From the NCBI RefSeq assembly GCF_009189165.1, contig NZ_CP045118.1, positions 310,001-374,000 on the forward strand: 64,000 nt of DNA, read 5' to 3'. This stretch comes from Pseudomonas sp. SCB32 (lineage in GTDB: Bacteria > Pseudomonadota > Gammaproteobacteria > Pseudomonadales > Pseudomonadaceae). A model generated the notes under the pieces. The model searched no databases. It saw only the letters and a list, made by a program, of their open reading frames with translations, and had not been told where the DNA came from. Position 1 is the stretch's first letter. Each line of letters opens with the position of its first letter. Of this stretch, positions 1-64,000 are shown piece after piece. Made by a program: the position numbers and the translations under genes.

Positions 1-1
1 C

Positions 2-1843
2 CTGCACGCCGGACAGAAAGTCGGCCTGATCGGCGCCAACGGCGCCGGCAAGTCGAGCCTGTTTGCCCTGCTGCGCGGCCAGCTCGGCCAGGACTCCGGC
101 GACTGCTACCTGCCGGCGGACTGGCGCATCGCGCACATGCGCCAGGAGGTCGATACCCTCGACCGCCTCGCCGTCGACTACGTGCTCGACGGCGACGTGC
201 ACCTGCGCAAGATCCAGGCGGACCTCGTCGCGGCCGAAGAGGCCCACGATGGCACCGCCCTGGCGCGCCTGCACAGCGAACTGGACAGCGCCGACGGATA
301 CACCGCCGACGCCCGCGCGCGCAAGCTGCTGGCGGGCCTGGGCTTCACCCCCGAGCAGATGGATCGCCGCGTTGGCGACTTCTCCGGTGGCTGGCGGATG
401 CGCCTGAACCTGGCGCAGGCGCTGATGTGCCCGTCCGAACTGCTGCTGCTCGACGAACCGACCAACCACCTCGATCTCGACGCCATCCTCTGGCTGGAAG
501 AGTGGCTCAAGGGCTACCCGGGCACGCTGCTGCTGATCTCCCACGACCGCGATTTCCTCGACGCCGTGGTGGACAACATCGCCCACCTCGAACAGCGCAA
601 GCTGACCCTGTATCGGGGCGGCTACTCGGCCTTCGAGCGCACCCGCGCCGAACGTCTCGCCCAGCAGCAACAGGCGTACGAGAAGCAGCAGGCGCAGCGC
701 GCGCACATGGAAAAGTACATTGCCCGCTTCCGCGCCCAGGCCACCAAAGCCCGCCAGGCGCAGAGCCGGATCAAGGCGCTGGAGCGACTCGAAGAGCTGG
801 CGCCGGCCCACATCGATTCGCCGTTCGACTTCGCCTTCCGCGAGTCCGACAAGATTTCCAGCCCGCTGCTCAACCTCTCCGAAGCCCGCCTGGGCTACGG
901 CGACAAGACCGTGCTGGAGAAGGTCAAGCTGCAGCTGGTGCCTGGCGCGCGCATCGGCCTGCTCGGCCCCAACGGCGCGGGCAAGTCGACCCTGATCAAG
1001 ACCCTGTCCGGCGATCTGTCGCTGCTCTCCGGCGAGCTCGGTCGTGGCGAGAACCTCGCCATCGGCTATTTTGCCCAGCATCAGCTCGACTCGCTGGACC
1101 CCAAGGCAAGCCCGCTGCTGCACCTGGCTCGCATCGCCCCAGCCGAGCGCGAGCAGACCCTGCGCGACTTCCTCGGTGGCTTCGACTTCCGCGGCGAGCG
1201 CTGCGACGAGCCGGTCGTGAATTTCTCCGGTGGCGAGAAGGCGCGCCTGGCCCTGGCGCTGATCGCCTGGCAGAAGCCCAACCTGTTGCTGCTCGACGAA
1301 CCGACCAACCACCTCGACCTGGAAATGCGCCTGGCGCTGACCCTGGCGCTGCAGGAATTCTCCGGCGCCGTGGTGGTGGTGTCCCACGATCGTCACCTGC
1401 TCAAGAGCACCACCGACGAATTCCTGCTGGTGGCCGACGGGCGCATCCAGGAATTCGACGGCGACCTCGACGACTATGCCCGCTGGCTGGTGGATTTCCG
1501 TGCCCGCCAGACGCCGTCTGCGCCTGCAGCACCGGCAGGCGACAAGACCGACAAGCGCGCCCAGCGCCAGGCCGCCGCCGCCCTGCGCCAGCAGCTCGCC
1601 CCGCACAAGCGCGAGGCGGACAAGCTGGAGAAGGAGCTGGGCAAGGTCCACGAACAGCTTGCCGAACTGGAAGAGCGCCTGGGCGACAGCGCGCTCTACG
1701 AGGCCTCGCGCAAGGACGAACTGCGCGACCTGCTGGCTCGCCAGGCGACTCTCAAGACCCGTGAAAGCGAGCTGGAAGAGGACTGGCTGATGGCGCTGGA
1801 AACCCTCGAGGAATTGCAGCGCCAGCTCGAGGACAGCGAGTAA
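2..1843 (+). CDS. ABC-F family ATPase, YheS-like (5' end outside window)
   Basis: Soluble ATPase with two tandem ABC domains and no membrane segments, the layout of ABC-F translation factors that act at the ribosomal E site. The frame is open to base 2, so the first ~25 residues are missing. The first Walker A, GANGAGKS, is at bases 32-55, followed by FSGGW signature and LLLLDEPTNHLDL. The second domain has GPNGAGKST, FSGGEKARL and a second DEPTNHLDL. A basic linker lies between them and a charged coiled-coil tail follows. With the missing residues the length would fit YheS (~640 aa). The family is clear; assignment to YheS rather than Uup rests on length and tail. Confidence 0.9.
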   Translation: MHAGQKVGLIGANGAGKSSLFALLRGQLGQDSGDCYLPADWRIAHMRQEVDTLDRLAVDYVLDGDVHLRKIQADLVAAEEAHDGTALARLHSELDSADGYTADARARKLLAGLGFTPEQMDRRVGDFSGGWRMRLNLAQALMCPSELLLLDEPTNHLDLDAILWLEEWLKGYPGTLLLISHDRDFLDAVVDNIAHLEQRKLTLYRGGYSAFERTRAERLAQQQQAYEKQQAQRAHMEKYIARFRAQATKARQAQSRIKALERLEELAPAHIDSPFDFAFRESDKISSPLLNLSEARLGYGDKTVLEKVKLQLVPGARIGLLGPNGAGKSTLIKTLSGDLSLLSGELGRGENLAIGYFAQHQLDSLDPKASPLLHLARIAPAEREQTLRDFLGGFDFRGERCDEPVVNFSGGEKARLALALIAWQKPNLLLLDEPTNHLDLEMRLALTLALQEFSGAVVVVSHDRHLLKSTTDEFLLVADGRIQEFDGDLDDYARWLVDFRARQTPSAPAAPAGDKTDKRAQRQAAAALRQQLAPHKREADKLEKELGKVHEQLAELEERLGDSALYEASRKDELRDLLARQATLKTRESELEEDWLMALETLEELQRQLEDSE

Positions 1844-1956
1844 TGGAGAGGGCGCCTGCTGAGTTGCAACGGGCGCCCGACATGTTCTTCCAGCGGCCCA
1901 TCGGCCGCTGTCGCGCACCGAACCTCCCCACCACCTTCTGACGGACTCCCCTCACT

Positions 1957-2715
1957 ATGGAATGGCTCACAAGTCCTGAAATCTGGGTCGCCTTTCTGAC
2001 CCTGACTGCCCTGGAAATCGTGCTGGGCATCGACAACATCATCTTCATCTCGATCCTGGTCAGCCGCCTGCCGGCCGCCCAGCAGCCCAAGGCGCGTTTC
2101 TTCGGCCTGGCCCTGGCGATGGGTACGCGCATCCTGCTGTTGCTGTCGATCACCTGGGTGATGCGCCTGACCGCCGACCTGTTCACGGTGTTCGGTCACG
2201 GCATCTCCGGACGCGACCTGATCCTGTTCTTCGGCGGCCTGTTCCTGCTGTTCAAGAGCACCCTGGAGATCTTCCACAGCCTCGAAGGCGCGGAAGAGGG
2301 CGGGCAGCAGGGCGGCAAGGCGCGCGGCTTCATGGGCATCATCATCCAGATCGCGATCATCGACATCGTCTTCTCCCTGGACTCGGTGATCACCGCCGTC
2401 GGCCTGGTGCAGCACGTGCCGGTGATGATCGCTGCCATCGTCATCTCGGTCGGCGTGATGATGCTCTCGGCCGGCACCATCAGTGAATTCATCGACAAGC
2501 ACCCGTCGCTGAAGATGCTGGCGCTGTCGTTCCTCATCGTGGTCGGCACCGTACTGATCGCCGAATCCTTCGAAGTCCACATTCCCAAGGGCTACGTGTA
2601 CTTCGCCATGGCCTTCTCGCTGGCGGTGGAGGCGATCAACATCCGCCTTCGCGGCGCCATGGCGCGCAAGCGCGGCGAAGAGCCGGTGAAGCTGCGCAAG
2701 GATGTGCCGAGCTGA
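1957..2715 (+). CDS. TerC-family integral membrane protein
   Basis: 252-aa polytopic inner-membrane protein of the TerC (PF03741) family, members of which are linked to tellurite resistance and to metal export or metalation of secreted proteins. The acidic intramembrane motifs EIVLGIDNIIF (near residue 20) and DIVFSLDSVITAVG (near residue 135) are both present; their Asp residues are thought to bind metal. About seven hydrophobic segments are visible. It lies 113 bp after the ABC-F gene and ends at a strong terminator, so it may be monocistronic. The substrate cannot be told from sequence. Confidence 0.88.
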   Translation: MEWLTSPEIWVAFLTLTALEIVLGIDNIIFISILVSRLPAAQQPKARFFGLALAMGTRILLLLSITWVMRLTADLFTVFGHGISGRDLILFFGGLFLLFKSTLEIFHSLEGAEEGGQQGGKARGFMGIIIQIAIIDIVFSLDSVITAVGLVQHVPVMIAAIVISVGVMMLSAGTISEFIDKHPSLKMLALSFLIVVGTVLIAESFEVHIPKGYVYFAMAFSLAVEAINIRLRGAMARKRGEEPVKLRKDVPS

Positions 2716-2728
2716 TCGGAGTGCCATG

Positions 2729-2763
2729 ACAGAAAGCCCGGCCTAGTGCCGGGCTTTCTGTTT
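2729..2763 (+). terminator. Rho-independent terminator after the TerC gene
   Basis: Stem ACAGAAAGCCCGGC / GCCGGGCTTTCTGT with a 5-nt loop, followed by TTTG. It is near symmetric and could also act on antisense transcripts. Confidence 0.85.
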
Positions 2764-2767
2764 GTGT

Positions 2768-2814
2768 GTAGGAGCGGGCCATGCCCGCGATCGCGCGCAT
2801 GGCGCGCCCCTACA
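2768..2814. repeat. REP-like palindrome (GTAGGAGCG family)
   Basis: Starts GTAGGAGCGGGCCATGCCCG and ends in an inverted half, GGCGCGCCCCTAC. This family recurs at 6184, 12406, 17841, 28986, 29441, 53081, 53140, 53551, 61604, 63459 and 63528 in this window. Confidence 0.8.
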
Positions 2815-2934
2815 GGTCGACTCCTTGCGATGGGAAATGCGTCTGTCGGCAATACTGGGCGGCGCTACGCGACTAGGGCACACTGAGCCTCCGTAACAAA
2901 TTATTGCGCCTGCCTGGGCGCCGTGAGGTCCGCA

Positions 2935-3564
2935 ATGCTCGCCAGTACCTGGTTCGCCTTCTTCATTGCCTGCTGGCTGATCAGCCTGTCGCCGGGTGCC
3001 GGCGCCATCGCCTCGATGTCGTGCGGGCTGCAGTACGGTTTCGCGCGCGGCTACTGGAACGCGCTGGGCCTGCAGTTCGGCCTGGCCCTGCAGATCGCTG
3101 TGGTCGCCGCCGGCGTTGGCGCGCTGCTGTCTGCCTCCGCGGTCGCCTTCAGCGCGATCAAGTGGTTCGGCGTGGTCTACCTCGTCTACCTCGCTTACCG
3201 CCAATGGACCTCGCCGCCGCAGGCGATGGTCGCGGAAGGGGAGCGCCCCATCGGCCGGCCGCTGTCCCTGGTGCTGCGTGGCTTCCTGGTCAACGCCAGC
3301 AACCCCAAGGCGGTGATCTTCATGTTGGCGGTGCTGCCGCAGTTCGTCGATCCGCACCGGCCGATGGCGATCCAGTACGTGATCATGGGCGCGACCATGA
3401 TCACCGTCGACCTGATCGTCATGGCCGGCTACACCGGTCTGGCCGCCCGTGTCCTGCGCGCATTGCGCTCGCCACGCCAGCAGCGGCTGATGAATCGTAC
3501 CTTCGCCACCCTGTTCGTGGGTGCCGCCGGGCTGCTCGCCAGCGTGCGCCGCGCCGCGGCCTGA
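2935..3564 (+). CDS. LysE/RhtB-family amino-acid exporter
   Basis: 209-aa membrane protein of the LysE family, which exports amino acids or their analogues. The family signature SPGAGAIASM lies in the first membrane segment, and NASNPKAVIFML matches the conserved NPK segment in the middle. About six hydrophobic stretches are present. The frame opens at a GTG at 2923, but GTGAGG there is better read as the ribosome-binding site for ATG 2935, 6-7 bases on, so I chose the ATG. Substrate unknown. Confidence 0.85.
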   Translation: MLASTWFAFFIACWLISLSPGAGAIASMSCGLQYGFARGYWNALGLQFGLALQIAVVAAGVGALLSASAVAFSAIKWFGVVYLVYLAYRQWTSPPQAMVAEGERPIGRPLSLVLRGFLVNASNPKAVIFMLAVLPQFVDPHRPMAIQYVIMGATMITVDLIVMAGYTGLAARVLRALRSPRQQRLMNRTFATLFVGAAGLLASVRRAAA

Positions 3565-3630
3565 GGGCCTTGCGAAGCATCCGGAGCGCCGTCGTAGACG
3601 CTTCGGATGCAGCTTCACGGGACATTATCC

Positions 3631-3659
3631 TTGCATAGCGGGAAACCTGAGGTGACAAT
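3631..3659 (+). promoter_or_regulatory. Sigma-70-type promoter for the FTR1 iron permease
   Basis: TTGCAT (3631-3636) and GACAAT (3654-3659) are separated by exactly 17 bases. The predicted start of transcription is near 3666, giving a leader of only ~25 nt. Confidence 0.6.
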
Positions 3660-3663
3660 TTAA

Positions 3664-3682
3664 ACTCATTCATTCTCATTTA
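3664..3682. promoter_or_regulatory. Candidate Fur box over the FTR1 transcription start
   Basis: ACTCATTCATTCTCATTT on the + strand reads AAATGAGAATGAATGAGT on the other, containing the Fur half-site TGAGAAT and an overlapping related repeat. It sits just downstream of the predicted -10, where Fur would block transcription. An iron-uptake gene follows, which supports the call. The second half-site is imperfect. Confidence 0.55.
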
Positions 3683-3691
3683 GCTTCCGCT

Positions 3692-5593
3692 ATGCAACCC
3701 TCCAAATTTCTCGTCTGGCTGTTGCCGCTGGTCGGCCTTTGCAGCCTTGGAGCTTATGCCGACACGGCTGTCGACCCCTCTCAAGCCCTTCACCTGCTCA
3801 GTTATCTCGCTGCCGACTATCCGCCTACCGTGGCCGACGGCCAGGTCGTCGACGCCAGCGAGTACAAGGAGCAGCTGGAGTTCGTCGGTAATCTCCACGC
3901 GCTGATCCTGACCCTGCCGGCCCTTCCGGCGCGCGCTGACCTGGAGCAGGCGGCCGACGCGCTCAAGCAGGCCATCGAGCAGCGCCAGCCCGGTGCACAG
4001 GTCGCCCAGCAGGCGCGTCACCTGGAGGCGCGCATCGCTGATGTCTACCAGGTGGTGCAGACCCCCTCGATCACCCCTGATCCGGCCCGCGCCGCCGAGA
4101 TCTACGCCCAGCAGTGCTCGATCTGCCACGGCGATGCCGGCAAGGGAGACGGCCCGGCGGGCATCGGCCTGGAGCCGCCGCCGGCCAACCTGACCGACCG
4201 CGCGCGCCTGGATCACCTGAGCCTGTATGACCTGCACAACGTCATCGGCCTGGGTGTGGCGGGCACCGACATGCCGGCCTTCGCCGACCAGCTCGACGAG
4301 CGTCAGCGCTGGGACCTGGCAGCCTACGTCGCGGGCCTCAGCGCCGGCCAGGCCAAGGCTGATCCGGCCCACGCCTACCCGCTGCCGACCTTGTCCACCC
4401 AGACGCCGGCGGAAGTCGCCGAGCGCGATGGCGAAGCTGCGGCCGAGAGCTTCCGCGTCCTGCGCGCCCACCCGCCGCTGGAGCACCGTGGCCCGGCGCA
4501 GCAGATCGACTACACCACCGCGACGCTGGAGAAGAGCTTCGCCGTGTACCGCACGGGTGACCACGACCAGGCCTACGACCTCTCCGTCGCCGCCTACCTG
4601 GAAGGCTTCGAGCTGGTGGAAAGCTCGCTGGACAACGTCGACGCCGACCTGCGCAAAGCCACCGAGAAGCAGCTGATGGCCTACCGTCAGGCGCTGCGCG
4701 ACGGCCAGCCGGAAGCCGAGGTGGCCCAGCAGCTGGAACTGGCCAAGGCCAAGCTGGCGGCCGCCGCCAAGGCCCTGAGTGGCGACTCCCTGAGCTTCTC
4801 CATCAGCTTCATTTCGGCCCTGCTGATCCTCCTGCGCGAAGGCGTGGAAGCGATCCTGGTGCTCGCGGCGATCCTCGCTTTCCTGCGCAACACCGGGCAG
4901 GAGCAGGCCGTGCGCGGCGTCCACATCGGCTGGGGCCTGGCCTTCGTCGCCGGTTTCGCCACCTGGGCGGTAGCGGCCTACGTGATCGACATCGGCGGTG
5001 CCCAGCGCGAGCTGATGGAAGGCTTCACCTCGCTGTTCGCCTGCGTGATGGTGCTCTGGCTCGGCGTGTGGATGCACGACCGCCGCCACGCTGCCGCCTG
5101 GCAGGACTACATCCGCAGCAGCCTGGTGGGCGGCGGTGGCCGCTTCGGCTTCGCCGTGCTGGCGTTCTTCTCGGTGTACCGCGAGCTGTTCGAAGTCATC
5201 CTGTTCTACGAAACCCTCTGGTTGCAGGCCGGCCCGGCCGGGCACAACGCGGTGATCGCCGGTGCGGGCAGCGCCGTGGTGATTCTGATCGCCATCGCCT
5301 GGGTGATCCTGCGCGGTTCGGCCAGGTTGCCGCTGAAGCTGTTCTTCACCGTCAATGCCGCGTTGCTCTGTGCCCTGTCGGTGGTCTTCGCCGGCCACGG
5401 CGTGGTCGCCCTGCAGGAAGCCGGGGTGATCGGTACCCGCCCGGTGCCGTTCTTCGACTTCGACTGGCTCGGCATCAAGGCCGACGCCTATTCGCTGTCC
5501 GCCCAGGCCGTGGCGCTGCTGTCGGTGGCGGTGCTCTATGGGCGCAGCTACTTCTCGGAGCGCCGCAAGGCGGCGGAAGTGGCCTCGTCCTGA
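3692..5593 (+). CDS. Cytochrome c-fused FTR1-family iron permease
   Basis: 633 aa. A signal peptide of ~23 residues ends at GAYA; a periplasmic region contains one c-type haem site, CSICHG (near residue 146); the C-terminal half (from ~365) is an FTR1 membrane domain. The permease motifs REGVE and RELFE, in which the Glu residues carry Fe(III), are both present. FTR1 proteins import iron oxidised on the outside; the fused cytochrome may supply or accept electrons for that. A Fur-like site precedes it. No Shine-Dalgarno sequence is visible before ATG 3692, but the signal peptide supports this start. It could instead be called an EfeU/FTR1-like high-affinity iron transporter. Confidence 0.9.
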   Translation: MQPSKFLVWLLPLVGLCSLGAYADTAVDPSQALHLLSYLAADYPPTVADGQVVDASEYKEQLEFVGNLHALILTLPALPARADLEQAADALKQAIEQRQPGAQVAQQARHLEARIADVYQVVQTPSITPDPARAAEIYAQQCSICHGDAGKGDGPAGIGLEPPPANLTDRARLDHLSLYDLHNVIGLGVAGTDMPAFADQLDERQRWDLAAYVAGLSAGQAKADPAHAYPLPTLSTQTPAEVAERDGEAAAESFRVLRAHPPLEHRGPAQQIDYTTATLEKSFAVYRTGDHDQAYDLSVAAYLEGFELVESSLDNVDADLRKATEKQLMAYRQALRDGQPEAEVAQQLELAKAKLAAAAKALSGDSLSFSISFISALLILLREGVEAILVLAAILAFLRNTGQEQAVRGVHIGWGLAFVAGFATWAVAAYVIDIGGAQRELMEGFTSLFACVMVLWLGVWMHDRRHAAAWQDYIRSSLVGGGGRFGFAVLAFFSVYRELFEVILFYETLWLQAGPAGHNAVIAGAGSAVVILIAIAWVILRGSARLPLKLFFTVNAALLCALSVVFAGHGVVALQEAGVIGTRPVPFFDFDWLGIKADAYSLSAQAVALLSVAVLYGRSYFSERRKAAEVASS

Positions 5594-5667
5594 GGCGATA
5601 ACCGAGCGACCCGCGACGGCCAGTGCGATACTGGCCGTCGTGCTTTTCGAAGGAAGGTTTTCCCCTG

Positions 5668-6138
5668 ATGCGTATCTGGATCGACGCCGACGCCTGCCCG
5701 CGTGCGGCCAAGGAGCTGGTGGCGAAGTTCGCCTTGAAGCGCAAGCTGGAGGTGGTGATGGTCGCCGGCCAGCCCGTGGCCAAGCCGCCGTTCGCCTGCG
5801 TCAGCCTGGTGGTGGTGCCCAGCGGGATGGACGCCGCCGACGACTACCTGGTGGAGCAGGCCGAGCCCGGCGACCTGGTGATCTGCAGCGACGTGCCACT
5901 GGCCGACCGGCTGGTGAAGAAGGGCGTCGATGCGCTGGACCCGCGTGGCCGCGAGTTCGACGAGAAGAACATGGGCGAGCGCCTGGCGGTGCGCAACCTG
6001 TTCACCGACCTGCGCGAGCAGGGGGCGGTGGGTGGCGGGCAGGCGCCCTACGGCGACAAGGACCGGCAGGCCTTCGCCAACGGTCTGGATCGGCTGCTGA
6101 CGCGCTTGATGCGCGAGGCGGAAGCTCGCAAGCCCTGA
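5668..6138 (+). CDS. YaiI/YqxD (UPF0178) family protein
   Basis: 156-aa soluble protein of the UPF0178 family (DUF188, PIN-like fold), biochemical role not established. It begins MRIWIDADACPRAAKEL, the family N-terminal signature whose Asp residues suggest a nuclease-like metal site, and has CSDVPLADRLVKKG and DPRGREF further on. ATG 5668 was chosen over an upstream in-frame codon at 5623 because AAGGAAGG lies 10-17 bases before it and because the family motif starts there. Confidence 0.88.
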   Translation: MRIWIDADACPRAAKELVAKFALKRKLEVVMVAGQPVAKPPFACVSLVVVPSGMDAADDYLVEQAEPGDLVICSDVPLADRLVKKGVDALDPRGREFDEKNMGERLAVRNLFTDLREQGAVGGGQAPYGDKDRQAFANGLDRLLTRLMREAEARKP

Positions 6139-6177
6139 ATGAAAACGCCCGGCAATGCCGGGCGTTTTCATTCAGGG
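6133..6177. terminator. Bidirectional terminator between yaiI-like gene and elbB
   Basis: Perfect 21-bp stem (6133-6153 with 6157-6177) around a 3-nt loop. The GC core CGCCCGGC/GCCGGGCG is flanked by AAAA and TTTT, so it can end both converging transcripts. It overlaps the yaiI-like stop codon. Confidence 0.88.
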
Positions 6178-6183
6178 CTGAGC

Positions 6184-6253
6184 GTAGGAGCGGACTTCGT
6201 CCGCGATAGGTCCGCATCGCGCCGGAAACCATCGCGGACGGAGTCCGCTCCTA
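6184..6253. repeat. Paired REP-like palindromes, inverted
   Basis: GTAGGAGCGGACTTCGTCCG and its inverse CGGACGGAGTCCGCTCCTAT face each other across a short spacer. This is the usual head-to-head doublet of Pseudomonas REP elements. Confidence 0.8.
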
Positions 6254-6265
6254 TGAGGTCAACCC

Positions 6266-6919
6266 TCAGGCCAGCTCCAGCACCCGGTCGACCGCCTTGT
6301 TGATGCCGCTGGCGGCTTCGGCGATGGACTGCGCCAGCATGTAGGCCGGGGTGGTGACCAGCTTGTGCGCCTTGTCTTCGACGATGTCTTCCACCGCGCA
6401 GTCGACGTGCTTGGCGCCCATTTTGGTCAGCACCTGGGCGGTGCCCGCGTCGGTGCCAATGGTGCATTCCACGCCGGCGCCATAAATGCGGGCGGCCATG
6501 GCTGGGGCGATGCAGATCAGGCCGACCGGCTTCTTCGCCGCAGCGAAGGCCTTGGCCAGGGCCAGCACGTCAGGCTGCACTTCGCACTGGTCGCCCTTGA
6601 AGGCGAAGTCGCTGAGGTTCTTCGCGGCGCCGAAGCCGCCGGGGACCAGCAGCGCGTCGAAATCTTCCACCTTGGCTTCGCGGACGTCCTTCACTTCACC
6701 ACGGGCGATGCGCGCGGACTCCACCAGTACGTTGCGGCTCTCGGCCATTTCCTCACCGGTCAGGTGGTTCAGCACGTGGTGCTGGGCGATGTTCGGGGCG
6801 AAGCACTGCACCTTCGCACCGCGCTGGGAAAGGCGCAGCAGGGTGATCACGCTTTCGTGGATTTCAGCGCCGTCGTAGACGCCACAGCCGGAGAGGATGA
6901 CGGCAACTTTCTTTTGCAT
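6266..6919 (-). CDS. elbB: ElbB / isoprenoid biosynthesis glyoxalase, DJ-1 superfamily
   Basis: 217 aa, class I glutamine-amidotransferase-like (DJ-1/PfpI) fold. It begins MQKKVAVILSGCGVYDG with Glu in GAEIHES, and has the nucleophile-elbow Cys in PVGLICIAPAMA. E. coli ElbB (once called an enhancer of lycopene synthesis) has glyoxalase activity; the in vivo role is uncertain. ATG 6919 is preceded by AGGAG at the right distance and the 19 upstream in-frame codons do not resemble the family. It converges on the UPF0178 gene across a shared terminator. Confidence 0.88.
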   Translation of the reverse strand: MQKKVAVILSGCGVYDGAEIHESVITLLRLSQRGAKVQCFAPNIAQHHVLNHLTGEEMAESRNVLVESARIARGEVKDVREAKVEDFDALLVPGGFGAAKNLSDFAFKGDQCEVQPDVLALAKAFAAAKKPVGLICIAPAMAARIYGAGVECTIGTDAGTAQVLTKMGAKHVDCAVEDIVEDKAHKLVTTPAYMLAQSIAEAASGINKAVDRVLELA

Positions 6920-7073
6920 GGACTGCTCCTGTTCGGGAATACCGGGCGTGTCGCGATATGCCGCCCGGGTTGTCACCGGCGGTCGGGGCCGGCGATGGGC
7001 AAGGGGCTAGGATCAATCATCAGGGCGCGTTGGCCCTGAGGCCTTCCCATAAGCATAACGACTCGGCCGAGCC

Positions 7074-8312
7074 ATGAACTACATCCTCTTCGCGGTACCC
7101 TTCTTTTTCCTCCTGATCGCGATCGAGTTGCTCGCCGACCGCTGGCGGGGTGTCAGCACCTATCGACTGAGCGACGCGCTGAACAGCCTCAGCGCTGGCG
7201 TGCTGTCCACCACTAGCGGGCTGCTGAGCAAGGGGTTGGGGCTGGTGACCTATACCCTCGCCTGGCAGCATCTGGAGCTGTTCGAGCTGTCCGCCCGGAG
7301 CCTTTGGGTCTGGGTGTTCGCCTTTGTCTTCTATGACTTCTGCTACTACTGGAACCACCGCCTGGGCCACGAGCGCAACGTGCTCTGGGCGGCGCATTCG
7401 GTGCACCACCAGAGCGAGGACTACAACCTCTCCACCGCGCTGCGGCAGACCAGCACCGGCTTCATCTTCGGCTGGATCTTCTACCTGCCGATGGCGGTGG
7501 CCGGCGTGCCGCCGCTGGTGTTCCTCACCGTCGCCGCGCTGAACCTGCTGTACCAGTTCTGGGTTCACACCCGGCACATTCCCAAGCTTGGCGCGTTCGA
7601 GTGGATCTTCATCACCCCGTCCAACCACCGGGTGCACCACGCGCAGAACCCGGTGTACATGGATCGCAACTACGGTGGCGTATTCATTGTCTGGGACCGG
7701 CTGTTCGGCACTTTCCAGGAGGAGCTGGACGAGGAACCGGTGGTGTTCGGCGTAACCGTGCCGCTGGCCAGCTGGAACCCGCTGTGGGCCAACCTGCAGG
7801 TCTACGCGCACCTGTGGAACGATGCGCGCCGTGCCGCCAGCGGTTGGGACAAGCTGCGTATCTGGTTCATGCGCACCGGCTGGCGCCCGGAGGATGTCGC
7901 CCAGCGTTATCCGATGGAAAAGCCCGATCTGAGCACCTTCCGCAAATTTGATGTGCCGCTCGGGCGCGGTCGCCAGTGGTATGCGCTCGTGCAGTTCGTC
8001 GGCTATGTCCTGGGCGGGACCTGGCTGCTGGGCGTGGGCGGTGGCTGGGAGGCGCTGCCGCTGGTGATCGGCCTGGCCTGGATGGCGTTCGGGCTCTACG
8101 CCATCGGCGCCTGGCTGGAGAACCGGACCTGGGCGCTGAAGCTGGAAGTGCTGCGCCTGGCGCTCAATGTGCCGGTGCTGGTGGCGCTGGTGCTGTGCGG
8201 GGGCATGGCATGGCCGCAGTGGACGCCCTGGGCGCTGGCGGTCTACACGCTGGGGAGCCTGATCGGGTTGCTGGGCCTGCGGCGCGCCGAGCGGCTACCC
8301 CAGGCCGTCTGA
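7074..8312 (+). CDS. Sterol desaturase / fatty acid hydroxylase family membrane protein
   Basis: 412-aa membrane di-iron oxygenase. The three histidine clusters of the superfamily are present: HRLGH (near residue 97), HSVHH (near 110) and HRVHH (near 184), expected to bind two irons. Hydrophobic segments precede these, and a C-terminal region of ~110 residues adds several more segments. Substrate could be a fatty acid, sterol-like lipid or alkylglycerol; the sequence does not decide. It is convergent with the DedA gene, only 4 bp apart. Confidence 0.85.
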   Translation: MNYILFAVPFFFLLIAIELLADRWRGVSTYRLSDALNSLSAGVLSTTSGLLSKGLGLVTYTLAWQHLELFELSARSLWVWVFAFVFYDFCYYWNHRLGHERNVLWAAHSVHHQSEDYNLSTALRQTSTGFIFGWIFYLPMAVAGVPPLVFLTVAALNLLYQFWVHTRHIPKLGAFEWIFITPSNHRVHHAQNPVYMDRNYGGVFIVWDRLFGTFQEELDEEPVVFGVTVPLASWNPLWANLQVYAHLWNDARRAASGWDKLRIWFMRTGWRPEDVAQRYPMEKPDLSTFRKFDVPLGRGRQWYALVQFVGYVLGGTWLLGVGGGWEALPLVIGLAWMAFGLYAIGAWLENRTWALKLEVLRLALNVPVLVALVLCGGMAWPQWTPWALAVYTLGSLIGLLGLRRAERLPQAV

Positions 8313-8316
8313 CGGA

Positions 8317-8874
8317 TCAGGTCTTGCTGGCGTTCTTGAAGCGGCGGTGCAGCCAGAGCAGCAGGCCGATGACGATCAGGCCGCCAAGCACCATCAGCTC
8401 GTACTTCTTGATGTTGCCCAGTACGCCTTCGAGCACGCTACCGAAGTAGTAGGCCGCCGAACCCAGCACAGTGGCCCAGACGATGGCGCCGATGCCGTTG
8501 AGCAGCAGGTAGCGCGCCGGCGGGTAGCCGGACAGGCCGATGGCCACTGGCATCACGGTGCGCAGGCCGTAGACGAAGCGGAAGCTCAGCACCCACACAT
8601 CAGGGCGGCGGCGCACATGCTCCAGCGCCTTGTCGCCCATCTGCTGCCAGCGTGGCTTGCGCGCGAGCAGCTTGCGGCCATGGCGGCGGCCGAGGAAGTA
8701 CCACAGCTGGTCGCCGGCGTAGCTGCCCAGGAAGGCCACGGCAATAACGTATTCCAGCTGCATATAGCCGCGAAATGCCAGGAAACCGGCCAGAACCAGA
8801 ATGGTCTCGCCCTCGAAGAAGGTGCCGAGGAACAGGGCGATGTAGCCGAAATCCTGCAGGAATTGTTGGAGCAT
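8317..8874 (-). CDS. DedA-family membrane protein
   Basis: 185 aa, SNARE-associated/DedA family. The N-terminal FFEGETILVLAGFLA and the later FRFVYGLRTVMPVAIGLSG with the conserved Arg and Gly residues are family hallmarks. DedA proteins are linked to undecaprenyl-phosphate or lipid flipping and proton-dependent envelope homeostasis. No clear ribosome-binding site precedes ATG 8874. It is divergent from hemB across 236 bp. Confidence 0.88.
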   Translation of the reverse strand: MLQQFLQDFGYIALFLGTFFEGETILVLAGFLAFRGYMQLEYVIAVAFLGSYAGDQLWYFLGRRHGRKLLARKPRWQQMGDKALEHVRRRPDVWVLSFRFVYGLRTVMPVAIGLSGYPPARYLLLNGIGAIVWATVLGSAAYYFGSVLEGVLGNIKKYELMVLGGLIVIGLLLWLHRRFKNASKT

Positions 8875-9023
8875 TATCGAGGCAACGCAGCGAAATGAAC
8901 GCGAAGCCTAACCCGGTTGTCGCTCCGGGGGAAGGCGTGCCAGTCATCACCCATGACCTGGGGCAATTCCCATCCGGCCGTTCGCTGCCAGCCAGCCGGT
9001 GCGGCGGGACTCCGCGACCTTGA

Positions 9024-10124
<1,101 letters not shown>

Positions 10125-10145
10125 CCCCCGTCGACGAGAATTGCG

Positions 10146-12338
10146 ATGAATACCGAAGGCCTTAGCGAAACCGAACTTCTCGAAGCTGACACCACTGAAA
10201 TCGCCGTGGCCGAGACCACCGAGGCGACGCCACCTCCTCCGGAGGTGGCCGCCCCTGCGATCAACGTGGACGACAGTGCCCTCTACATTCATCGCGAGCT
10301 CTCGCAGCTGCAGTTCAACATCCGCGTGCTGGAACAGGCGCTGGACGAGTCCTACCCGCTGCTGGAACGCCTGAAGTTCCTGCTGATCTTCTCCAGCAAC
10401 CTCGACGAATTCTTCGAGATCCGCGTCGCCGGCCTGAAGAAGCAGATCACCTTTGCCCGCGAACAGGCCGGTGCCGACGGCCTGCTGCCGCACCAGGCGC
10501 TGGCGCGCATCAGCGAGCAGGTGCACGAACAGGTCGCCCGCCAGTACAGCATCCTCAACGACATCCTGTTGCCGGAGCTGGCCAAGCACGACATCCGCTT
10601 CATCCGCCGGCGCTACTGGACGCCGAAGATCAAGGCCTGGGTCCGTCGCTTCTTCCGCGACGAGATCGCGCCGATCGTCACCCCCATCGGCCTCGATCCG
10701 ACCCACCCGTTCCCGCTGCTGGTGAACAAGAGCCTGAACTTCATGGTCGAGCTCGAGGGCCTGGACGCCTTCGGTCGTGACTCCGGTCTTGCGATCATCC
10801 CGGCGCCGCGCTCGCTGCCGCGGATCATCCGCCTGCCGGAAGAGGTCGCCGGTGCCGGCGACAACTATGTCTTCCTCTCCTCGATGATCCACGCCCACGC
10901 CGACGACCTGTTCCACGGCATGAAGGTGAAGGGCTGCTACCAGTTCCGCCTGACCCGTAACGCCGACCTCTCGGTGGACGCCGAGGACGTCGAGGACCTG
11001 GCCCGCGCGCTGCGCGGCGAGCTGTTCTCGCGCCGCTACGGTGACGCCGTGCGCCTGGAAGTGGTGGATACCTGCCCGACGCACCTGTCCAACTACCTGC
11101 TCAAGCAGTTCGGCCTGTCCGAGAACGAGCTGTACAAGGTCAGCGGCCCGGTCAACCTGACCCGCCTGTTCAGCGTCACCGGTCTGGCCAGCCACCCGGA
11201 ACTGCAGTACCCGCCGTTCACCCCGGCGATTCCGAAGCTGCTGCAGAAGAAGGAAAACCTGTTCAACGTCCTGGGCAAGCTCGACGTGCTGCTGATGCAC
11301 CCGTTCGAGTCCTTCACCCCGGTGATCGACCTGCTGCGCCAGGCCGCCAAGGACCCCAGCGTGCTGGCGATCAAGCAGACGCTGTACCGTTCCGGCGCCA
11401 ACTCCGAGATTGTCGACGCGCTGGTGGAAGCCGCGCGCAACGGCAAGGAAGTGACCGTGGTGATCGAGCTGCGGGCGCGCTTCGACGAAGAGTCCAACCT
11501 GCAGCTGGCCAGCCGCCTGCAGCAGGCCGGCGCCGTGGTGATCTACGGCGTGGTCGGCTTCAAGACCCACGCCAAGATGATGCTGATCCTGCGTCGCGAG
11601 GACGGCGAACTGCGCCGTTACGCGCACCTGGGCACCGGCAACTACCACGCCGGCAACGCCCGCCTGTACACCGACTACAGCCTGCTGACCGCCGACGTGG
11701 CCCTCTGCGAGGACCTGCACAAGCTGTTCAACCAGCTGATCGGCATGGGCAAGACCCTGCGCATGAAGAAGCTCCTGCACGCGCCCTTCACCCTGAAGAA
11801 GAACCTGCTGGAGATGATCAACCGCGAGGCCGCCCAGGCTGCCGAGGGCAAGCCGGCGCAGATCATGGCCAAGGTCAACTCGCTGACCGACCCGAAGGTC
11901 ATCCGCGCGCTGTACAAGGCCAGCCAGGCCGGCGTGAAGATCGACCTGGTCGTGCGTGGCATGTGCTGCCTGCGTCCGGGCGTGCCCGGTGTGTCGCACA
12001 ACATCCAGGTGCGTTCGATCATCGGCCGTTTCCTCGAGCACAGCCGGATCTACTACTTCCTCAATGGCGGTGAAGAGAAGATGTTCCTCTCCAGCGCCGA
12101 CTGGATGGAGCGCAACCTCGACATGCGCGTCGAGACCTGCTTCCCCGTAGAGGGCAAGAAGCTCGTGCTGCGGGTGAAGAAGGAGCTGGAGTCTTATCTG
12201 GCTGACAACACTCAGGCCTGGGTGCTGCAGGCCGACGGCAGCTACGTGCGCCAGAGCCCCAGCGGCAACCAGAACGCCCGCAACTCCCAGGCGATACTGC
12301 TCGAGCGCCTGTGCACGCCGGTGATCAGTTCGCGCTGA
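10146..12338 (+). CDS. ppk: Polyphosphate kinase 1
   Basis: 730 aa, makes polyphosphate from ATP. After an acidic, Pro/Ala-rich leader of ~40 residues the conserved N domain starts [13 protein letters not shown]. The phosphorylated His is in [13 protein letters not shown], and [15 protein letters not shown] near the C-terminus is the second phospholipase-D-like catalytic region. The family core is ~690 aa, so the extra length is the leader. It is 21 bp behind hemB and is followed by a terminator; ppx is on the opposite strand, convergent. Confidence 0.96.
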
Positions 12339-12353
12339 TCCCTGAGTGCCATC

Positions 12354-12386
12354 AAAAGCCCTGCCGCTCGCGGCGGGGCTTTTTTA
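12354..12386 (+). terminator. Rho-independent terminator after ppk
   Basis: AAAAGCCCTGCCGC / CGGCGGGGCTTTTTT with a TCG loop and a T run on the + strand. Confidence 0.88.
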
Positions 12387-12405
12387 TGGGCGCGTGGCCG
12401 CCGTT

Positions 12406-12522
12406 GTAGGAGCGGGCCATGCCCGCGAAGCCGCCGCGCGGAGTCCGCTCCCATGGGGTTGATCGGTGCGGGAGACGCCAGGCGCCCCGGGGGCGCCTAT
12501 CGCGGGCATGGCCCGCTCCTAC
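12406..12522. repeat. REP-like doublet between ppk and ppx
   Basis: GTAGGAGCGGGCCATGCCCG at the left end and its inverse CGGGCATGGCCCGCTCCTAC at the right, with a GC-rich spacer holding GGAGTCCGCTCC. It fills most of the gap between the convergent genes. Confidence 0.78.
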
Positions 12523-12606
12523 AGGGCTCCCACATCCTCGTTGGTCCGCACCAACGAAAAGACCCCGGCGCTCTCGCGCTGCGGCCTGCATGTGAAGCGG
12601 CGTAGG

Positions 12607-14109
12607 TCAGCTCACGCTGAGCGAATACCCCACGCGCAAGAGCCAGCCGGCCTCCTGCTCGAAGTCCGCCTGGGTCAGCGGGTTGGCCGCCAGCCAGCCG
12701 TTCGGGAAACGTATGCTCAGGCTCTTGGCGGAGGCCTTCAGGGCCACCGCCGGCATTTCCTGGGTGCCGCGGATGTGGTGGAAGAGGATGGCGAAGCGCA
12801 GCACGATGCACAGGCGGATCAGCTTGTCGCCCTCGTCGCCCAGCTCGTTGAACTTGTCCGCCGGGATGTTGCGGCGGTGGCCGCGCACCAGCAGCGCCAG
12901 GGTCTGCTGGTCGAGGCGCGAGAAGCCGGCCAGGTCCGAGTGTTCGAGCAGGTAGGCGCCGTGCTTGTGGTAGTGGTAGTGGGCGATATCAAGGCCCAGC
13001 TCGTGGACGCGGGAGGCCCACATCAGCAGTTCGCGGTGCCATTCGTCCTTCAGCTCCCAGGCGTCGGCCACCTGGCCCAGCGATTCCAGCGCCTTGACCT
13101 CGACGCGGGTGGCCTGCTCCGGATCAACGTGGTAACGCTCCATCAGCGCGCCGATGGTGCGTTCGCGGACGTCCTCGTGGTGGTGACGGCCGAGCAGGTC
13201 GTAGAGCACACCTTCGCGCAGGGCGCCTTCGGAGTGGTCCATGCGGCTCAGTTCGAGGGCGTCGAACAGCGCCTCGAGGATCGCCATGCCTGCCGGGAAG
13301 ATCGGCCGACGGTCGGGCTTGATGCCGTCGATGTCGAGCTTCTCGACCTCGCCGGCCTTGAACATCTTGCGCTTGAGCCAGGCCAGGCCTTCGGGGTTGA
13401 CCTCGCCATTGCCGTGGCCGCCGGCCTGGATCGCCAGGCAGATTGCGCGGATGGTGCCGGAGGCACCCACCGCCTCGTCCCAGCCCAGGCGGCGCAAGCT
13501 GTTCTCGATGCTCATCAGCTCCAGGCGCGCGGAGGTGTAGGCCTGGGCGTAGCGTGCCGGGGTGATCTTGCCGTCCTTGAAGTAGCGCTGGGTGAAGCTC
13601 ACGCAGCCCATCTGCAGGCTTTCACGCAGCTGCGATTCGAACTGCTGGCCGATGATGAACTCGGTGCTGCCGCCGCCGATGTCCACCACCAGGCGCTTGC
13701 CCGGATTGTCCGCCAGGGTGTGCGAAACGCCCAGGTAGATGAGACGCGCTTCTTCACGGCCGGAGATGACTTCCACCGGATGACCGAGGATCTGGTCGGC
13801 GACGCGGATGAATTCGCCGCGGTTGCGCGCTTCGCGCAGGGCGTTGGTGCCCACCACGCGTACCGAGCCCGGCGGCATGCCGCTGATGAACTGGGCGAAC
13901 TGCTTCAGGCAATCGAAGCCGCGCTGCATCGATTCTTCGGTGAGCATGCGGTCTTCGCCGATGCCGGCGGCCAGCTGGACCTTCTCGCCAAGCCGCTCAA
14001 GGATGCGTATCTCGCCGTGATCGGCCTTCGCCAAAACCATGTGGAAACTGTTCGAGCCGAGGTCGATGGCCGCGATCAAGGGAAAGGTCTTGGCTGGGGT
14101 ATAGGGCAT
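12607..14109 (-). CDS. ppx: Exopolyphosphatase
   Basis: 500 aa, Ppx/GppA family of the sugar kinase/HSP70 superfamily; removes terminal phosphate from polyphosphate, opposing Ppk. Motifs: [12 protein letters not shown] (phosphate 1), [22 protein letters not shown] with the catalytic Glu, and [12 protein letters not shown] (phosphate 2). A C-terminal HD-like part carries HEVGL-type [17 protein letters not shown] chose ATG 14109; an in-frame ATG at 14157 would add 16 residues that do not resemble the family, and neither start has a strong ribosome-binding site. Convergent with ppk. Confidence 0.94.
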
Positions 14110-14254
14110 GTTTGGAGGTCCGGAGAAATACAGGAGACATCCTGCCATTTTAGGCAAAGAGTGCCAATGAAGAGGGTGTCACCGATCAGCGAATGCCGCA
14201 TCAGCGATAGATAGACTCAATCAGCTGTGCCTTTCGGTGCGGGCCGAGGCGGGA

Positions 14255-14260
14255 TATGAT
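14255..14260 (+). promoter_or_regulatory. Possible -10 element for trxA
   Basis: TATGAT 40 bases before the trxA ATG. A weak TTTCGG lies 17 bases upstream at 14232-14237, so this is only a fair match to sigma-70. Confidence 0.4.
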
Positions 14261-14299
14261 GACGGACACTTTTTCGCATCCGATTGACGGAGAGAATAC

Positions 14300-14626
14300 A
14301 TGAGCGAACATATCGTCAATGTTACCGATGCCAGCTTCGAGCAGGACGTACTGAAGTCCGACGGTCCCGTGCTGGTCGACTACTGGGCCGAATGGTGCGG
14401 CCCGTGCAAGATGATCGCCCCGGTACTCGACGAGATCGCCAAGGACTATCAGGGCAAGCTGAAAGTCTGCAAGCTGAACATCGACGAGAACCAGGACACC
14501 CCGCCGAAGTATGGCGTGCGCGGCATCCCGACCCTGATGCTGTTCAAGGGCGGCAATGTCGAAGCGACCAAGGTCGGCGCACTGTCCAAGTCCCAGCTGG
14601 CAGCCTTCCTCGACAGCAACATCTGA
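14300..14626 (+). CDS. trxA: Thioredoxin
   Basis: 108-aa cytoplasmic dithiol reductant. The active site [13 protein letters not shown] is at residues ~28-40 and the cis-Pro segment RGIPTLMLF near residue 75. GGAGAG precedes the ATG. It is divergent from ppx and ends in a strong terminator, so it appears to be its own transcription unit. Confidence 0.97.
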
Positions 14627-14639
14627 GTCGAAGCCTGCT

Positions 14640-14671
14640 TGAAAAGCCCCGCAAATCAGCGGGGCTTTTTT
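14640..14671 (+). terminator. Rho-independent terminator after trxA
   Basis: GAAAAGCCCCGC / GCGGGGCTTTTTTC around AAATCA, with a six-T run. Confidence 0.9.
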
Positions 14672-14877
14672 CTTTTTACCGCTATTTTTCCCTAGACGCT
14701 CCGAAACTCGGGTGTTAAATTCGGGCGCACAACGTTGATTTACGTTGTTCCCTGCAAGCCGTCGCCGACGCACTTCCTATTCGAATTCCAAGCGATCCTG
14801 TCCGTCATCTACGGCGCGGCTCTTCAAGCATCACGCTTGTTCCCTTTTCCCCTTTCAGCGTATTTACGTCCCCTTCT
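14672..14877 (+). promoter_or_regulatory. Long pyrimidine-rich leader of rho
   Basis: 206 bases without an ORF. The last ~130 are rich in C and T and poor in G (for example CCCTTTTCCCCTTTCAG), the composition Rho prefers for loading. An inverted repeat ACAACGT / ACGTTGT sits at 14729-14748. Rho is known to terminate its own leader in E. coli; the composition fits such autoregulation here, which is inference. No Shine-Dalgarno sequence precedes the start codon. Confidence 0.5.
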
Positions 14878-16140
<1,263 letters not shown>

Positions 16141-16252
16141 GCGTCGCCAACAAATCCGTTCTGGCGTTGTTGCCTGGCCTTGCCGTACGAGATGTACTGT
16201 CTGCGGCCAGGCGCCTAGCCAGAACCGCTTCGCTCGGATTTGTCAGCGACGC
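16141..16252. repeat. Nested-arm cruciform element directly after rho
   Basis: Four exact inverted pairs nest symmetrically: GCGTCGC 16141-16147 with 16246-16252, ACAAATCCG 16150-16158 with 16235-16243, TTCTGGC 16159-16165 with 16218-16224, and GCCTGGCC 16172-16179 with 16205-16212. The loop centre is GTACGAGATGTAC then TGTCTGC. It starts at the base after the rho stop. Its core recurs at 18915 and 19045. Confidence 0.8.
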
Positions 16253-16272
16253 TATGCGCTTCAAGATGCCAC

Positions 16273-16300
16273 AAGGCCGGGGAAACCCGGCCTTCGTGTT
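16273..16300 (+). terminator. Hairpin terminator upstream of ubiD
   Basis: AAGGCCGGG / CCCGGCCTT with a GAAA-type loop, followed by CGTGTTT. The T run is interrupted, so efficiency is uncertain. Confidence 0.6.
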
Positions 16301-16359
16301 TCTGCGAAGTGTTGTTAGCGGCTAAACTGTCGCATCTTCACCTTCGCATCGAGACTCTC

Positions 16360-17826
16360 ATGCAGTATCGCGACCTGCGCGAGTTCATCGCCGCCCTGGA
16401 GCAGCGTGGACAGCTCAAGCGCATCCAGGCGCCGGTTTCCCCCGTTCTGGAAATGACCGAGGTGTGTGACCGCACCCTGCGCGCCAAGGGCCCGGCCCTG
16501 CTGTTCGAAAAGCCCACCGGCTACGACATCCCCGTGCTCGGCAACCTGTTCGGCACGCCCGAGCGCGTAGCGCTGGGCATGGGCGCCGAGGACGTTTCCG
16601 AGCTGCGCGAAATCGGCAAGCTGCTTGCCTTCCTCAAGGAGCCGGAGCCGCCCAAGGGGCTGAAGGACGCCTGGTCGAAGCTGCCGATCTTCAAGAAGGT
16701 CATCAGCATGGCACCCAAGGTCCTGAAGGACGCGCCGTGCCAGGAAGTGATCGAGGAGGGCGACGACGTCGACCTGTCGAAGCTGCCGGTGCAGACCTGC
16801 TGGCCCGGCGACGTTGCGCCGCTGATCACCTGGGGCCTGACTGTCACCCGCGGGCCGAACAAGGAACGGCAGAACCTCGGCATCTACCGCCAGCAGGTGA
16901 TCGGCCGCAACAAGGTCATCATGCGCTGGCTCAGCCACCGTGGCGGCGCGCTGGACTACCGTGAGTGGTGCCAGAAGCACCCGGACAAGCCCTACCCGGT
17001 GGCCGTGGCCCTGGGCGCGGACCCGGCGACCATCCTCGGCGCCGTGACGCCGGTGCCGGACAACCTCTCCGAATACGCCTTCGCCGGCCTGCTGCGCGGG
17101 CACAAGACCGAACTGGTCAAGTGCATCGGCAATGACCTGCAGGTGCCGGCCAGCGCCGAGATTGTCCTCGAAGGGGTGATCCATCCCGGCGAGATGGCCG
17201 ATGAAGGCCCCTACGGCGACCACACCGGCTACTACAACGAGGTGGACCGCTTCCCGGTGTTCACCGTCGAGCGCATCACCCGCCGGCAGAAACCGATCTA
17301 CCACAGCACCTACACCGGCCGGCCGCCGGATGAGCCGGCGATCCTCGGCGTTGCGCTGAACGAAGTCTTCGTGCCAATCCTGCAGAAGCAGTTCCCCGAG
17401 ATCACCGACTTCTACCTGCCGCCCGAAGGCTGTTCCTACCGCATGGCGGTGGTGACCATGAAGAAGCAGTACCCCGGCCATGCCAAGCGCGTGATGCTGG
17501 GTGTGTGGTCGTTCCTGCGACAGTTCATGTACACCAAGTTCGTTATCGTCACCGACGATGACATCAACGCCCGCGACTGGAACGACGTGATCTGGGCCAT
17601 CACCACGCGCATGGACCCCAAGCGCGACACGGTGATGATCGACAACACGCCGATCGACTACCTCGACTTCGCCTCGCCGATCTCTGGCCTGGGTTCGAAG
17701 ATGGGCCTGGACGCCACCCACAAGTGGCCGGGCGAGACCAGCCGCGAGTGGGGCAGGGTGATCGAGAAGGATCCGGCGGTGACCCGCCGTGTCGATGAGA
17801 TCTGGGCGAGCCTGGGCATCGACTGA
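16360..17826 (+). CDS. ubiD: 4-hydroxy-3-polyprenylbenzoate decarboxylase
   Basis: 488 aa, prenylated-FMN-dependent decarboxylase of ubiquinone synthesis. The Arg-Glu-Glu chemistry region is visible around [14 protein letters not shown] and [14 protein letters not shown], and the C-terminal [21 protein letters not shown] is typical. ATG 16360 was chosen because the protein then begins [17 protein letters not shown] as in the family; the 40 upstream in-frame codons overlap the terminator hairpin. The UbiX partner that makes the cofactor is not in this window. Confidence 0.95.
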
Positions 17827-17840
17827 CGAGGCTGCCCCCT

Positions 17841-17910
17841 GTAGGAGCGGGCCATGCCCGCGAACCAGACGCCACTGCGAACCAACGTTCGCGAGCAAGC
17901 TCGCTCCTGC
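17841..17910. repeat. REP-like doublet upstream of the flavin reductase gene
   Basis: GTAGGAGCGGGCCATGCCCG followed by an inverted CGAGCAAGCTCGCTCCTGC. An in-frame ATG lies inside it, which would add a repeat-encoded N-terminus to the next gene. Confidence 0.75.
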
Positions 17911-17937
17911 AAAACAAAAAAAGAACGAGAACAACGC

Positions 17938-18906
17938 TTGAAAGTGACCTTGCAACCCTCCGGCGCCCAGCTCGAGCTGAAGCCCGGCGAACGTATCCTC
18001 GATGGCGCGCGGCGCCTGGGCTACGAGTGCCCGCAGAGCTGCCGCAACGGCAACTGCCATATCTGCGCGGCGTTGCTGGTGGAGGGGCGTGTGCGCCAGG
18101 ACGGCGAGGTGCGCGACCATGGCGAATTCTTCACCTGCCTGGCCGAGCCGCTGGAAGACTGCGTGCTGCACTGGGACGGCGTGCTGGCCCCCGGCGAGCT
18201 GCCGGTGCGCAAGCTGTCCTGCCAACTGACCCTCTGTGAGCCGGTGGGCGGCGATGTCTGGCGCGTGCGTCTGCGCGCGCCGGCCGGCAAGCCGCCGCGC
18301 TACCACGCCGGGCAATACCTGCTGATCGAGCGCGACGGCAGCGAGCCGGCTGCGTTCTCCCTGGCCTCTGCGCCGCAGGAAGGGCGTGACCTGGAGCTGC
18401 ACATCCTGGCCCGGGAGAACAGCGCCATCGACCTGCTGGCGCAGTTGCAGCGTGACCGCTTCGCCCGCGTGCAGATGCCATTCGGCGATGCCCACCTGGC
18501 CGACCTGCCGGACGGTCCGCTGGTGCTGATCGCCGCCGGCACCGGCATGGCGCAGATGCACAGCCTGATCGAATACTGCCGCGCCGCGGGCTTCAGCCAC
18601 CCGGTGCACCTGTACTGGGGCGTGCGTCGCCCGGACGACTTCTACGAGCTGCCGCACTGGGAACAGTGGCAGGGCGTGCCCAATCTGTATCTGCACAAGA
18701 TCGTCAGTGATATGTGCGGCTGGGCGGGGCGTTGCGGCCTGCTGCATGAGGCGGTGTGCGAGGACTTCGCCGACCTCTCCGGTCTGCGGGTCTATGCCAG
18801 CGGCTCGCCGGCGATGGTCTACGGCACCCTCGATGCGCTGGTCGCGGCGGGCATGGACCCGCATCAGATGCGCGCCGACGTCTTCGCCTACGCGCCGCGG
18901 GGCTGA
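17938..18906 (+). CDS. Ferredoxin-NAD(P)H flavin reductase
   Basis: 322 aa. An N-terminal plant-type [2Fe-2S] ferredoxin domain has the cluster motif CPQSCRNGNCHIC plus a fourth Cys in FFTCLAEPLED. A ferredoxin-reductase FAD domain follows with the RxxS-like PAAFSLASAP, and a nucleotide domain with LIAAGTGMAQMHSLI. Often annotated CDP-6-deoxy-glucoseen reductase; it is a generic oxygenase-type reductase and its electron acceptor is unknown. The frame extends to ATG 17854, but that stretch is REP sequence, so I prefer TTG 17938 (MKVTLQPSG...). GTG 17944 is another option. Confidence 0.82.
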   Translation: MKVTLQPSGAQLELKPGERILDGARRLGYECPQSCRNGNCHICAALLVEGRVRQDGEVRDHGEFFTCLAEPLEDCVLHWDGVLAPGELPVRKLSCQLTLCEPVGGDVWRVRLRAPAGKPPRYHAGQYLLIERDGSEPAAFSLASAPQEGRDLELHILARENSAIDLLAQLQRDRFARVQMPFGDAHLADLPDGPLVLIAAGTGMAQMHSLIEYCRAAGFSHPVHLYWGVRRPDDFYELPHWEQWQGVPNLYLHKIVSDMCGWAGRCGLLHEAVCEDFADLSGLRVYASGSPAMVYGTLDALVAAGMDPHQMRADVFAYAPRG

Positions 18907-18911
18907 TTCGA

Positions 18912-19185
18912 CCGCCTGGCGTCGTTGGAGCGCCTCGCCGTGCTAGTCGCACTGTCTGCGGCGCTCCGCCTAGCCATGCAGCCGACTCAGCCCCGCGGCG
19001 CGAGGGGAAAACTCCCCTGTTGTGCCGCGCCACATCACGTCCGCCGCCTGGCGCTTTGTTGGGACACCTCGCCGAGCTGGACGCACTGTCTTCGGCGCTC
19101 CGCCTGGCTATTCAGTCGAATCAGTCACGCGGGCCGCGCTGGTGGAAAACTCCTCCTGCAACGCCGCCCGAATCCAGTCCTCGAA
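18912..19185. repeat. Two tandem imperfect copies of a ~135-bp cruciform element
   Basis: Copy A (about 18912-19040) and copy B (about 19046-19185) share CGCCTGGCG, CTCGCCG, GCACTGTCT, CGGCGCTCCGCCT and GGAAAACTCC in the same order. Copy A has intact arms GGAGCGCC/GGCGCTCC; copy B's left arm has decayed. Copy B runs into the 3' end of the LysR gene. Confidence 0.7.
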
Positions 19186-20028
19186 CCACGCCACGTCGGC
19201 GCTGACCGGTCCCGGCGGCAGCAGCAGCTGGTAGCTCTCCAGCGGCACTTCCTCGGCCAGCGGCCGCACCAGGGTGCCGGCGGCGAGCTGGTGCTTGACC
19301 AGCACCAGGTTGGCCAGGGCGATGCCGTGGCCGGCCTCGGCCATGGACAGCGCGTGGTCGTTGCTGACGTAGAGCACTTCCGGACTTACCCGCAGGTCGA
19401 CGCCGATGGTGGACAGCCAGAGGTTCCACCATTCGCCGTCGTCCACGTGGATCAGCTCGTGCTGCGCCAGGTCGCGGGCGCTCGTCAGCGGGCCATGCTC
19501 GGCCAGGTAGGACGGTGAGCAGACCGGGAACACCGCCGGACGGATCAGCGTCGCATGGCATTGTGGGTAGATGCCTGGCAGGCCGTAGACGATGCCCAGG
19601 TCCGCGCTCTTGCCGTCCACCTCGGTGAAGGTGGGGTTGGGCTCCACCGCCACCTTCAGGCCCGGCCGTTGCTGGCGCAGGGTTTCCAGGCGCGACATCA
19701 GCCAGCGCTTGGTGAAGGCCGGCACCGCCATGATCTTCAGCCAGCGCGCCGAGCCACTGGGGGTGAGCTCAACGCCTGCGTCGGCGATCTGCTGCAGGGC
19801 TGTGGATATCTTCGCGTAGTAGCGCTGCCCGGCAGGCGTGAGGCTGACCCCGCGCGGAGTGCGTTCGAACAGCTGCACGCCCAGCCAGTCCTCCAGCAGC
19901 TTCACATGGCGGCCGATGGCCGGCTGCGTGACGTGCAGGTCCCGGGAGGCCGCGACATAGCTGCCCAGCCGGGCGGCGGCCTCGAAGGCGCGGACGGCGT
20001 TGAGCGGCGGAAGGCGCTGGATGGACAT
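19108..20028 (-). CDS. LysR-family transcriptional regulator (GcvA-like)
   Basis: 306 aa. The N-terminal winged helix-turn-helix is LNAVRAFEAAARLGSYVAAS..HVTQPAIGRHVKLLEDWLG (residues ~8-50), followed by a type-2 periplasmic-binding effector domain. ATG 20028 starts the usual MSIQRLPPLNAVR; 27 upstream in-frame codons were rejected. It is divergent from the PotABCD-amidase-malonate cluster, so it is the likely regulator of that cluster. Its last ~25 codons overlap a repeat, so its C-terminus may have been rewritten by that repeat. Confidence 0.88.
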   Translation of the reverse strand: MSIQRLPPLNAVRAFEAAARLGSYVAASRDLHVTQPAIGRHVKLLEDWLGVQLFERTPRGVSLTPAGQRYYAKISTALQQIADAGVELTPSGSARWLKIMAVPAFTKRWLMSRLETLRQQRPGLKVAVEPNPTFTEVDGKSADLGIVYGLPGIYPQCHATLIRPAVFPVCSPSYLAEHGPLTSARDLAQHELIHVDDGEWWNLWLSTIGVDLRVSPEVLYVSNDHALSMAEAGHGIALANLVLVKHQLAAGTLVRPLAEEVPLESYQLLLPPGPVSADVAWFEDWIRAALQEEFSTSAARVTDSTE

Positions 20029-20056
20029 CGGCGCGAGTCTCGGTGTGGTTTGAGTT

Positions 20057-20138
20057 CGTAGGATGGGTAGAGCAGCGCAAAACCCATCGATCCGGTGCCG
20101 CAGCAGCATGGGTTTCGCTGCGCTCTACCCATCCTACG
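20057..20138. repeat. Long inverted repeat, left copy flanking the pot-malonate module
   Basis: The left arm GTAGGATGGGTAGAGC..GCAAAACCCAT pairs with the right arm ATGGGTTTCGC..GCTCTACCCATCCTAC. A second copy of the family is at 28845-28936. Confidence 0.8.
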
Positions 20139-20174
20139 CAGCTGTTAGTTTTTTTAATACCGCATGTAAGAAAA

Positions 20175-20191
20175 TTGAGCTTTTCGCTCAA
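20175..20191. promoter_or_regulatory. Candidate operator palindrome for the LysR regulator
   Basis: TTGAGC-TTTTC-GCTCAA, a perfect 6-bp inverted repeat in an AT-rich stretch of the divergent control region. It does not fit the strict T-N11-A LysR motif, so it could instead be a small hairpin. Confidence 0.35.
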
Positions 20192-20349
20192 CTGCCTTTC
20201 TTCGAATATCCGCTTCAGGAGCACCACGATTTTCAGGGCCGAGCATACGGCCAGCGCTGCTTCCAGCGTTTCTCTAGTCCTGCCAGAACAACTACAAGAT
20301 CCCCCGACCGCCAGTGTGCGGCGGACGGGAAGGATGCGGAGGTTTCACC

Positions 20350-21468
20350 ATGAATGCCCTGCACAGCCTGCAGACGGCGGCGGTTTCCATCCGCTCCGTG
20401 CGCAAGGTCTACGGCGACCCGGCCAGCGGTCCCGTCGCGCTCAAATGCGTCGATCTGGATATCCGCGACAACGAGTTCTTCACCCTGCTCGGTCCCTCGG
20501 GCTGCGGCAAGACCACGCTGCTGCGGATGATCGCCGGCTTCGAATTCCCCACCGCCGGGGAAATCCAGCTGTACGGCGAGAACATCGCCGACCGCCCGCC
20601 GTTCGAGCGCCCGGTGAACACCGTGTTCCAGCACTACGCGCTGTTCCCGCACATGACCATCGCCGAGAACCTGGCCTTCGGCCTGGAATCCCACCCGATG
20701 GGCAAGCGCATGAGCAAGACGCAGGTCGCCGAGCGCGTCCGCGAGATGCTTGCCCTGGTGCAGATGGAACGCTTCGCCCAGCGCAAGCCGACCCAGCTCT
20801 CCGGCGGCCAGCAGCAGCGCGTCGCCCTGGCCCGTGCCCTGGCGCCGCATCCCAAGGTGCTGCTGCTCGACGAACCGCTGTCCGCCCTCGACCTCAAGCT
20901 GCGCCAGGCCATGCGCGAAGAGCTGAAAGCGATCCAGTCCAAGACTGGGATCACCTTCATCTTCGTCACCCATGACCAGGAAGAAGCCCTGACCATGTCC
21001 GACCGCATCGCCGTGCTCTCCGAGGGCGAGGTGCAGCAGGTCGGCTGCCCGGACGAGATCTACGAACATCCGCGCAACCGCTTCGTCGCCGACTTCATCG
21101 GCGAGACCAACTTCCTCCCGGCGCGAGTCGAGGCCATTGCCGGCGACTGCGCGCAGTTCCGCATTCCCGGTGGCCAGCTGATCCAGGCGGCCAGCCGCGA
21201 AGGTCTGAAGGTCGGCGCCGAGGTCACCCTGTCGATCCGCCCGGAACGCCTGCAACTGGTGGCCGAGGACAACCCGTCCGCAACGCCCTGCAGCATCGCC
21301 CAGCAGATCTACCTGGGCACCGACCTGCAGTACCAGGTCAGCCTGGCCGACGGCACCCGCCTGACCGTCCGTGCGCCCAACAGCGCCGGCCAGCGTCAGC
21401 GCCTGGTGGCCGGGCAACGCGCCGGGCTGCTGTTCGAAACCGGCAGCGCCAGTGTCCTGCTGGACTGA
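20350..21468 (+). CDS. PotA-type ABC transporter ATP-binding protein
   Basis: 372 aa, energises a polyamine-class (PotABCD) importer. Walker A GPSGCGKTT (near residue 48), Q-loop VFQHYALFPHM, signature LSGGQQQRVALARAL, Walker B VLLLDEPLSALD, H-loop FVTHDQEEA, then a C-terminal TOBE domain (SIRPERLQLV). ATG 20350 has GCGGAGG about 8 bases upstream; the 12 upstream codons in frame were rejected. First gene of a four-gene transporter set. Confidence 0.92.
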   Translation: MNALHSLQTAAVSIRSVRKVYGDPASGPVALKCVDLDIRDNEFFTLLGPSGCGKTTLLRMIAGFEFPTAGEIQLYGENIADRPPFERPVNTVFQHYALFPHMTIAENLAFGLESHPMGKRMSKTQVAERVREMLALVQMERFAQRKPTQLSGGQQQRVALARALAPHPKVLLLDEPLSALDLKLRQAMREELKAIQSKTGITFIFVTHDQEEALTMSDRIAVLSEGEVQQVGCPDEIYEHPRNRFVADFIGETNFLPARVEAIAGDCAQFRIPGGQLIQAASREGLKVGAEVTLSIRPERLQLVAEDNPSATPCSIAQQIYLGTDLQYQVSLADGTRLTVRAPNSAGQRQRLVAGQRAGLLFETGSASVLLD

Positions 21469-21480
21469 GCGGGGGTGAGC

Positions 21481-22404
21481 ATGAACCAGATATCCACCAC
21501 CGGCGGTGCGCTGGAGCGGCGCAAGGCGCTGAGGAGCTTCCTCGGCGTGTCGCCCGCGCTGGCCTCCATCGGGCTGTTCCTGATCGTGCCGATCTTCATC
21601 GTGATCGGTTACTCGCTGATGCAGGCCAACCCCTATGGCGGGGTCAACCCGCACTTCAGCACCGATGCCTACGTGTCGCTGCTGTTCGAGCGCCAGCTCG
21701 ATGACAGCCTGGCCTTCGCCGACTCCTACATGGTGATCGCCCTGCGCTCCATCGGCATTGCCGCCGCGACCACCTTCATCACCCTGCTGGTGGGCTTCCC
21801 GGTGGCGGTCTGGCTGGCGATGCAGCCGGCGCACCGCCGTGGCCTGCTGATCTTCCTGATCACCGTGCCGTTCTGGGCCAACCTGCTGATCCGTACCTAC
21901 GCCTGGATCCTGCTGCTGCGCGGCACCGGCGTGATCAACAGCACCCTGATGAGCCTCGGCATCATCCACCAGCCGCTGGACCTGCTGTACACCGACGGCG
22001 CCGTGCTGCTGGGCCTGGTCTACACCTACGCGCCCTTCGTGGTGCTGCCGATCTACGCAACCCTCGAGAAGATGGACATGCGCCTGCTCGAAGCCGCCCA
22101 GGACCTTTATGCCGGGCGTATCCGCACCCTGCGCAAGGTGGTCCTGCCGATCGCCCGTCCGGGGATTCTCGCTGGCGCCATCCTCACCTTCGTGCCCTGC
22201 CTGGGCGCGATGATCGCCCCCGAGCTGCTCGGCGGCGGCACCAAGATGATGCTTGGCAACCTGATCTTCCGGCAGTTCAGCGATGGCCGGAACTGGCCCT
22301 TCGGCGCGGCGCTGTCGCTGGTGCTGATGGCTGCGGTGATGCTGGTGCTGATGTTCTACGCGATGCGCGCCGAGCGCCTGCGCATCGCCCGGGGAGGTGA
22401 ATGA
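21481..22404 (+). CDS. PotB-type ABC transporter permease
   Basis: 307 aa with about six membrane segments. The EAA loop that contacts the ATPase reads EAAQDLYAGRIRTLRKVVLPIARPG (core EAAQDLYAG). Start ATG 21481 follows GGGGGTGAG; an in-frame GTG at 21475 lies within that site. It begins 12 bp after the ATPase gene and its stop overlaps the next start, so it is translationally coupled. Confidence 0.9.
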   Translation: MNQISTTGGALERRKALRSFLGVSPALASIGLFLIVPIFIVIGYSLMQANPYGGVNPHFSTDAYVSLLFERQLDDSLAFADSYMVIALRSIGIAAATTFITLLVGFPVAVWLAMQPAHRRGLLIFLITVPFWANLLIRTYAWILLLRGTGVINSTLMSLGIIHQPLDLLYTDGAVLLGLVYTYAPFVVLPIYATLEKMDMRLLEAAQDLYAGRIRTLRKVVLPIARPGILAGAILTFVPCLGAMIAPELLGGGTKMMLGNLIFRQFSDGRNWPFGAALSLVLMAAVMLVLMFYAMRAERLRIARGGE

Positions 22405-23210
22405 TGCTGTCGCTGCTGAGCAAACGCCGTCTGGGCGTGCAGGATTTCCGTGGCTTCGGCGCCCTGAGCCTGCTGTTCTACGTCTACCTCTACGCGCCCA
22501 TCGTGGTGCTGGTGGTGCTCTCGTTCAACGCCAACCAGTCCGCCACCGTGTGGACCGGCTTCAGCCTCGACTGGTACCGCAGCGCCTTCGCCAACCAGGC
22601 GCTGCGCCAGGCCGCCGGCAACAGCCTGTTGATCGCCGTGTGTGCCTGCGTGATCTCCACCGCGATCGCCACCCTGGCCGCGCTGGGTACTTCGCGGGGA
22701 GCGAAGTTCAAGGGCCTGCGCCTGTCCATGGGGGCGATCATGCTGCCACTGGTGCTGCCGGAGATCGTGGTCGGCGTCGCCACCCTGGCGCTGTTCTCCA
22801 CCCTCGGCCTGTCGCTGGGCTACGGCAACCTGATCATCGCCCACACGGTGTTCTGCATCCCGTTCGCCTACCTGCCGATCCGCGCCAGGCTGAACGACAT
22901 GGACCTGTCCCTGGAGCAGGCCGCCGCCGACCTCTACGCCGGCCCCTGGCGGACCTTCCGCAAGGTCACCCTGCCGCTGCTGACCCCGGGGATTGTCTCC
23001 GGGATGATGCTGGCCTTCATCGTCTCGCTGGATAACTTCGTGATCTCGATGATGGTCTCCCAGGCCGGCACCACCACTTTGCCGATCTTCATCTTCGGCC
23101 TGCTGCGCATGGGTGTGACGCCCGATGTGAACGCAGTGTCGACCCTGATCCTCGGTGTTTCCGTGCTGTTCGTAACGCTGTCCTACCTGCTTGGCAAGAA
23201 GAAAGCCTGA
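22401..23210 (+). CDS. PotC-type ABC transporter permease
   Basis: 269 aa, second permease of the importer, six predicted membrane segments and EAA loop EQAAADLYAGPWRTF. Its ATG overlaps the PotB-like stop (ATGA) and GGGGAGGTGA lies just upstream, an efficient coupled start. Confidence 0.9.
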   Translation: MMLSLLSKRRLGVQDFRGFGALSLLFYVYLYAPIVVLVVLSFNANQSATVWTGFSLDWYRSAFANQALRQAAGNSLLIAVCACVISTAIATLAALGTSRGAKFKGLRLSMGAIMLPLVLPEIVVGVATLALFSTLGLSLGYGNLIIAHTVFCIPFAYLPIRARLNDMDLSLEQAAADLYAGPWRTFRKVTLPLLTPGIVSGMMLAFIVSLDNFVISMMVSQAGTTTLPIFIFGLLRMGVTPDVNAVSTLILGVSVLFVTLSYLLGKKKA

Positions 23211-23229
23211 GCCACTTCCGGAGAACAAG

Positions 23230-24264
23230 ATGAGCAAACTGATCGCTGCTGTAGGGGCAACACTGACGCTGGGCCTGGTGGCCAACGTGCATGCCGCCGA
23301 GCAACTGAACGTCGTGAGCTGGAGCGGCTACTTCACGCCGCAGATCCTGGAGAAGTTCGAGAAGGAAACCGGTATCAAGGTGACCGTGGACTCCTACGAC
23401 TCCAACGAAACCCTGCTGGCCAAGCTCAAGCAGGGCGGCACCGGCTACGACGTGGCCATCCCCTCGCACCAGTTCATCCCGATCCTGGTGAAGGAGAAGC
23501 TGCTGGAGCGCTTCGATCCGGTCAGCCAGCCGTACTACGCGAACATCGTGGACAACCTGAAGAAGCCCACCTGGGACCCGGAAGGCGCCTACTCGGTGCC
23601 CTTCATCTGGGGCACCACCAGTGTGGTGCTGGACACCGCCAAGTACAGCGGCCCGATGGACAGCTACTCGGTGCTGTTCACCCCGCCCAAGGAGCTGCAG
23701 GGCAAGATCAACATGCTGGACTCCTCCAGCGACGTGATCGATACCGCCAGCCTCTACCTGGGCATCCCGCTGTGCAGCGAGGACCCCAAGCAGATGCAGC
23801 AGGTGCTGACCCTGCTGAAGAACCAGAAGCCCTTCGTGAAGACCTACAGCTCCAAGGCCGGCTCGATCCGCGAGAACCTGGCCTCGGGCGAAGTCGACAT
23901 GTCGATGTTCTGGGGTGGCTCGTCGATGCGCGCGCGTGAGATGAAGCCGAGCCTGAAGTACCTCTACCCGAAAGAGGGCGTGACCGCCTGGGTGGACAAC
24001 CTGGTGATCCCGGCCGGCGCCAAGCATCCGGACAGCGCGAAGAAGTTCATCGCCTTCCTGAGCAAGCCCGAGAACTCGGCGATGACCCAGAACTTCCTCA
24101 AGCACCAGAGCCCGATCAAGGGTGTGGAACCCTTCCTCGATGCGGGCCTGAAGGATGCGCCTGAACTGCACATCCCCGAAGGCACCAAGGTGGTGTTCAG
24201 CCAGACCTGTGGCGAAGGCGCGATCCGCCTGGCTGACCGTGTCTGGACCAACCTGATGCGCTGA
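23230..24264 (+). CDS. PotD/PotF-type periplasmic substrate-binding protein
   Basis: 344 aa with a Sec signal peptide ending ANVHAA. WSGYF near the N-terminus and AWVDNLVIPAGAKH match the Trp/Tyr and Trp-x-Asp residues that hold the amines in E. coli PotD, so a cationic amine-type ligand is likely; other pocket positions (for example EVDMSMFWGG) differ, so the exact ligand may not be putrescine or spermidine. ATG 23230 is preceded by GGAG. 216 bp with two hairpin repeats separate it from the amidase. Confidence 0.9.
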   Translation: MSKLIAAVGATLTLGLVANVHAAEQLNVVSWSGYFTPQILEKFEKETGIKVTVDSYDSNETLLAKLKQGGTGYDVAIPSHQFIPILVKEKLLERFDPVSQPYYANIVDNLKKPTWDPEGAYSVPFIWGTTSVVLDTAKYSGPMDSYSVLFTPPKELQGKINMLDSSSDVIDTASLYLGIPLCSEDPKQMQQVLTLLKNQKPFVKTYSSKAGSIRENLASGEVDMSMFWGGSSMRAREMKPSLKYLYPKEGVTAWVDNLVIPAGAKHPDSAKKFIAFLSKPENSAMTQNFLKHQSPIKGVEPFLDAGLKDAPELHIPEGTKVVFSQTCGEGAIRLADRVWTNLMR

Positions 24265-24274
24265 GTGCGTTAGC

Positions 24275-24458
24275 TGGACCCCCGCGTTCGCGGGGGCGAC
24301 GGGGAGAGTGGTGTGTGTGGTGCTTCCAGGCGCCAGGGCACTGCTCGCCCCGACAAGACGCGTTGCCGATGAGCGCAGCGCTGTCTTTCCCCTGAGCGTC
24401 GGCAAGCCCGGCGCCCGCACTGTCCGTGATCCGTCGTCCCCGCGAACGCGGGGACCCA
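24275..24458. repeat. Inverted pair of GGACCCCCGCG-type palindromes
   Basis: Unit 1 at 24275-24302 (CCCCCGCGTTCGCGGGGG core) and unit 2 at 24431-24458 in the opposite orientation (CCCCGCGAACGCGGGG core) flank ~130 bases with no ORF. They lie between the transporter genes and the amidase and could stabilise or attenuate the mRNA there. Confidence 0.7.
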
Positions 24459-24480
24459 GTAGAACGCAAGGCAACGCCGT

Positions 24481-25938
24481 ATGAGCCAGAACAAGCACAA
24501 CGAAATCGTCCAGCTCCAGGCCTATGAACTGGCCGAGCGTATCCGTCAGCGCCAGGTGTCCTGCCGCGAAGTGATGCGGGCGCACCTGGCGCAGATCGAG
24601 CGCTACAACCCGGCGGTCAACGCCATTATCAGCCAGCTGCCGAGCGAAACTCTGCTCGCCGAGGCGGACCTGCGCGACGCCGAACTGGCCCGTGGCGAGT
24701 ACCGTGGCTGGATGCACGGTCTGCCCCATGCGGTGAAGGACCTGTCGCTGACCAAGGGCATCCGTACCACCCTCGGCTCGCCGCTGTACCGCGATTACCT
24801 GCCCGAGCGCGACGGCATCATGGTCGAGCGCATCAAGGCCGCCGGCGCGATCATCATCGGCAAGACCAACACCCCCGAATTCGGCCTCGGCTCCCACAGC
24901 TACAACCCGATCTTCGGTGCCACCGGTTGCGCCTACGCGCCGGACCGCACCGCTGGCGGCAGCAGCGGCGGCGCCGCAGCGGCCCTCGCGCTGCAGATGG
25001 TCCCGGTGGCCGACGGCAGCGACATGATGGGCTCGCTGCGCAACCCGGCGGCCTTCAACAACATCATCGGCTTCCGTCCGTCCCAGGGCCGCGTGCCCTT
25101 CGACGACAGCGCCGACTTGTTCATCGACCAGCTCGGCTACGAAGGCCCCATGGGCCGCAGCGTGCGCGACGTGGCCCTGCTGCTGTCGGTGCAGGCCGGT
25201 GGCGATGCCCGCGCACCGCTGTCCATCGCCCAATCCGGTGAGCAGTTCGCAGGCAAGCTGGAGCGCGACTTCAAGGGCGCGCGCCTGGGCTGGCTGGGCG
25301 ATCTGGGCGGCTACCTGCCCATGGAGAAGGGCGTGCTGGAGCTGTGCCGCAAGTCCTTCGCCGACTTCGAGGCCATCGGTTGCCACGTCGAGGACACCGC
25401 CATGGGCTTCTCCGCCGAACGCCTCTGGGATACCTGGCGTACCCTGCGTCACTGGATGGTCGCCGGCTCCCTGGGCGCGACCTACGCCGACCCGGCCAAG
25501 CGCGAACTGCTCAAGCCCGAGGCGATCTGGGAGATCGAGAATGGCCTGAAGCTCTCTGCCGTCGAGGTGTTTCGCGCCTCCGCCGCGCGCAGCGACTGGT
25601 ACCGTGCGATCAGCCAGCTGTTCGAGCGCTACGATTACCTGCTGCTGCCCAGTGCCCAGGTGTTCCCGTTCGACAAGACCTGGGACTGGCCGAAAGAGAT
25701 CGCCGGCAAGTCCATGGACACCTACCACCGCTGGATGGAGGTGGTGATCCCCGGCACCCTGTCCGGATGCCCAGTGGTCAACGTGCCGGTCGGCTTCAAT
25801 GAGCAGGGCCTGCCGATGGGCTTGCAGATCATCGGCAAGCACCAGGCGGACATGGCCGTGCTGCAACTGGCCCATGCCTACGAGCAGGCCTCGCGCTGGT
25901 ACCAGCGCTGCCCGCCGCCGATGCTGGCGGGAGATTGA
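24481..25938 (+). CDS. Amidase, amidase-signature family (malonamidase-like?)
   Basis: 485 aa. The Ser-cisSer-Lys triad is visible: Lys in HAVKDLSLTKG (near residue 83), and the two serines in TAGGSSGGAAAALA and ADGSDMMGSLRNPA. It hydrolyses a C-N amide bond. The malonyl-CoA decarboxylase gene starts 29 bp later and the malonyl-CoA synthetase after that, which suggests the product is malonate, as with malonamidase E2 next to malonate genes in rhizobia. That specificity is inference; the fold assignment is certain. Confidence 0.85.
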   Translation: MSQNKHNEIVQLQAYELAERIRQRQVSCREVMRAHLAQIERYNPAVNAIISQLPSETLLAEADLRDAELARGEYRGWMHGLPHAVKDLSLTKGIRTTLGSPLYRDYLPERDGIMVERIKAAGAIIIGKTNTPEFGLGSHSYNPIFGATGCAYAPDRTAGGSSGGAAAALALQMVPVADGSDMMGSLRNPAAFNNIIGFRPSQGRVPFDDSADLFIDQLGYEGPMGRSVRDVALLLSVQAGGDARAPLSIAQSGEQFAGKLERDFKGARLGWLGDLGGYLPMEKGVLELCRKSFADFEAIGCHVEDTAMGFSAERLWDTWRTLRHWMVAGSLGATYADPAKRELLKPEAIWEIENGLKLSAVEVFRASAARSDWYRAISQLFERYDYLLLPSAQVFPFDKTWDWPKEIAGKSMDTYHRWMEVVIPGTLSGCPVVNVPVGFNEQGLPMGLQIIGKHQADMAVLQLAHAYEQASRWYQRCPPPMLAGD

Positions 25939-25967
25939 TCGCTTTATCCACACCGTGAGGGGGACGC

Positions 25968-27287
25968 ATGAATATCAGCTTCTTCCAGGAACTGCTGCAA
26001 AGCATCACCGAGCGCGGCCGGCAACTGCTGGAGTCGCGCGAGCCGGCGCCGGGCAATGCCCAGGCGCTGGCGCAGGCTTGCCACAAGCTGATTTCCAGCC
26101 ACGGCGAAGCCTCGGGGGTCGCCCTGGCGCAGCAGGTGCTGTGTGCCTACCGGGATTGCCCGGAGGCCCAGCAAAAGGCTTTCTTCGACATCCTGCTGAA
26201 GGACTTCGCGCCGCCCAAGGAGGCGCTGACCGAAGCCTGCCAGCGTTATCTCGATGACCCGTCGGCGGCGAACATCACCGCGCTGTTCCAGGCCTGCGAA
26301 CCACCGCGCCAGGAGCTGTTCCGCCGCCTCAACCAGGCGCCCGGTGGCACCGCCGAACTGATCGCCATGCGCCGCCTGCTGCTGCAGGAGCTCAAGGCCA
26401 GGCCGGAGCTTGAGGCCGTGGACCACGACCTGCAGCACCTGCTGGCGTCCTGGTTCAACCGTGGCTTCCTGGTGCTGCGGCGGATCGACTGGTCGACACC
26501 GGCGTCGATCCTGGAAAAGATCATCAAGTACGAGGCCGTCCACGCCATCAAGGACTGGGACGACCTGCGCAGCCGCCTGCAGCCGGCCGACCGCCGTTGC
26601 TTCGCCTTCTTCCACCCGGCCCTGGCCGATGAACCGCTGATCTTCGTCGAGGTGGCGCTGACTCGTTCCATGCCCGGCGCCATTGCTGAGATTCTGGAAA
26701 CAAAACCGGTGCCGCAGCCCGCGGAAGAACCCGACACCGCAGTGTTCTACTCCATCAGCAACTGCCAGGACGGCCTGCGCGGCATCTCCTTCGGCAACTT
26801 CCTGATCAAGCAGGTGGTGGAGGAGCTGGCGCGAGAGATTCCCGGCTTGCGCCAGTTCGTCACCCTGTCGCCGGTACCCGGCTTCCGGCGCTGGCTCGAC
26901 AGCCTGGGCGAGGACCCGCAACTGGGCGCGGCCGCCGCCGAATTGCTCAAGGCGCTCAAGCCCGACGCGCCGCCACCGCCGCGCACGGAGCAGCCGTTGC
27001 TGGCGCTGGCCGCCGAGTACTTCCTGCATGCCAGGAACGGCGGCGGCCTGCCGCTGGACCCGGTGGCGCGCTTCCACCTGGGCAACGGCGCCCGCCTGGA
27101 ACGCCTGAACTGGCGTGGCGACCTCTCCGCCAGCGGCCTGCGCCAGGCGGCCGGGCTGATGGTCAATTACCGCTACGAACTACGCCAGATCGAAAAGAAC
27201 CACGAAGCCTACGCCAATCAGGGCGCGGTCACGGCCTCTCCCGAGGTCCGCAAACTGGCCACCCTGTCAGCGAAAACAAAACGCTAG
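25968..27287 (+). CDS. Malonyl-CoA decarboxylase
   Basis: 439 aa, converts malonyl-CoA to acetyl-CoA and CO2. It matches the MCD family: a helical N-terminal domain (to ~residue 160), then the GNAT-like catalytic domain with CFAFFHPALADEPLIFVEVAL, FYSISNCQDGLRGISFGNFLIKQV and FVTLSPVPGFRRWL. The conserved catalytic Ser/His are expected in FVTLSP and near FHLGNGARLE. It is followed by the synthetase after 9 bp, as in matA-matB operons. Confidence 0.9.
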   Translation: MNISFFQELLQSITERGRQLLESREPAPGNAQALAQACHKLISSHGEASGVALAQQVLCAYRDCPEAQQKAFFDILLKDFAPPKEALTEACQRYLDDPSAANITALFQACEPPRQELFRRLNQAPGGTAELIAMRRLLLQELKARPELEAVDHDLQHLLASWFNRGFLVLRRIDWSTPASILEKIIKYEAVHAIKDWDDLRSRLQPADRRCFAFFHPALADEPLIFVEVALTRSMPGAIAEILETKPVPQPAEEPDTAVFYSISNCQDGLRGISFGNFLIKQVVEELAREIPGLRQFVTLSPVPGFRRWLDSLGEDPQLGAAAAELLKALKPDAPPPPRTEQPLLALAAEYFLHARNGGGLPLDPVARFHLGNGARLERLNWRGDLSASGLRQAAGLMVNYRYELRQIEKNHEAYANQGAVTASPEVRKLATLSAKTKR

Positions 27288-27296
27288 GACCCGCAC

Positions 27297-28820
27297 ATGA
27301 ACCAGAGCCTTTTCGCCGAAGTCGGCAAACACCTGCCCAGCGACCTTTCCAAACCCTTCATCCGCACCCCGGATGGCGGTGGCTACAGCTACGCCGACAT
27401 GCTGCGCAGCACCTCGCAGTTCGCCCATGCACTGGTGGAGCTCGGCGTGCAGCCGGGCGACCGCGTCGCCGTGCAGGTCGACAAGAGCCCCGAGACAGTG
27501 ATGCTCTACCTCGCCGTGCTGCGTGTCGGCGCGGTCTACCTGCCGCTCAACAGCGGCTACACCGGCGAAGAGCTGCGCTACTTCCTCGACGACGCCGAGC
27601 CTTCGCTGTTCGTCTGCGCGCCGGCCTTCGAGGCTCAGGCCCGCGAGCTGGCGAAAGTCAGCGGCGTGGCCCACGTGGAGACCCTGGGCGATGCGGGCAA
27701 TGGCTCGCTGATGGACCGGGTGCACGGCAAACCGGGACGCTTCGCCGACGTGGAGCGCGCATCCTCCGACCTCGCTGCGATCCTCTACACCTCCGGCACC
27801 ACCGGGCGCTCCAAGGGCGCGATGATCAGCCACGGCAATCTGGTCTCCAATGCCCGCGCACTGGTGGGCTACTGGAAGATTTCCAGCAACGACTGGCTGC
27901 TCCACGCGCTGCCGATCTTCCACATCCACGGCCTGTTCGTGGCCTGCAACAGCCTGTTGATGGCCGGCGGCTCGATGCTCTTCCTGAACAAGTTCGACGC
28001 CGCGCAGATCCTCAAGCTGCTGCCGCAGGTGAACCTGCTGATGGGCGTGCCGACCTTCTACACCCGCCTGCTCGACCAGCCCGGCCTGACCCGCGAGGCG
28101 GTGGCGCACATGCGCCTGTTCATCTCCGGCTCTGCGCCGCTCACCGCCGAGACCCACAAGGCATTCTCCGAGCGCACCGGCATGGCCATCCTCGAACGCT
28201 ACGGCATGACCGAGACCGGTATGAACACTTCCAACCCGCTGGACGGCGAGCGCATCGCCGGCACCGTCGGCTTCCCGCTGCCGGGCGTCGAACTGCGCAT
28301 CACCGATCCGGGCAAGGCCGAGCCGACCCTGCTGCCCCAGGGCGAGCCGGGGATGATCGAGGTGCGCGGGCCGAACGTGTTTCAGGGCTACTGGCGCATG
28401 CCGGAGAAGACCGCCGAGGAACTGCGGGCGGACGGCTACTTCATGACCGGTGATATCGGCTTCGTCGATGATCGTGGCTACGTGCAGATCGTCGGCCGCA
28501 ACAAGGACATGATCATCAGCGGCGGCTTCAACGTGTATCCCAAGGAGCTGGAAGAGATCCTCGACACCCTGCCGGGCGTGGCCGAATCGGCGGTGATCGG
28601 CGTGCCGCACCCGGACTTCGGCGAGGGCGTCACCGCCGTGCTGGTGGCCAGCAAGGGGCAGGCTCCGAGCGAGGCGCAGGTGCTCGCCGCACTGGACGGC
28701 AAGCTCGCGCGCTTCAAGCAGCCCAAGCGGGTGATGGTGGTGGACGCGCTGCCGCGTAATGTGATGGGCAAGGTGCAGAAGAACGTGCTGCGCGAGCAGT
28801 TCAAGGCGCTGTATTCCTGA
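27297..28820 (+). CDS. Malonyl-CoA synthetase (acyl-AMP ligase family)
   Basis: 507 aa, ATP + malonate + CoA to malonyl-CoA. Adenylation core motifs: YTSGTTGRSKGAM (P-loop), RYGMTETGMNTSNP, and YFMTGDIGFVDDRGY; the C-terminal Lys is in RNVMGKVQKNVLR. The MatB-type RYGMTETxM signature and the adjacent decarboxylase make malonate the likely substrate rather than a long-chain acid. Together the two enzymes feed malonate to acetyl-CoA. Confidence 0.88.
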   Translation: MNQSLFAEVGKHLPSDLSKPFIRTPDGGGYSYADMLRSTSQFAHALVELGVQPGDRVAVQVDKSPETVMLYLAVLRVGAVYLPLNSGYTGEELRYFLDDAEPSLFVCAPAFEAQARELAKVSGVAHVETLGDAGNGSLMDRVHGKPGRFADVERASSDLAAILYTSGTTGRSKGAMISHGNLVSNARALVGYWKISSNDWLLHALPIFHIHGLFVACNSLLMAGGSMLFLNKFDAAQILKLLPQVNLLMGVPTFYTRLLDQPGLTREAVAHMRLFISGSAPLTAETHKAFSERTGMAILERYGMTETGMNTSNPLDGERIAGTVGFPLPGVELRITDPGKAEPTLLPQGEPGMIEVRGPNVFQGYWRMPEKTAEELRADGYFMTGDIGFVDDRGYVQIVGRNKDMIISGGFNVYPKELEEILDTLPGVAESAVIGVPHPDFGEGVTAVLVASKGQAPSEAQVLAALDGKLARFKQPKRVMVVDALPRNVMGKVQKNVLREQFKALYS

Positions 28821-28844
28821 CTGCAACCCCACGGGAGTAATGGA

Positions 28845-28936
28845 CGTAGGATGGCGTAGAGCGAAGCGAAACCCATCGCTCCCGGGCAGCGGGCTCGAGG
28901 ACAGCATGGGTTTCGCTTCGCTCTACCCATCCTACG
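28845..28936. repeat. Long inverted repeat, right copy flanking the pot-malonate module
   Basis: GTAGGATGGCGTAGAGCGAA..GCGAAACCCATC pairs with CATGGGTTTCGCTTCGCTC..ACCCATCCTACG. Same family as 20057-20138; this copy's arms use GCGAAGCGAAA where the other has GCAGCGCAAAA. Confidence 0.8.
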
Positions 28937-28949
28937 CGCTGACTCGCAT

Positions 28950-28980
28950 GAAAAAGCCCCGCTCATGCGGGGCTTTTTTG
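28950..28980 (+). terminator. Terminator of the amidase-malonate operon
   Basis: AAAAAGCCCCGC / GCGGGGCTTTTTT with a TCAT loop; symmetric, so bidirectional use is possible. Confidence 0.88.
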
Positions 28981-28985
28981 TCTTC

Positions 28986-29075
28986 GTAGGAGCGGAGCTT
29001 CTCCGCGAAATCAGCTCCTGCTGGAGATATTAGGTGCATCGGACTCGCGTAGGAGTGGACTTCGTCCGCGATGTG
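28986..29075. repeat. Two REP-like units
   Basis: GTAGGAGCGGAGCTTCTCCG at 28986 and GTAGGAGTGGACTTCGTCCG at 29051, same orientation. Confidence 0.7.
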
Positions 29076-29120
29076 TCTGCCTCGCGCCGGGCTTTCTCGC
29101 GTCGCGCCGGCGTGCGCGCT

Positions 29121-29393
29121 GACTTCTTGTTTCGCCCCCTCGGGCGAGTCACTTCTTCCAAACCAAACGCCGAAGAAGTAACCAAGAAGGCTTGCCCCGG
29201 ACATCCGGTTTTTCGCTTAGGCGAAAAATTCCCTCGTTAAAGCGCAGTTTCAGGGGCACGCCACGACGGGCCATCCCTGGCCCATCGTGGCTCTCGCGGC
29301 ATCCATGCCGCTCAACCCCTGAAACTGCGCTTCAACGAGGCCTCCTGAACGGGGCCGTTCGGAGTGCGTGGATGTTTCTCTGGAAATCTCTTT
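29121..29393. repeat. Structured intergenic element, copy 1
   Basis: Homologous to 53250-53504. It contains ordered stems: ACTTCTTC 29151-29158 with 29172-29179; TTTTTCGC 29209-29216 with 29221-29228; a 24-nt arm pair 29233-29256 with 29316-29339 (one mismatch); and inside it CCACGA and GGGCCA (29261-29273) with TGGCCC and TCGTGG (29278-29290), plus GGCATCCATGCC. Both copies begin TTTCGCCCCCTCGGGCGAGT. Confidence 0.8.
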
Positions 29394-29423
29394 AAAGCCA
29401 AAGCCAAAGCCAAAGCCAAAGCC
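29394..29423. repeat. Hexanucleotide tandem array (AAAGCC)x5
   Basis: Five exact AAAGCC units end copy 1 of the structured element. The other copy ends in AGAGCC units at the same place. Confidence 0.92.
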
Positions 29424-29440
29424 GCAGAAGTGGGGCTCTT

Positions 29441-29466
29441 CGTAGGAGCGAGCTTGCTCGCGAATC
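29441..29466. repeat. REP-like unit (GAGCTTGCTCG type)
   Basis: CGTAGGAGCGAGCTTGCTCG followed by CGAAT; nearly identical to the unit at 53081. Confidence 0.75.
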
Positions 29467-29489
29467 GCCCAACGCCGGAGCGACGCAAT

Positions 29490-29520
29490 GAAAAAGCCCC
29501 GCTTGAGCGGGGCTTTTTCA
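29490..29520 (-). terminator. Terminator of the quinone oxidoreductase gene
   Basis: GAAAAAGCCCCGC / GCGGGGCTTTTTC around TTGA, near symmetric, just past the minus-strand gene's stop. Confidence 0.85.
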
Positions 29521-29536
29521 TGTCGCCGGCAAGCTA

Positions 29537-30514
29537 TCAGCGAACGGTCACTACCACCTTGCCCACCGCCTTGCGCTGGCCCAGGTGATTGATCGCATCG
29601 GCGGCCTTCTCCAGCGGGTAGGTCTGCGACACCAGCGGCTTGATCTTGCCTTCGGCGAACCACTGGAACAGCTGCTGGAAGTTCGCCGCGTTGTCCTGCG
29701 GCTGGCGCTGGGCGAAGGAGCCCCAGAACACACCGACCAGCGACGCACCCTTGAGCAGGGTGAGGTTGGCCGGCAGCGACGGGATGGTGCCGCTGGCGAA
29801 ACCGACCACCAGCATGCGGCCGTTCCAGGCGATGGAGCGGAAGGCTTCCTCGAACAGGTCGCCGCCCACCGGATCGTAGATCACGTCCACGCCCTGGCCA
29901 CCGGTGATTTCCTTGAGCTTGTCCTTCAGGCTGCCTTCGCTGTAGTTGATCAGCACGTCGGCACCGGCGGCCTTGGCCACTTCCAGCTTGGCCTCGCTGC
30001 TGGCGGCAGCGATCACTTTGGCGCCCATGGCCTTGCCGATTTCCACTGCTGCCAGGCCCACGCCACCGGAGGCGCCGAGCACCAGCAGGGTCTCGCCCGG
30101 CTGCAGGCTGGCTCGCTGCTTGAGTGCGTGCATGGAGGTGCCGTAGGTCATGCCGAAGGCGGCGGCGCTGGCGAAGTCCATGCCGTCGGGAATCGGCATC
30201 ACGTTGTAGCCGGGCACCGCCACTTCTTCGGCGAAGCTGCCCCAGCCGGTCAGCGCCATCACGCGGTCGCCGGGTTTTACATGGCTGACCTTCTCACCGA
30301 CGGCGCCGACCACGCCGGCGGCCTCGCCACCCGGGGAGAACGGGAAGGGCGGCTTGAACTGGTACTTGCCCTCGATGATCAGCGTGTCGGGGAAGTTCAC
30401 CCCGGCGGCATGCACCTGCAGCAGGACTTCGTTCTTCTTCGGCTCGGGGCTGTCGATGTCTTCCAGCACCAGGGTTTCGGCGGGGCCGAAGGCTTTGCAC
30501 AGCACGGCTTTCAT
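29537..30514 (-). CDS. NADPH:quinone oxidoreductase-type MDR protein
   Basis: 325 aa, zinc-free medium-chain reductase. GroES-like N-terminal domain with HAAGVNFPDTLIIEGKY and PGGEAAGVV; Rossmann domain with LVLGASGGVGLAAVEIGKAMGA and NYSEGSLKDKLKEITGG; later YDPVGGDLFEEAFRSI. The catalytic zinc Cys/His set of alcohol dehydrogenases is absent. ATG 30514 has GGAG upstream. Probably reduces quinones or enoyl/acrylyl-type substrates with NADPH. Confidence 0.88.
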   Translation of the reverse strand: MKAVLCKAFGPAETLVLEDIDSPEPKKNEVLLQVHAAGVNFPDTLIIEGKYQFKPPFPFSPGGEAAGVVGAVGEKVSHVKPGDRVMALTGWGSFAEEVAVPGYNVMPIPDGMDFASAAAFGMTYGTSMHALKQRASLQPGETLLVLGASGGVGLAAVEIGKAMGAKVIAAASSEAKLEVAKAAGADVLINYSEGSLKDKLKEITGGQGVDVIYDPVGGDLFEEAFRSIAWNGRMLVVGFASGTIPSLPANLTLLKGASLVGVFWGSFAQRQPQDNAANFQQLFQWFAEGKIKPLVSQTYPLEKAADAINHLGQRKAVGKVVVTVR

Positions 30515-30661
30515 GGGAGCACTCCACGCTAGGTATCGGAGCAGTGTAGGAGGGCGGGGCGGGTGGGCAAATCACCATGGTCCCGGCTTATGCCCCGATA
30601 TAGCTTGGGCTGCGGCGCGAGTCTGGCTATCCTTTGGGCCATCGAATCCGGAGACATCGCC

Positions 30662-31069
30662 TTGAGAGCTTTCCTCGCCCTGTTGCTGGTCCTGTCCTTC
30701 AGTCCCTTCGTGGCCGCTTCGGAAGAGGCCAAGCCGGAAGACGCCAACAAGCCCGCCTTCGTCGACCTCACCCCGGCACTGGTGGGCAACTACGGCAGCG
30801 GTCCGAAGCTGAAGTACTTCAAGGCCGACATCGCGCTGAAAGTGACCGGCAAGGAAGCGTCGGACAAGGTCTCGCACCACGAGCCGCTGATCCGCAACCA
30901 GCTGGTGATGCTGTTCGCCCAGCAGACCGACGACTCCCTCGGCAGCGTCGACGGCAAGGAAAAGCTGCGCCAGGAAGCCCTCAAGCAGGTGCAGGGCGTG
31001 CTGCAGCAGGAAGAGGGCAAGCCGCTGGTCGACGACTTGCTGTTCAACAACCTGATCGTCCAGCCGTAA
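30662..31069 (+). CDS. FliL-like exported/membrane-anchored protein
   Basis: 135 aa. A hydrophobic N-terminal segment (LRAFLALLLVLSFSPFVAA) serves as signal or anchor, followed by a FliL-like domain: YFKADIALKV..DKVSHHEPLIRNQLVMLF..KEKLRQEALKQVQ. FliL stabilises the flagellar stator, but no flagellar gene is near, so this is a stand-alone paralogue of unknown role. The frame opens at 30563, but TTG 30662 was chosen: GGAG sits ~9 bases before it and the hydrophobic segment starts there. Confidence 0.72.
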   Translation: MRAFLALLLVLSFSPFVAASEEAKPEDANKPAFVDLTPALVGNYGSGPKLKYFKADIALKVTGKEASDKVSHHEPLIRNQLVMLFAQQTDDSLGSVDGKEKLRQEALKQVQGVLQQEEGKPLVDDLLFNNLIVQP

Positions 31070-31092
31070 AGGGCCTGCGCATCGGCGATGCT

Positions 31093-31164
31093 GCGTTGAA
31101 AATCAGCGAGGGCTGCTCATATACAGCGAGTAAACTCCGCGCCCTCGCTGATTTTCGCCTTGCC
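31093..31164. repeat. Cruciform element, GCGTTG-stem-loop-stem-CGCCT architecture
   Basis: Exact 16-bp arms at 31098-31113 and 31141-31156 (GAAAATCAGCGAGGGC and complement) around a 27-nt loop holding CTCATATACAGCGAGTAAAC. Flanks GCGTTG and CGCCTTGCC match those of the 16141 and 18912 elements although the arms differ. Confidence 0.75.
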
Positions 31165-31207
31165 TCACCTTCGCTCGGCGCCTTTCCGCTTACCGATTGA
31201 GATTCGT

Positions 31208-31233
31208 AAAGTCCTACATGTAGGACTTTTCGT
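31208..31233 (+). terminator. Perfect palindrome with T run, probable terminator
   Basis: AAAGTCCTAC/GTAGGACTTT meets at the central AT with no spacer and is followed by TCG. It lies ~140 bp after the FliL-like gene. Confidence 0.55.
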
Positions 31234-31331
31234 CGCACGCCTGACCTGCATCAACCGGCATTCGCCGCTGGTCGCCGAACATCCCTACATGATCCGCTCG
31301 AATCGGAGCGCATGGACAAGGGGATACTCGG

Positions 31332-32405
31332 ATGACAGGAAACGCAAAAAGCTGGCGCACCCGCGGACTGGTCGTGGTGGTCGCGGTCGTGCTCGCCGCG
31401 CTGGCCTGGCAGACGTTCAAGCCGACCGGCCTGGGCGAAGGCTTCGCCAGCGGCAATGGTCGCATCGAAGCCACCGAGGTGGACGTGGCCACCAAGCTCC
31501 CGGGGCGGGTGGCGGAAATCCTGGTGGACGAAGGCGACTTCGTGAAGGCCGGCGACGTGGTGGCGAAGATGGACACCCAGGTGCTCCAGGCCCAGCTCGC
31601 CCAGGCCCAGGCCGAGGTGCGCCAGGCGCAGAACGCCAGGCTCACTGCCGAGTCCCTGGTCGCCCAGCGCACCAGCGAGAAGGCCACCGCCGAAGCCGTG
31701 GTCGCCCAGCGCCAGGCCGAACTCACCGCCGCGCAGAAGCGCTTCAGCCGCACCGAACAACTGGTCAAGCGCAACGCCCTGCCGCAACAGCAACTCGACG
31801 ATGACCGCGCGATGATGCAGAGCGCCCAGGCGGCGCTGGCCGCCGCGCGCTCCCAGGTGGTCTCGGCGCAGGCCGGCATAGCTGCCGCACGTTCCCAGGT
31901 GATCGAGGCGCAGTCGGCCATCGAGGCCGCTACCGCGAGCACCGTGCGCCTGCAGGCGGACATCGACGACAGCCTGCTCAAGGCACCGCGCAACGGCCGC
32001 GTGCAGTACCGCGTGGCACAGCCGGGCGAAGTGCTGGCGGCCGGCGGCAAGCTGCTCAACATGGTCGACCTGGCCGACGTCTACATGACCTTCTTCCTGC
32101 CCTCGGGCCAGGCCGGCAAGGTCGAACTGGGCCAGGAAGTACACCTGGTGATCGACGCCGTGCCGCAGTACGTGATTCCGGCCAAGGTGTCCTACGTCGC
32201 CAGTGTCGCGCAGTTCACGCCCAAGACCGTGGAGACCGCCAACGAGCGCGAGAAGCTGATGTTCCGAGTCAAGGCGCGCCTCGATCCGCAGCTGCTTGCG
32301 AAGTACATCACCTACGTGAAGACCGGCGTGCCGGGCATGGCCTACCTGCGCCTCGACCCGCAGGTGCAGTGGCCGGCTGAACTGCAGATCAAGGTCCCGC
32401 AATGA
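31332..32405 (+). CDS. HlyD-family membrane fusion protein, YhiI-like
   Basis: 357 aa. An uncleaved N-terminal membrane anchor (residues ~12-28) is followed by the biotinyl-lipoyl half-motifs [21 protein letters not shown] and [19 protein letters not shown], separated by a long Gln/Ala-rich coiled coil (residues ~85-210). It would bridge the inner-membrane pump to an outer-membrane channel. Its stop overlaps the start of the ATPase gene (ATGA), so the three genes to 36265 form one operon. Confidence 0.9.
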
Positions 32406-35137
32406 ACGCCGCCGACTGCGTGGCCCGTCTGGCTGGCGTCTCGCTGCGCTATGGGCAGACCCGCGCAGTGGACGACGTGACCCTGGAAATCCCGGCCAAC
32501 CGCATGGTCGGGCTGATCGGCCCGGACGGCGTTGGCAAGTCCAGCCTGCTGGCGCTGCTGGCCGGCGCGCGGAAGATGCAGGACGGCAAGATCCAGGTGC
32601 TCGGCGGCGACATGCGCGACGCGCGCCACCGTCGCGCCGTGTGCCCGCGCATCGCCTACATGCCGCAGGGCCTGGGCAAGAACCTCTACCCGACGCTCTC
32701 GGTGTTCGAGAACGTCGACTTCTTCGGCCGCCTGTTCGGCCACGACAAGGCTGAGCGCGAGCGGCGCATCGCCGACCTGCTGCACAGCACCGGCCTGGCG
32801 CCCTTCGCCGAGCGCCCGGCGGGCAAGCTCTCCGGCGGCATGAAGCAGAAGCTCGGGCTGTGCTGCGCGCTGATCCACGACCCCGACCTGCTGATCCTCG
32901 ACGAGCCCACCACCGGCGTCGACCCGCTGTCGCGCAACCAGTTCTGGGAGCTGATCGCGCGCATCCGCGCCGGCCGCGAAGGCATGAGCGTGCTGGTGGC
33001 CACCGCCTACATGGAGGAGGCCGAGCGCTTCGACCACCTGGTGGCGATGGACGAGGGCAAGGTGCTCGCCACCGGTACACCCGCCGAGTTGCGCGCGCAC
33101 ACCGGCACGCAGAGTCTCGAAGAGGCCTTCATCGCGCTGCTGCCCGAGAGCAAGCGCGCCGGTCACCACAAGCTGGTCATTCCACCTCGGCCGCAGAATG
33201 ATGGCGCGCCGCAGATCGCCATCGAGGCCGAGGGGCTGACCTGCCGCTTCGGCGATTTCGTCGCGGTGGACCGCGTCAGCTTCCGCATCGAGCGCGGGGA
33301 AATCTTCGGCTTCCTCGGCTCCAACGGCTGCGGCAAGTCCACCACCATGAAGATGCTCACCGGCCTGCTGCCGGCCAGCGAAGGCACCTGTGCGCTGTTT
33401 GGCCAGCCGGTCAACGCCAACGACATGGAGACCCGCCGGCGCGTCGGCTACATGTCCCAGGCCTTCTCGCTGTACGCCGAGCTGACGGTGCTGCAGAACC
33501 TCGAACTGCACGCCAAGCTCTTCCACATTCCGCACGAGCAGATCGAGCCACGCGTGCGGGAGATGCTCGAACGCTTCGATCTGGGCAAGGTCGCGGGCGA
33601 GCTGCCCGACAGCCTGCCGCTGGGTATCCGCCAGCGCCTGTCGCTGGCGGTGGCAGTGATCCACAAGCCGGAAATCCTGATCCTCGACGAGCCCACCTCG
33701 GGCGTCGACCCAGTGGCCCGCGACGGCTTCTGGGAACTGATGGTGGAGCTGTCGCGCAACGACGGCGTGACCATCTTCATCTCCACCCACTTCATGAACG
33801 AGGCCGAGCGCTGCGACCGCATCTCGCTGATGCATGCCGGCAAGGTGCTCGACAGCGATACCCCGCAGGGCCTGATCGACAAGCGCGGCCTGCCGACCCT
33901 GGAAGCCACCTTCATCGCCTACCTGGAAGAGGCCGCCGGCAGGGCGCCGGTGCCGGACGCTGCGCCTAGCCCTGAGAAGCCAGCTGAGCCCGCCCGCTAC
34001 AAGGGCAGTGACCGCTTCAGCTGGCTGCGCCTGTTCAGCTACGCGCGCCGCGAAGCCATGGAGCTGCGCCGCGACCCGATCCGCCTGACCCTGGCGCTGG
34101 TGGGCACCGCGTTGCTGATGTTCATCATCGGCTACGGCATCAACATGGACGTGGAGGACCTCACCTACGCGGTACTTGACCGCGACCAGACCACCACCAG
34201 CCAGGCCTACGCGCTGAACATTTCCGGCTCGCGCTACTTCATCGAGCGCGCGCCGATCCAGAGCCCCGAGGAACTGGAGCGGCGCATGCGCAGCGGCGAG
34301 CTGAGCCTGGCGGTGGAAATCCCGCCGAACTTCGGCCGCGACCTGAAACGCGGCGCCGATCCGGCCATCGGCGTGTGGATCGACGGCGCCATGCCGACCC
34401 GCGCCAACACCGTGCTCGGCTACGTACAGGGCCTGCACGCGAGTTACCTGGCCGATCTCGCCCGGCAGACCGGCAGCCCCGCGGTCAGCGCGGCGGCCAG
34501 CACCGAGGTGCGCTACCGCTACAACCCGGACGTGGAGAGCTTGAAAGCCATGGTGCCGGCGGTGATCCCGCTGCTGCTGATCATGATCCCGGCGATGCTC
34601 ACCGCCCTGGGCGTGGTGCGCGAGAAGGAGCTGGGCTCGATCACCAACCTCTACGTCACCCCGGTCACGCGGCTGGAGTTCCTGCTGGGCAAGCAGCTGC
34701 CCTACATCGGCATGGGCATGGTCAACTTCGTGCTGATGCTGGCCATGGCCGTGCTGCTGTTCCAGGTGCCCCTCAAGGGCAGCTTCCTGGCGCTGCTGGT
34801 CGGCGCCTTCCTCTACGTGGTGACCAGCACCGGGCTCGGCCTGCTGCTCTCGACATTCATGAAGAGCCAGATCGCCGCAGTGTTCGGCACCGCCATCGCC
34901 ACCATGATCCCGGCCATCCAGTTCTCCGGACTGATCCATCCGGTGTCGTCGCTGGAAGGCGCGGCGCAGGTGATCGGCCAGCTCTACCCGACCTCGCACT
35001 TCCTGATCGTCAGTCGCGGGGCCTTCTCCAAGGCGCTGGGTTTTGCCGACCTGTGGGTCTACTACCTGCCGCTGCTGGCGATGGTGGTGGTGCTGACGCT
35101 GCTCAGCGTCGCCTGCCTGAAGAAGCAGGAGGACTGA
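32402..35137 (+). CDS. Fused double-ATPase/permease ABC protein, RbbA/YhiH-like
   Basis: 911 aa: two ABC ATPase domains then a type-2 permease domain. Domain 1 has Walker [10 protein letters not shown] (near residue 42), [10 protein letters not shown] and [13 protein letters not shown]. Domain 2 has GSNGCGKST and [12 protein letters not shown], but its signature is [10 protein letters not shown] rather than LSGG. The permease half (from ~535) has an extracytoplasmic loop and five or so C-terminal membrane segments. E. coli RbbA binds ribosomes, but fused genes beside HlyD and permease genes look like exporters. Substrate unknown. Confidence 0.9.
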
Positions 35138-35140
35138 GCG

Positions 35141-36265
35141 ATGAGGAAGCTGGCGAACATCTTCAACCTCGGTATCAAGGAATTCCGCAGCCTGGGGCGC
35201 GACTACGCGATGCTGATCCTGATCGCCTGGGCCTTCACCCTGGGCGTCTACAGCTCGGCCACCGGCGTGCCGGAAACCTTGCACCACGCGCCCATCGCCA
35301 TCGTCGACGAGGACCAGTCGCAGCTCTCCTCGCGCATCGTCAACGCCTTCCAGCCGCCGTATTTCCGTGTCCCGGAAATGATCGACCACGCGCAGATGGA
35401 CCGCGGCATGGACGTCGGCCTGTACACCTTCACCCTGGACATCCCGCCGGACTTCCAGCGCGACGTGCTGGCCGGGCGGCAGCCGGCGATCCAGGTCAAC
35501 GTCGATGCGACGCAGACCGGCCAGGCATTCTCCGGCGCCGGCTACATCCAGAACATCGTCGGCACCGAGGTGCGCGAGTTCGTCAGCCGCTACCGTGCCG
35601 AGGCGACGATGCCAGCGGCGTTGGCAGTGCGCATGGAGTTCAACCCGAACCTGACCCAGGCCTGGTTCGGCGCGGTGATGGAGGTGATCAACCAGATCAC
35701 CATGCTGTCGATCATCCTCACCGGCGCCGCGCTGATCCGCGAGCGCGAGCACGGCACGGTGGAACACCTGCTGGTGATGCCGCTGACCGCCTTCGAGATC
35801 ATGATGGCCAAGGTCTGGTCCATGGGCGCGGTGGTGCTGGTGGCGGCCGCCATCTCGCTGCAGTTGGTGGTGCGTGGCTGGCTCGACGTGCCGATCAGCG
35901 GCTCGGTGGGACTGTTCCTGCTGGGCGCGGCGCTGCACCTGTTCGCCACCACGTCCATGGGCATCTTTCTCGGCACCGTGGCGCGCTCGATGCCGCAACT
36001 GGGGTTGCTGGTGATCCTCACCCTGATGCCGCTGCAGATTCTTTCCGGCGGCACCACGCCGCGCGAGAGCATGCCGGAGCTGGTGCAGAACATCATGCTG
36101 GCGGCGCCGACCACGCACTTCGTCAGCCTGGCCCAGGCGATCCTCTACCGGGGCGCCGACCTGTCCATCGTCTGGCCGCAGCTATTGGCCATAGTCGGGA
36201 TTGGCGCGGCGTTCTTCGCGGGCGCCTTGTGGCGCTTCCGCCGGACTATCGGGCAGATGGCCTGA
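35141..36265 (+). CDS. ABC-2 type permease, YhhJ-like
   Basis: 374 aa, ABC-2 permease with one N-terminal membrane segment, a large periplasmic domain (residues ~45-175, with IVDEDQSQLSSRIV) and about five C-terminal segments including the conserved REREHGTVEHLLVMPL. It starts 3 bp after the RbbA-like gene and completes the HlyD-ATPase-permease exporter. It ends 28 bp from the convergent GGDEF gene. Confidence 0.9.
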   Translation: MRKLANIFNLGIKEFRSLGRDYAMLILIAWAFTLGVYSSATGVPETLHHAPIAIVDEDQSQLSSRIVNAFQPPYFRVPEMIDHAQMDRGMDVGLYTFTLDIPPDFQRDVLAGRQPAIQVNVDATQTGQAFSGAGYIQNIVGTEVREFVSRYRAEATMPAALAVRMEFNPNLTQAWFGAVMEVINQITMLSIILTGAALIREREHGTVEHLLVMPLTAFEIMMAKVWSMGAVVLVAAAISLQLVVRGWLDVPISGSVGLFLLGAALHLFATTSMGIFLGTVARSMPQLGLLVILTLMPLQILSGGTTPRESMPELVQNIMLAAPTTHFVSLAQAILYRGADLSIVWPQLLAIVGIGAAFFAGALWRFRRTIGQMA

Positions 36266-36293
36266 ACGGACTCCCCCTATAACAGCCGCCGAC

Positions 36294-38132
36294 TTATTCC
36301 ACCGGCCACACGGACGTCTGGTTCCGACCCTTGTGCTTGGCCGCGTACAGCGCCTGGTCGGCCTGGGCGACCAACTGGTCCGGCTCGGTATCCTGTCCCG
36401 GCTTGGCGATGGCCACGCCGATGCTGATGGTCAGCCGTCCCAGTTCGGTGGCCGGGTGTGCGATCGCCAGTTCGGCAATCCGCTGGTGTACCCGCGCGGC
36501 TACATGGGTGGCGCCGTCCAGGCCGGTATCGGTGAGGATGATCACGAACTCCTCGCCACCGTAGCGGCAGGCCGCGTCGCCCTCGCGCTGCAGGCAGCTG
36601 CGCAGGGCGCCGGCAACCCGGCGCAGGGCATCGTCGCCGGCCAGGTGGCCGAGGTAGTCGTTGAACAGCTTGAAGTGGTCGACATCGAGCATCAGCAGCG
36701 CCAGCGGCGAGTCGGAGCGGCGCAGGCGGCGCCATTCGCTCTGCAGCTGGCGGTCGAAGTAGCGGCGGTTGAACAGGCCGGTAAGGCCATCCTGCTGCGA
36801 CTGCTTCTGCAGCTGGGCCTCCAGTTGCAGGCGCTCGCCGTTGTCGCGGGCCACGGCGATCAGGTACTCGCGCCCGCCCTGGTGGACCAGTTGGGTGTTG
36901 ATCTCCGCCGCCTGCAGGCTGCCGTCGCGGCGTTGCATCTCGCGCTGGAAGATCATCGCCAGGTTCAGCCGGTCGGCCTGCTGCACCAATTGCAGCCAGG
37001 CGAAGAAGCCGGGAATCAGTCGCTCCGGATCGTCGCGCAGCAGCTGGCGGAAGTCCTCGGCGCTGTAGCCAAGGCTGCTGTAGGTGGCGCGGTTCATGTG
37101 CAGCAGTTCGCGGGTCTGCAGGTCGAAGATGAACAGCGCATCGCGGCTGGAGTCGGTGAGGTCCAGGACCAGCTGCAGGCGCTCGCGGCTGTCGAGCAGG
37201 TGCCCTTCGATTTCCTGGCGTTGTTCGGCTTCCAGGCTGAACAGTCGATTGCTGGCGCTCAGCGCAGCGGCGCGGCGGGCGTTGTCCAGCGCCAGGGCGA
37301 GGGCGGCGACCAGCAGCAGGCTGATGGTCACGGCGGTACTGAACACCACGGCCGGCAGTGGCGTGGAGATCGACTGCACCAGCGTTGCGCCGGGGCTGAG
37401 CTCCAGCTCGAAGCTATGGTTGTTCAGCAGTTGCAGCGGCAGGCGCAGGGTGTCTTCCGCCCGGCTGTCTGGCTGGGCACGAACGTAGAGCGGCTCGCCG
37501 TGCTCCAGCAGGCGTACGCTGAACAGGTGGTTGTCGGCCTGCTCGAGCAGATGGTTCATCAGGTTGCCGACCCGGAAGACGCCTTCCATGAAGCCGTCGA
37601 AACGCAGCGTACCGTCGGCGGCGTGCAGGTAGACCGGTGTGTAGAGCACGAAGCCGCGGCCGCCCTGGAGCAGCTCGATGCTGTCGCTCAGGCGCGGTTT
37701 GCCGGTGTCGCGGGCGGCCATGGCGGTGGCGTAGCCAGGGCTCATCGGTGTCAGCCAGTAGTTCAACGCCTCCTCATTGCCTTGCAGGGGCTCCACCCAG
37801 TGGATACGCATGTCCGCATCGGCCCACTGGATCGACTGGTAGCCGGGGAAGTTGTCGATATAGAAGCGCGCGTTGAGCTCCCACTCCGAGCGCGGGATAC
37901 GCGCGTGGTGGGTCCAGAGCTGCGCCAGCAGGTTCAGGCCCTGCACCTGTTCGTGCAGGTTGGCTTCCAGTTGATGGGCCAGGGCGCGCGCCTGGTAGTT
38001 CAGGCGTTCTCGAACCCGTTGCCGTTCACTGCTGGCCAGCTCATGGCCGAGCCAGGCACTGGCCAGCAACAGGATGCAGAGCAGGCCGCCAAGTCCGAGA
38101 TAGTTGGCTAGAGAGGACTTCAGGCGGTCCAT
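36294..38132 (-). CDS. Diguanylate cyclase with CHASE and PAS sensor domains
   Basis: 612 aa. A membrane segment near residues 10-27, a periplasmic CHASE-like domain (to ~260, with YIDNFPGYQSIQWADADMRI), a second membrane segment (~270-290), a coiled-coil, a PAS domain (~320-440), then GGDEF. The catalytic motif is RYGGEEF, and the inhibitory I-site REGD lies five residues before it, so product inhibition is expected. It would make c-di-GMP in response to a small extracellular ligand. No EAL domain. Confidence 0.92.
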   Translation of the reverse strand: MDRLKSSLANYLGLGGLLCILLLASAWLGHELASSERQRVRERLNYQARALAHQLEANLHEQVQGLNLLAQLWTHHARIPRSEWELNARFYIDNFPGYQSIQWADADMRIHWVEPLQGNEEALNYWLTPMSPGYATAMAARDTGKPRLSDSIELLQGGRGFVLYTPVYLHAADGTLRFDGFMEGVFRVGNLMNHLLEQADNHLFSVRLLEHGEPLYVRAQPDSRAEDTLRLPLQLLNNHSFELELSPGATLVQSISTPLPAVVFSTAVTISLLLVAALALALDNARRAAALSASNRLFSLEAEQRQEIEGHLLDSRERLQLVLDLTDSSRDALFIFDLQTRELLHMNRATYSSLGYSAEDFRQLLRDDPERLIPGFFAWLQLVQQADRLNLAMIFQREMQRRDGSLQAAEINTQLVHQGGREYLIAVARDNGERLQLEAQLQKQSQQDGLTGLFNRRYFDRQLQSEWRRLRRSDSPLALLMLDVDHFKLFNDYLGHLAGDDALRRVAGALRSCLQREGDAACRYGGEEFVIILTDTGLDGATHVAARVHQRIAELAIAHPATELGRLTISIGVAIAKPGQDTEPDQLVAQADQALYAAKHKGRNQTSVWPVE

Positions 38133-38220
38133 GCGGTGAGTTCCGTAAACGTTCCTTACCTAATAGCACAGTGATATCGGTCTTTCACTGTCGGGCCTTT
38201 TCCATTGTCGGCCCCTGGCC

Positions 38221-38679
38221 TCATCGAGCCAGGGTCAGCACGATCTGCCATTGCTCCTCGGTCACCGGCATCACCGACAGACGGCTGCCGCGCTGGACCA
38301 ACGGCATCTCTTCAAGCCCCGCCTGGGCCTTGAGCGCGGCCAGCGGCAGTACCGACCTGAAGGCTTCGACGAAGCCGACGTCGCGGGCGGTCCAGGGATT
38401 CTTGTCGTCGCTGGCCTTGGGGTCGTGATAGTGGCTTTGCGGATCGAGCGCCGTGGGGTCGGGGTAGGCCTCGCCCTCGATCTGCGCAATACCGGCGATA
38501 CCCGGCTCGGGGCAGCTGGAGTGATAGAAGAAGAACAGGTCGCCCGGCTGCATGCTGCGCATGAAGTTGCGCGCCTGGTAATTGCGCACGCCGTCCCAGC
38601 GTGCGGTCTTCAGGCGCTTGAGGTCGTGGATCGAGAGTTCATCGGGCTCGGATTTCATCAGCCAGTAAGCGCGTGCCAT
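38221..38679 (-). CDS. EVE-domain protein
   Basis: 152 aa, a single EVE domain of the PUA-like class: MARAYWLMKSEPDELSIHDL, WDGVRNYQARNFMRSMQPGD and FFYHSSCPEPGIAGIAQI are its signature. EVE domains are thought to bind modified bases in DNA or RNA. GGAG precedes the ATG. Located between the cyclase and the folate-gene block; function in the cell unknown. Confidence 0.92.
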   Translation of the reverse strand: MARAYWLMKSEPDELSIHDLKRLKTARWDGVRNYQARNFMRSMQPGDLFFFYHSSCPEPGIAGIAQIEGEAYPDPTALDPQSHYHDPKASDDKNPWTARDVGFVEAFRSVLPLAALKAQAGLEEMPLVQRGSRLSVMPVTEEQWQIVLTLAR

Positions 38680-39005
38680 CGGCGAGGGGCTCCTTGTCTG
38701 TGGCGGGTGGGCGGAAGCGGGCGCGAGGTCCGTCCGGTGACTAATGGTAGGTGCTTCCCCTGCGACAAGCTGCCGGCTCGCGGAAGACCCGTCGCAGGAA
38801 GAATATGTAGGAAAACGGCATGAACTTTGCCTGAAAGTGCCCGAAGTTTTGGCAGGCGTGCCTCCTCCGACGATCGGTTGGCGTCAGAATTGCGGGAAGC
38901 TTTTCATTGTCGGAGAATGCCGCCGTTTTTAGCTTGGCCCGCCGGACGGACAAAAAACCACCGCCGGCCATCGTGGACAGTTTGCCTGGAAGGGGGAGGC
39001 AATCG
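38680..39005. other. 326-bp gap upstream of the 43-aa peptide gene
   Basis: No ORF with a ribosome-binding site and no repeat was recognised. It must hold the promoters for the EVE gene and probably for the small peptide gene; no convincing -35/-10 pair was found. Confidence 0.5.
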
Positions 39006-39137
39006 ATGAAACGCAAGCCTGATCTTTTGTGGGTTCTGGTAATCCTGTTCGGCCTGGGGGTCGTCACCACTGGTTACACCCAGAGCCTCTGGGAGCGCCA
39101 GGGCGGTATTCCTGCCCGGGTCACTCAGCAGCCCTGA
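39006..39137 (+). CDS. Small single-span membrane protein (43 aa)
   Basis: MKRKPDLLWVLVILFGLGVV then TTGYTQSLW: a basic N-terminus, one hydrophobic segment (residues ~8-25) and a short polar tail. GGGGGAGG lies 7-14 bases before the ATG, a strong ribosome-binding site. I recall near-identical short ORFs beside the 5-formyl-THF cyclo-ligase gene in other pseudomonads, but cannot check that here. A longer reading from 38907 lacks a ribosome-binding site. Function unknown. Confidence 0.72.
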   Translation: MKRKPDLLWVLVILFGLGVVTTGYTQSLWERQGGIPARVTQQP

Positions 39138-39151
39138 TCCATCCGCGACGG

Positions 39152-39781
39152 TTATCGCAGGGAACGCGATACCGCAGCGAGCCGGCCATACCAGCCGCCG
39201 TCCGTCACCGTGCCCATCAGCGGTACGTCCCAACTGGCCAGTTCCAGTCGATCGACCTTCTGACACTCGTGCGCCAGGCCCAATAGCGTCGGGGACTGCC
39301 AATTTTTGCGCAGGCCCAGATAGGCCAGGGTGCGGTCATAGAATCCCTTGCCCATTCCCAGGCGTCCGCCCAGGGGATCGAATCCCACCAGTGGCAGCAG
39401 CAACAGGTCCAGCGCCCAGGCCGGGCGTTGCTGGCCGCGATTGGGCACCGGCTCGGCAATGCCGAAGCGGTTGCGCGTCCAGCGTTCGCCAATGCCGACG
39501 CGCTGGAAGGTCATGTGGGTCTTCGGCCAGTGCGACAGCACCGGCAGGTAGGTCGCCTTTCCACGCTTCTGCGCCGCCTTCATCAGCGGACGCGGGTCGA
39601 TCTCGCCGTCAGCCGGCAGATACAGGGCGATGTGCCTCGCCCGGCGGAACAGCGGATGCTGCGCGAGCTGGCGATACAGGGCCTGGGCGGCGAGGCGTTG
39701 CTGAAGGGGAGTGAGCGCGCGTCTGGCCTGGCGCAACTGGCGGCGCAGGGCAGGGCGGGAGAGACCGTCGGATCGGATCAT
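39152..39781 (-). CDS. 5-formyltetrahydrofolate cyclo-ligase
   Basis: 209 aa (YgfA family), ATP-dependent conversion of 5-formyl-THF to 5,10-methenyl-THF. Motifs: RRQLRQARRALTP near the start (ATP site), ALYLPADGEIDPRPL, and the glycine-rich PLVGFDPLGGRLGMGKGFYDR. ATG 39805 in frame lies inside the 6S RNA; ATG 39781 is 12 bases beyond its 3' end, so I chose that. GGGGAG at the 6S 3' end is the only ribosome-binding-like sequence. The 6S-ygfA linkage is widely conserved. Confidence 0.9.
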   Translation of the reverse strand: MIRSDGLSRPALRRQLRQARRALTPLQQRLAAQALYRQLAQHPLFRRARHIALYLPADGEIDPRPLMKAAQKRGKATYLPVLSHWPKTHMTFQRVGIGERWTRNRFGIAEPVPNRGQQRPAWALDLLLLPLVGFDPLGGRLGMGKGFYDRTLAYLGLRKNWQSPTLLGLAHECQKVDRLELASWDVPLMGTVTDGGWYGRLAAVSRSLR

Positions 39782-39792
39782 GGAAGGGTAAA

Positions 39793-39968
39793 GCTCCCCG
39801 GACATGCCGCTGTCGGGTTAGCCCTTGAACCCGAGAGTTCAAGGTGGCGGTTGCAGTAGGCTTTAAGGCTTTCCGTCGTGCGGACATGCACACCAGCCCA
39901 ACTGGCAACCTCCGTTGTTGCAATTATCGGCTCAGGGACATCACCGACTGGCAAACACACCAGGGAAC
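39793..39968 (-). ncRNA. ssrS: 6S RNA
   Basis: 176 nt on the minus strand between zapA and the cyclo-ligase gene, the standard location. It contains segments matching E. coli 6S: TGTCCCTGAGCCGATA, GAAAGCCTTAAA, CACCTTGAAC..GGGTTCAAGGG and GCGGCATGTCCG. The ends GTTCCC and GGGGAGC pair to close the molecule. 6S mimics an open promoter and holds sigma-70 RNA polymerase in stationary phase. Ends were set from the closing stem and promoter distance, so they may be off by a few bases. Confidence 0.93.
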
Positions 39969-39975
39969 GGGGTGG

Positions 39976-40005
39976 ATTATACCCCAAGGAATTTTCCAGG
40001 GTCAG
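39976..40005 (-). promoter_or_regulatory. Promoter of 6S RNA
   Basis: On the minus strand, a perfect -10 TATAAT (39976-39981), 7 bases before the predicted 5' end, and CTGACC 18 bases upstream (40000-40005). The -35 overlaps the zapA stop codon. Confidence 0.7.
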
Positions 40006-40316
40006 ACTTCACCCGGCTCCTTATCGGTGGTAAGGGCGCGGTCCACGCGCTCGAGCAGCTCGCGCACGCGCTCGCGGGTGGAGCTGCTGTCGTGATCCTG
40101 GCGCTCCTGCTTGTGCAGCAGGTCGTGGGTGATGTTCAGGGCAGCCATCACCGCCACGCGGTCGGCGCCGATCACTTTGCCGCTGGAGCGGATCTCGCGC
40201 ATCTTGCTGTCGAGATAGCGCGCAGCGCTTTCCAGGTTGACGCGCTCGTCCGGAGGGCAGGCGATGCAGTACTCCTTGTCGAGGATTTGAACGTTCAGGG
40301 TATTCGACTGGCTCAT
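40002..40316 (-). CDS. zapA: Cell division protein ZapA
   Basis: 104 aa. The N-terminal globular part has TLNVQILDKEYCIACPPDERVNLESAARYLD (core NVQILDKEY) and the C-terminal half is a coiled coil ending in a dimer helix. ZapA cross-links FtsZ filaments at midcell. It overlaps the upstream coiled-coil gene by 4 bp and 6S RNA follows. Confidence 0.92.
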   Translation of the reverse strand: MSQSNTLNVQILDKEYCIACPPDERVNLESAARYLDSKMREIRSSGKVIGADRVAVMAALNITHDLLHKQERQDHDSSSTRERVRELLERVDRALTTDKEPGEV

Positions 40317-40522
40317 GAGTCCTGCTCCAAGGCTTTGAGTCGCAAAATCATCGCTTCGACCTTCTGCCGAGCCATTTCGTTCTTCTCGATCAGATGGGCG
40401 CGTTCTTCCCGCCAGCTTTTCTCGTTCGCCCGCAGCAGCCGGTTTTCGGCCTTGAGCTGCTCCAGGCGCTGGAGCAACTGGTCGAACTTGGCGATCAGCG
40501 TGAGCAGGTCGGCGTCTTCCAT
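40313..40522 (-). CDS. Short coiled-coil protein, ZapB-like (TIGR02449 family)
   Basis: 69 aa, almost wholly a heptad coiled coil: [20 protein letters not shown] onwards with Leu spacing. It precedes zapA with a 4-bp overlap, the usual position of the TIGR02449 family in Pseudomonas. The size and partner suggest a ZapB-like role in division, but it is not a proven orthologue. Confidence 0.82.
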
Positions 40523-40569
40523 GGGTTCTCGCTTGGCTCTTTACTCTGAGAATGGGAGTGACCGGAAAC

Positions 40570-40598
40570 TATATAGGACCGCCGCGGGGGCGGGTCAA
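40570..40598 (-). promoter_or_regulatory. Sigma-70 promoter of the zapB-like/zapA operon
   Basis: Minus strand TTGACC (40593-40598), 17-bp spacer, TATATA (40570-40575). Predicted start ~40562, 40 bases before the first ATG. Confidence 0.72.
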
Positions 40599-40636
40599 CG
40601 CGGCGACCCGTTACATGGTCTTGCACCGGGCGGCGG

Positions 40637-40645
40637 TGCTAGGAT
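40637..40645 (+). promoter_or_regulatory. Possible extended -10 promoter for the YgfB-like gene
   Basis: TGCTAGGAT: TGn extension plus a fair -10 (TAGGAT). No -35 at proper spacing; TTGCAC at 40621 is only 13 bases away. Confidence 0.35.
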
Positions 40646-40707
40646 ACGGGACCACATTCTATGCGCGGCGCCCGATGGCGCCTAGCTGCCTTACCCCGGG
40701 TTCGATC

Positions 40708-41262
40708 ATGTCCACGTCAAGTTCCGCCTATTCCGCCTTTGCCACCCTGCTCGCCGAGGCTGCCCTGCCTATCTCTCCCGCCGAATTGCACGGCCATCTG
40801 CTCGGCCGCGTCTGCGCAGGGTCCGGCTTCGACCAGGACGAATGGCTGCAGGCCGCAGGTGAGCTGCTCGGCGGCGAGCCGGGCGAGCGACTGAGCGCGG
40901 CACTGGGCGGCCTGCTGGGCATGGTCCAGCAGGACTTCAGCGCCGGTGAGATGGCCGTGGTGCTGATGCTGCCCAACGATGACGCCCCGCTCGCCGAGCG
41001 CGCCGCGGCCCTGGGCCAGTGGTGCCAGGGCTTCCTCGCCGGCTTTGGCCTGGCGCTGCGTTCCCCCAGCCTGTCGGACGAAGCCGACGAAGTGCTGCAG
41101 GATATCGCCGCCATTGCCCAGGTCCAGGGCGCGCTGGAAGATTCCGAAGACGGCGAGGCCGACTACATGGAAGTGCAGGAATACCTGCGCGTCGCCCCGC
41201 TGCTGCTGTTCTCCGAATTCGGCAAGGTGCCGGCACCGGCCGAGAAACCGTCCCTGCATTGA
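40708..41262 (+). CDS. YgfB/YecA (UPF0149) family protein
   Basis: 184-aa acidic helical protein of UPF0149: [23 protein letters not shown] at the N-terminus and a conserved C-terminal EEAD-type region [23 protein letters not shown]. The family sits before pepP in most gammaproteobacteria. In P. aeruginosa a YgfB protein was reported to affect ampDh3 expression and beta-lactam resistance; I recall this rather than see it. ATG 40708 chosen because the family starts there; no strong ribosome-binding site. Confidence 0.88.
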
Positions 41263-41271
41263 GGTTGCTGC

Positions 41272-42606
41272 ATGATCCGTATCGCCAAGTCGGAATACGC
41301 CCGTCGGCGCAAGGCGCTGATGGCGCAGATGGAACCCAACAGCATCGCCATTCTCCCGGCGGCGCCGATGTACATCCGCAACCGTGACGTCGAGCATGTC
41401 TACCGCCAGGACAGCGACTTCCAGTACCTCACCGGCTTCCCCGAGCCGGAAGCGGTGATGGCGCTGATCCCCGGCCGCGAGCACGGCGAGTACGTGCTGT
41501 TCTGCCGCGAGCGCGATCCGGAACGTGAACTCTGGGACGGCCTGCGCGCCGGCCAGGACGGCGCGATCAGCACCTTCGGCGCCGACGATGCCTTCCCCAT
41601 CGGCGATATCGACGACATCCTCCCCGGCCTGATCGAAGGCCGCGATCGCGTCTACTACGCGCTGGGCGCCAACCAGGAATTCGACCGCCGGCTGGTGGAC
41701 TGGATCAACGTGATCCGCTCCAAGGCCCGCCAGGGCGCGCAGCCGCCGAACGAGTTCGTCGCCCTCGACCACCTGCTGCACGACCTGCGCCTGTACAAGA
41801 GCGCGGGCGAAGTGAAGGTGATGCGCTACGCAGCCGAGGTTTCCGCCGGCGCCCACGTGCGCGCCATGCAGATCTGCCGTCCGGGGCTGAACGAGTACCA
41901 CCTGGAAGCCGAGCTGGACTACGCCTTCCGCAAGGGCGGGGCGAAGATGCCGGCCTACGGCTCCATCGTCGCCACCGGCCGCAACGCCTGCATCCTGCAC
42001 TACCGGGAGAACGACGCGACGATCAAGGACGGCGACCTGATCCTGATCGACGCCGGCTGCGAGATCGACTGCTACGCCAGCGACATCACCCGTACCTTCC
42101 CGGCCAATGGCACCTTCAGCCCCGAGCAGAAGGCCATCTACGAGCTGGTCCTGGAAGCCAACGTCGCCGCGTTCGACTACATCGCTCCCGGCCGTCACTG
42201 GAACGAGGCCCATGAAGCCACCGTGCGGGTCATCACCGCCGGGCTGGTGAAGCTCGGCCTGCTCAGCGGCGATGTCGACGAGCTGATCGACAGCGAAGCC
42301 TACAAGGCCTTCTACATGCACCGTGCCGGCCACTGGCTGGGCATGGACGTGCACGACGTCGGCGAATACAAGGTCGGCGGCGAGTGGCGCGTGCTCGAAG
42401 TCGGCATGTCGATGACCGTCGAGCCGGGCATCTACATCTCCCCGGACAACACCGACGTGCCGAAGAAGTGGCGCGGCATTGGCGTGCGCATCGAGGACGA
42501 CGTGGTGGTGACCAAAACCGGCTGCGAAATCCTGACCAACGGCGTGCCCAAGACCGTCGCCGAGATCGAGGCCCTGATGGCCGAAGCCCGCGCCCAGGCC
42601 GCCTGA
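41272..42606 (+). CDS. pepP: Xaa-Pro aminopeptidase P
   Basis: 444 aa, removes an N-terminal residue before proline. The N-terminal creatinase-like domain precedes a pita-bread fold with metal ligands in LIDAGCEIDCYASDITRTFP (two Asp), HRAGHWLGMDVHDVG (His), TVEPGIYISP (Glu) and GVRIEDDVVVT (Glu). It follows the YgfB gene by 9 bp and the ubiH start is 1 bp after its stop, so one operon. Confidence 0.95.
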   Translation: MIRIAKSEYARRRKALMAQMEPNSIAILPAAPMYIRNRDVEHVYRQDSDFQYLTGFPEPEAVMALIPGREHGEYVLFCRERDPERELWDGLRAGQDGAISTFGADDAFPIGDIDDILPGLIEGRDRVYYALGANQEFDRRLVDWINVIRSKARQGAQPPNEFVALDHLLHDLRLYKSAGEVKVMRYAAEVSAGAHVRAMQICRPGLNEYHLEAELDYAFRKGGAKMPAYGSIVATGRNACILHYRENDATIKDGDLILIDAGCEIDCYASDITRTFPANGTFSPEQKAIYELVLEANVAAFDYIAPGRHWNEAHEATVRVITAGLVKLGLLSGDVDELIDSEAYKAFYMHRAGHWLGMDVHDVGEYKVGGEWRVLEVGMSMTVEPGIYISPDNTDVPKKWRGIGVRIEDDVVVTKTGCEILTNGVPKTVAEIEALMAEARAQAA

Positions 42607-42607
42607 C

Positions 42608-43792
42608 ATGCAACGTACGCAACTGGCCATCATCGGTGGCGGACTGGTCGGCGCGAGCCTGGCGCTGATTCTCCAGACCGGTGCCCGCGAGCGCGGCTGG
42701 CAGATCGTGCTGGTCGAGCCCTTCGCCCCCGGCGATGCCTACCAGCCCAGCTACGATGCGCGTTCGTCCGCACTGTCCTTCGGCAGCCGACAGATCTACG
42801 AACGCCTGGGGCTCTGGCAGCAGATCGCCCAGCGCGCCGAGCCGATCTCGCAGATTCACGTCTCCGACCGTGGCCGCTTTGGCTCCGCACGCCTGACGGC
42901 GGTGGAAGAGGGCGTTCCGGCCCTCGGCTACGTGGTGGAGAACGCCTGGCTCGGGCAGTGCCTGTGGCACGCGCTGGACCCGGAGGTGGTGAGCTGGCGC
43001 TGCCCCGCCGAGGTGCGGCGCATGGACGCCCTGGGCGACGGCTATCGCCTGACCCTGGACGACGACACGCAGTTGGACTGCGACCTCGCCGTACTGGCCG
43101 ACGGTGGCCGCTCCGGCCTGCGCGAGCAACTGGGCATTGGCGTGCGCGCCTCGTCCTACGGGCAGACCGCGCTGATCGCCAACGTCAGCCCGTCCGAAGA
43201 CCACCGCGGCCAGGCCTTCGAACGCTTCACCGAGAACGGCCCGCTGGCCCTGCTGCCGCTGCCGGATAACCGCTGCGCGCTGGTCTGGACCCGCAACGGT
43301 CGCGACGCCGAACGCTTGCGCGAACTGTCCGACGCCGCCTTTCTCGCCGAGCTGCAGGATGCCTTCGGCTATCGCCTGGGTGCCTTCCGGCAGGTCGGTG
43401 CGCGCCATGGCTACCCGCTGAGCCTGATCGAGGCCGAGGAACAGATTCGCCCGCACCTGGTGGTGCTGGGCAACGCCGCCCACAGCCTGCACCCGATTGC
43501 CGGGCAGGGCTTCAACCTGTCGCTGCGCGATGCCCAGGCCCTGGGCGACCGGCTGCTGCAGGAAGAGGCCGCGCCGGGCGACTTTGCCGTACTGCAGCGC
43601 TATCTGGACGGCCAGCGTCTGGACCAGCAGATGACCGTCGGCTTCTCCGACCGCGTCACCCGCCTGTTCTCCAACGCCCAGCCGCTGCTCGCCACCAGCC
43701 GCAACCTGGGCCTGCTCGGCCTCGACCTGCTGCCGCCGGCCAAGCGCTGGTTCGCCCGCCAGGCCATGGGCCTGGGCGCCCGCCCGGTGTGA
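42608..43792 (+). CDS. ubiH: 2-octaprenyl-6-methoxyphenol hydroxylase type FAD monooxygenase
   Basis: 394 aa, flavoprotein hydroxylase of ubiquinone synthesis. GGGLVGASLALIL binds the FAD ADP part, LAVLADGGRSGLRE is the middle DG motif, and GNAAHSLHPIAGQGFNLSLRD the third; GN in place of GD is usual for UbiH. It acts in the Ubi complex at the membrane. The pepP-ubiH-ubiI order is conserved. Confidence 0.92.
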   Translation: MQRTQLAIIGGGLVGASLALILQTGARERGWQIVLVEPFAPGDAYQPSYDARSSALSFGSRQIYERLGLWQQIAQRAEPISQIHVSDRGRFGSARLTAVEEGVPALGYVVENAWLGQCLWHALDPEVVSWRCPAEVRRMDALGDGYRLTLDDDTQLDCDLAVLADGGRSGLREQLGIGVRASSYGQTALIANVSPSEDHRGQAFERFTENGPLALLPLPDNRCALVWTRNGRDAERLRELSDAAFLAELQDAFGYRLGAFRQVGARHGYPLSLIEAEEQIRPHLVVLGNAAHSLHPIAGQGFNLSLRDAQALGDRLLQEEAAPGDFAVLQRYLDGQRLDQQMTVGFSDRVTRLFSNAQPLLATSRNLGLLGLDLLPPAKRWFARQAMGLGARPV

Positions 43793-43817
43793 CAGCCCCA
43801 GTCAATAAGGAAATACG

Positions 43818-45035
43818 ATGCACGCGGATCTGGTAATAGTCGGCGCGGGAATGGTCGGTAGCGCGCTGGCCCTGGCGCTGGAAGGCAGCGGCCTGGACAT
43901 CCTGCTGCTGGACGGCAGCCCGCTTAGCGTCAAGCCGTTCGACCGCGAGGCGCCTTTCGAACCGCGTGTCAGCGCCTTGTCCGAGGCCAGCCGGCGCATC
44001 CTCCAGCGCCTGCACGCCTGGGACGGCATCGCCGCGCGCCGCGCCGAGCCCTACCGCGAGATGCAGGTGTGGGACGGCTCCGGAACCGGGCAGATTCACT
44101 TCAGCGCCGCCAGCGTGCATGCCGAGGTGCTCGGCCATATCGTCGAGAACCGCGTGATGCAGGATGCCCTGATGGACCGTCTGCACGACTCCGCCCTCGG
44201 TCTGCTGCCTGGCGCCCGCCTGGATCAGCTGCGCCATTCCGGCGACGACTGGTTGCTGACCCTGGCCGATGGCCGGGAAATCCGCACCCCCTTGGTGATC
44301 GCCGCCGACGGCGCCAACTCCGCTGTGCGCCGTCTGGCCGGCTGCGCTACCCGCGAGTGGGATTACCTGCACCACGCTATCGTCACCAGCGTGCGCTGCG
44401 AGAAGCCGCACCTGGCCACCGCCTGGCAGCGCTTCACCGACGACGGCCCGCTGGCCTTCCTGCCGCTGGCGAAGGAGGGCGATGCGCACTGGTGCTCGAT
44501 CGTCTGGTCGATCACGCCGGAGCAGGCTGAAAAGATCATGGCGCTGGACGACGAAGGCTTCTGCGCCGCGCTGGGACGGGCCTTCGAGCACCGCCTGGGC
44601 GCTATCGAGCATGCCGACCGCCGCCTGTGCATTCCGTTGCGCCAGCGTCACGCCAAGCGCTACGTGGAGCCGGGGCTGGCGCTGATCGGCGATGCCGCGC
44701 ACACCATTCACCCGCTGGCCGGGCAGGGGGTCAACCTCGGCTTCCTCGATGCCGCCGTGCTTGCCGAGGTGATCCTGCATGCCTACGAGCGCGGCGAGAA
44801 CATCGCCGAAGAGCGCGTGTTGAGCCGCTATGAGCGCCGCCGGATGCCGCACAACCTGGCGATGATGGCTGCGATGGAAGGCTTCCAGCGCCTGTTCCAG
44901 GCCGACCCGCTGGCGGTGCGCTGGCTGCGCAATGCAGGGCTGCGGCTGGTGGACAAGCATCACGAGGCGAAGGGGATGTTCGTGCGGCAGGCGCTGGGGC
45001 TTTCCGGCGATCTGCCGACGCTGGCGCGGGTCTGA
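43818..45035 (+). CDS. UbiI/VisC-type FAD monooxygenase of ubiquinone synthesis
   Basis: 405 aa, paralogue of the preceding UbiH. GAGMVGSALALAL, VIAADGANSAVRRLAG and GDAAHTIHPLAGQGVNLGFLD are the three flavin motifs. AAGGAAA precedes the ATG. The position after ubiH fits UbiI (C5 hydroxylase; VisC), but UbiF- or UbiM-type specificity cannot be excluded by eye. Last gene of the operon. Confidence 0.88.
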   Translation: MHADLVIVGAGMVGSALALALEGSGLDILLLDGSPLSVKPFDREAPFEPRVSALSEASRRILQRLHAWDGIAARRAEPYREMQVWDGSGTGQIHFSAASVHAEVLGHIVENRVMQDALMDRLHDSALGLLPGARLDQLRHSGDDWLLTLADGREIRTPLVIAADGANSAVRRLAGCATREWDYLHHAIVTSVRCEKPHLATAWQRFTDDGPLAFLPLAKEGDAHWCSIVWSITPEQAEKIMALDDEGFCAALGRAFEHRLGAIEHADRRLCIPLRQRHAKRYVEPGLALIGDAAHTIHPLAGQGVNLGFLDAAVLAEVILHAYERGENIAEERVLSRYERRRMPHNLAMMAAMEGFQRLFQADPLAVRWLRNAGLRLVDKHHEAKGMFVRQALGLSGDLPTLARV

Positions 45036-45045
45036 TCACAGCGGC

Positions 45046-45090
45046 CCCCTCACCCTGACCCTCTCCCAAGGGAGAGGGCTGGGGGGCTCT
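45046..45090. repeat. CCCTCACCCTGACCCTCTCCC-type dispersed repeat
   Basis: A CCCTCACCCTGACCC run leads into the palindrome CTCTCCCAAGGGAGAG. This motif is scattered through many high-GC proteobacterial genomes; it sits just after the ubiI-like gene and may act as its terminator. Confidence 0.65.
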
Positions 45091-45167
45091 CGCTCCGAGC
45101 CTTACACCCGCCGCGACGCCGGGTCGCACCTTCCCGCAACACCCCGACACACCTGCGTAACCCATTA

Positions 45168-45192
45168 GCAAATGCGGTTCCTTATCATTTGC
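45168..45192. promoter_or_regulatory. Candidate Fur-type palindrome upstream of the iron-binding protein gene
   Basis: GCAAATG and CATTTGC form exact arms around CGGTTCCTTAT; the right half TTATCATTT resembles a Fur half-site. The distance to the ATG (~30 bases) suits a repressor site. The left half is a poor Fur match. Confidence 0.4.
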
Positions 45193-45221
45193 GGAATCTC
45201 TTCCCCGCAAAGGACACGCCC

Positions 45222-46223
45222 ATGCTCATGCGCAAAGGTCTTCTCGCCACCCTCCTGCTGGCCGCCCTCGGCAGCACCGCCCAGGCCGCCGGCGAAGTGG
45301 TGGTCTATTCCTCGCGCATCGACGAGCTGATCAAGCCGGTGTTCGACGCCTACACCAAGGCCACCGGGGTGAAGATCAAGTTCATCACCGACAAGGAAGC
45401 GCCGCTGATGGCGCGGATCAAGGCCGAAGGCGCCAACACGCCGGCCGACCTGCTGCTCACCGTGGACGCCGGCAACCTATGGCAGGCGGAGAAGATGGGC
45501 ATCCTGCAGCCCTTCGACTCGCCGGTGCTGGATGCCAACATCCCGCCGCAGTACCGCTCCAGCACCGACAGCTGGACCGGCCTGTCGCTGCGCGCGCGCA
45601 CCATCGCCTACTCCACTGAGCGGGTGAAGCCCGAGGAGCTGAGCACCTACGAGGCGCTGGCCGGCAAACAGTGGGAAGGCCGCCTGTGCCTGCGCACGGC
45701 GAAGAAGGTCTACAACCAGTCGCTGACCGCCACCCTGATCGAAACCCATGGTGAGCAGAAGACCGAGGAAATCCTCAAGGGCTGGGTGAGCAACCTGGGC
45801 ACCGACGTGTTCTCCGACGACACCGCGCTGCTCCAGGCCATCGCCGCCGGCCAGTGCGACGTCGGCATCATTAACACCTACTACTACGGGCGCCTGCACC
45901 AGGAGAAGCCGGAACTGCCGGTGAAACTGTTCTGGCCGAACCAGGGCGACCGTGGCGTGCACGTCAACCTGTCGGGCATCGGCCTGACCAGGTACGCGCC
46001 ACACCCGGAGGCCGCCAAGAAGCTGGTGGAGTGGATGACCGGCCCGGAGGCGCAGGCGCTGTTCGCCAGCATCAACCAGGAATTCCCGGCGAACCCGAAG
46101 GTGGCGCCGTCGCAGGAAGTGGCGGCCTGGGGCGCGTTCAAGGCCGACAGCATCGCGGTGGAAGTCGCCGGCAAGCGCCAGGCCGAGGCCATCAAGCTGA
46201 TGGACCGCGCCGGCTGGAACTGA
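45222..46223 (+). CDS. Iron ABC transporter periplasmic binding protein (FbpA/FutA class)
   Basis: 333 aa, signal peptide ending STAQAA. The ferric-binding class motifs [19 protein letters not shown] and [11 protein letters not shown] (tandem Tyr ligands) are present. ATG 45222 has AAGGA 8-9 bases upstream; another in-frame ATG is at 45228. The matching permease gene lies ~550 bp on, after a minus-strand gene; no ATPase gene is present here, so an ATPase from elsewhere must power it. Confidence 0.9.
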
Positions 46224-46622
46224 TCAGGAGGCCGGCTCTGCCTGGGAGGGCTCGGTCGCTTCGGCTTCGCTGGCGGCCTTGTCGCTGCCGGCGGGTTGTA
46301 CCTGGTACTGCACGGAGAGAGGCTTGCCGCTCTCCGTCAGCAGGCAGGTGAACTGTCCGGCGACTTTCTCGCCCTCGCGCATCCGCGCCGTCAGTGCCTT
46401 GCTGGCGTGTTGGCCAGCGGCTTCCCCGTCATAGGCCTCCTCGCGCAGCGATCCACGCTCCAGCCAGGACTGTTGCCAGCGTTGCTGCATCTGCGGGTCG
46501 CTGGCGAAGGTGCGCGAGGCGAGATCCAGGCAGGCTTCGATGGACGTCGGGGCATCGCTTGCAAAGGCCGGTGCGCAGAGGGCGGAGAGGAGCAGGACGG
46601 GCAGGGTGCGGCGAGCGGGCAT
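46224..46622 (-). CDS. Small secreted protein of unknown function
   Basis: 132 aa. MPARRTLPVLLLSALCAPAFA is a clear signal peptide, then a Cys pair (ACLDLA and FTCLLTE, near residues 33 and 92) that could form a disulfide, and an acidic Glu/Ala/Ser tail. ATG 46622 has AAGGAAA upstream; a longer reading to 46739 was rejected. Its stop abuts the binding-protein stop, and it separates the two iron-transport genes. Not recognised as a named family. Confidence 0.68.
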   Translation of the reverse strand: MPARRTLPVLLLSALCAPAFASDAPTSIEACLDLASRTFASDPQMQQRWQQSWLERGSLREEAYDGEAAGQHASKALTARMREGEKVAGQFTCLLTESGKPLSVQYQVQPAGSDKAASEAEATEPSQAEPAS

Positions 46623-46771
46623 GGGTTTTTTCCTTGGGCAGGGGTGGCAAAGTGGCCGGTTCGACCGCCATACCTTGCGCTTTATCCCAGCCAACTGAAG
46701 ATCAAGCAAATTCGAGTTCAATGCCGGAAGTTTCCGCACCGAAGTGAACGCTTCCCCTTGAGCAGTTATTG

Positions 46772-48412
46772 ATGTTCTGGAAACACCGCCGCATGTTCGC
46801 CAACCGCTGGATTCCCGTTACCTTCCCCGTCGCCGCCCTGGTCCTGCTGCCGATCAGCGTGCTCCTGCTGAGCTGGGCGGAGATCGACCGGGACATCTGG
46901 GCGCACCTGTGGGATACCCAGTTGCCGCGCCTGCTGGGCAATACGCTGGTGCTGGTCGGCGGTGTCGGTGCCGGGGTGACTCTGCTGGGCGTGAGCCTGG
47001 CCTGGCTCACCAGCCTCTGCGCGTTCCCTGGCCGGCGCTGGCTGGACTGGGCGCTGATGCTGCCCTTCGCCGTGCCGGCCTATGTACTGGCGTTCGTCTT
47101 CGTCGGCCTGCTGGACTTCGCCGGGCCGGTGCAGACGCTGCTGCGGGAGTGGTTCGGCAGCGGTCTGCGCTTACCACGGGTGCGCTCCACGGGCGGGGTG
47201 ATCATTGTCCTGGTGCTGGTGTTCTACCCCTACGTCTACCTGCTGGCGCGCACCGCCTTCCTCGCCCAGGGGCGCGGGCTGACCGAGGCGGCGCGAGTGC
47301 TCGGGCTGTCGCCGTGGATGGCGTTCTGGCGGGTCGCCCTGCCCATGGCGCGACCGGCCATCGGTACGGGCCTCGCCCTGGCAGTCATGGAGACCCTGGC
47401 GGACTTCGGCACCGTCTCGGTGTTCAACTTCGATACCTTCACCACCGCCGTGTACAAGACCTGGTACGGCTTCTACAGCCTCTCCAGCGCGACCCAACTG
47501 GCCAGCCTGCTGCTGTTGTTCGTGATGCTGGTACTGCTCGGCGAGCGCTACAGCCGGGGCCGTACTGGTGTGCCCAGCGAACGGCCACGGGGTGCCGCGC
47601 TGTATCGCCTGCACGGCTGGAAAGCCTTCGCCGCGACGGCCTGGTGCCTGCTGGTGTTCGCCTGCGCCTTCGTCATCCCGGTGCTGCAACTGCTGGTCTG
47701 GTGCTGGCAAAAGGGCCGTTTCGATCTCGACGAGCGCTACTGGGGGCTGATCCTGCACAGCCTCTACCTGGGCGGGCTCGCCGCGCTGTTGACGGTGGCG
47801 GTGGCGCTGCTGCTTGCCTTCGCCCGCCGACTGTCGCCCACCCCGGCGGTACGTTCGGCGGTCGGCCTGGCCAACCTCGGCTACGCGCTGCCCGGCTCGG
47901 TGCTGGCGGTGGCGATCATGCTGGCCTTCAGCTGGCTGGACAATCAGGCAGTGATCCCGCTGTCCACCGCCCTGGGCGGCGCCGGCAAACCGCTGCTGCT
48001 GGGCAGCCTCGGCGCACTGCTGGTGGCCTACCTGATCCGCTTCATGGCGGTGGCCCACGGCCCGCTGGAGGGCGCCCTGGCGCGCATCCGTCCGTCGCTG
48101 CCGGAAGCGTCGCGCAGCCTCGGGGTGGGCGGTGCGGGACTATTCTTCAGGGTCTACCTGCCCCTGCTGTTGCCGGGGGCGCTGAGCGCCGCGCTGCTGG
48201 TGTTCGTCGACGTGCTCAAGGAAATGCCGGCTACGCTGCTGATGCGCCCCTTCGGCTGGGACACGCTGGCCGTGCGCGTCTTCGAAATGACCAGCGAAGG
48301 CGAGTGGGCGCGCGCCGCGTTGCCGGCCCTGACGCTGGTGCTGGTGGGGCTGTTCCCGGTCATCGGCCTGATCCGCCGCTCGGCGCGCGCGGCCGGTTGC
48401 GCCGATCGCTGA
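46772..48412 (+). CDS. Iron ABC transporter permease (FbpB class)
   Basis: 546 aa, a fused double permease with about twelve membrane segments in two homologous halves. Each half carries an EAA loop: [20 protein letters not shown] and [20 protein letters not shown]. Belongs to the FbpB/SfuB ferric importer class and should partner the binding protein at 45222. The ribosome-binding site is weak; ATG 46772 and ATG 46793 are both possible. Confidence 0.88.
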
Positions 48413-48455
48413 GATTCGACTGTCGGACCCGCTGTCCACGGACCGGTCATGCGAC

Positions 48456-48461
48456 TACAAT
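48456..48461 (+). promoter_or_regulatory. Possible -10 element of the gcv operon
   Basis: TACAAT, preceded by TGCGAC and with a weak -35 (TGTCCA) 17 bases upstream. No glycine riboswitch pattern was seen in the leader. Confidence 0.4.
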
Positions 48462-48524
48462 GCGCGCGTTTCGTGCGGGCCGTTCTCGCGCTCCGCACCC
48501 GCCTCGCCCGGAAGGAGACCACCC

Positions 48525-49607
48525 ATGGGACAGCGCACACCGCTCTATGATTTGCACGTCGCCCTCGGCGCCAAGATCGTCGATTTCGGCGGCTGGGACA
48601 TGCCGCTGCACTACGGTTCGCAAGTCGAAGAGCACCACCAGGTACGTCGCGATTGCGGCGTGTTCGACGTTTCCCACATGACCGTGGTCGACGTCACCGG
48701 TCCGCAGGCGAAGGAATACCTGCAACGACTCCTGGCCAACGACGTCGAACGACTGCAAACCCCGGGCAAGGCGCTGTACAGCGGCATGCTCAACGACCGT
48801 GGCGGGGTGGTCGACGACCTGATCGTCTACCTCGGTGTGTACGGCTACCGCGTGGTGGTCAACGCGTCGACCCGCGATAAGGACATGGCTTGGTTGCAGG
48901 CCCATACCGAAGGCTTCGACGTCACCCTGACCGAACGCGCCGACCTCGGGATGCTGGCGGTCCAGGGCCCGAACGCCCGCGAGAAGACTGCTGAGCTGGT
49001 CACCCCCTCGCGCGCCGCGCTGATCCGCGAACTCAAGCCCTTCCAGGGCAAGGCCGACGGTGACTGGTTCATCGCCCGCACCGGTTACACCGGCGAGGAC
49101 GGCCTGGAAATCATGCTGCCGGCCGCCGAGGCGCCGGGCTTCCTCAACGAACTGGTCGGTGCCGGCATTGCCCCAGCGGGCCTCGGCGCGCGCGATACCC
49201 TGCGCCTGGAAGCCGGGATGAACCTGTACGGCCAGGACATGGACGAAGACGTCACCCCGCTGGCCGCCAACATGGGCTGGACCATCGCCTGGGAACCCGC
49301 CGAACGCGACTTCATCGGCCGCCAGGCCCTGGAAGCGCAGAAAGCGGCCGGAGACTCCTCCAAACTGGTCGGCCTGGTGCTGGAAGAGCGCGGTGTGCTG
49401 CGCGCTCATCAAGTGGTGCGCGTCGCCGGTGTCGGCGATGGCGAGATCACCAGCGGCAGCTTCTCCCCGACGCTCGGCAAATCCATCGCCCTGGCCCGCG
49501 TGCCGGCGGCCACCGGCGACCGCGCCGAAGTGGAAATCCGTGGCAAGTGGTACCCGGTTCGCGTCGTTCAGCCGAATTTCGTGCGTCATGGCAAAGCCCT
49601 GATCTAA
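48525..49607 (+). CDS. gcvT: Aminomethyltransferase (glycine cleavage T protein)
   Basis: 360 aa, transfers the aminomethyl carbon from lipoyl-GcvH to THF. Signature: [21 protein letters not shown] near the N-terminus, the catalytic Asp in the [18 protein letters not shown] region, and [21 protein letters not shown] precedes the ATG. First gene of a T-H-P operon; the L protein is shared and encoded elsewhere. Confidence 0.95.
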
Positions 49608-49659
49608 ATTGCATAGGGTGGCATTGCCGCCCGTCGCCCAGTCACCGAGGAAAAACAAC

Positions 49660-50049
49660 ATGAGCAATATCCCCGCCGACCTGCGTTACGCCGCCAGCCA
49701 TGAGTGGGCGCGCCTGGAAGCCGACGGTACCGTGACCGTGGGCATCTCCGACCATGCCCAGGAAGCCCTGGGTGACGTGGTCTTCGTCGAACTGCCGGAA
49801 GTGGGCAAGACCCTCGCCGCAGGGCAGGAAGCCGGTGTAGTCGAGTCGGTGAAGGCCGCCTCGGACATCTACGCCCCGGTAGGCGGCGAAGTCATCGCCG
49901 TCAACGACGTACTGGCCGACACCCCTGAAGAAGTGAACAACGATCCGTACGGCTCCTGGTTCTTCAAGCTCAAGCCGAGCAACCCGGCCGAGCTTGAGAA
50001 GCTGCTCGACGCCGCCGGCTACCGCGCTGCCAGCGACGCCGACGCGTAA
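49660..50049 (+). CDS. gcvH: Glycine cleavage H protein
   Basis: 129 aa. The lipoylated Lys is in [20 protein letters not shown] (near residue 65). Begins [16 protein letters not shown], typical. ATG 49660 follows CGAGGAA; 17 upstream in-frame codons were rejected. It carries the aminomethyl group between the P, T and L proteins. Confidence 0.96.
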
Positions 50050-50064
50050 GACACCGCTGTACAC

Positions 50065-50096
50065 ACAGGCCTCGACTCGTCGGGGCCTGTTCTTTT
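50065..50096 (+). terminator. Terminator-like hairpin between gcvH and gcvP
   Basis: ACAGGCC-t-CGAC / GTCG-g-GGCCTGT with a short loop, followed by TCTTTT. It could lower gcvP transcription relative to gcvT-gcvH. Confidence 0.65.
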
Positions 50097-50124
50097 AGGG
50101 AACGACTTTTTCGAGACCGACGCC

Positions 50125-53001
<2,877 letters not shown>

Positions 53002-53017
53002 GTTGTGACTGGTGAAT

Positions 53018-53046
53018 GAAAGAGCCGCCTTTGGGCGGCTTTTTCG
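53018..53046 (+). terminator. Rho-independent terminator of the gcv operon
   Basis: AAAGAGCCGCC / GGCGGCTTTTTC with a TTTG loop. Confidence 0.88.
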
Positions 53047-53080
53047 TTGTGGTGATTTCGCTGTTATGGATGGGCCCTTC

Positions 53081-53163
53081 GTAGGAGCGAGCTTGCTCGC
53101 GAATCGTCCCAGCGGCGGGGTCGCCTGTAACCACGTTTCGTAGGAGCGGACTTTGTCCGTGAT
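53081..53163. repeat. Two REP-like units
   Basis: GTAGGAGCGAGCTTGCTCGC at 53081 and GTAGGAGCGGACTTTGTCCG at 53140, same orientation but different hairpin tips. Confidence 0.75.
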
Positions 53164-53249
53164 GCTCTTGTAGGGCGAATAACGCTCCAAGCGTTATCCG
53201 CCGACTTGACGTTCGGCGTTTCTGCGCCGCATCGGCGTGCTCGGATGTC

Positions 53250-53504
53250 TTCTGTTTCGCCCCCTCGGGCGAGTTACTTTGCCAAACGACGCAAAGTAAC
53301 CAAAGGTCTTGCCCCATCATCCGGCCCCGGCTTCGCCGGGGTTCCCTCCTTCCATCGAAGTTTCAGGGGCCCGCCGCGAAGGGCCATCCCTGGCCCATCG
53401 CGGCTCTCGCGGCATCCATGCCGCTCAACCCCTGAAACTCCGATTCCACTCGGCCTCCTGAAGGGGCGCTCCGGTGTGTGCGGATGTTTTTCTGGAAGTC
53501 TTAA
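53250..53504. repeat. Structured intergenic element, copy 2
   Basis: Homologous to 29121-29393. Stems: GTTACTTTGC 53273-53282 with 53291-53300; CCCCGGC 53325-53331 with 53335-53341; AGTTTCAGGGG 53359-53369 with 53429-53439; CCGCGA and GGGCCA (53374-53386) with TGGCCC and TCGCGG (53391-53403); GGCATCCATGCC inside. Confidence 0.8.
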
Positions 53505-53528
53505 AGAGCCAGAGCCAGAGCCAGAGCC
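53505..53528. repeat. Hexanucleotide tandem array (AGAGCC)x4
   Basis: Four exact AGAGCC units at the same point of the element where copy 1 has AAAGCC x5. Confidence 0.92.
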
Positions 53529-53550
53529 AGGGCGTGGCGTTCTAGCTCCC

Positions 53551-53687
53551 GTAGGAGCGGACCTTGTCCGCGAAATCCCACGCGGAGGCCCCGTTGCTAC
53601 AGGAGAACGTCAGGGTCTTGCGTCTCCGGTGGCGAACCTGGCTGATCTGCCGATGCATCGCGGGCAGGGCCTGCTCCTACAGGGAAG
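53551..53687. repeat. REP-like units before the DUF2388 genes
   Basis: GTAGGAGCGGACCTTGTCCG at 53551 and an inverted GCCTGCTCCTAC ending near 53682. Confidence 0.65.
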
Positions 53688-53797
53688 CGGTCAGCACGAG
53701 GGAATGACGCTGAGCAAGCGGAACGACCCGATCCTCCCGCCGGCCCCGCCAGCAGGGAACGGCCCGCGGCGAGCGCCAGGGGCCGCGCCGGTGGGGT

Positions 53798-54124
53798 TCA
53801 GTGGGCAGGTGCATCGTTGCCGCGAGCCAGGATGGCGTTGGCCAGTTCCATGTCGCTGCGATCACGCAGGCTGGGGTTGTCACTGCGCAGACGGGTCAAT
53901 GCGGATTCAAGGTAGGGGCCACGTATCGCGCCATCGCTGGCGACATAGGTGGTGGCATCGTCCTGGGCGGCGACGATCAGTTTGTGGTCGTGCCTGAAGG
54001 TCAGATAGAGCGCCGCGGTGGTTGCGCCGGACGAGATGATGTCGCGCCAGAAGTCATCGGCCATGGCCGAAGCGACGGGCAGGGCAAGCAGGGCGAGTAC
54101 GGTGGCCAGTTTGGCGGTGTGCAT
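53798..54124 (-). CDS. Small secreted DUF2388-like protein, paralogue 1
   Basis: 108 aa: signal peptide ending ASAMA, then DDFWRDIISSGATTAALYLT, HKLIVAAQDDATTYVASDGAIRGPYLESAL. The DFW..SGATTA..AIRGPYLE pattern is shared with its upstream neighbour (54236-54553). GGAGG lies 8 bases before ATG 54124. The DUF2388 family is found mostly in Pseudomonas; the older label as a Holliday-junction helicase subunit has no support. Function unknown, periplasmic or secreted. Confidence 0.8.
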   Translation of the reverse strand: MHTAKLATVLALLALPVASAMADDFWRDIISSGATTAALYLTFRHDHKLIVAAQDDATTYVASDGAIRGPYLESALTRLRSDNPSLRDRSDMELANAILARGNDAPAH

Positions 54125-54235
54125 CAGAATCACCTCCGGGAGGTCCGTGTACAGGTGAGATGCGTGGGGTTGGCGGGGAGTTCCTCCTTTGCGCCGGGCG
54201 GCGCGCGTTGCCTTGGGCCGCGCGCGCCGTCGCGG

Positions 54236-54553
54236 TCAGCGTTGGCTGGCGAGGAGGGCGCTGGCCAGGTCGGCGTCGCTGGCGTTGGCCAGTGCCGGGT
54301 TGCTGGTGCGCATCTGCTGCAGCGCGGCCTCGAGGTAAGGGCCGCGAATGGCGCCATCGGTGGCGATGAAGCTGGCGGCATCGTCCTGGGCCGGGCCGAC
54401 CAGCTTGTGGTCGTTGCGGCTGGTCAGGTAGCTCGACGCGGTGGTGGCGCCGGAGGTCAGGACCGATTGCCAGAAGTCGCTGTCTTCGGCCATGGCCGAG
54501 GCCAGCGGGAGCAGGGTGAAAGCAATGACGGCGGGGATGAAGCGGCGACGCAT
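54236..54553 (-). CDS. Small secreted DUF2388-like protein, paralogue 2
   Basis: 105 aa: signal peptide ending ASAMA, then DSDFWQSVLTSGATTASSYLT, HKLVGPAQDDAASFIATDGAIRGPYLEAAL. About half the mature residues match paralogue 1, and the two are arranged head to tail 111 bp apart, so they arose by tandem duplication. AAGGAG precedes its ATG at ~8 bases. Confidence 0.82.
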   Translation of the reverse strand: MRRRFIPAVIAFTLLPLASAMAEDSDFWQSVLTSGATTASSYLTSRNDHKLVGPAQDDAASFIATDGAIRGPYLEAALQQMRTSNPALANASDADLASALLASQR

Positions 54554-54626
54554 GGTAACTCCTTGGTTGAATGCGTCTGTCAGAGCTTTCGCCGCTTCCC
54601 GAGTTCCCGCCTGCTCGTCGGAAGAT

Positions 54627-57032
54627 TCACTCGCGCTTTAGCGAGGGATCGTCCGGATTCTGTTGTTCCAGTTCCGACAGCAGCATCTGCACTTTCTGCA
54701 TCTGCCCGGTCTCGCGCAGGTAGCCGATCAGCGCCAGGCGTGCCGAGCGGTTGGCCGGGTGCCGTTGCAGCAGTGCTTCCAGCTCGTGGCAGGCCGCATC
54801 GGCTTCGCCGCTGTCGTGCAGCGCGATGGCCAGCACGTAGCGGAACTGGTCGTCGTCCGGCGACAAGCGCACCGCTTCGCGCAGCTCCTTGAGCGCTGCC
54901 GTGCGGTCGCCCTGGCGCACCAGGGCGAGGCCGTTGACGTGGTGCAGCAGACCGGCGGATGGATGCTGGAGCAGGGCGTCGTCGAGCAGTTGGCGGGCAT
55001 CGGCCTGGCGGCTGCTGGCCTCCAGCCACTGGATCAGCGTGACGGTGGCCGGCAGGAAGTCCGGGTTGTGCGCCATCGCCGCGCGCAGGGCAGGCTCCAC
55101 CTGGTCTGCGTGGCCGATGCGCTGGTAGAGCATGGCGAGGTTTAGGTTCGCCTCGGCGCGTTCGGCCAGGCTTTTCTGAACGTCCTCGTATTCGCGCAGC
55201 CCCTTGTCCAGCGCCTCGTCCAGGCCGGGCCGCGCCTGCGGCGGCAACTGCGAGAGCTGCCAGGCGGCGGCGATGCGCACGGCACGGATCGGGTCGGACA
55301 GCAGCGGAGCCATCATGGGCGCCAGCACCAGGGCCTGTTGCGGGGCATTGGCGAGGGGTATGACGATGTTGACGGCGGCGGTGCGCACCAGCGAGTCGGT
55401 ATCCTTCAGGCCTTGCGCCGCCAGCTCCAGCGAGCGGGGGCTGGGGTAGTTGGGCAGTTCGGCCATCAGCGTGGCACGGCGGATCGCCGGCAGCTCTGGC
55501 GATGCCAGCAGCAGGTGCAGCGCGCGGGAGGCTCCCGGTTTGCCGCCGCGGGCTTTCCACAGGGTGTCGTCATAGCGCGGCGTGGGATTGCCGGAGGCGT
55601 TCGGCTTGGCCGGCTGCTCGCTGGCGTACCACTGGCGGAATTGCTCGGTGATCTTTTTCGCCGGGGAGTCCTTGTGGCAGGCCAGGCAAGCGTCCGGCGC
55701 GCCGATGTGCCGCGCATGCGCGGGGTCGGGCAGGCTGAATCCGTGGTCGTGACGGTAGTCGTTGACCATGTAGTAGCGGCCCGGCATGTGACAGGCCGTG
55801 CATTGCGCGCCGGGGCTGCCGGGTTGATGGTGATGGTGTTCGGGCGAGTCGTAGTTCTTCGCCTGCAGTCCCTTGCCGTCGATCTGCGGCCGCACGGGCT
55901 TGCCGGCGGTGTTGTGGCACTGCAGGCAGACGCCGTTGCCCGGCGCTTTCAGCTGGCCGCTGTGCGGGTTGTGGCAATCGGTGCACCGCACGCCCTTGGC
56001 GAACATCTTGCTCTGGGTGAAGGAGCCCCACTCGAAGACTTCGTCCTTGATCTTGCCGTCGATCTCGTAGAGTTCGCGGGTCAGGGTGCTGGGCAGGTAG
56101 TCATCCATGAAGCGATGTGTGTTCTGGAAACCGTCGCCCAGCGGTGCGCGACGGGCGTGGCAGCGCGCGCAGGTTTCGACGATGGTGCTCTGGCTGGCGT
56201 TCTTGAGTGGCACCTCGAAGCCTTTGTCTGCGCTGCCGTCCGGCTTCTGCGCCCATTCCAGGTGCTTTGACGCCGGGCCGTGGCAGGCCTGGCAGCCGAC
56301 GCCAAGGCTGTTCCAGTGGCTGGCGAAGCTGTCGGTGCTGGCGTCGTAATTGCGCTTGAAGCCGGTGGTGTGGCACTCGACGCACATGAAGTTGGCGTTC
56401 TGCGCGGGGCGGGTCCAGTGCAGCTCGTCCTTGTAGTCGACGCGCTGCCCGGGCATCAGCTGGAACCAGTGGTGCTTGCGGCTATCCCAGGCGACGCCGA
56501 GGGCCTGCAGGCGGCCCCCCGGATATTCCAGTAGATACTGCTGCAAGGGCTGGATGCCGAAGGTGTAGGCCACCTTGAAATCCGCCGGCTTGCCGTCGTT
56601 GCCGGGGGTGTTGACCCAGTATTCGTCGCCCTTGCGGAAGAAACGGGTGGTCTCGACCTCGCCCTTGAAGGTGACGTCGGCGAAGTCGCCGAGCACGTTG
56701 CCTTCGCTGGCCGGTTTCATCGCTTGCTGGTGATGGGAACCCTGCCAGTCCTTGGTCTGTGCCGAGTGGCAGCCTTCGCAGGTGGATTCGGCGACCAATT
56801 GCGCGGGTTGCGCGGCAGGTGTCGGCGCTTGCGCAGCGGGTGCGGTGGCCGGGGTGGGCGGGTGATCGCTCGGCAGCGTTACGCCGTTGTCCTGCTGTAC
56901 CCAGATCCAGGCGCCCAGGGTGACCAGGAGCAGCACCCCGGCAGCGGCCGCAAGCCAGGTACGGCGAGGCGCTGAAGGTTTGGCGGCGGGAGGCGTGGGG
57001 CGAGGCTTCTTGGTCTTGTGGGACATGGACAT
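54627..57032 (-). CDS. Membrane-anchored octahaem cytochrome c with TPR domain
   Basis: 801 aa. An N-terminal anchor (residues ~25-45) is followed by a Pro/Ala-rich linker, then eight CxxCH haem sites in order: CEGCH, CVECH, CQACH, CARCH, CTDCH, CLQCH, CTACH, CLACH. From ~residue 490 the protein is helical HEAT/TPR-like (repeats such as ALRAAMAHNPDFLPATVTLI). The haem part resembles cytochrome c554/NrfA-like multihaem proteins. It is 118 bp after, and on the same strand as, the dehydrogenase cytochrome gene. Redox partner unknown. Confidence 0.88.
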   Translation of the reverse strand: MSMSHKTKKPRPTPPAAKPSAPRRTWLAAAAGVLLLVTLGAWIWVQQDNGVTLPSDHPPTPATAPAAQAPTPAAQPAQLVAESTCEGCHSAQTKDWQGSHHQQAMKPASEGNVLGDFADVTFKGEVETTRFFRKGDEYWVNTPGNDGKPADFKVAYTFGIQPLQQYLLEYPGGRLQALGVAWDSRKHHWFQLMPGQRVDYKDELHWTRPAQNANFMCVECHTTGFKRNYDASTDSFASHWNSLGVGCQACHGPASKHLEWAQKPDGSADKGFEVPLKNASQSTIVETCARCHARRAPLGDGFQNTHRFMDDYLPSTLTRELYEIDGKIKDEVFEWGSFTQSKMFAKGVRCTDCHNPHSGQLKAPGNGVCLQCHNTAGKPVRPQIDGKGLQAKNYDSPEHHHHQPGSPGAQCTACHMPGRYYMVNDYRHDHGFSLPDPAHARHIGAPDACLACHKDSPAKKITEQFRQWYASEQPAKPNASGNPTPRYDDTLWKARGGKPGASRALHLLLASPELPAIRRATLMAELPNYPSPRSLELAAQGLKDTDSLVRTAAVNIVIPLANAPQQALVLAPMMAPLLSDPIRAVRIAAAWQLSQLPPQARPGLDEALDKGLREYEDVQKSLAERAEANLNLAMLYQRIGHADQVEPALRAAMAHNPDFLPATVTLIQWLEASSRQADARQLLDDALLQHPSAGLLHHVNGLALVRQGDRTAALKELREAVRLSPDDDQFRYVLAIALHDSGEADAACHELEALLQRHPANRSARLALIGYLRETGQMQKVQMLLSELEQQNPDDPSLKRE

Positions 57033-57150
57033 CCGTTGTTTCGCGACGACTCCAGGGGTAAGGGAGCTTCCGTGAGCGGGGGGGGGCTGTCAACGCGGGC
57101 GGGCCATTTTCATGGTGCGGTGGCGGCCCGCCACTATCTTGGGTCTGGCG

Positions 57151-58431
57151 CTATGGCTGGCGAATTTCCGCGACCCGCGCACTGTCGACTTTCACCTCCG
57201 GATTACCGAACTGCGCGGTGAGGTAGTTCACCAGCGCGGCGATCTGCTCATCGTTGAGGGTGCCGGCGAAGCCGGGCATGAACAGCTCCTCGTCGCCGAC
57301 CTTGCGGTGAACGCCGCCGAGCACAACCTGAACCAGGTTGTCCGGCTGCTGGGCCCCGACTGCACTGTTCTTCAGCAGCATAGGGTAATAGCCGTCCTTC
57401 ACCCCGTCACCGCTCCAGGAGTGGCAGCTGGCGCAGTTGCCCAGGTACAGGCGGGCGCCATCGTCCGGCTGCTGCCCGGCGAAGTCCTGGCCGCGCAGGG
57501 TGAGCACATCCTCGGCCGGCTTGCCCCATTGGAAGCGCGCCTTGCGTTCGCCGTCGCTGACCGCCGGGACGCTGCGCAGGTAGGTGGCGATGGCCTGCAA
57601 ATCCGCCTCGGACAGGTACTGGAAGCTGTGCTCCACCGCTTCGCCCATGGGGCCTGCGGCCTGTGCCTTGCCCGCCACGCGACCGCTCTTGAGGTACTGC
57701 ACGAGCTCCGCGTCGCTCCAGCCGCCGATGCCACTGTGGGTGTCGGGGGTGATGTTGAACGCGTACCAGCCGCCCAGCGCGGCGCCGGCGAGGAAGCCGG
57801 TGCCGCGCTCGTTCGTGGCCTTTTCCTGGAAGGCCATGCCGCGCGGGGTGTGGCAGGTGCCGCAGTGGGTCAGGCCCTGGACCAGGTAGGCGCCACGGTT
57901 CCAGGCGTCGCTCTGCTTCGGATTGGCCTGGTAGACCGTATCGTCGTGGAACAGCAGGTTCCAGATCGCCAGCGGCCAGCGCACGTCCAATGGCCAGGCG
58001 ATGTCCGAGTCCTGGTTGGGCTGCGCCACCGCCTGCACACCGCCATTGAGGAACCAGGCGTAGAGCGCCTTCATGTCCTCGTCGTTGATCTTCGCGTAGG
58101 CGGTGTAGGGCATTGCCGGGTAGAGGCGGGTGCCGCCCTTGGCCACGCCATCGCGCAGGGCGTGGGCGAAGTCGTCGTAGCTGTAGCTGCCGATGCCGGT
58201 CTTGGGGTCGGGGGTGATGTTGGTGGAGTACACCGCCCCCAGCGGCGTGGCCAACGGCAGGCCACCGGCGAAGGGCTTGCCGCCCGGCGCGGTGTGGCAG
58301 GCCGCGCAGTCGCCGGCGCGGGCCAGGTATTCGCCGCGTTGCAGCAGCTCCGGCGGCGCGGTGTCCAGTGCCGTGGCGGCGTGGCCCAGCAGCGGTACGG
58401 CGAGCAGGGCGAGAAGTGCCAGGGGCTTCAT
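57151..58431 (-). CDS. Trihaem cytochrome c subunit of a GMC dehydrogenase
   Basis: 426 aa, signal peptide ending LLGHA, and three haem motifs CAACH, CGTCH and CASCH, each followed by a Met-containing domain. This is the layout of the cytochrome subunit of membrane-bound gluconate, sorbitol or alcohol dehydrogenases, passing electrons to ubiquinone or a terminal oxidase. ATG 58431 is 2 bp after the flavoprotein stop; a longer reading inside the flavoprotein gene was rejected. Confidence 0.9.
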   Translation of the reverse strand: MKPLALLALLAVPLLGHAATALDTAPPELLQRGEYLARAGDCAACHTAPGGKPFAGGLPLATPLGAVYSTNITPDPKTGIGSYSYDDFAHALRDGVAKGGTRLYPAMPYTAYAKINDEDMKALYAWFLNGGVQAVAQPNQDSDIAWPLDVRWPLAIWNLLFHDDTVYQANPKQSDAWNRGAYLVQGLTHCGTCHTPRGMAFQEKATNERGTGFLAGAALGGWYAFNITPDTHSGIGGWSDAELVQYLKSGRVAGKAQAAGPMGEAVEHSFQYLSEADLQAIATYLRSVPAVSDGERKARFQWGKPAEDVLTLRGQDFAGQQPDDGARLYLGNCASCHSWSGDGVKDGYYPMLLKNSAVGAQQPDNLVQVVLGGVHRKVGDEELFMPGFAGTLNDEQIAALVNYLTAQFGNPEVKVDSARVAEIRQP

Positions 58432-58433
58432 CC

Positions 58434-60017
58434 TCAGGCCTCCCGCTTCAGCTGGTCGGCCAGGCGCAGGGCCAGGGCGGCGATGCTCAGGGTGCAGTTC
58501 ACCGAGCCGACGGTGGGCATCACGGCGCTGCCGGCGATGAACAGGTTGGGGTGGTCGTGGCTGCGGCAATGGCTGTCCACCACTGAGTCCTTCGGGTCGG
58601 TGCCCATCAGGGTGGTGCCGGTGATGTGGTTGTTGTTGGCGAAATTGTCCTCGAACACCACATCAGTGCCGGCCAGCAGTTTCGCCGCGTGGGTGTATAT
58701 CTCGCGGGTGTGTAGCGCGCTCTTGCGCACGTAGTCGTCCATCGCGTAGGTGAGCTCCGGCTTCGGGATGCCCAGGGCATCGCGCTCGCTGGCGCTGGGG
58801 ACGATGCGGTTCTCCGGGTGCGGGAGGATTTCGTGGAAGCTGTCGAAACGCACGAAGCGCGCGGCGCGGTCGCGGATCTGCGCCTCCAGTTCGCGGCCCA
58901 GCAACAGGGGGCCCTTGCGGATCAGCTCGGCGGTCACCTGGTCGGTGCGCGAGAGATTCGACAGGTGGATCTTCTTGGCGGCGTATTCGCTGCGGAATGC
59001 ACCATCGCGGAAGCCCACCATCGAGGTCATCTCCTGCGGCCCTCGCCCCGGCCAGAGCTTCTCGTTGGCATAGAACTGGACGGCGGTACCGGGGTGGTCC
59101 ATGAGGTTGCGGCCGACCCTGTCCGAGCTGTTGCCAACCTCGGACATCAGCATCAGCTTGGGTGTCTCGATGCCGTTGGCGGCGAGGATGAAGGTACCGC
59201 CTTCGACCCGGGTCTCGTTGCCCTGCGGGTCCTTGTACAGCGCGGCGCTGATCTTGCCGCCGTCACCTTTCTCCAGTTTGAACACCACGGCGTTCTCGAC
59301 CAGCCGCGCGCCAGCGCGTTCGGCCTTCTCGATGTGGACGATGCCGTTGTACATGGCGCCGATGGGGCAGATCGGCATGCAGTTGTTGTTGCCGCAGCAG
59401 GTTGGCCTTTCGTCATAGGGGCGGCTGTTGCGCGCCACCGGCTCGGTGACCACGCGGTAGCCGTTGCCGTTGAGCAGGGTCTTGATGCGCTGTTCGTTCC
59501 ACGACAGCGGCAGGGGCGGCATCGGGTAGGGCTTGCTGCGTGGCGAGCCGAGCTCCTCCTCGCCCGGCCCCCAGACGCCCAGCTCCTCCTCGGCGCGCTG
59601 GTACCAGGGTTCGAGCTCTGCGTATTCCAGGGGCCAGTCGCGGCCCACGCCGTAGAGGCTGAGCAGCTTGAAGTCGTTGGGCAGGAAGCGCCAGGCCGAG
59701 GCCGCCCAGTGCCAGGTGGTGCCGCCGACCACGCGCAGGTACTGCACGTCGTACGGGTGCGTGCCCTTCTGGATCAGGTAGTGGTTGTCCGGGTGGAATT
59801 GCGGATGCGGGGCGTGCGGGCTTGACGGGTAGGCCGCCTGGTTGTCGGATTTGTCCGCCTGGTTGCGGAAGCGCTCGACGATCTCCCAGCGCGCCATGCG
59901 CGGCCCGGCTTCGAGGATCAGCACATCCTTGCCGGCCAGCGCCAGCTGATGGGCGACCAGCGCCCCGGCGACGCCGGAGCCGATCACCACGAAATCCGCG
60001 TGCTGCGTATCGGCCAT
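58434..60017 (-). CDS. GMC-family flavoprotein, gluconate 2-dehydrogenase-like large subunit
   Basis: 527 aa. FVVIGSGVAGALVAHQLALAG binds FAD; later GGTTWHWAA and the C-terminal NNHITGTTLMGTDP..NLFIAGSAVMPTVGSVNCTLSIAALALRLA with catalytic His/Asn region. It oxidises a sugar acid, polyol or related alcohol in the periplasm. It is the middle gene of a small subunit-flavoprotein-cytochrome operon. Which substrate cannot be told from sequence. Confidence 0.9.
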   Translation of the reverse strand: MADTQHADFVVIGSGVAGALVAHQLALAGKDVLILEAGPRMARWEIVERFRNQADKSDNQAAYPSSPHAPHPQFHPDNHYLIQKGTHPYDVQYLRVVGGTTWHWAASAWRFLPNDFKLLSLYGVGRDWPLEYAELEPWYQRAEEELGVWGPGEEELGSPRSKPYPMPPLPLSWNEQRIKTLLNGNGYRVVTEPVARNSRPYDERPTCCGNNNCMPICPIGAMYNGIVHIEKAERAGARLVENAVVFKLEKGDGGKISAALYKDPQGNETRVEGGTFILAANGIETPKLMLMSEVGNSSDRVGRNLMDHPGTAVQFYANEKLWPGRGPQEMTSMVGFRDGAFRSEYAAKKIHLSNLSRTDQVTAELIRKGPLLLGRELEAQIRDRAARFVRFDSFHEILPHPENRIVPSASERDALGIPKPELTYAMDDYVRKSALHTREIYTHAAKLLAGTDVVFEDNFANNNHITGTTLMGTDPKDSVVDSHCRSHDHPNLFIAGSAVMPTVGSVNCTLSIAALALRLADQLKREA

Positions 60018-60019
60018 GC

Positions 60020-60526
60020 TCAGACCTCCCGCTCGGCCGGCTGGGCCGCCCAGAAGCCCGGCTTGTTCGGGCAGTAGCTGCGGATCACCAGCACGTCGTC
60101 CACCGCCTTGAACATCAGCGCCTGCTCATAGGTGATGACGCTGGCGCTGGTGGCCTCGCCGATCTGTCCCAGGTACCAGCCGCCGAGGATCTGCCGGGCC
60201 AGCCACTGCTGGCGTTCGCTCCAGCTGGCCGGTAAGTCGGCCAGGTGCGCCTGCAATTCGGCCAGGCTCTGCCTGAGCGCTGTATCGCGCTGGGCCAGGG
60301 CCTCGAACAGGCGCAGACCGATACGCGGGTCGAGGTTGCTGTGTCCGGTCAGTCGCTGCGACAGGGTCATGAAGCTGGCCAGATCCGCGTCGGCCTGGGG
60401 TGTCAGCGCGGCCAGGGTGCGGGCGCTGGGACTGAGCAGTACGCCACCTACCGCTGCGCCGGCGCAGGCCACCGCCAGCAGGCGGCGGCGGGAAAGGGGA
60501 AACTGCGGCAGTTGAACGTCGGACAT
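60020..60526 (-). CDS. Small (gamma) subunit of the GMC dehydrogenase, Tat signal
   Basis: 168 aa. LSRRRLLAVACAGAAVGG is a twin-arginine signal, so the folded flavoprotein is probably exported with it. The rest matches the gluconate 2-dehydrogenase subunit 3 / sorbitol dehydrogenase small subunit family (ILGGWYLGQIG, AYEQALMF-type TYEQALMFKAVDD). ATG 60526 was chosen over one 8 codons upstream; GAGAGG precedes it. Stop is 2 bp before the flavoprotein gene. Confidence 0.87.
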   Translation of the reverse strand: MSDVQLPQFPLSRRRLLAVACAGAAVGGVLLSPSARTLAALTPQADADLASFMTLSQRLTGHSNLDPRIGLRLFEALAQRDTALRQSLAELQAHLADLPASWSERQQWLARQILGGWYLGQIGEATSASVITYEQALMFKAVDDVLVIRSYCPNKPGFWAAQPAEREV

Positions 60527-60744
60527 GCTGACCTCTCTGGCACCAGGCAAGGGTGGCGGCGCGCGGTCTTGCGCCGCTTGCGTCGTGTCGTTCGGTACTT
60601 GGGGCGGCCACCGGGCCGGCCGGGGTGGCGGGAGTGAGCCGCGCCCCTTAGTATTGCCGCTTGTTCAGATTCTGCAGGCGGGTCGACCCGCCGGCGGTCG
60701 ATTGCGAGCCGCGCCGCAGAGCCTCACCGGATAAGACAGCATCG

Positions 60745-61539
60745 ATGAAACAGTACCTCGACCTCATGCGCCACGTGCGCGAACACGGCACCTTCAAGAG
60801 CGATCGCACCGGCACCGGCACCTACAGCGTGTTCGGCCACCAGATGCGCTTCGACCTGGCCGAAGGCTTCCCGCTGGTGACCACCAAGAAGTGCCACCTC
60901 AAATCGATCATTCACGAGCTGCTGTGGTTCCTCAAAGGGTCGACCAACATCGCCTACCTGAAGGAAAACGGCGTCTCGATCTGGGACGAGTGGGCTGATG
61001 AGAATGGCGACCTGGGCCCGGTCTACGGCTACCAGTGGCGCTCCTGGCCGGCACCGGACGGCCGCCACATCGACCAGATCACCAACCTGATGGCGATGCT
61101 GAAGAGCAACCCGGATTCGCGCCGCCTGATCGTCTCCGCCTGGAACCCGGCGCTGATCGACGAGATGGCCCTGCCGCCGTGCCACGCCCTGTTCCAGTTC
61201 TACGTCGCCGACGGCAAGCTCAGCTGCCAGCTATACCAGCGCTCGGCCGACATCTTCCTCGGCGTACCCTTCAACATCGCCAGCTACGCGCTGCTGACCC
61301 TGATGGTCGCGCAGGTCGCCGGGCTTGCGCCGGGCGAGTTCATCTGGACCGGCGGCGACTGCCACCTGTACGCCAACCACCTGGAACAGACCGACCTGCA
61401 GCTGACCCGCCAGCCGCTGGCGCTGCCCAGCATGAAGATCAATCCTGAGGTGAAGGACCTGTTCGACTTCCGCTTCGAGGACTTCGAACTGGTCGGCTAC
61501 GAGGCGCATCCGCACATCAAGGCGCCGGTCGCTGTCTGA
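60745..61539 (+). CDS. thyA: Thymidylate synthase
   Basis: 264 aa, dUMP + methylene-THF to dTMP. The catalytic Cys is in [13 protein letters not shown] (near residue 146); [11 protein letters not shown] near the N-terminus and [19 protein letters not shown] bind dUMP and folate. Length equals E. coli ThyA. ATG 60745 chosen because the family starts MKQYLDLM; 28 upstream codons rejected. Confidence 0.97.
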
Positions 61540-61554
61540 CCTGTCCTCGATGAA

Positions 61555-61584
61555 GAAAAGGCCGGCGCAATGCCGGCCTTTTTC
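61555..61584 (+). terminator. Rho-independent terminator after thyA
   Basis: GAAAAGGCCGGC / GCCGGCCTTTTT around GCAAT-type loop, with a five-T run. Confidence 0.88.
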
Positions 61585-61603
61585 GTTTCTGAGCAGCCTG
61601 ATT

Positions 61604-61685
61604 CGTAGGAGCGAACCCTGTCCGCGATGTGCAACCGGCTTGCTCGGAGCGGCCGGAAATCGATCGCGGATGAATCCGCTCCTAC
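61604..61685. repeat. REP-like doublet
   Basis: GTAGGAGCGAACCCTGTCCG at the left and CGGATGAATCCGCTCCTACG inverted at the right. Confidence 0.75.
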
Positions 61686-61848
61686 GTGAAGTGATCCTCC
61701 GTGCCTGCCCATTCATTCGGTGAATAAGTGTTTCGCCTGGCGGTACAGGGTTTCATGAATCTGCGGCGCGTTGCTATGCTGCCCCGGCTGGCCGCCGACC
61801 TGCGGCCTACGGAGTTTCCGCAGTACAACCACAAGACCGGGGACCGTC

Positions 61849-63006
61849 ATGCAGCCTTTCAGCTTCGCCACCACTGCACAGATCCTCTGTGAGAGTGGCT
61901 CCGCCGCCCGCCTGGGTGAACTCTGCCGCGAGCGCGGCGCCCAGCGTGTGCTCGTCGTCACCGACCCCGGCATCACCCGCCTGAACATGCTCGACGGCGT
62001 GCTGCCCGGCTTCACTGCGACCGGCGTGGCGGTGGAAGTCTTCGACCAGGTGCTGGCTGATCCGCCGGAAAGCGTGGTGCTGGCCGCCGCCGAGCAGGCG
62101 CGCAGGATGGCTGCGCAACTGGTGATCGGCTTCGGCGGCGGCAGCTCGATGGACGTCGCCAAGCTGGTGGCGCTGCTGGCGCACCCGCTGGCCTCCCAGG
62201 GGCTGAAGGACCTCTTCGGCGTTGGCAACGCCCGTGGCCCGCGCCTGCCGCTGCTGCAGGTACCGACCACCGCCGGTACTGGGTCGGAAGTGACACCCAT
62301 CGCCATCGTCACCACCGGCGAGACCACCAAGATGGGCGTGGTCAGCCCGTACCTGCTGCCGGACCTGGCTGTGCTCGACGCAGACCTGACCCTCGGCCTG
62401 CCGCCGGCGGTCACCGCCGCCACCGGCATCGACGCCATGGTCCACGCCATCGAGGCGTACACCAGCAAGCTGAAGAAGAATCCCCTGTCGGATCTGCTGG
62501 CCCGAGAAGCGCTGCGCCTGCTGGCGCTGAACCTCGACGAAGCGGTGCACAACGGCCGCAACCGCGAGGCGCGCCAGGCCATGCTGCTGGGCGCCTGCAT
62601 GGCCGGACAGGCCTTCGCCAACGCGCCGGTGGCCGCCGTGCACGCGCTGGCCTATCCGCTGGGCGGGCACTTCCACATTCCCCACGGCCTGAGCAACGCA
62701 CTGGTGCTGCCGGAGGTGATCCGCTTCAATGCACCCCGCGCCGGCTTGCTTTATGCCGAACTGGCGCCGCTGCTGCTGGGCGAACGCTTGCGCAATGATG
62801 CCGACCGCACCGAGCAGTTCATCGCCGAGCTGACCCAGCTCAGCCCGCGCTGCGGTCTACCGGCGCGCTTGCGCGATGCCGGCGTGCCGGAAGACAGCCT
62901 GCCGCGCCTGGCCGCTGATGCCATGTTGCAGCAACGCCTGTTGGTGAATAATCCCCGTGAAGTCAGCGAAGCCGACGCGCTGGCCATCTACCGAGCCGCC
63001 TTCTGA
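61849..63006 (+). CDS. Iron-containing (group III) alcohol dehydrogenase
   Basis: 385 aa, NAD(P)-dependent. GFGGGSSMDVAKLVALL and PTTAGTGSEVTP bind the nucleotide; metal ligands are in GIDAMVHAIEAY and AVHALAYPLGGHFHIPHGLSNAL (His-rich). Start ATG 61849 gives the expected MQPFSFATTAQIL. Probably oxidises or reduces short alcohols or aldehydes. The thioesterase starts 7 bp after its stop. Confidence 0.92.
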   Translation: MQPFSFATTAQILCESGSAARLGELCRERGAQRVLVVTDPGITRLNMLDGVLPGFTATGVAVEVFDQVLADPPESVVLAAAEQARRMAAQLVIGFGGGSSMDVAKLVALLAHPLASQGLKDLFGVGNARGPRLPLLQVPTTAGTGSEVTPIAIVTTGETTKMGVVSPYLLPDLAVLDADLTLGLPPAVTAATGIDAMVHAIEAYTSKLKKNPLSDLLAREALRLLALNLDEAVHNGRNREARQAMLLGACMAGQAFANAPVAAVHALAYPLGGHFHIPHGLSNALVLPEVIRFNAPRAGLLYAELAPLLLGERLRNDADRTEQFIAELTQLSPRCGLPARLRDAGVPEDSLPRLAADAMLQQRLLVNNPREVSEADALAIYRAAF

Positions 63007-63013
63007 GAGCCCA

Positions 63014-63448
63014 ATGAGCGAACAGCACCCCAGCCGCGCCGACTACGCGCACTTCCAGCCGATCACCACTCGCTGGCACGACAACGATATCTACGGCCAT
63101 GTGAACAACGTGACCTACTACGGCTTCTTCGACACGGCGGTGAACACCTACCTGATCGAGCGCGGCGGCCTGGATATCCATGACGGCGAGGTGGTGGGCT
63201 TCGTGGTCAGCTCCAGCTGCGACTACTTCGCGCCGGTGGCCTTCCCCGAGCGCATCGAGATCGGCCTGCGGGTCGGCAAGCTGGGCAACAGCTCGGTGCA
63301 ATACGAACTGGCGGTCTTCCGTGCAGGCGAGGATCTGGCCTGCGCCGCGGGGAAGTTCGTGCATGTTTTCGTCGACCGCGCGAGCAACAGCCCGGTGCCG
63401 ATTCCGGCGCCGCTGCGCGAGGCGATGAAAGAGCTTGTGCGGGGCTGA
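63014..63448 (+). CDS. Acyl-CoA thioesterase, 4HBT/YbgC class
   Basis: 144 aa hotdog-fold protein. The active-site segment RWHDNDIYGHVNNVTYYGFFD carries the family Asp and the GHVNN core. It hydrolyses an acyl-CoA, substrate unknown. The 7-bp gap to the alcohol dehydrogenase stop suggests cotranscription. ATG 63014 has GAGAGC before it. Confidence 0.9.
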   Translation: MSEQHPSRADYAHFQPITTRWHDNDIYGHVNNVTYYGFFDTAVNTYLIERGGLDIHDGEVVGFVVSSSCDYFAPVAFPERIEIGLRVGKLGNSSVQYELAVFRAGEDLACAAGKFVHVFVDRASNSPVPIPAPLREAMKELVRG

Positions 63449-63458
63449 TTCGCTCCCT

Positions 63459-63556
63459 GTAGGAGCGGGCCATGCCCGCGATCGCGCCCATGGGGCGCTC
63501 CTACAGGTATGCGCCGACGTTCCGCTTCCGTAGGAGCGGACCTTGTCCGCGAAATC
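63459..63556. repeat. REP-like units after the thioesterase gene
   Basis: A doublet GTAGGAGCGGGCCATGCCCG / GGGGCGCTCCTAC at 63459-63505, then GTAGGAGCGGACCTTGTCCG at 63529; a further decayed unit is near 63597. Confidence 0.7.
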
Positions 63557-63632
63557 CTTCGCGGATGGCGCTTCTCCCGAAGGAGCGCGCGCCTGCATAG
63601 GAGCGCCCTCCGTCCGCGGTTGGCGCTGCGCA

Positions 63633-63992
63633 TCACCACCCCATCGGATAATGCTCGATCCGGCACGGCCGGCTGTTGCCGTCGCCCTTGCAGATACCGT
63701 CCAGGTACTGATAGCGCATCCGTACCCGCTCGCCCGGCCTGGGCCAGTGCTTGCGCGCAATCATGCTCTGGTAGTCGGCGCTCTCCGGGGCAAAGGCGAT
63801 CACCTCGCCGCGAATCGGGCACTCGGCTGTCGACGTCTGTGCCTGCACCGACTCGACCCGGCCCTTGAGCCCCGGATAGGGTTGGGTCACCTGCTCGGTG
63901 ATTTCCACCTCCATCCGGCAGATCTGCCAATTCCCCGCGTGAGCGCAGGACACCACGAACAGGGACGGGAGCAGCCAGGCAGCAATCTTCAC
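63633..63992 (-). CDS. Secreted protein of unknown function (start near window edge)
   Basis: 119 aa from GTG 63992. MKIAAWLLPSLFVVSCAHAG is a signal peptide. The mature part has four Cys (near residues 25, 58, 100 and 109), likely two disulfides, and a VRMRYQYLDG core. The start has only 8 bases of upstream sequence in the window, so a further upstream start is possible, though the signal peptide fits this one. Not recognised as a named family. Confidence 0.65.
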   Translation of the reverse strand: MKIAAWLLPSLFVVSCAHAGNWQICRMEVEITEQVTQPYPGLKGRVESVQAQTSTAECPIRGEVIAFAPESADYQSMIARKHWPRPGERVRMRYQYLDGICKGDGNSRPCRIEHYPMGW

Positions 63993-64000
63993 GTCGAGAA

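Follow-up and report, generated by a model that had tools for sequence, protein, structure and literature searches.

The window analysed here, a stretch of 64,000 nt from Pseudomonas sp. SCB32, contains two related intergenic elements of 368 bases (copy 1) and 343 bases (copy 2, downstream of gcvP). An earlier note had described two structured copies that share strings and stem pairs and align end to end; both elements lie at the positions it gave, the quoted strings and pairs are present in the sequence, and the alignment has a mean column identity of 84% over 403 columns, flanks counted. Both copies match the Rfam family RF01731 (TwoAYGGAY) on the minus strand above its gathering score of 43, copy 1 with 58.7 bits and copy 2, just above that score, with 43.2 bits. 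What the earlier note overlooked is that the minus strand is the informative one, that two small hairpins carry ANGGA loops and that the element belongs to a known Rfam family present in high copy. The core architecture is a three-way junction, in which a long outer stem is joined to two hairpins with ANGGAX hexaloops; some copies of the element contain an extra hairpin array. The features are as follows (window coordinates).

29074–29441, minus strand: copy 1, whole element, flanked by two REPs; boundaries inferred from the REP starts and from other elements
29225–29347, minus strand: copy 1 twin-hairpin core, Rfam RF01731 TwoAYGGAY, 58.7 bits
29315–29340, minus strand: copy 1 outer stem, 5′ arm, pairing with 29232–29257; from fold and covariation
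29232–29257, minus strand: copy 1 outer stem, 3′ arm; from fold and covariation
29296–29311, minus strand: copy 1 hairpin A, GCGGC-AUGGAU-GCCGC, with the ANGGAX loop at 29301–29306
29260–29291, minus strand: copy 1 hairpin B, GCCACGA.GGGCC / GGCCC.UCGUGGC, with the ANGGAX loop AGGGAU at 29273–29278
29209–29228, minus strand: copy 1, hairpin called stem 2 in the earlier note, TTTTTCGC/GCGAAAAA
29151–29179, minus strand: copy 1, hairpin called stem 1 in the earlier note, ACTTCTTC/GAAGAAGT
29129–29148, minus strand: copy 1, hairpin of the conserved 3′ module, CTCGCCCGAGGGGGCGAAAC, the search probe that located 64 elements
29394–29423, minus strand: copy 1, hexanucleotide repeat (GGCTTT)n at the RNA strand's 5′ end; from the sequence
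29442–29463, plus strand: REP adjoining copy 1, GTAGGAGCGAGCTTGCTCGCGA, of the GTAG-REP class as described in PMC3733652
53204–53546, minus strand: copy 2, whole element, flanked by REPs; boundaries inferred
53330–53449, minus strand: copy 2 twin-hairpin core, RF01731, 43.2 bits
53409–53424, minus strand: copy 2 hairpin A, loop AUGGAU at 53414–53419
53373–53404, minus strand: copy 2 hairpin B, loop AGGGAU at 53386–53391
53153–53563, no strand: 411 bases missing at the same site in the relative G001, which has one REP where the host has REP-element-REP; from alignment

Mosaics of GTAG-headed repeats surround both elements (28990–29073, 29442–29463, 53081–53202 and 53551–53573), and the repeats near the elements are of differing kinds (GTAGGAGCGGA.. 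and GTAGGGCGAATAACGC.., with GTAGGATGGCGTAGAGCG.. farther to the left of copy 1). Between copy 1 and both of its neighbour genes, hairpins rich in GC and accompanied by runs of A and T can be seen by eye (28951–28979 and 29491–29518), neither of which is listed in the scan. A scan for promoters of the sigma-70-like type returned no site at copy 1 or copy 2. Two further RNAs were detected in the window: 6S/SsrS RNA (39791–39969, minus strand, 115.9 bits) and a Pseudomon-Rho leader (RF01720; 14720–14820, plus strand, 73.3 bits) shortly 5′ of the ORF at 14878–16140.

Folded as minus-strand RNA, the core of copy 1 reaches −91.3 kcal/mol (z −12.8) and that of copy 2 −70.9 kcal/mol (z −6.5), and in neither case was any of 200 shuffled sequences as stable. 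In the copy 1 fold, an outer stem of 26 pairs bears the hairpins GCGGC-AUGGAU-GCCGC and GGGCC-AGGGAU-GGCCC, drawn with the loop-closing A–U paired. We took this fold as the structure and determined covariation with a script of our own, modelled on the idea of R-scape, whose null keeps the substitutions of each column and scatters them across the tree. The alignment comprised 95 cores sharing less than 93% identity, of which 91 were used; in these, 17 of the 46 structure pairs show covariation at E < 0.05, compared with 0 of the 6857 remaining pairs. Significantly covarying pairs, which the earlier note had proposed to look for in many copies, are present beyond the two copies in the window, and their excess over the tree-aware null bears out its suggestion that the fold is maintained by selection. 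The tree-aware test covered the core, and stems 1 and 2 lie outside it. As the earlier note had proposed, both pair. Stem 1, with wobbles counted as pairs, is complete in 60 of the 64 genomic elements, and 15 distinct arm pairs occur; stem 2 is paired in 49 of 60. These figures are to be read in the light of a control for stem 1 that combined arms with copies carrying a different one: 20 shuffles produced 277 hits (an uncounted number of comparisons, at most 1,280), so that chance pairing of such short arms is fairly frequent.

The earlier note allowed for either RNA or cruciform DNA. We compared G·U with A·C in minus-strand cells at pairs that are Watson–Crick in at least half of the rows, leaving out L001, the source of the structure, and obtained 124 versus 16 for the outer stem, 21 versus 23 for hairpin B and 1 versus 0 for hairpin A. 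The signal is that of the outer stem, not of hairpin B, which on its own has no G·U excess; 10 of its 23 A·C cells belong to the loop column and 13 remain without it. Counted as events on the tree, 83 changes from Watson–Crick to G·U face 21 to A·C (34 pairs, loop columns excluded; p = 7e-10). Because DNA hairpins would be expected to show no such preference, and because the elements are distributed 32 to 32 over the chromosome strands, a minus-strand RNA is the best reading of the fold; the RNA half of the earlier alternative is favoured and the cruciform half disfavoured. The core is a conserved three-way junction of RNA type with two ANGGAX hexaloop hairpins. Most Pseudomonas-type copies have tandem G·A/A·G mismatches in the outer stem (GA in 67 and AG in 71 of 86 rows lettered at the first site), and copy 1 itself has Watson–Crick pairs at these places. 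In the outer stem alignment, as many as three internal loops of purines (GA/AG, GGA/GGA) exchange with Watson–Crick pairs among the copies. Many Pseudomonas cores (L009 and L013, for instance) carry an extra AUGGAG in the 3′ arm of this stem, where a weaker third GGA hairpin would be possible if the stem opens.

The host genome contains 45 matches to RF01731 at E ≤ 0.001, 21 of them above gathering. We additionally searched with the 3′ module CTCGCCCGAGGGGGCGAAAC, which avoids finding merely those copies that the model favours; allowing up to one mismatch, it occurs at 64 places, 32 per strand, and its reversed control at none. The twin-hairpin core is kept in 52 of these elements and absent from 12 (54 cores were flagged initially, and two that are reverse complements of a neighbour were left out). 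Some of the core-less elements resemble the one at the copy 1 site of G011 (L091), where the core stem-loop is gone at a TGAA repeat and the remaining element is kept, as if the palindrome had slipped out. By a crude pattern without control, 50 of 53 cores have a CCTAC REP tail 60–190 nt upstream of their hairpin A, and a REP tail lies downstream of the module in 54 of 64 elements. According to our own simple ORF caller none of the 53 cores is inside a gene; 29 lie between convergent, 8 between tandem (sense), 9 between tandem (antisense) and 3 between divergent genes, and for 4 a neighbour in the flank was not called. The 8 sense and 9 antisense cores in tandem gene pairs indicate no bias towards being transcribed. 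The element is best explained as an intergenic repeat of mobile type, bounded by REPs, with a TwoAYGGAY RNA on the minus strand.

The two loops carry ANGGA in all 52 host-genome cores, which were located via the separate module with the loops left free. Loop A is AUGGAU in 51 cores, the remaining one having AAGGAU; loop B reads AGGGAU in 28, AUGGAU in 20, AGGGAC in 3 and ACGGAU in 1. The Pseudomonas-type rows considered next all required GGA in loop A. Selecting on hairpin A only, with GGA required there, we collected 255 unique Pseudomonas-type sequences, and loop B is A-N-GGA in 243 of them (237 ANGGAX on a perfect four-pair stem, 6 ANGGA with a mismatched stem), with G, T, A or C as the N. 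The other 12 comprise six with a five-base AGGAC loop B (from Atopomonas, P. oryzihabitans and P. rhizoryzae), three without hairpin B and three chance matches. These sequences were reduced to 123 representatives, of which 95 were aligned and 28 omitted by hand, including five with the AGGAC loop and several that lack hairpin B or match by chance; removal of L225 and L348:2980 (chance matches) and of L204 and L214 (large insertions) gave the final 91 rows. The loop B count of 91 of 91 in the alignment is therefore a selected one, and the fair counts are those of the 255 sequences and the 52 host cores. In the selected rows the N of loop B is G in 49, T in 34, A in 6 and C in 2. Loop A (AUGGAU) conforms to a literal AYGGAY, loop B is AGGGAU in both window copies, and T or C stands at that position in 36 of the 91 rows. 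Loop variation is almost limited to N and X.

NMR work on RsmE has defined its high-affinity site, a hexaloop ANGGAX seated directly on a stem, in which the N raises affinity irrespective of its identity (PMC4005645), and one dimer is able to bridge sites 10–63 nt apart (PMC4066749). The sequences have the corresponding features of a CsrA/RsmA-type site, ANGGAX directly on a stem, two per RNA and a spacing within 10–63 nt, the GGA motifs of the two hairpins in copy 1 being separated by 25 nt. A function is unassigned in RF01731, as the earlier note had said of the element; a hypothesis has, however, been published, since in 2014 Gardner and Eldai put forward sequestration of CsrA as the role of TwoAYGGAY (PMC4333381). 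The 2010 discovery paper, in the text available from it, lists TwoAYGGAY without a function and rates it as probably not cis-regulatory (PMC2864571). In Rfam, RF01731 is typed 'Cis-reg', and its clan also includes rsmX and RsmY.

The family is present in 18 of 24 same-genus relatives and was not found in the other 6 (strict filters, 40 candidates scored per genome), and it was found in 18 of 274 sampled Gammaproteobacteria, host counted. The copy 1 site contains the element in 3 of 12 genomes compared (G000, G003, G009) and the copy 2 site in 2 of 15 (G000, G003). A pattern scan of named genomes gave at least 120 stretches. Among the matches listed, 96 are titled Pseudomonas; the others include Stutzerimonas, Atopomonas, Azotobacter, Pantoea, Pectobacterium, Dickeya and Serratia, as well as Ctena symbionts, three gammaproteobacterial or Pseudomonadaceae stretches, two Lachnospiraceae genomes and one bacterial stretch that looks like chance. 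RF01731 was found in 13 of 16 pattern-scan genomes searched, several of them high-copy: P. nitroreducens 381H (42 copies), Pantoea Mb-10 (37), P. abietaniphila (36), and Lachnospiraceae RGIG8498 (29) and RGIG406 (24). P. putida 700447 gave 7 matches. No match was obtained in the Pectobacterium, Serratia and P. citronellolis genomes among these 16, and one in D. undicola. Hairpins of the form GCGRCANGGATGYCGCGAAAG with different second hairpins and flanks occur in Pectobacterium (L135, L160, L235), Dickeya (L143, L219) and Serratia (L157), and may represent another repeat family of enterobacteria with the same design. Carriage of the element by plasmids or phages was considered and rejected: the 72,556 plasmid records yielded one match (86% identity over 21% of the query) and the 50,697 phage records none. 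In a collection of viral contigs, the hairpin A pattern matched 15 stretches, 11 with a Pseudomonas-type core (two cut by the contig end), which may be host flanks, and 4 that look like chance.

In Lachnospiraceae, RF01731 is likewise a dispersed repeat with a layout like that in Pseudomonas, and its elements differ from the Pseudomonas type in stems and flanks. When 20 of their hairpins were read without a loop requirement, loop A was ANGGA in 20 of 20 and every hairpin B had a GGA loop, in one subtype the five-base AGGAU; copy L386 has the loop B AUGAAU, without GGA. Neighbours starting within 700 bp of each other in two Lachnospiraceae genomes are divergent in 16 cases, tandem in 1 and convergent in 0. 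The 11 pairs that were read whole (picked as pairs, some representing the same site in both genomes) each consist of one element of each subtype.

We determined whether the family occurs together with CsrA. Within Pseudomonas this is uninformative, since all 25 genomes have CsrA family matches, the host four. Among 250 Lachnospiraceae genomes, 39 contain RF01731 (strict filters) and 126 have CsrA above the cut-off; CsrA was found in 38 of the 39 genomes with RF01731 and in 88 of the 211 without it (Fisher p = 4e-12). For a recA tree we chose 60 genomes by hand (24 with RF01731, 18 without CsrA, 18 with CsrA only), one of which had no RecA match. On the tree of the remaining 59, RF01731 requires 18 steps (18.9 on average when labels are shuffled), and its carriers are intermixed with genomes lacking CsrA; because RF01731 is so scattered, shared ancestry is a poor explanation of the link to CsrA. 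No CsrA match was found in G239, an RF01731 genome with a 1.6 Mb assembly, or in G061 (RGIG406, 24 RF01731 copies), which is metagenome-assembled and outside the 250. Given the nature of the two assemblies csrA may just be missing from them, and incompleteness of genomes could also inflate the association in Lachnospiraceae.

Since RNA of the repeat copies would fold into two hairpins with loops of the RsmA/CsrA type, the host genome may hold dozens of scattered RsmA docking sites. We consider it probable, with appreciable doubt, that the elements are a mobile-type repeat which, when transcribed, acts as a distributed RsmA/CsrA docking site or decoy. In such a mechanism, (i) the element would spread or be exchanged within REP-bounded DNA, (ii) RNA polymerase moving in the minus direction would cross it, by read-through from a neighbour gene or from a promoter of unrecognised kind, (iii) the twin hairpins, with 25 nt between their GGA motifs on a stiff stem, would form a bridged site that clamps one RsmA/CsrA dimer, and (iv) dozens of copies might compete with mRNAs for RsmA, as RsmY and RsmZ do from single loci. 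The benefit could fall either to the host, as buffering of RsmA, or to the repeat, as RNA stability, tolerance or mobility via a host protein. The step from site to function is one that we infer, because no promoter was found, cores show no sense bias and 12 of the 64 elements are core-less. Also against it count the GC-rich hairpins between copy 1 and its neighbour genes, the 6 of 24 relatives without an RF01731 hit although all 24 carry the CsrA family, the two RF01731 genomes with no CsrA match, the missing G·U excess in hairpin B and the loop B of L386. A broader proposal, to which we attach a good deal less confidence, is that TwoAYGGAY, rather than being an sRNA gene, is a mobile-type repeat interspersed in genomes of Gammaproteobacteria and gut Lachnospiraceae, that it survives chiefly in hosts possessing CsrA/RsmA, and that its copies, often in divergent pairs of two subtypes, either constitute a genome-wide sponge or use the regulator as a host factor for spread.

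The main rival, which we regard as unlikely, is a role in mobility at the DNA level: a selfish element whose cruciform or single-strand hairpins a transposase, of REP type (RAYT) or another kind, would read, with ANGGA loops as transposase contacts and transcription irrelevant. Several observations on the arrangement of the elements agree with it. REP tails lie upstream of most cores and downstream of most modules by the crude pattern described above. At the empty copy 2 site of G001, 411 bases are absent between direct REP copies, and the long flanking blocks are 86% identical. Of the neighbours less than 1.2 kb apart in G000, 11 of 12 are divergent and 1 is tandem, and all 11 divergent pairs combine an A-type with a B-type core (typed by flanking arms; 39 A-type, 14 B-type). 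Finally, at one Lachnospiraceae locus (L382:1471–3174, in G061) an Rpn-like gene, a putative transposase (TIGR01784, 42 bits, below the cut-off of 52.1), lies between 223-nt inverted arms of 94% identity, each with a TwoAYGGAY RNA facing outward, which makes the locus a possible complete mobile unit. Arms also accompany Rpn-like genes at L402 (one arm) and L403 (gene fragments at a contig end and one arm). The Rpn-like gene was rejected as the transposase of the element, the other 12 loci examined being without RF01731, and is kept as a lead. Against a reading at the DNA level count the excess of G·U over A·C on one strand, which would not be expected of DNA, a loop that varies at precisely the N tolerated by RsmE, and the tie to CsrA presence in Lachnospiraceae.

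We give little credence to a purely structural role, in which a strong hairpin array would act as a spacer of convergent intergenic regions against read-through or exonucleases and be tolerated where it does least harm. By our own ORF calls the location of 29 of 53 cores between convergent genes and of none within genes agrees with such a spacer, as does the tail-repeat-tail bias of P. fluorescens repeats, which has been explained in this way (PMC2718517); the 9 tandem-antisense and 8 tandem-sense cores do not, and neither the conserved ANGGA loops nor the association with CsrA is predicted by it. A conventional single-locus sRNA of the RsmY/RsmZ kind that titrates Rsm proteins is very improbable: the Rfam clan shared with RsmY and two strong predicted sites per RNA would suit it, whereas 52 intact cores among 64 elements of one genome, the failure to find a sigma-70-like promoter at either copy and the differing occupancy of a site among close relatives argue against it. 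That the stems are a by-product of codons in a small coding sequence, an explanation the earlier note had asked to see checked, is scarcely credible and was rejected, for although a frame reading FQGLSGMDAARATMGQGWPVVACP terminates in the copy 1 outer stem, none of the six frames stays open throughout (at most 66 of 91 copies), and 10 of the 91 differ by 1 or 2 nt in the length between the hairpins.

The TwoAYGGAY sequence family and the proposed link to CsrA are already known. As far as the open-licence literature shows, it is new that the family is a dispersed repeat, bounded by REPs and present in dozens of copies, whose two subtypes are arranged divergently in two phyla; also new are the restriction of loop variation mainly to what RsmE tolerates, the assignment of the RNA strand and the co-occurrence with CsrA; in the open-licence PMC literature we found no description of TwoAYGGAY or its sequence as a dispersed repeat. 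TwoAYGGAY has had no assigned function since 2010, its link to CsrA being a motif match, and the loop rule, the strand asymmetry and the co-occurrence in Lachnospiraceae make the claim specific and testable. Should the elements be transcribed, existing tallies of RsmA/CsrA sites per cell fall short by dozens in many Pseudomonas, in a Pantoea and in many Lachnospiraceae, and pull-down analyses from which repeats are removed would overlook these sites. Use as a sponge or of a host factor, if true, would be a regulatory or parasitic strategy resting on an RNA-binding protein.

Candidates for such sites may exist in P. putida KT2440, for which Huertas-Rosales et al. performed RNA pull-down with RsmA, RsmE and RsmI (PMC7937890). 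Among the targets shared by the Rsm proteins they name a 'long palindromic region downstream PP_3547' as well as intergenic regions adjoining ISPpu8 copies (PMC7937890). Like the element, these regions are intergenic and repeated, one is termed palindromic, and all three Rsm proteins bind there; they are candidate TwoAYGGAY elements. RF01731 is present in another P. putida strain, 700447. If they are TwoAYGGAY, binding in vivo is already recorded.

In comparison with GTAG REPs and BIMEs, which are associated with RAYTs, the element is similarly high-copy, extragenic and palindromic, often in inverted pairs and bordered by REPs. REPs are 20–40 bp long and carry a GTAG tag (PMC3733652), whereas the element has roughly ten times that length, lacks its own GTAG tag and contains a conserved RNA core; an ordinary REP or BIME is ruled out by its size (343 and 368 bp) and the missing tag. 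The repeats R0–R200 of P. fluorescens are by their description, like the element, intergenic and structured with a tail-to-tail bias, R200 being 320 bp long with 47 copies in SBW25 (PMC2718517). With RsmX/RsmY/RsmZ and CsrB/CsrC the element shares ANGGA loops on stems, where binding of an RsmA/CsrA dimer would be expected by analogy. It differs from these RNAs in having two sites per RNA and dozens of dispersed copies instead of a single locus, and from RsmX/Y/Z also in promoter content, with 0 sigma-70-like sites at either copy where a promoter of its own would be looked for. To RF01731 itself the element corresponds in that both copies are above gathering, in the two GGA-loop hairpins of a three-way junction and, for most Pseudomonas-type copies, in the tandem G·A/A·G mismatches of the outer stem. 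Unlike RF01731 as presented in the published text available, the element is high-copy, REP-bounded and paired here, and its loop B is more commonly AGGGAU than AYGGAY.
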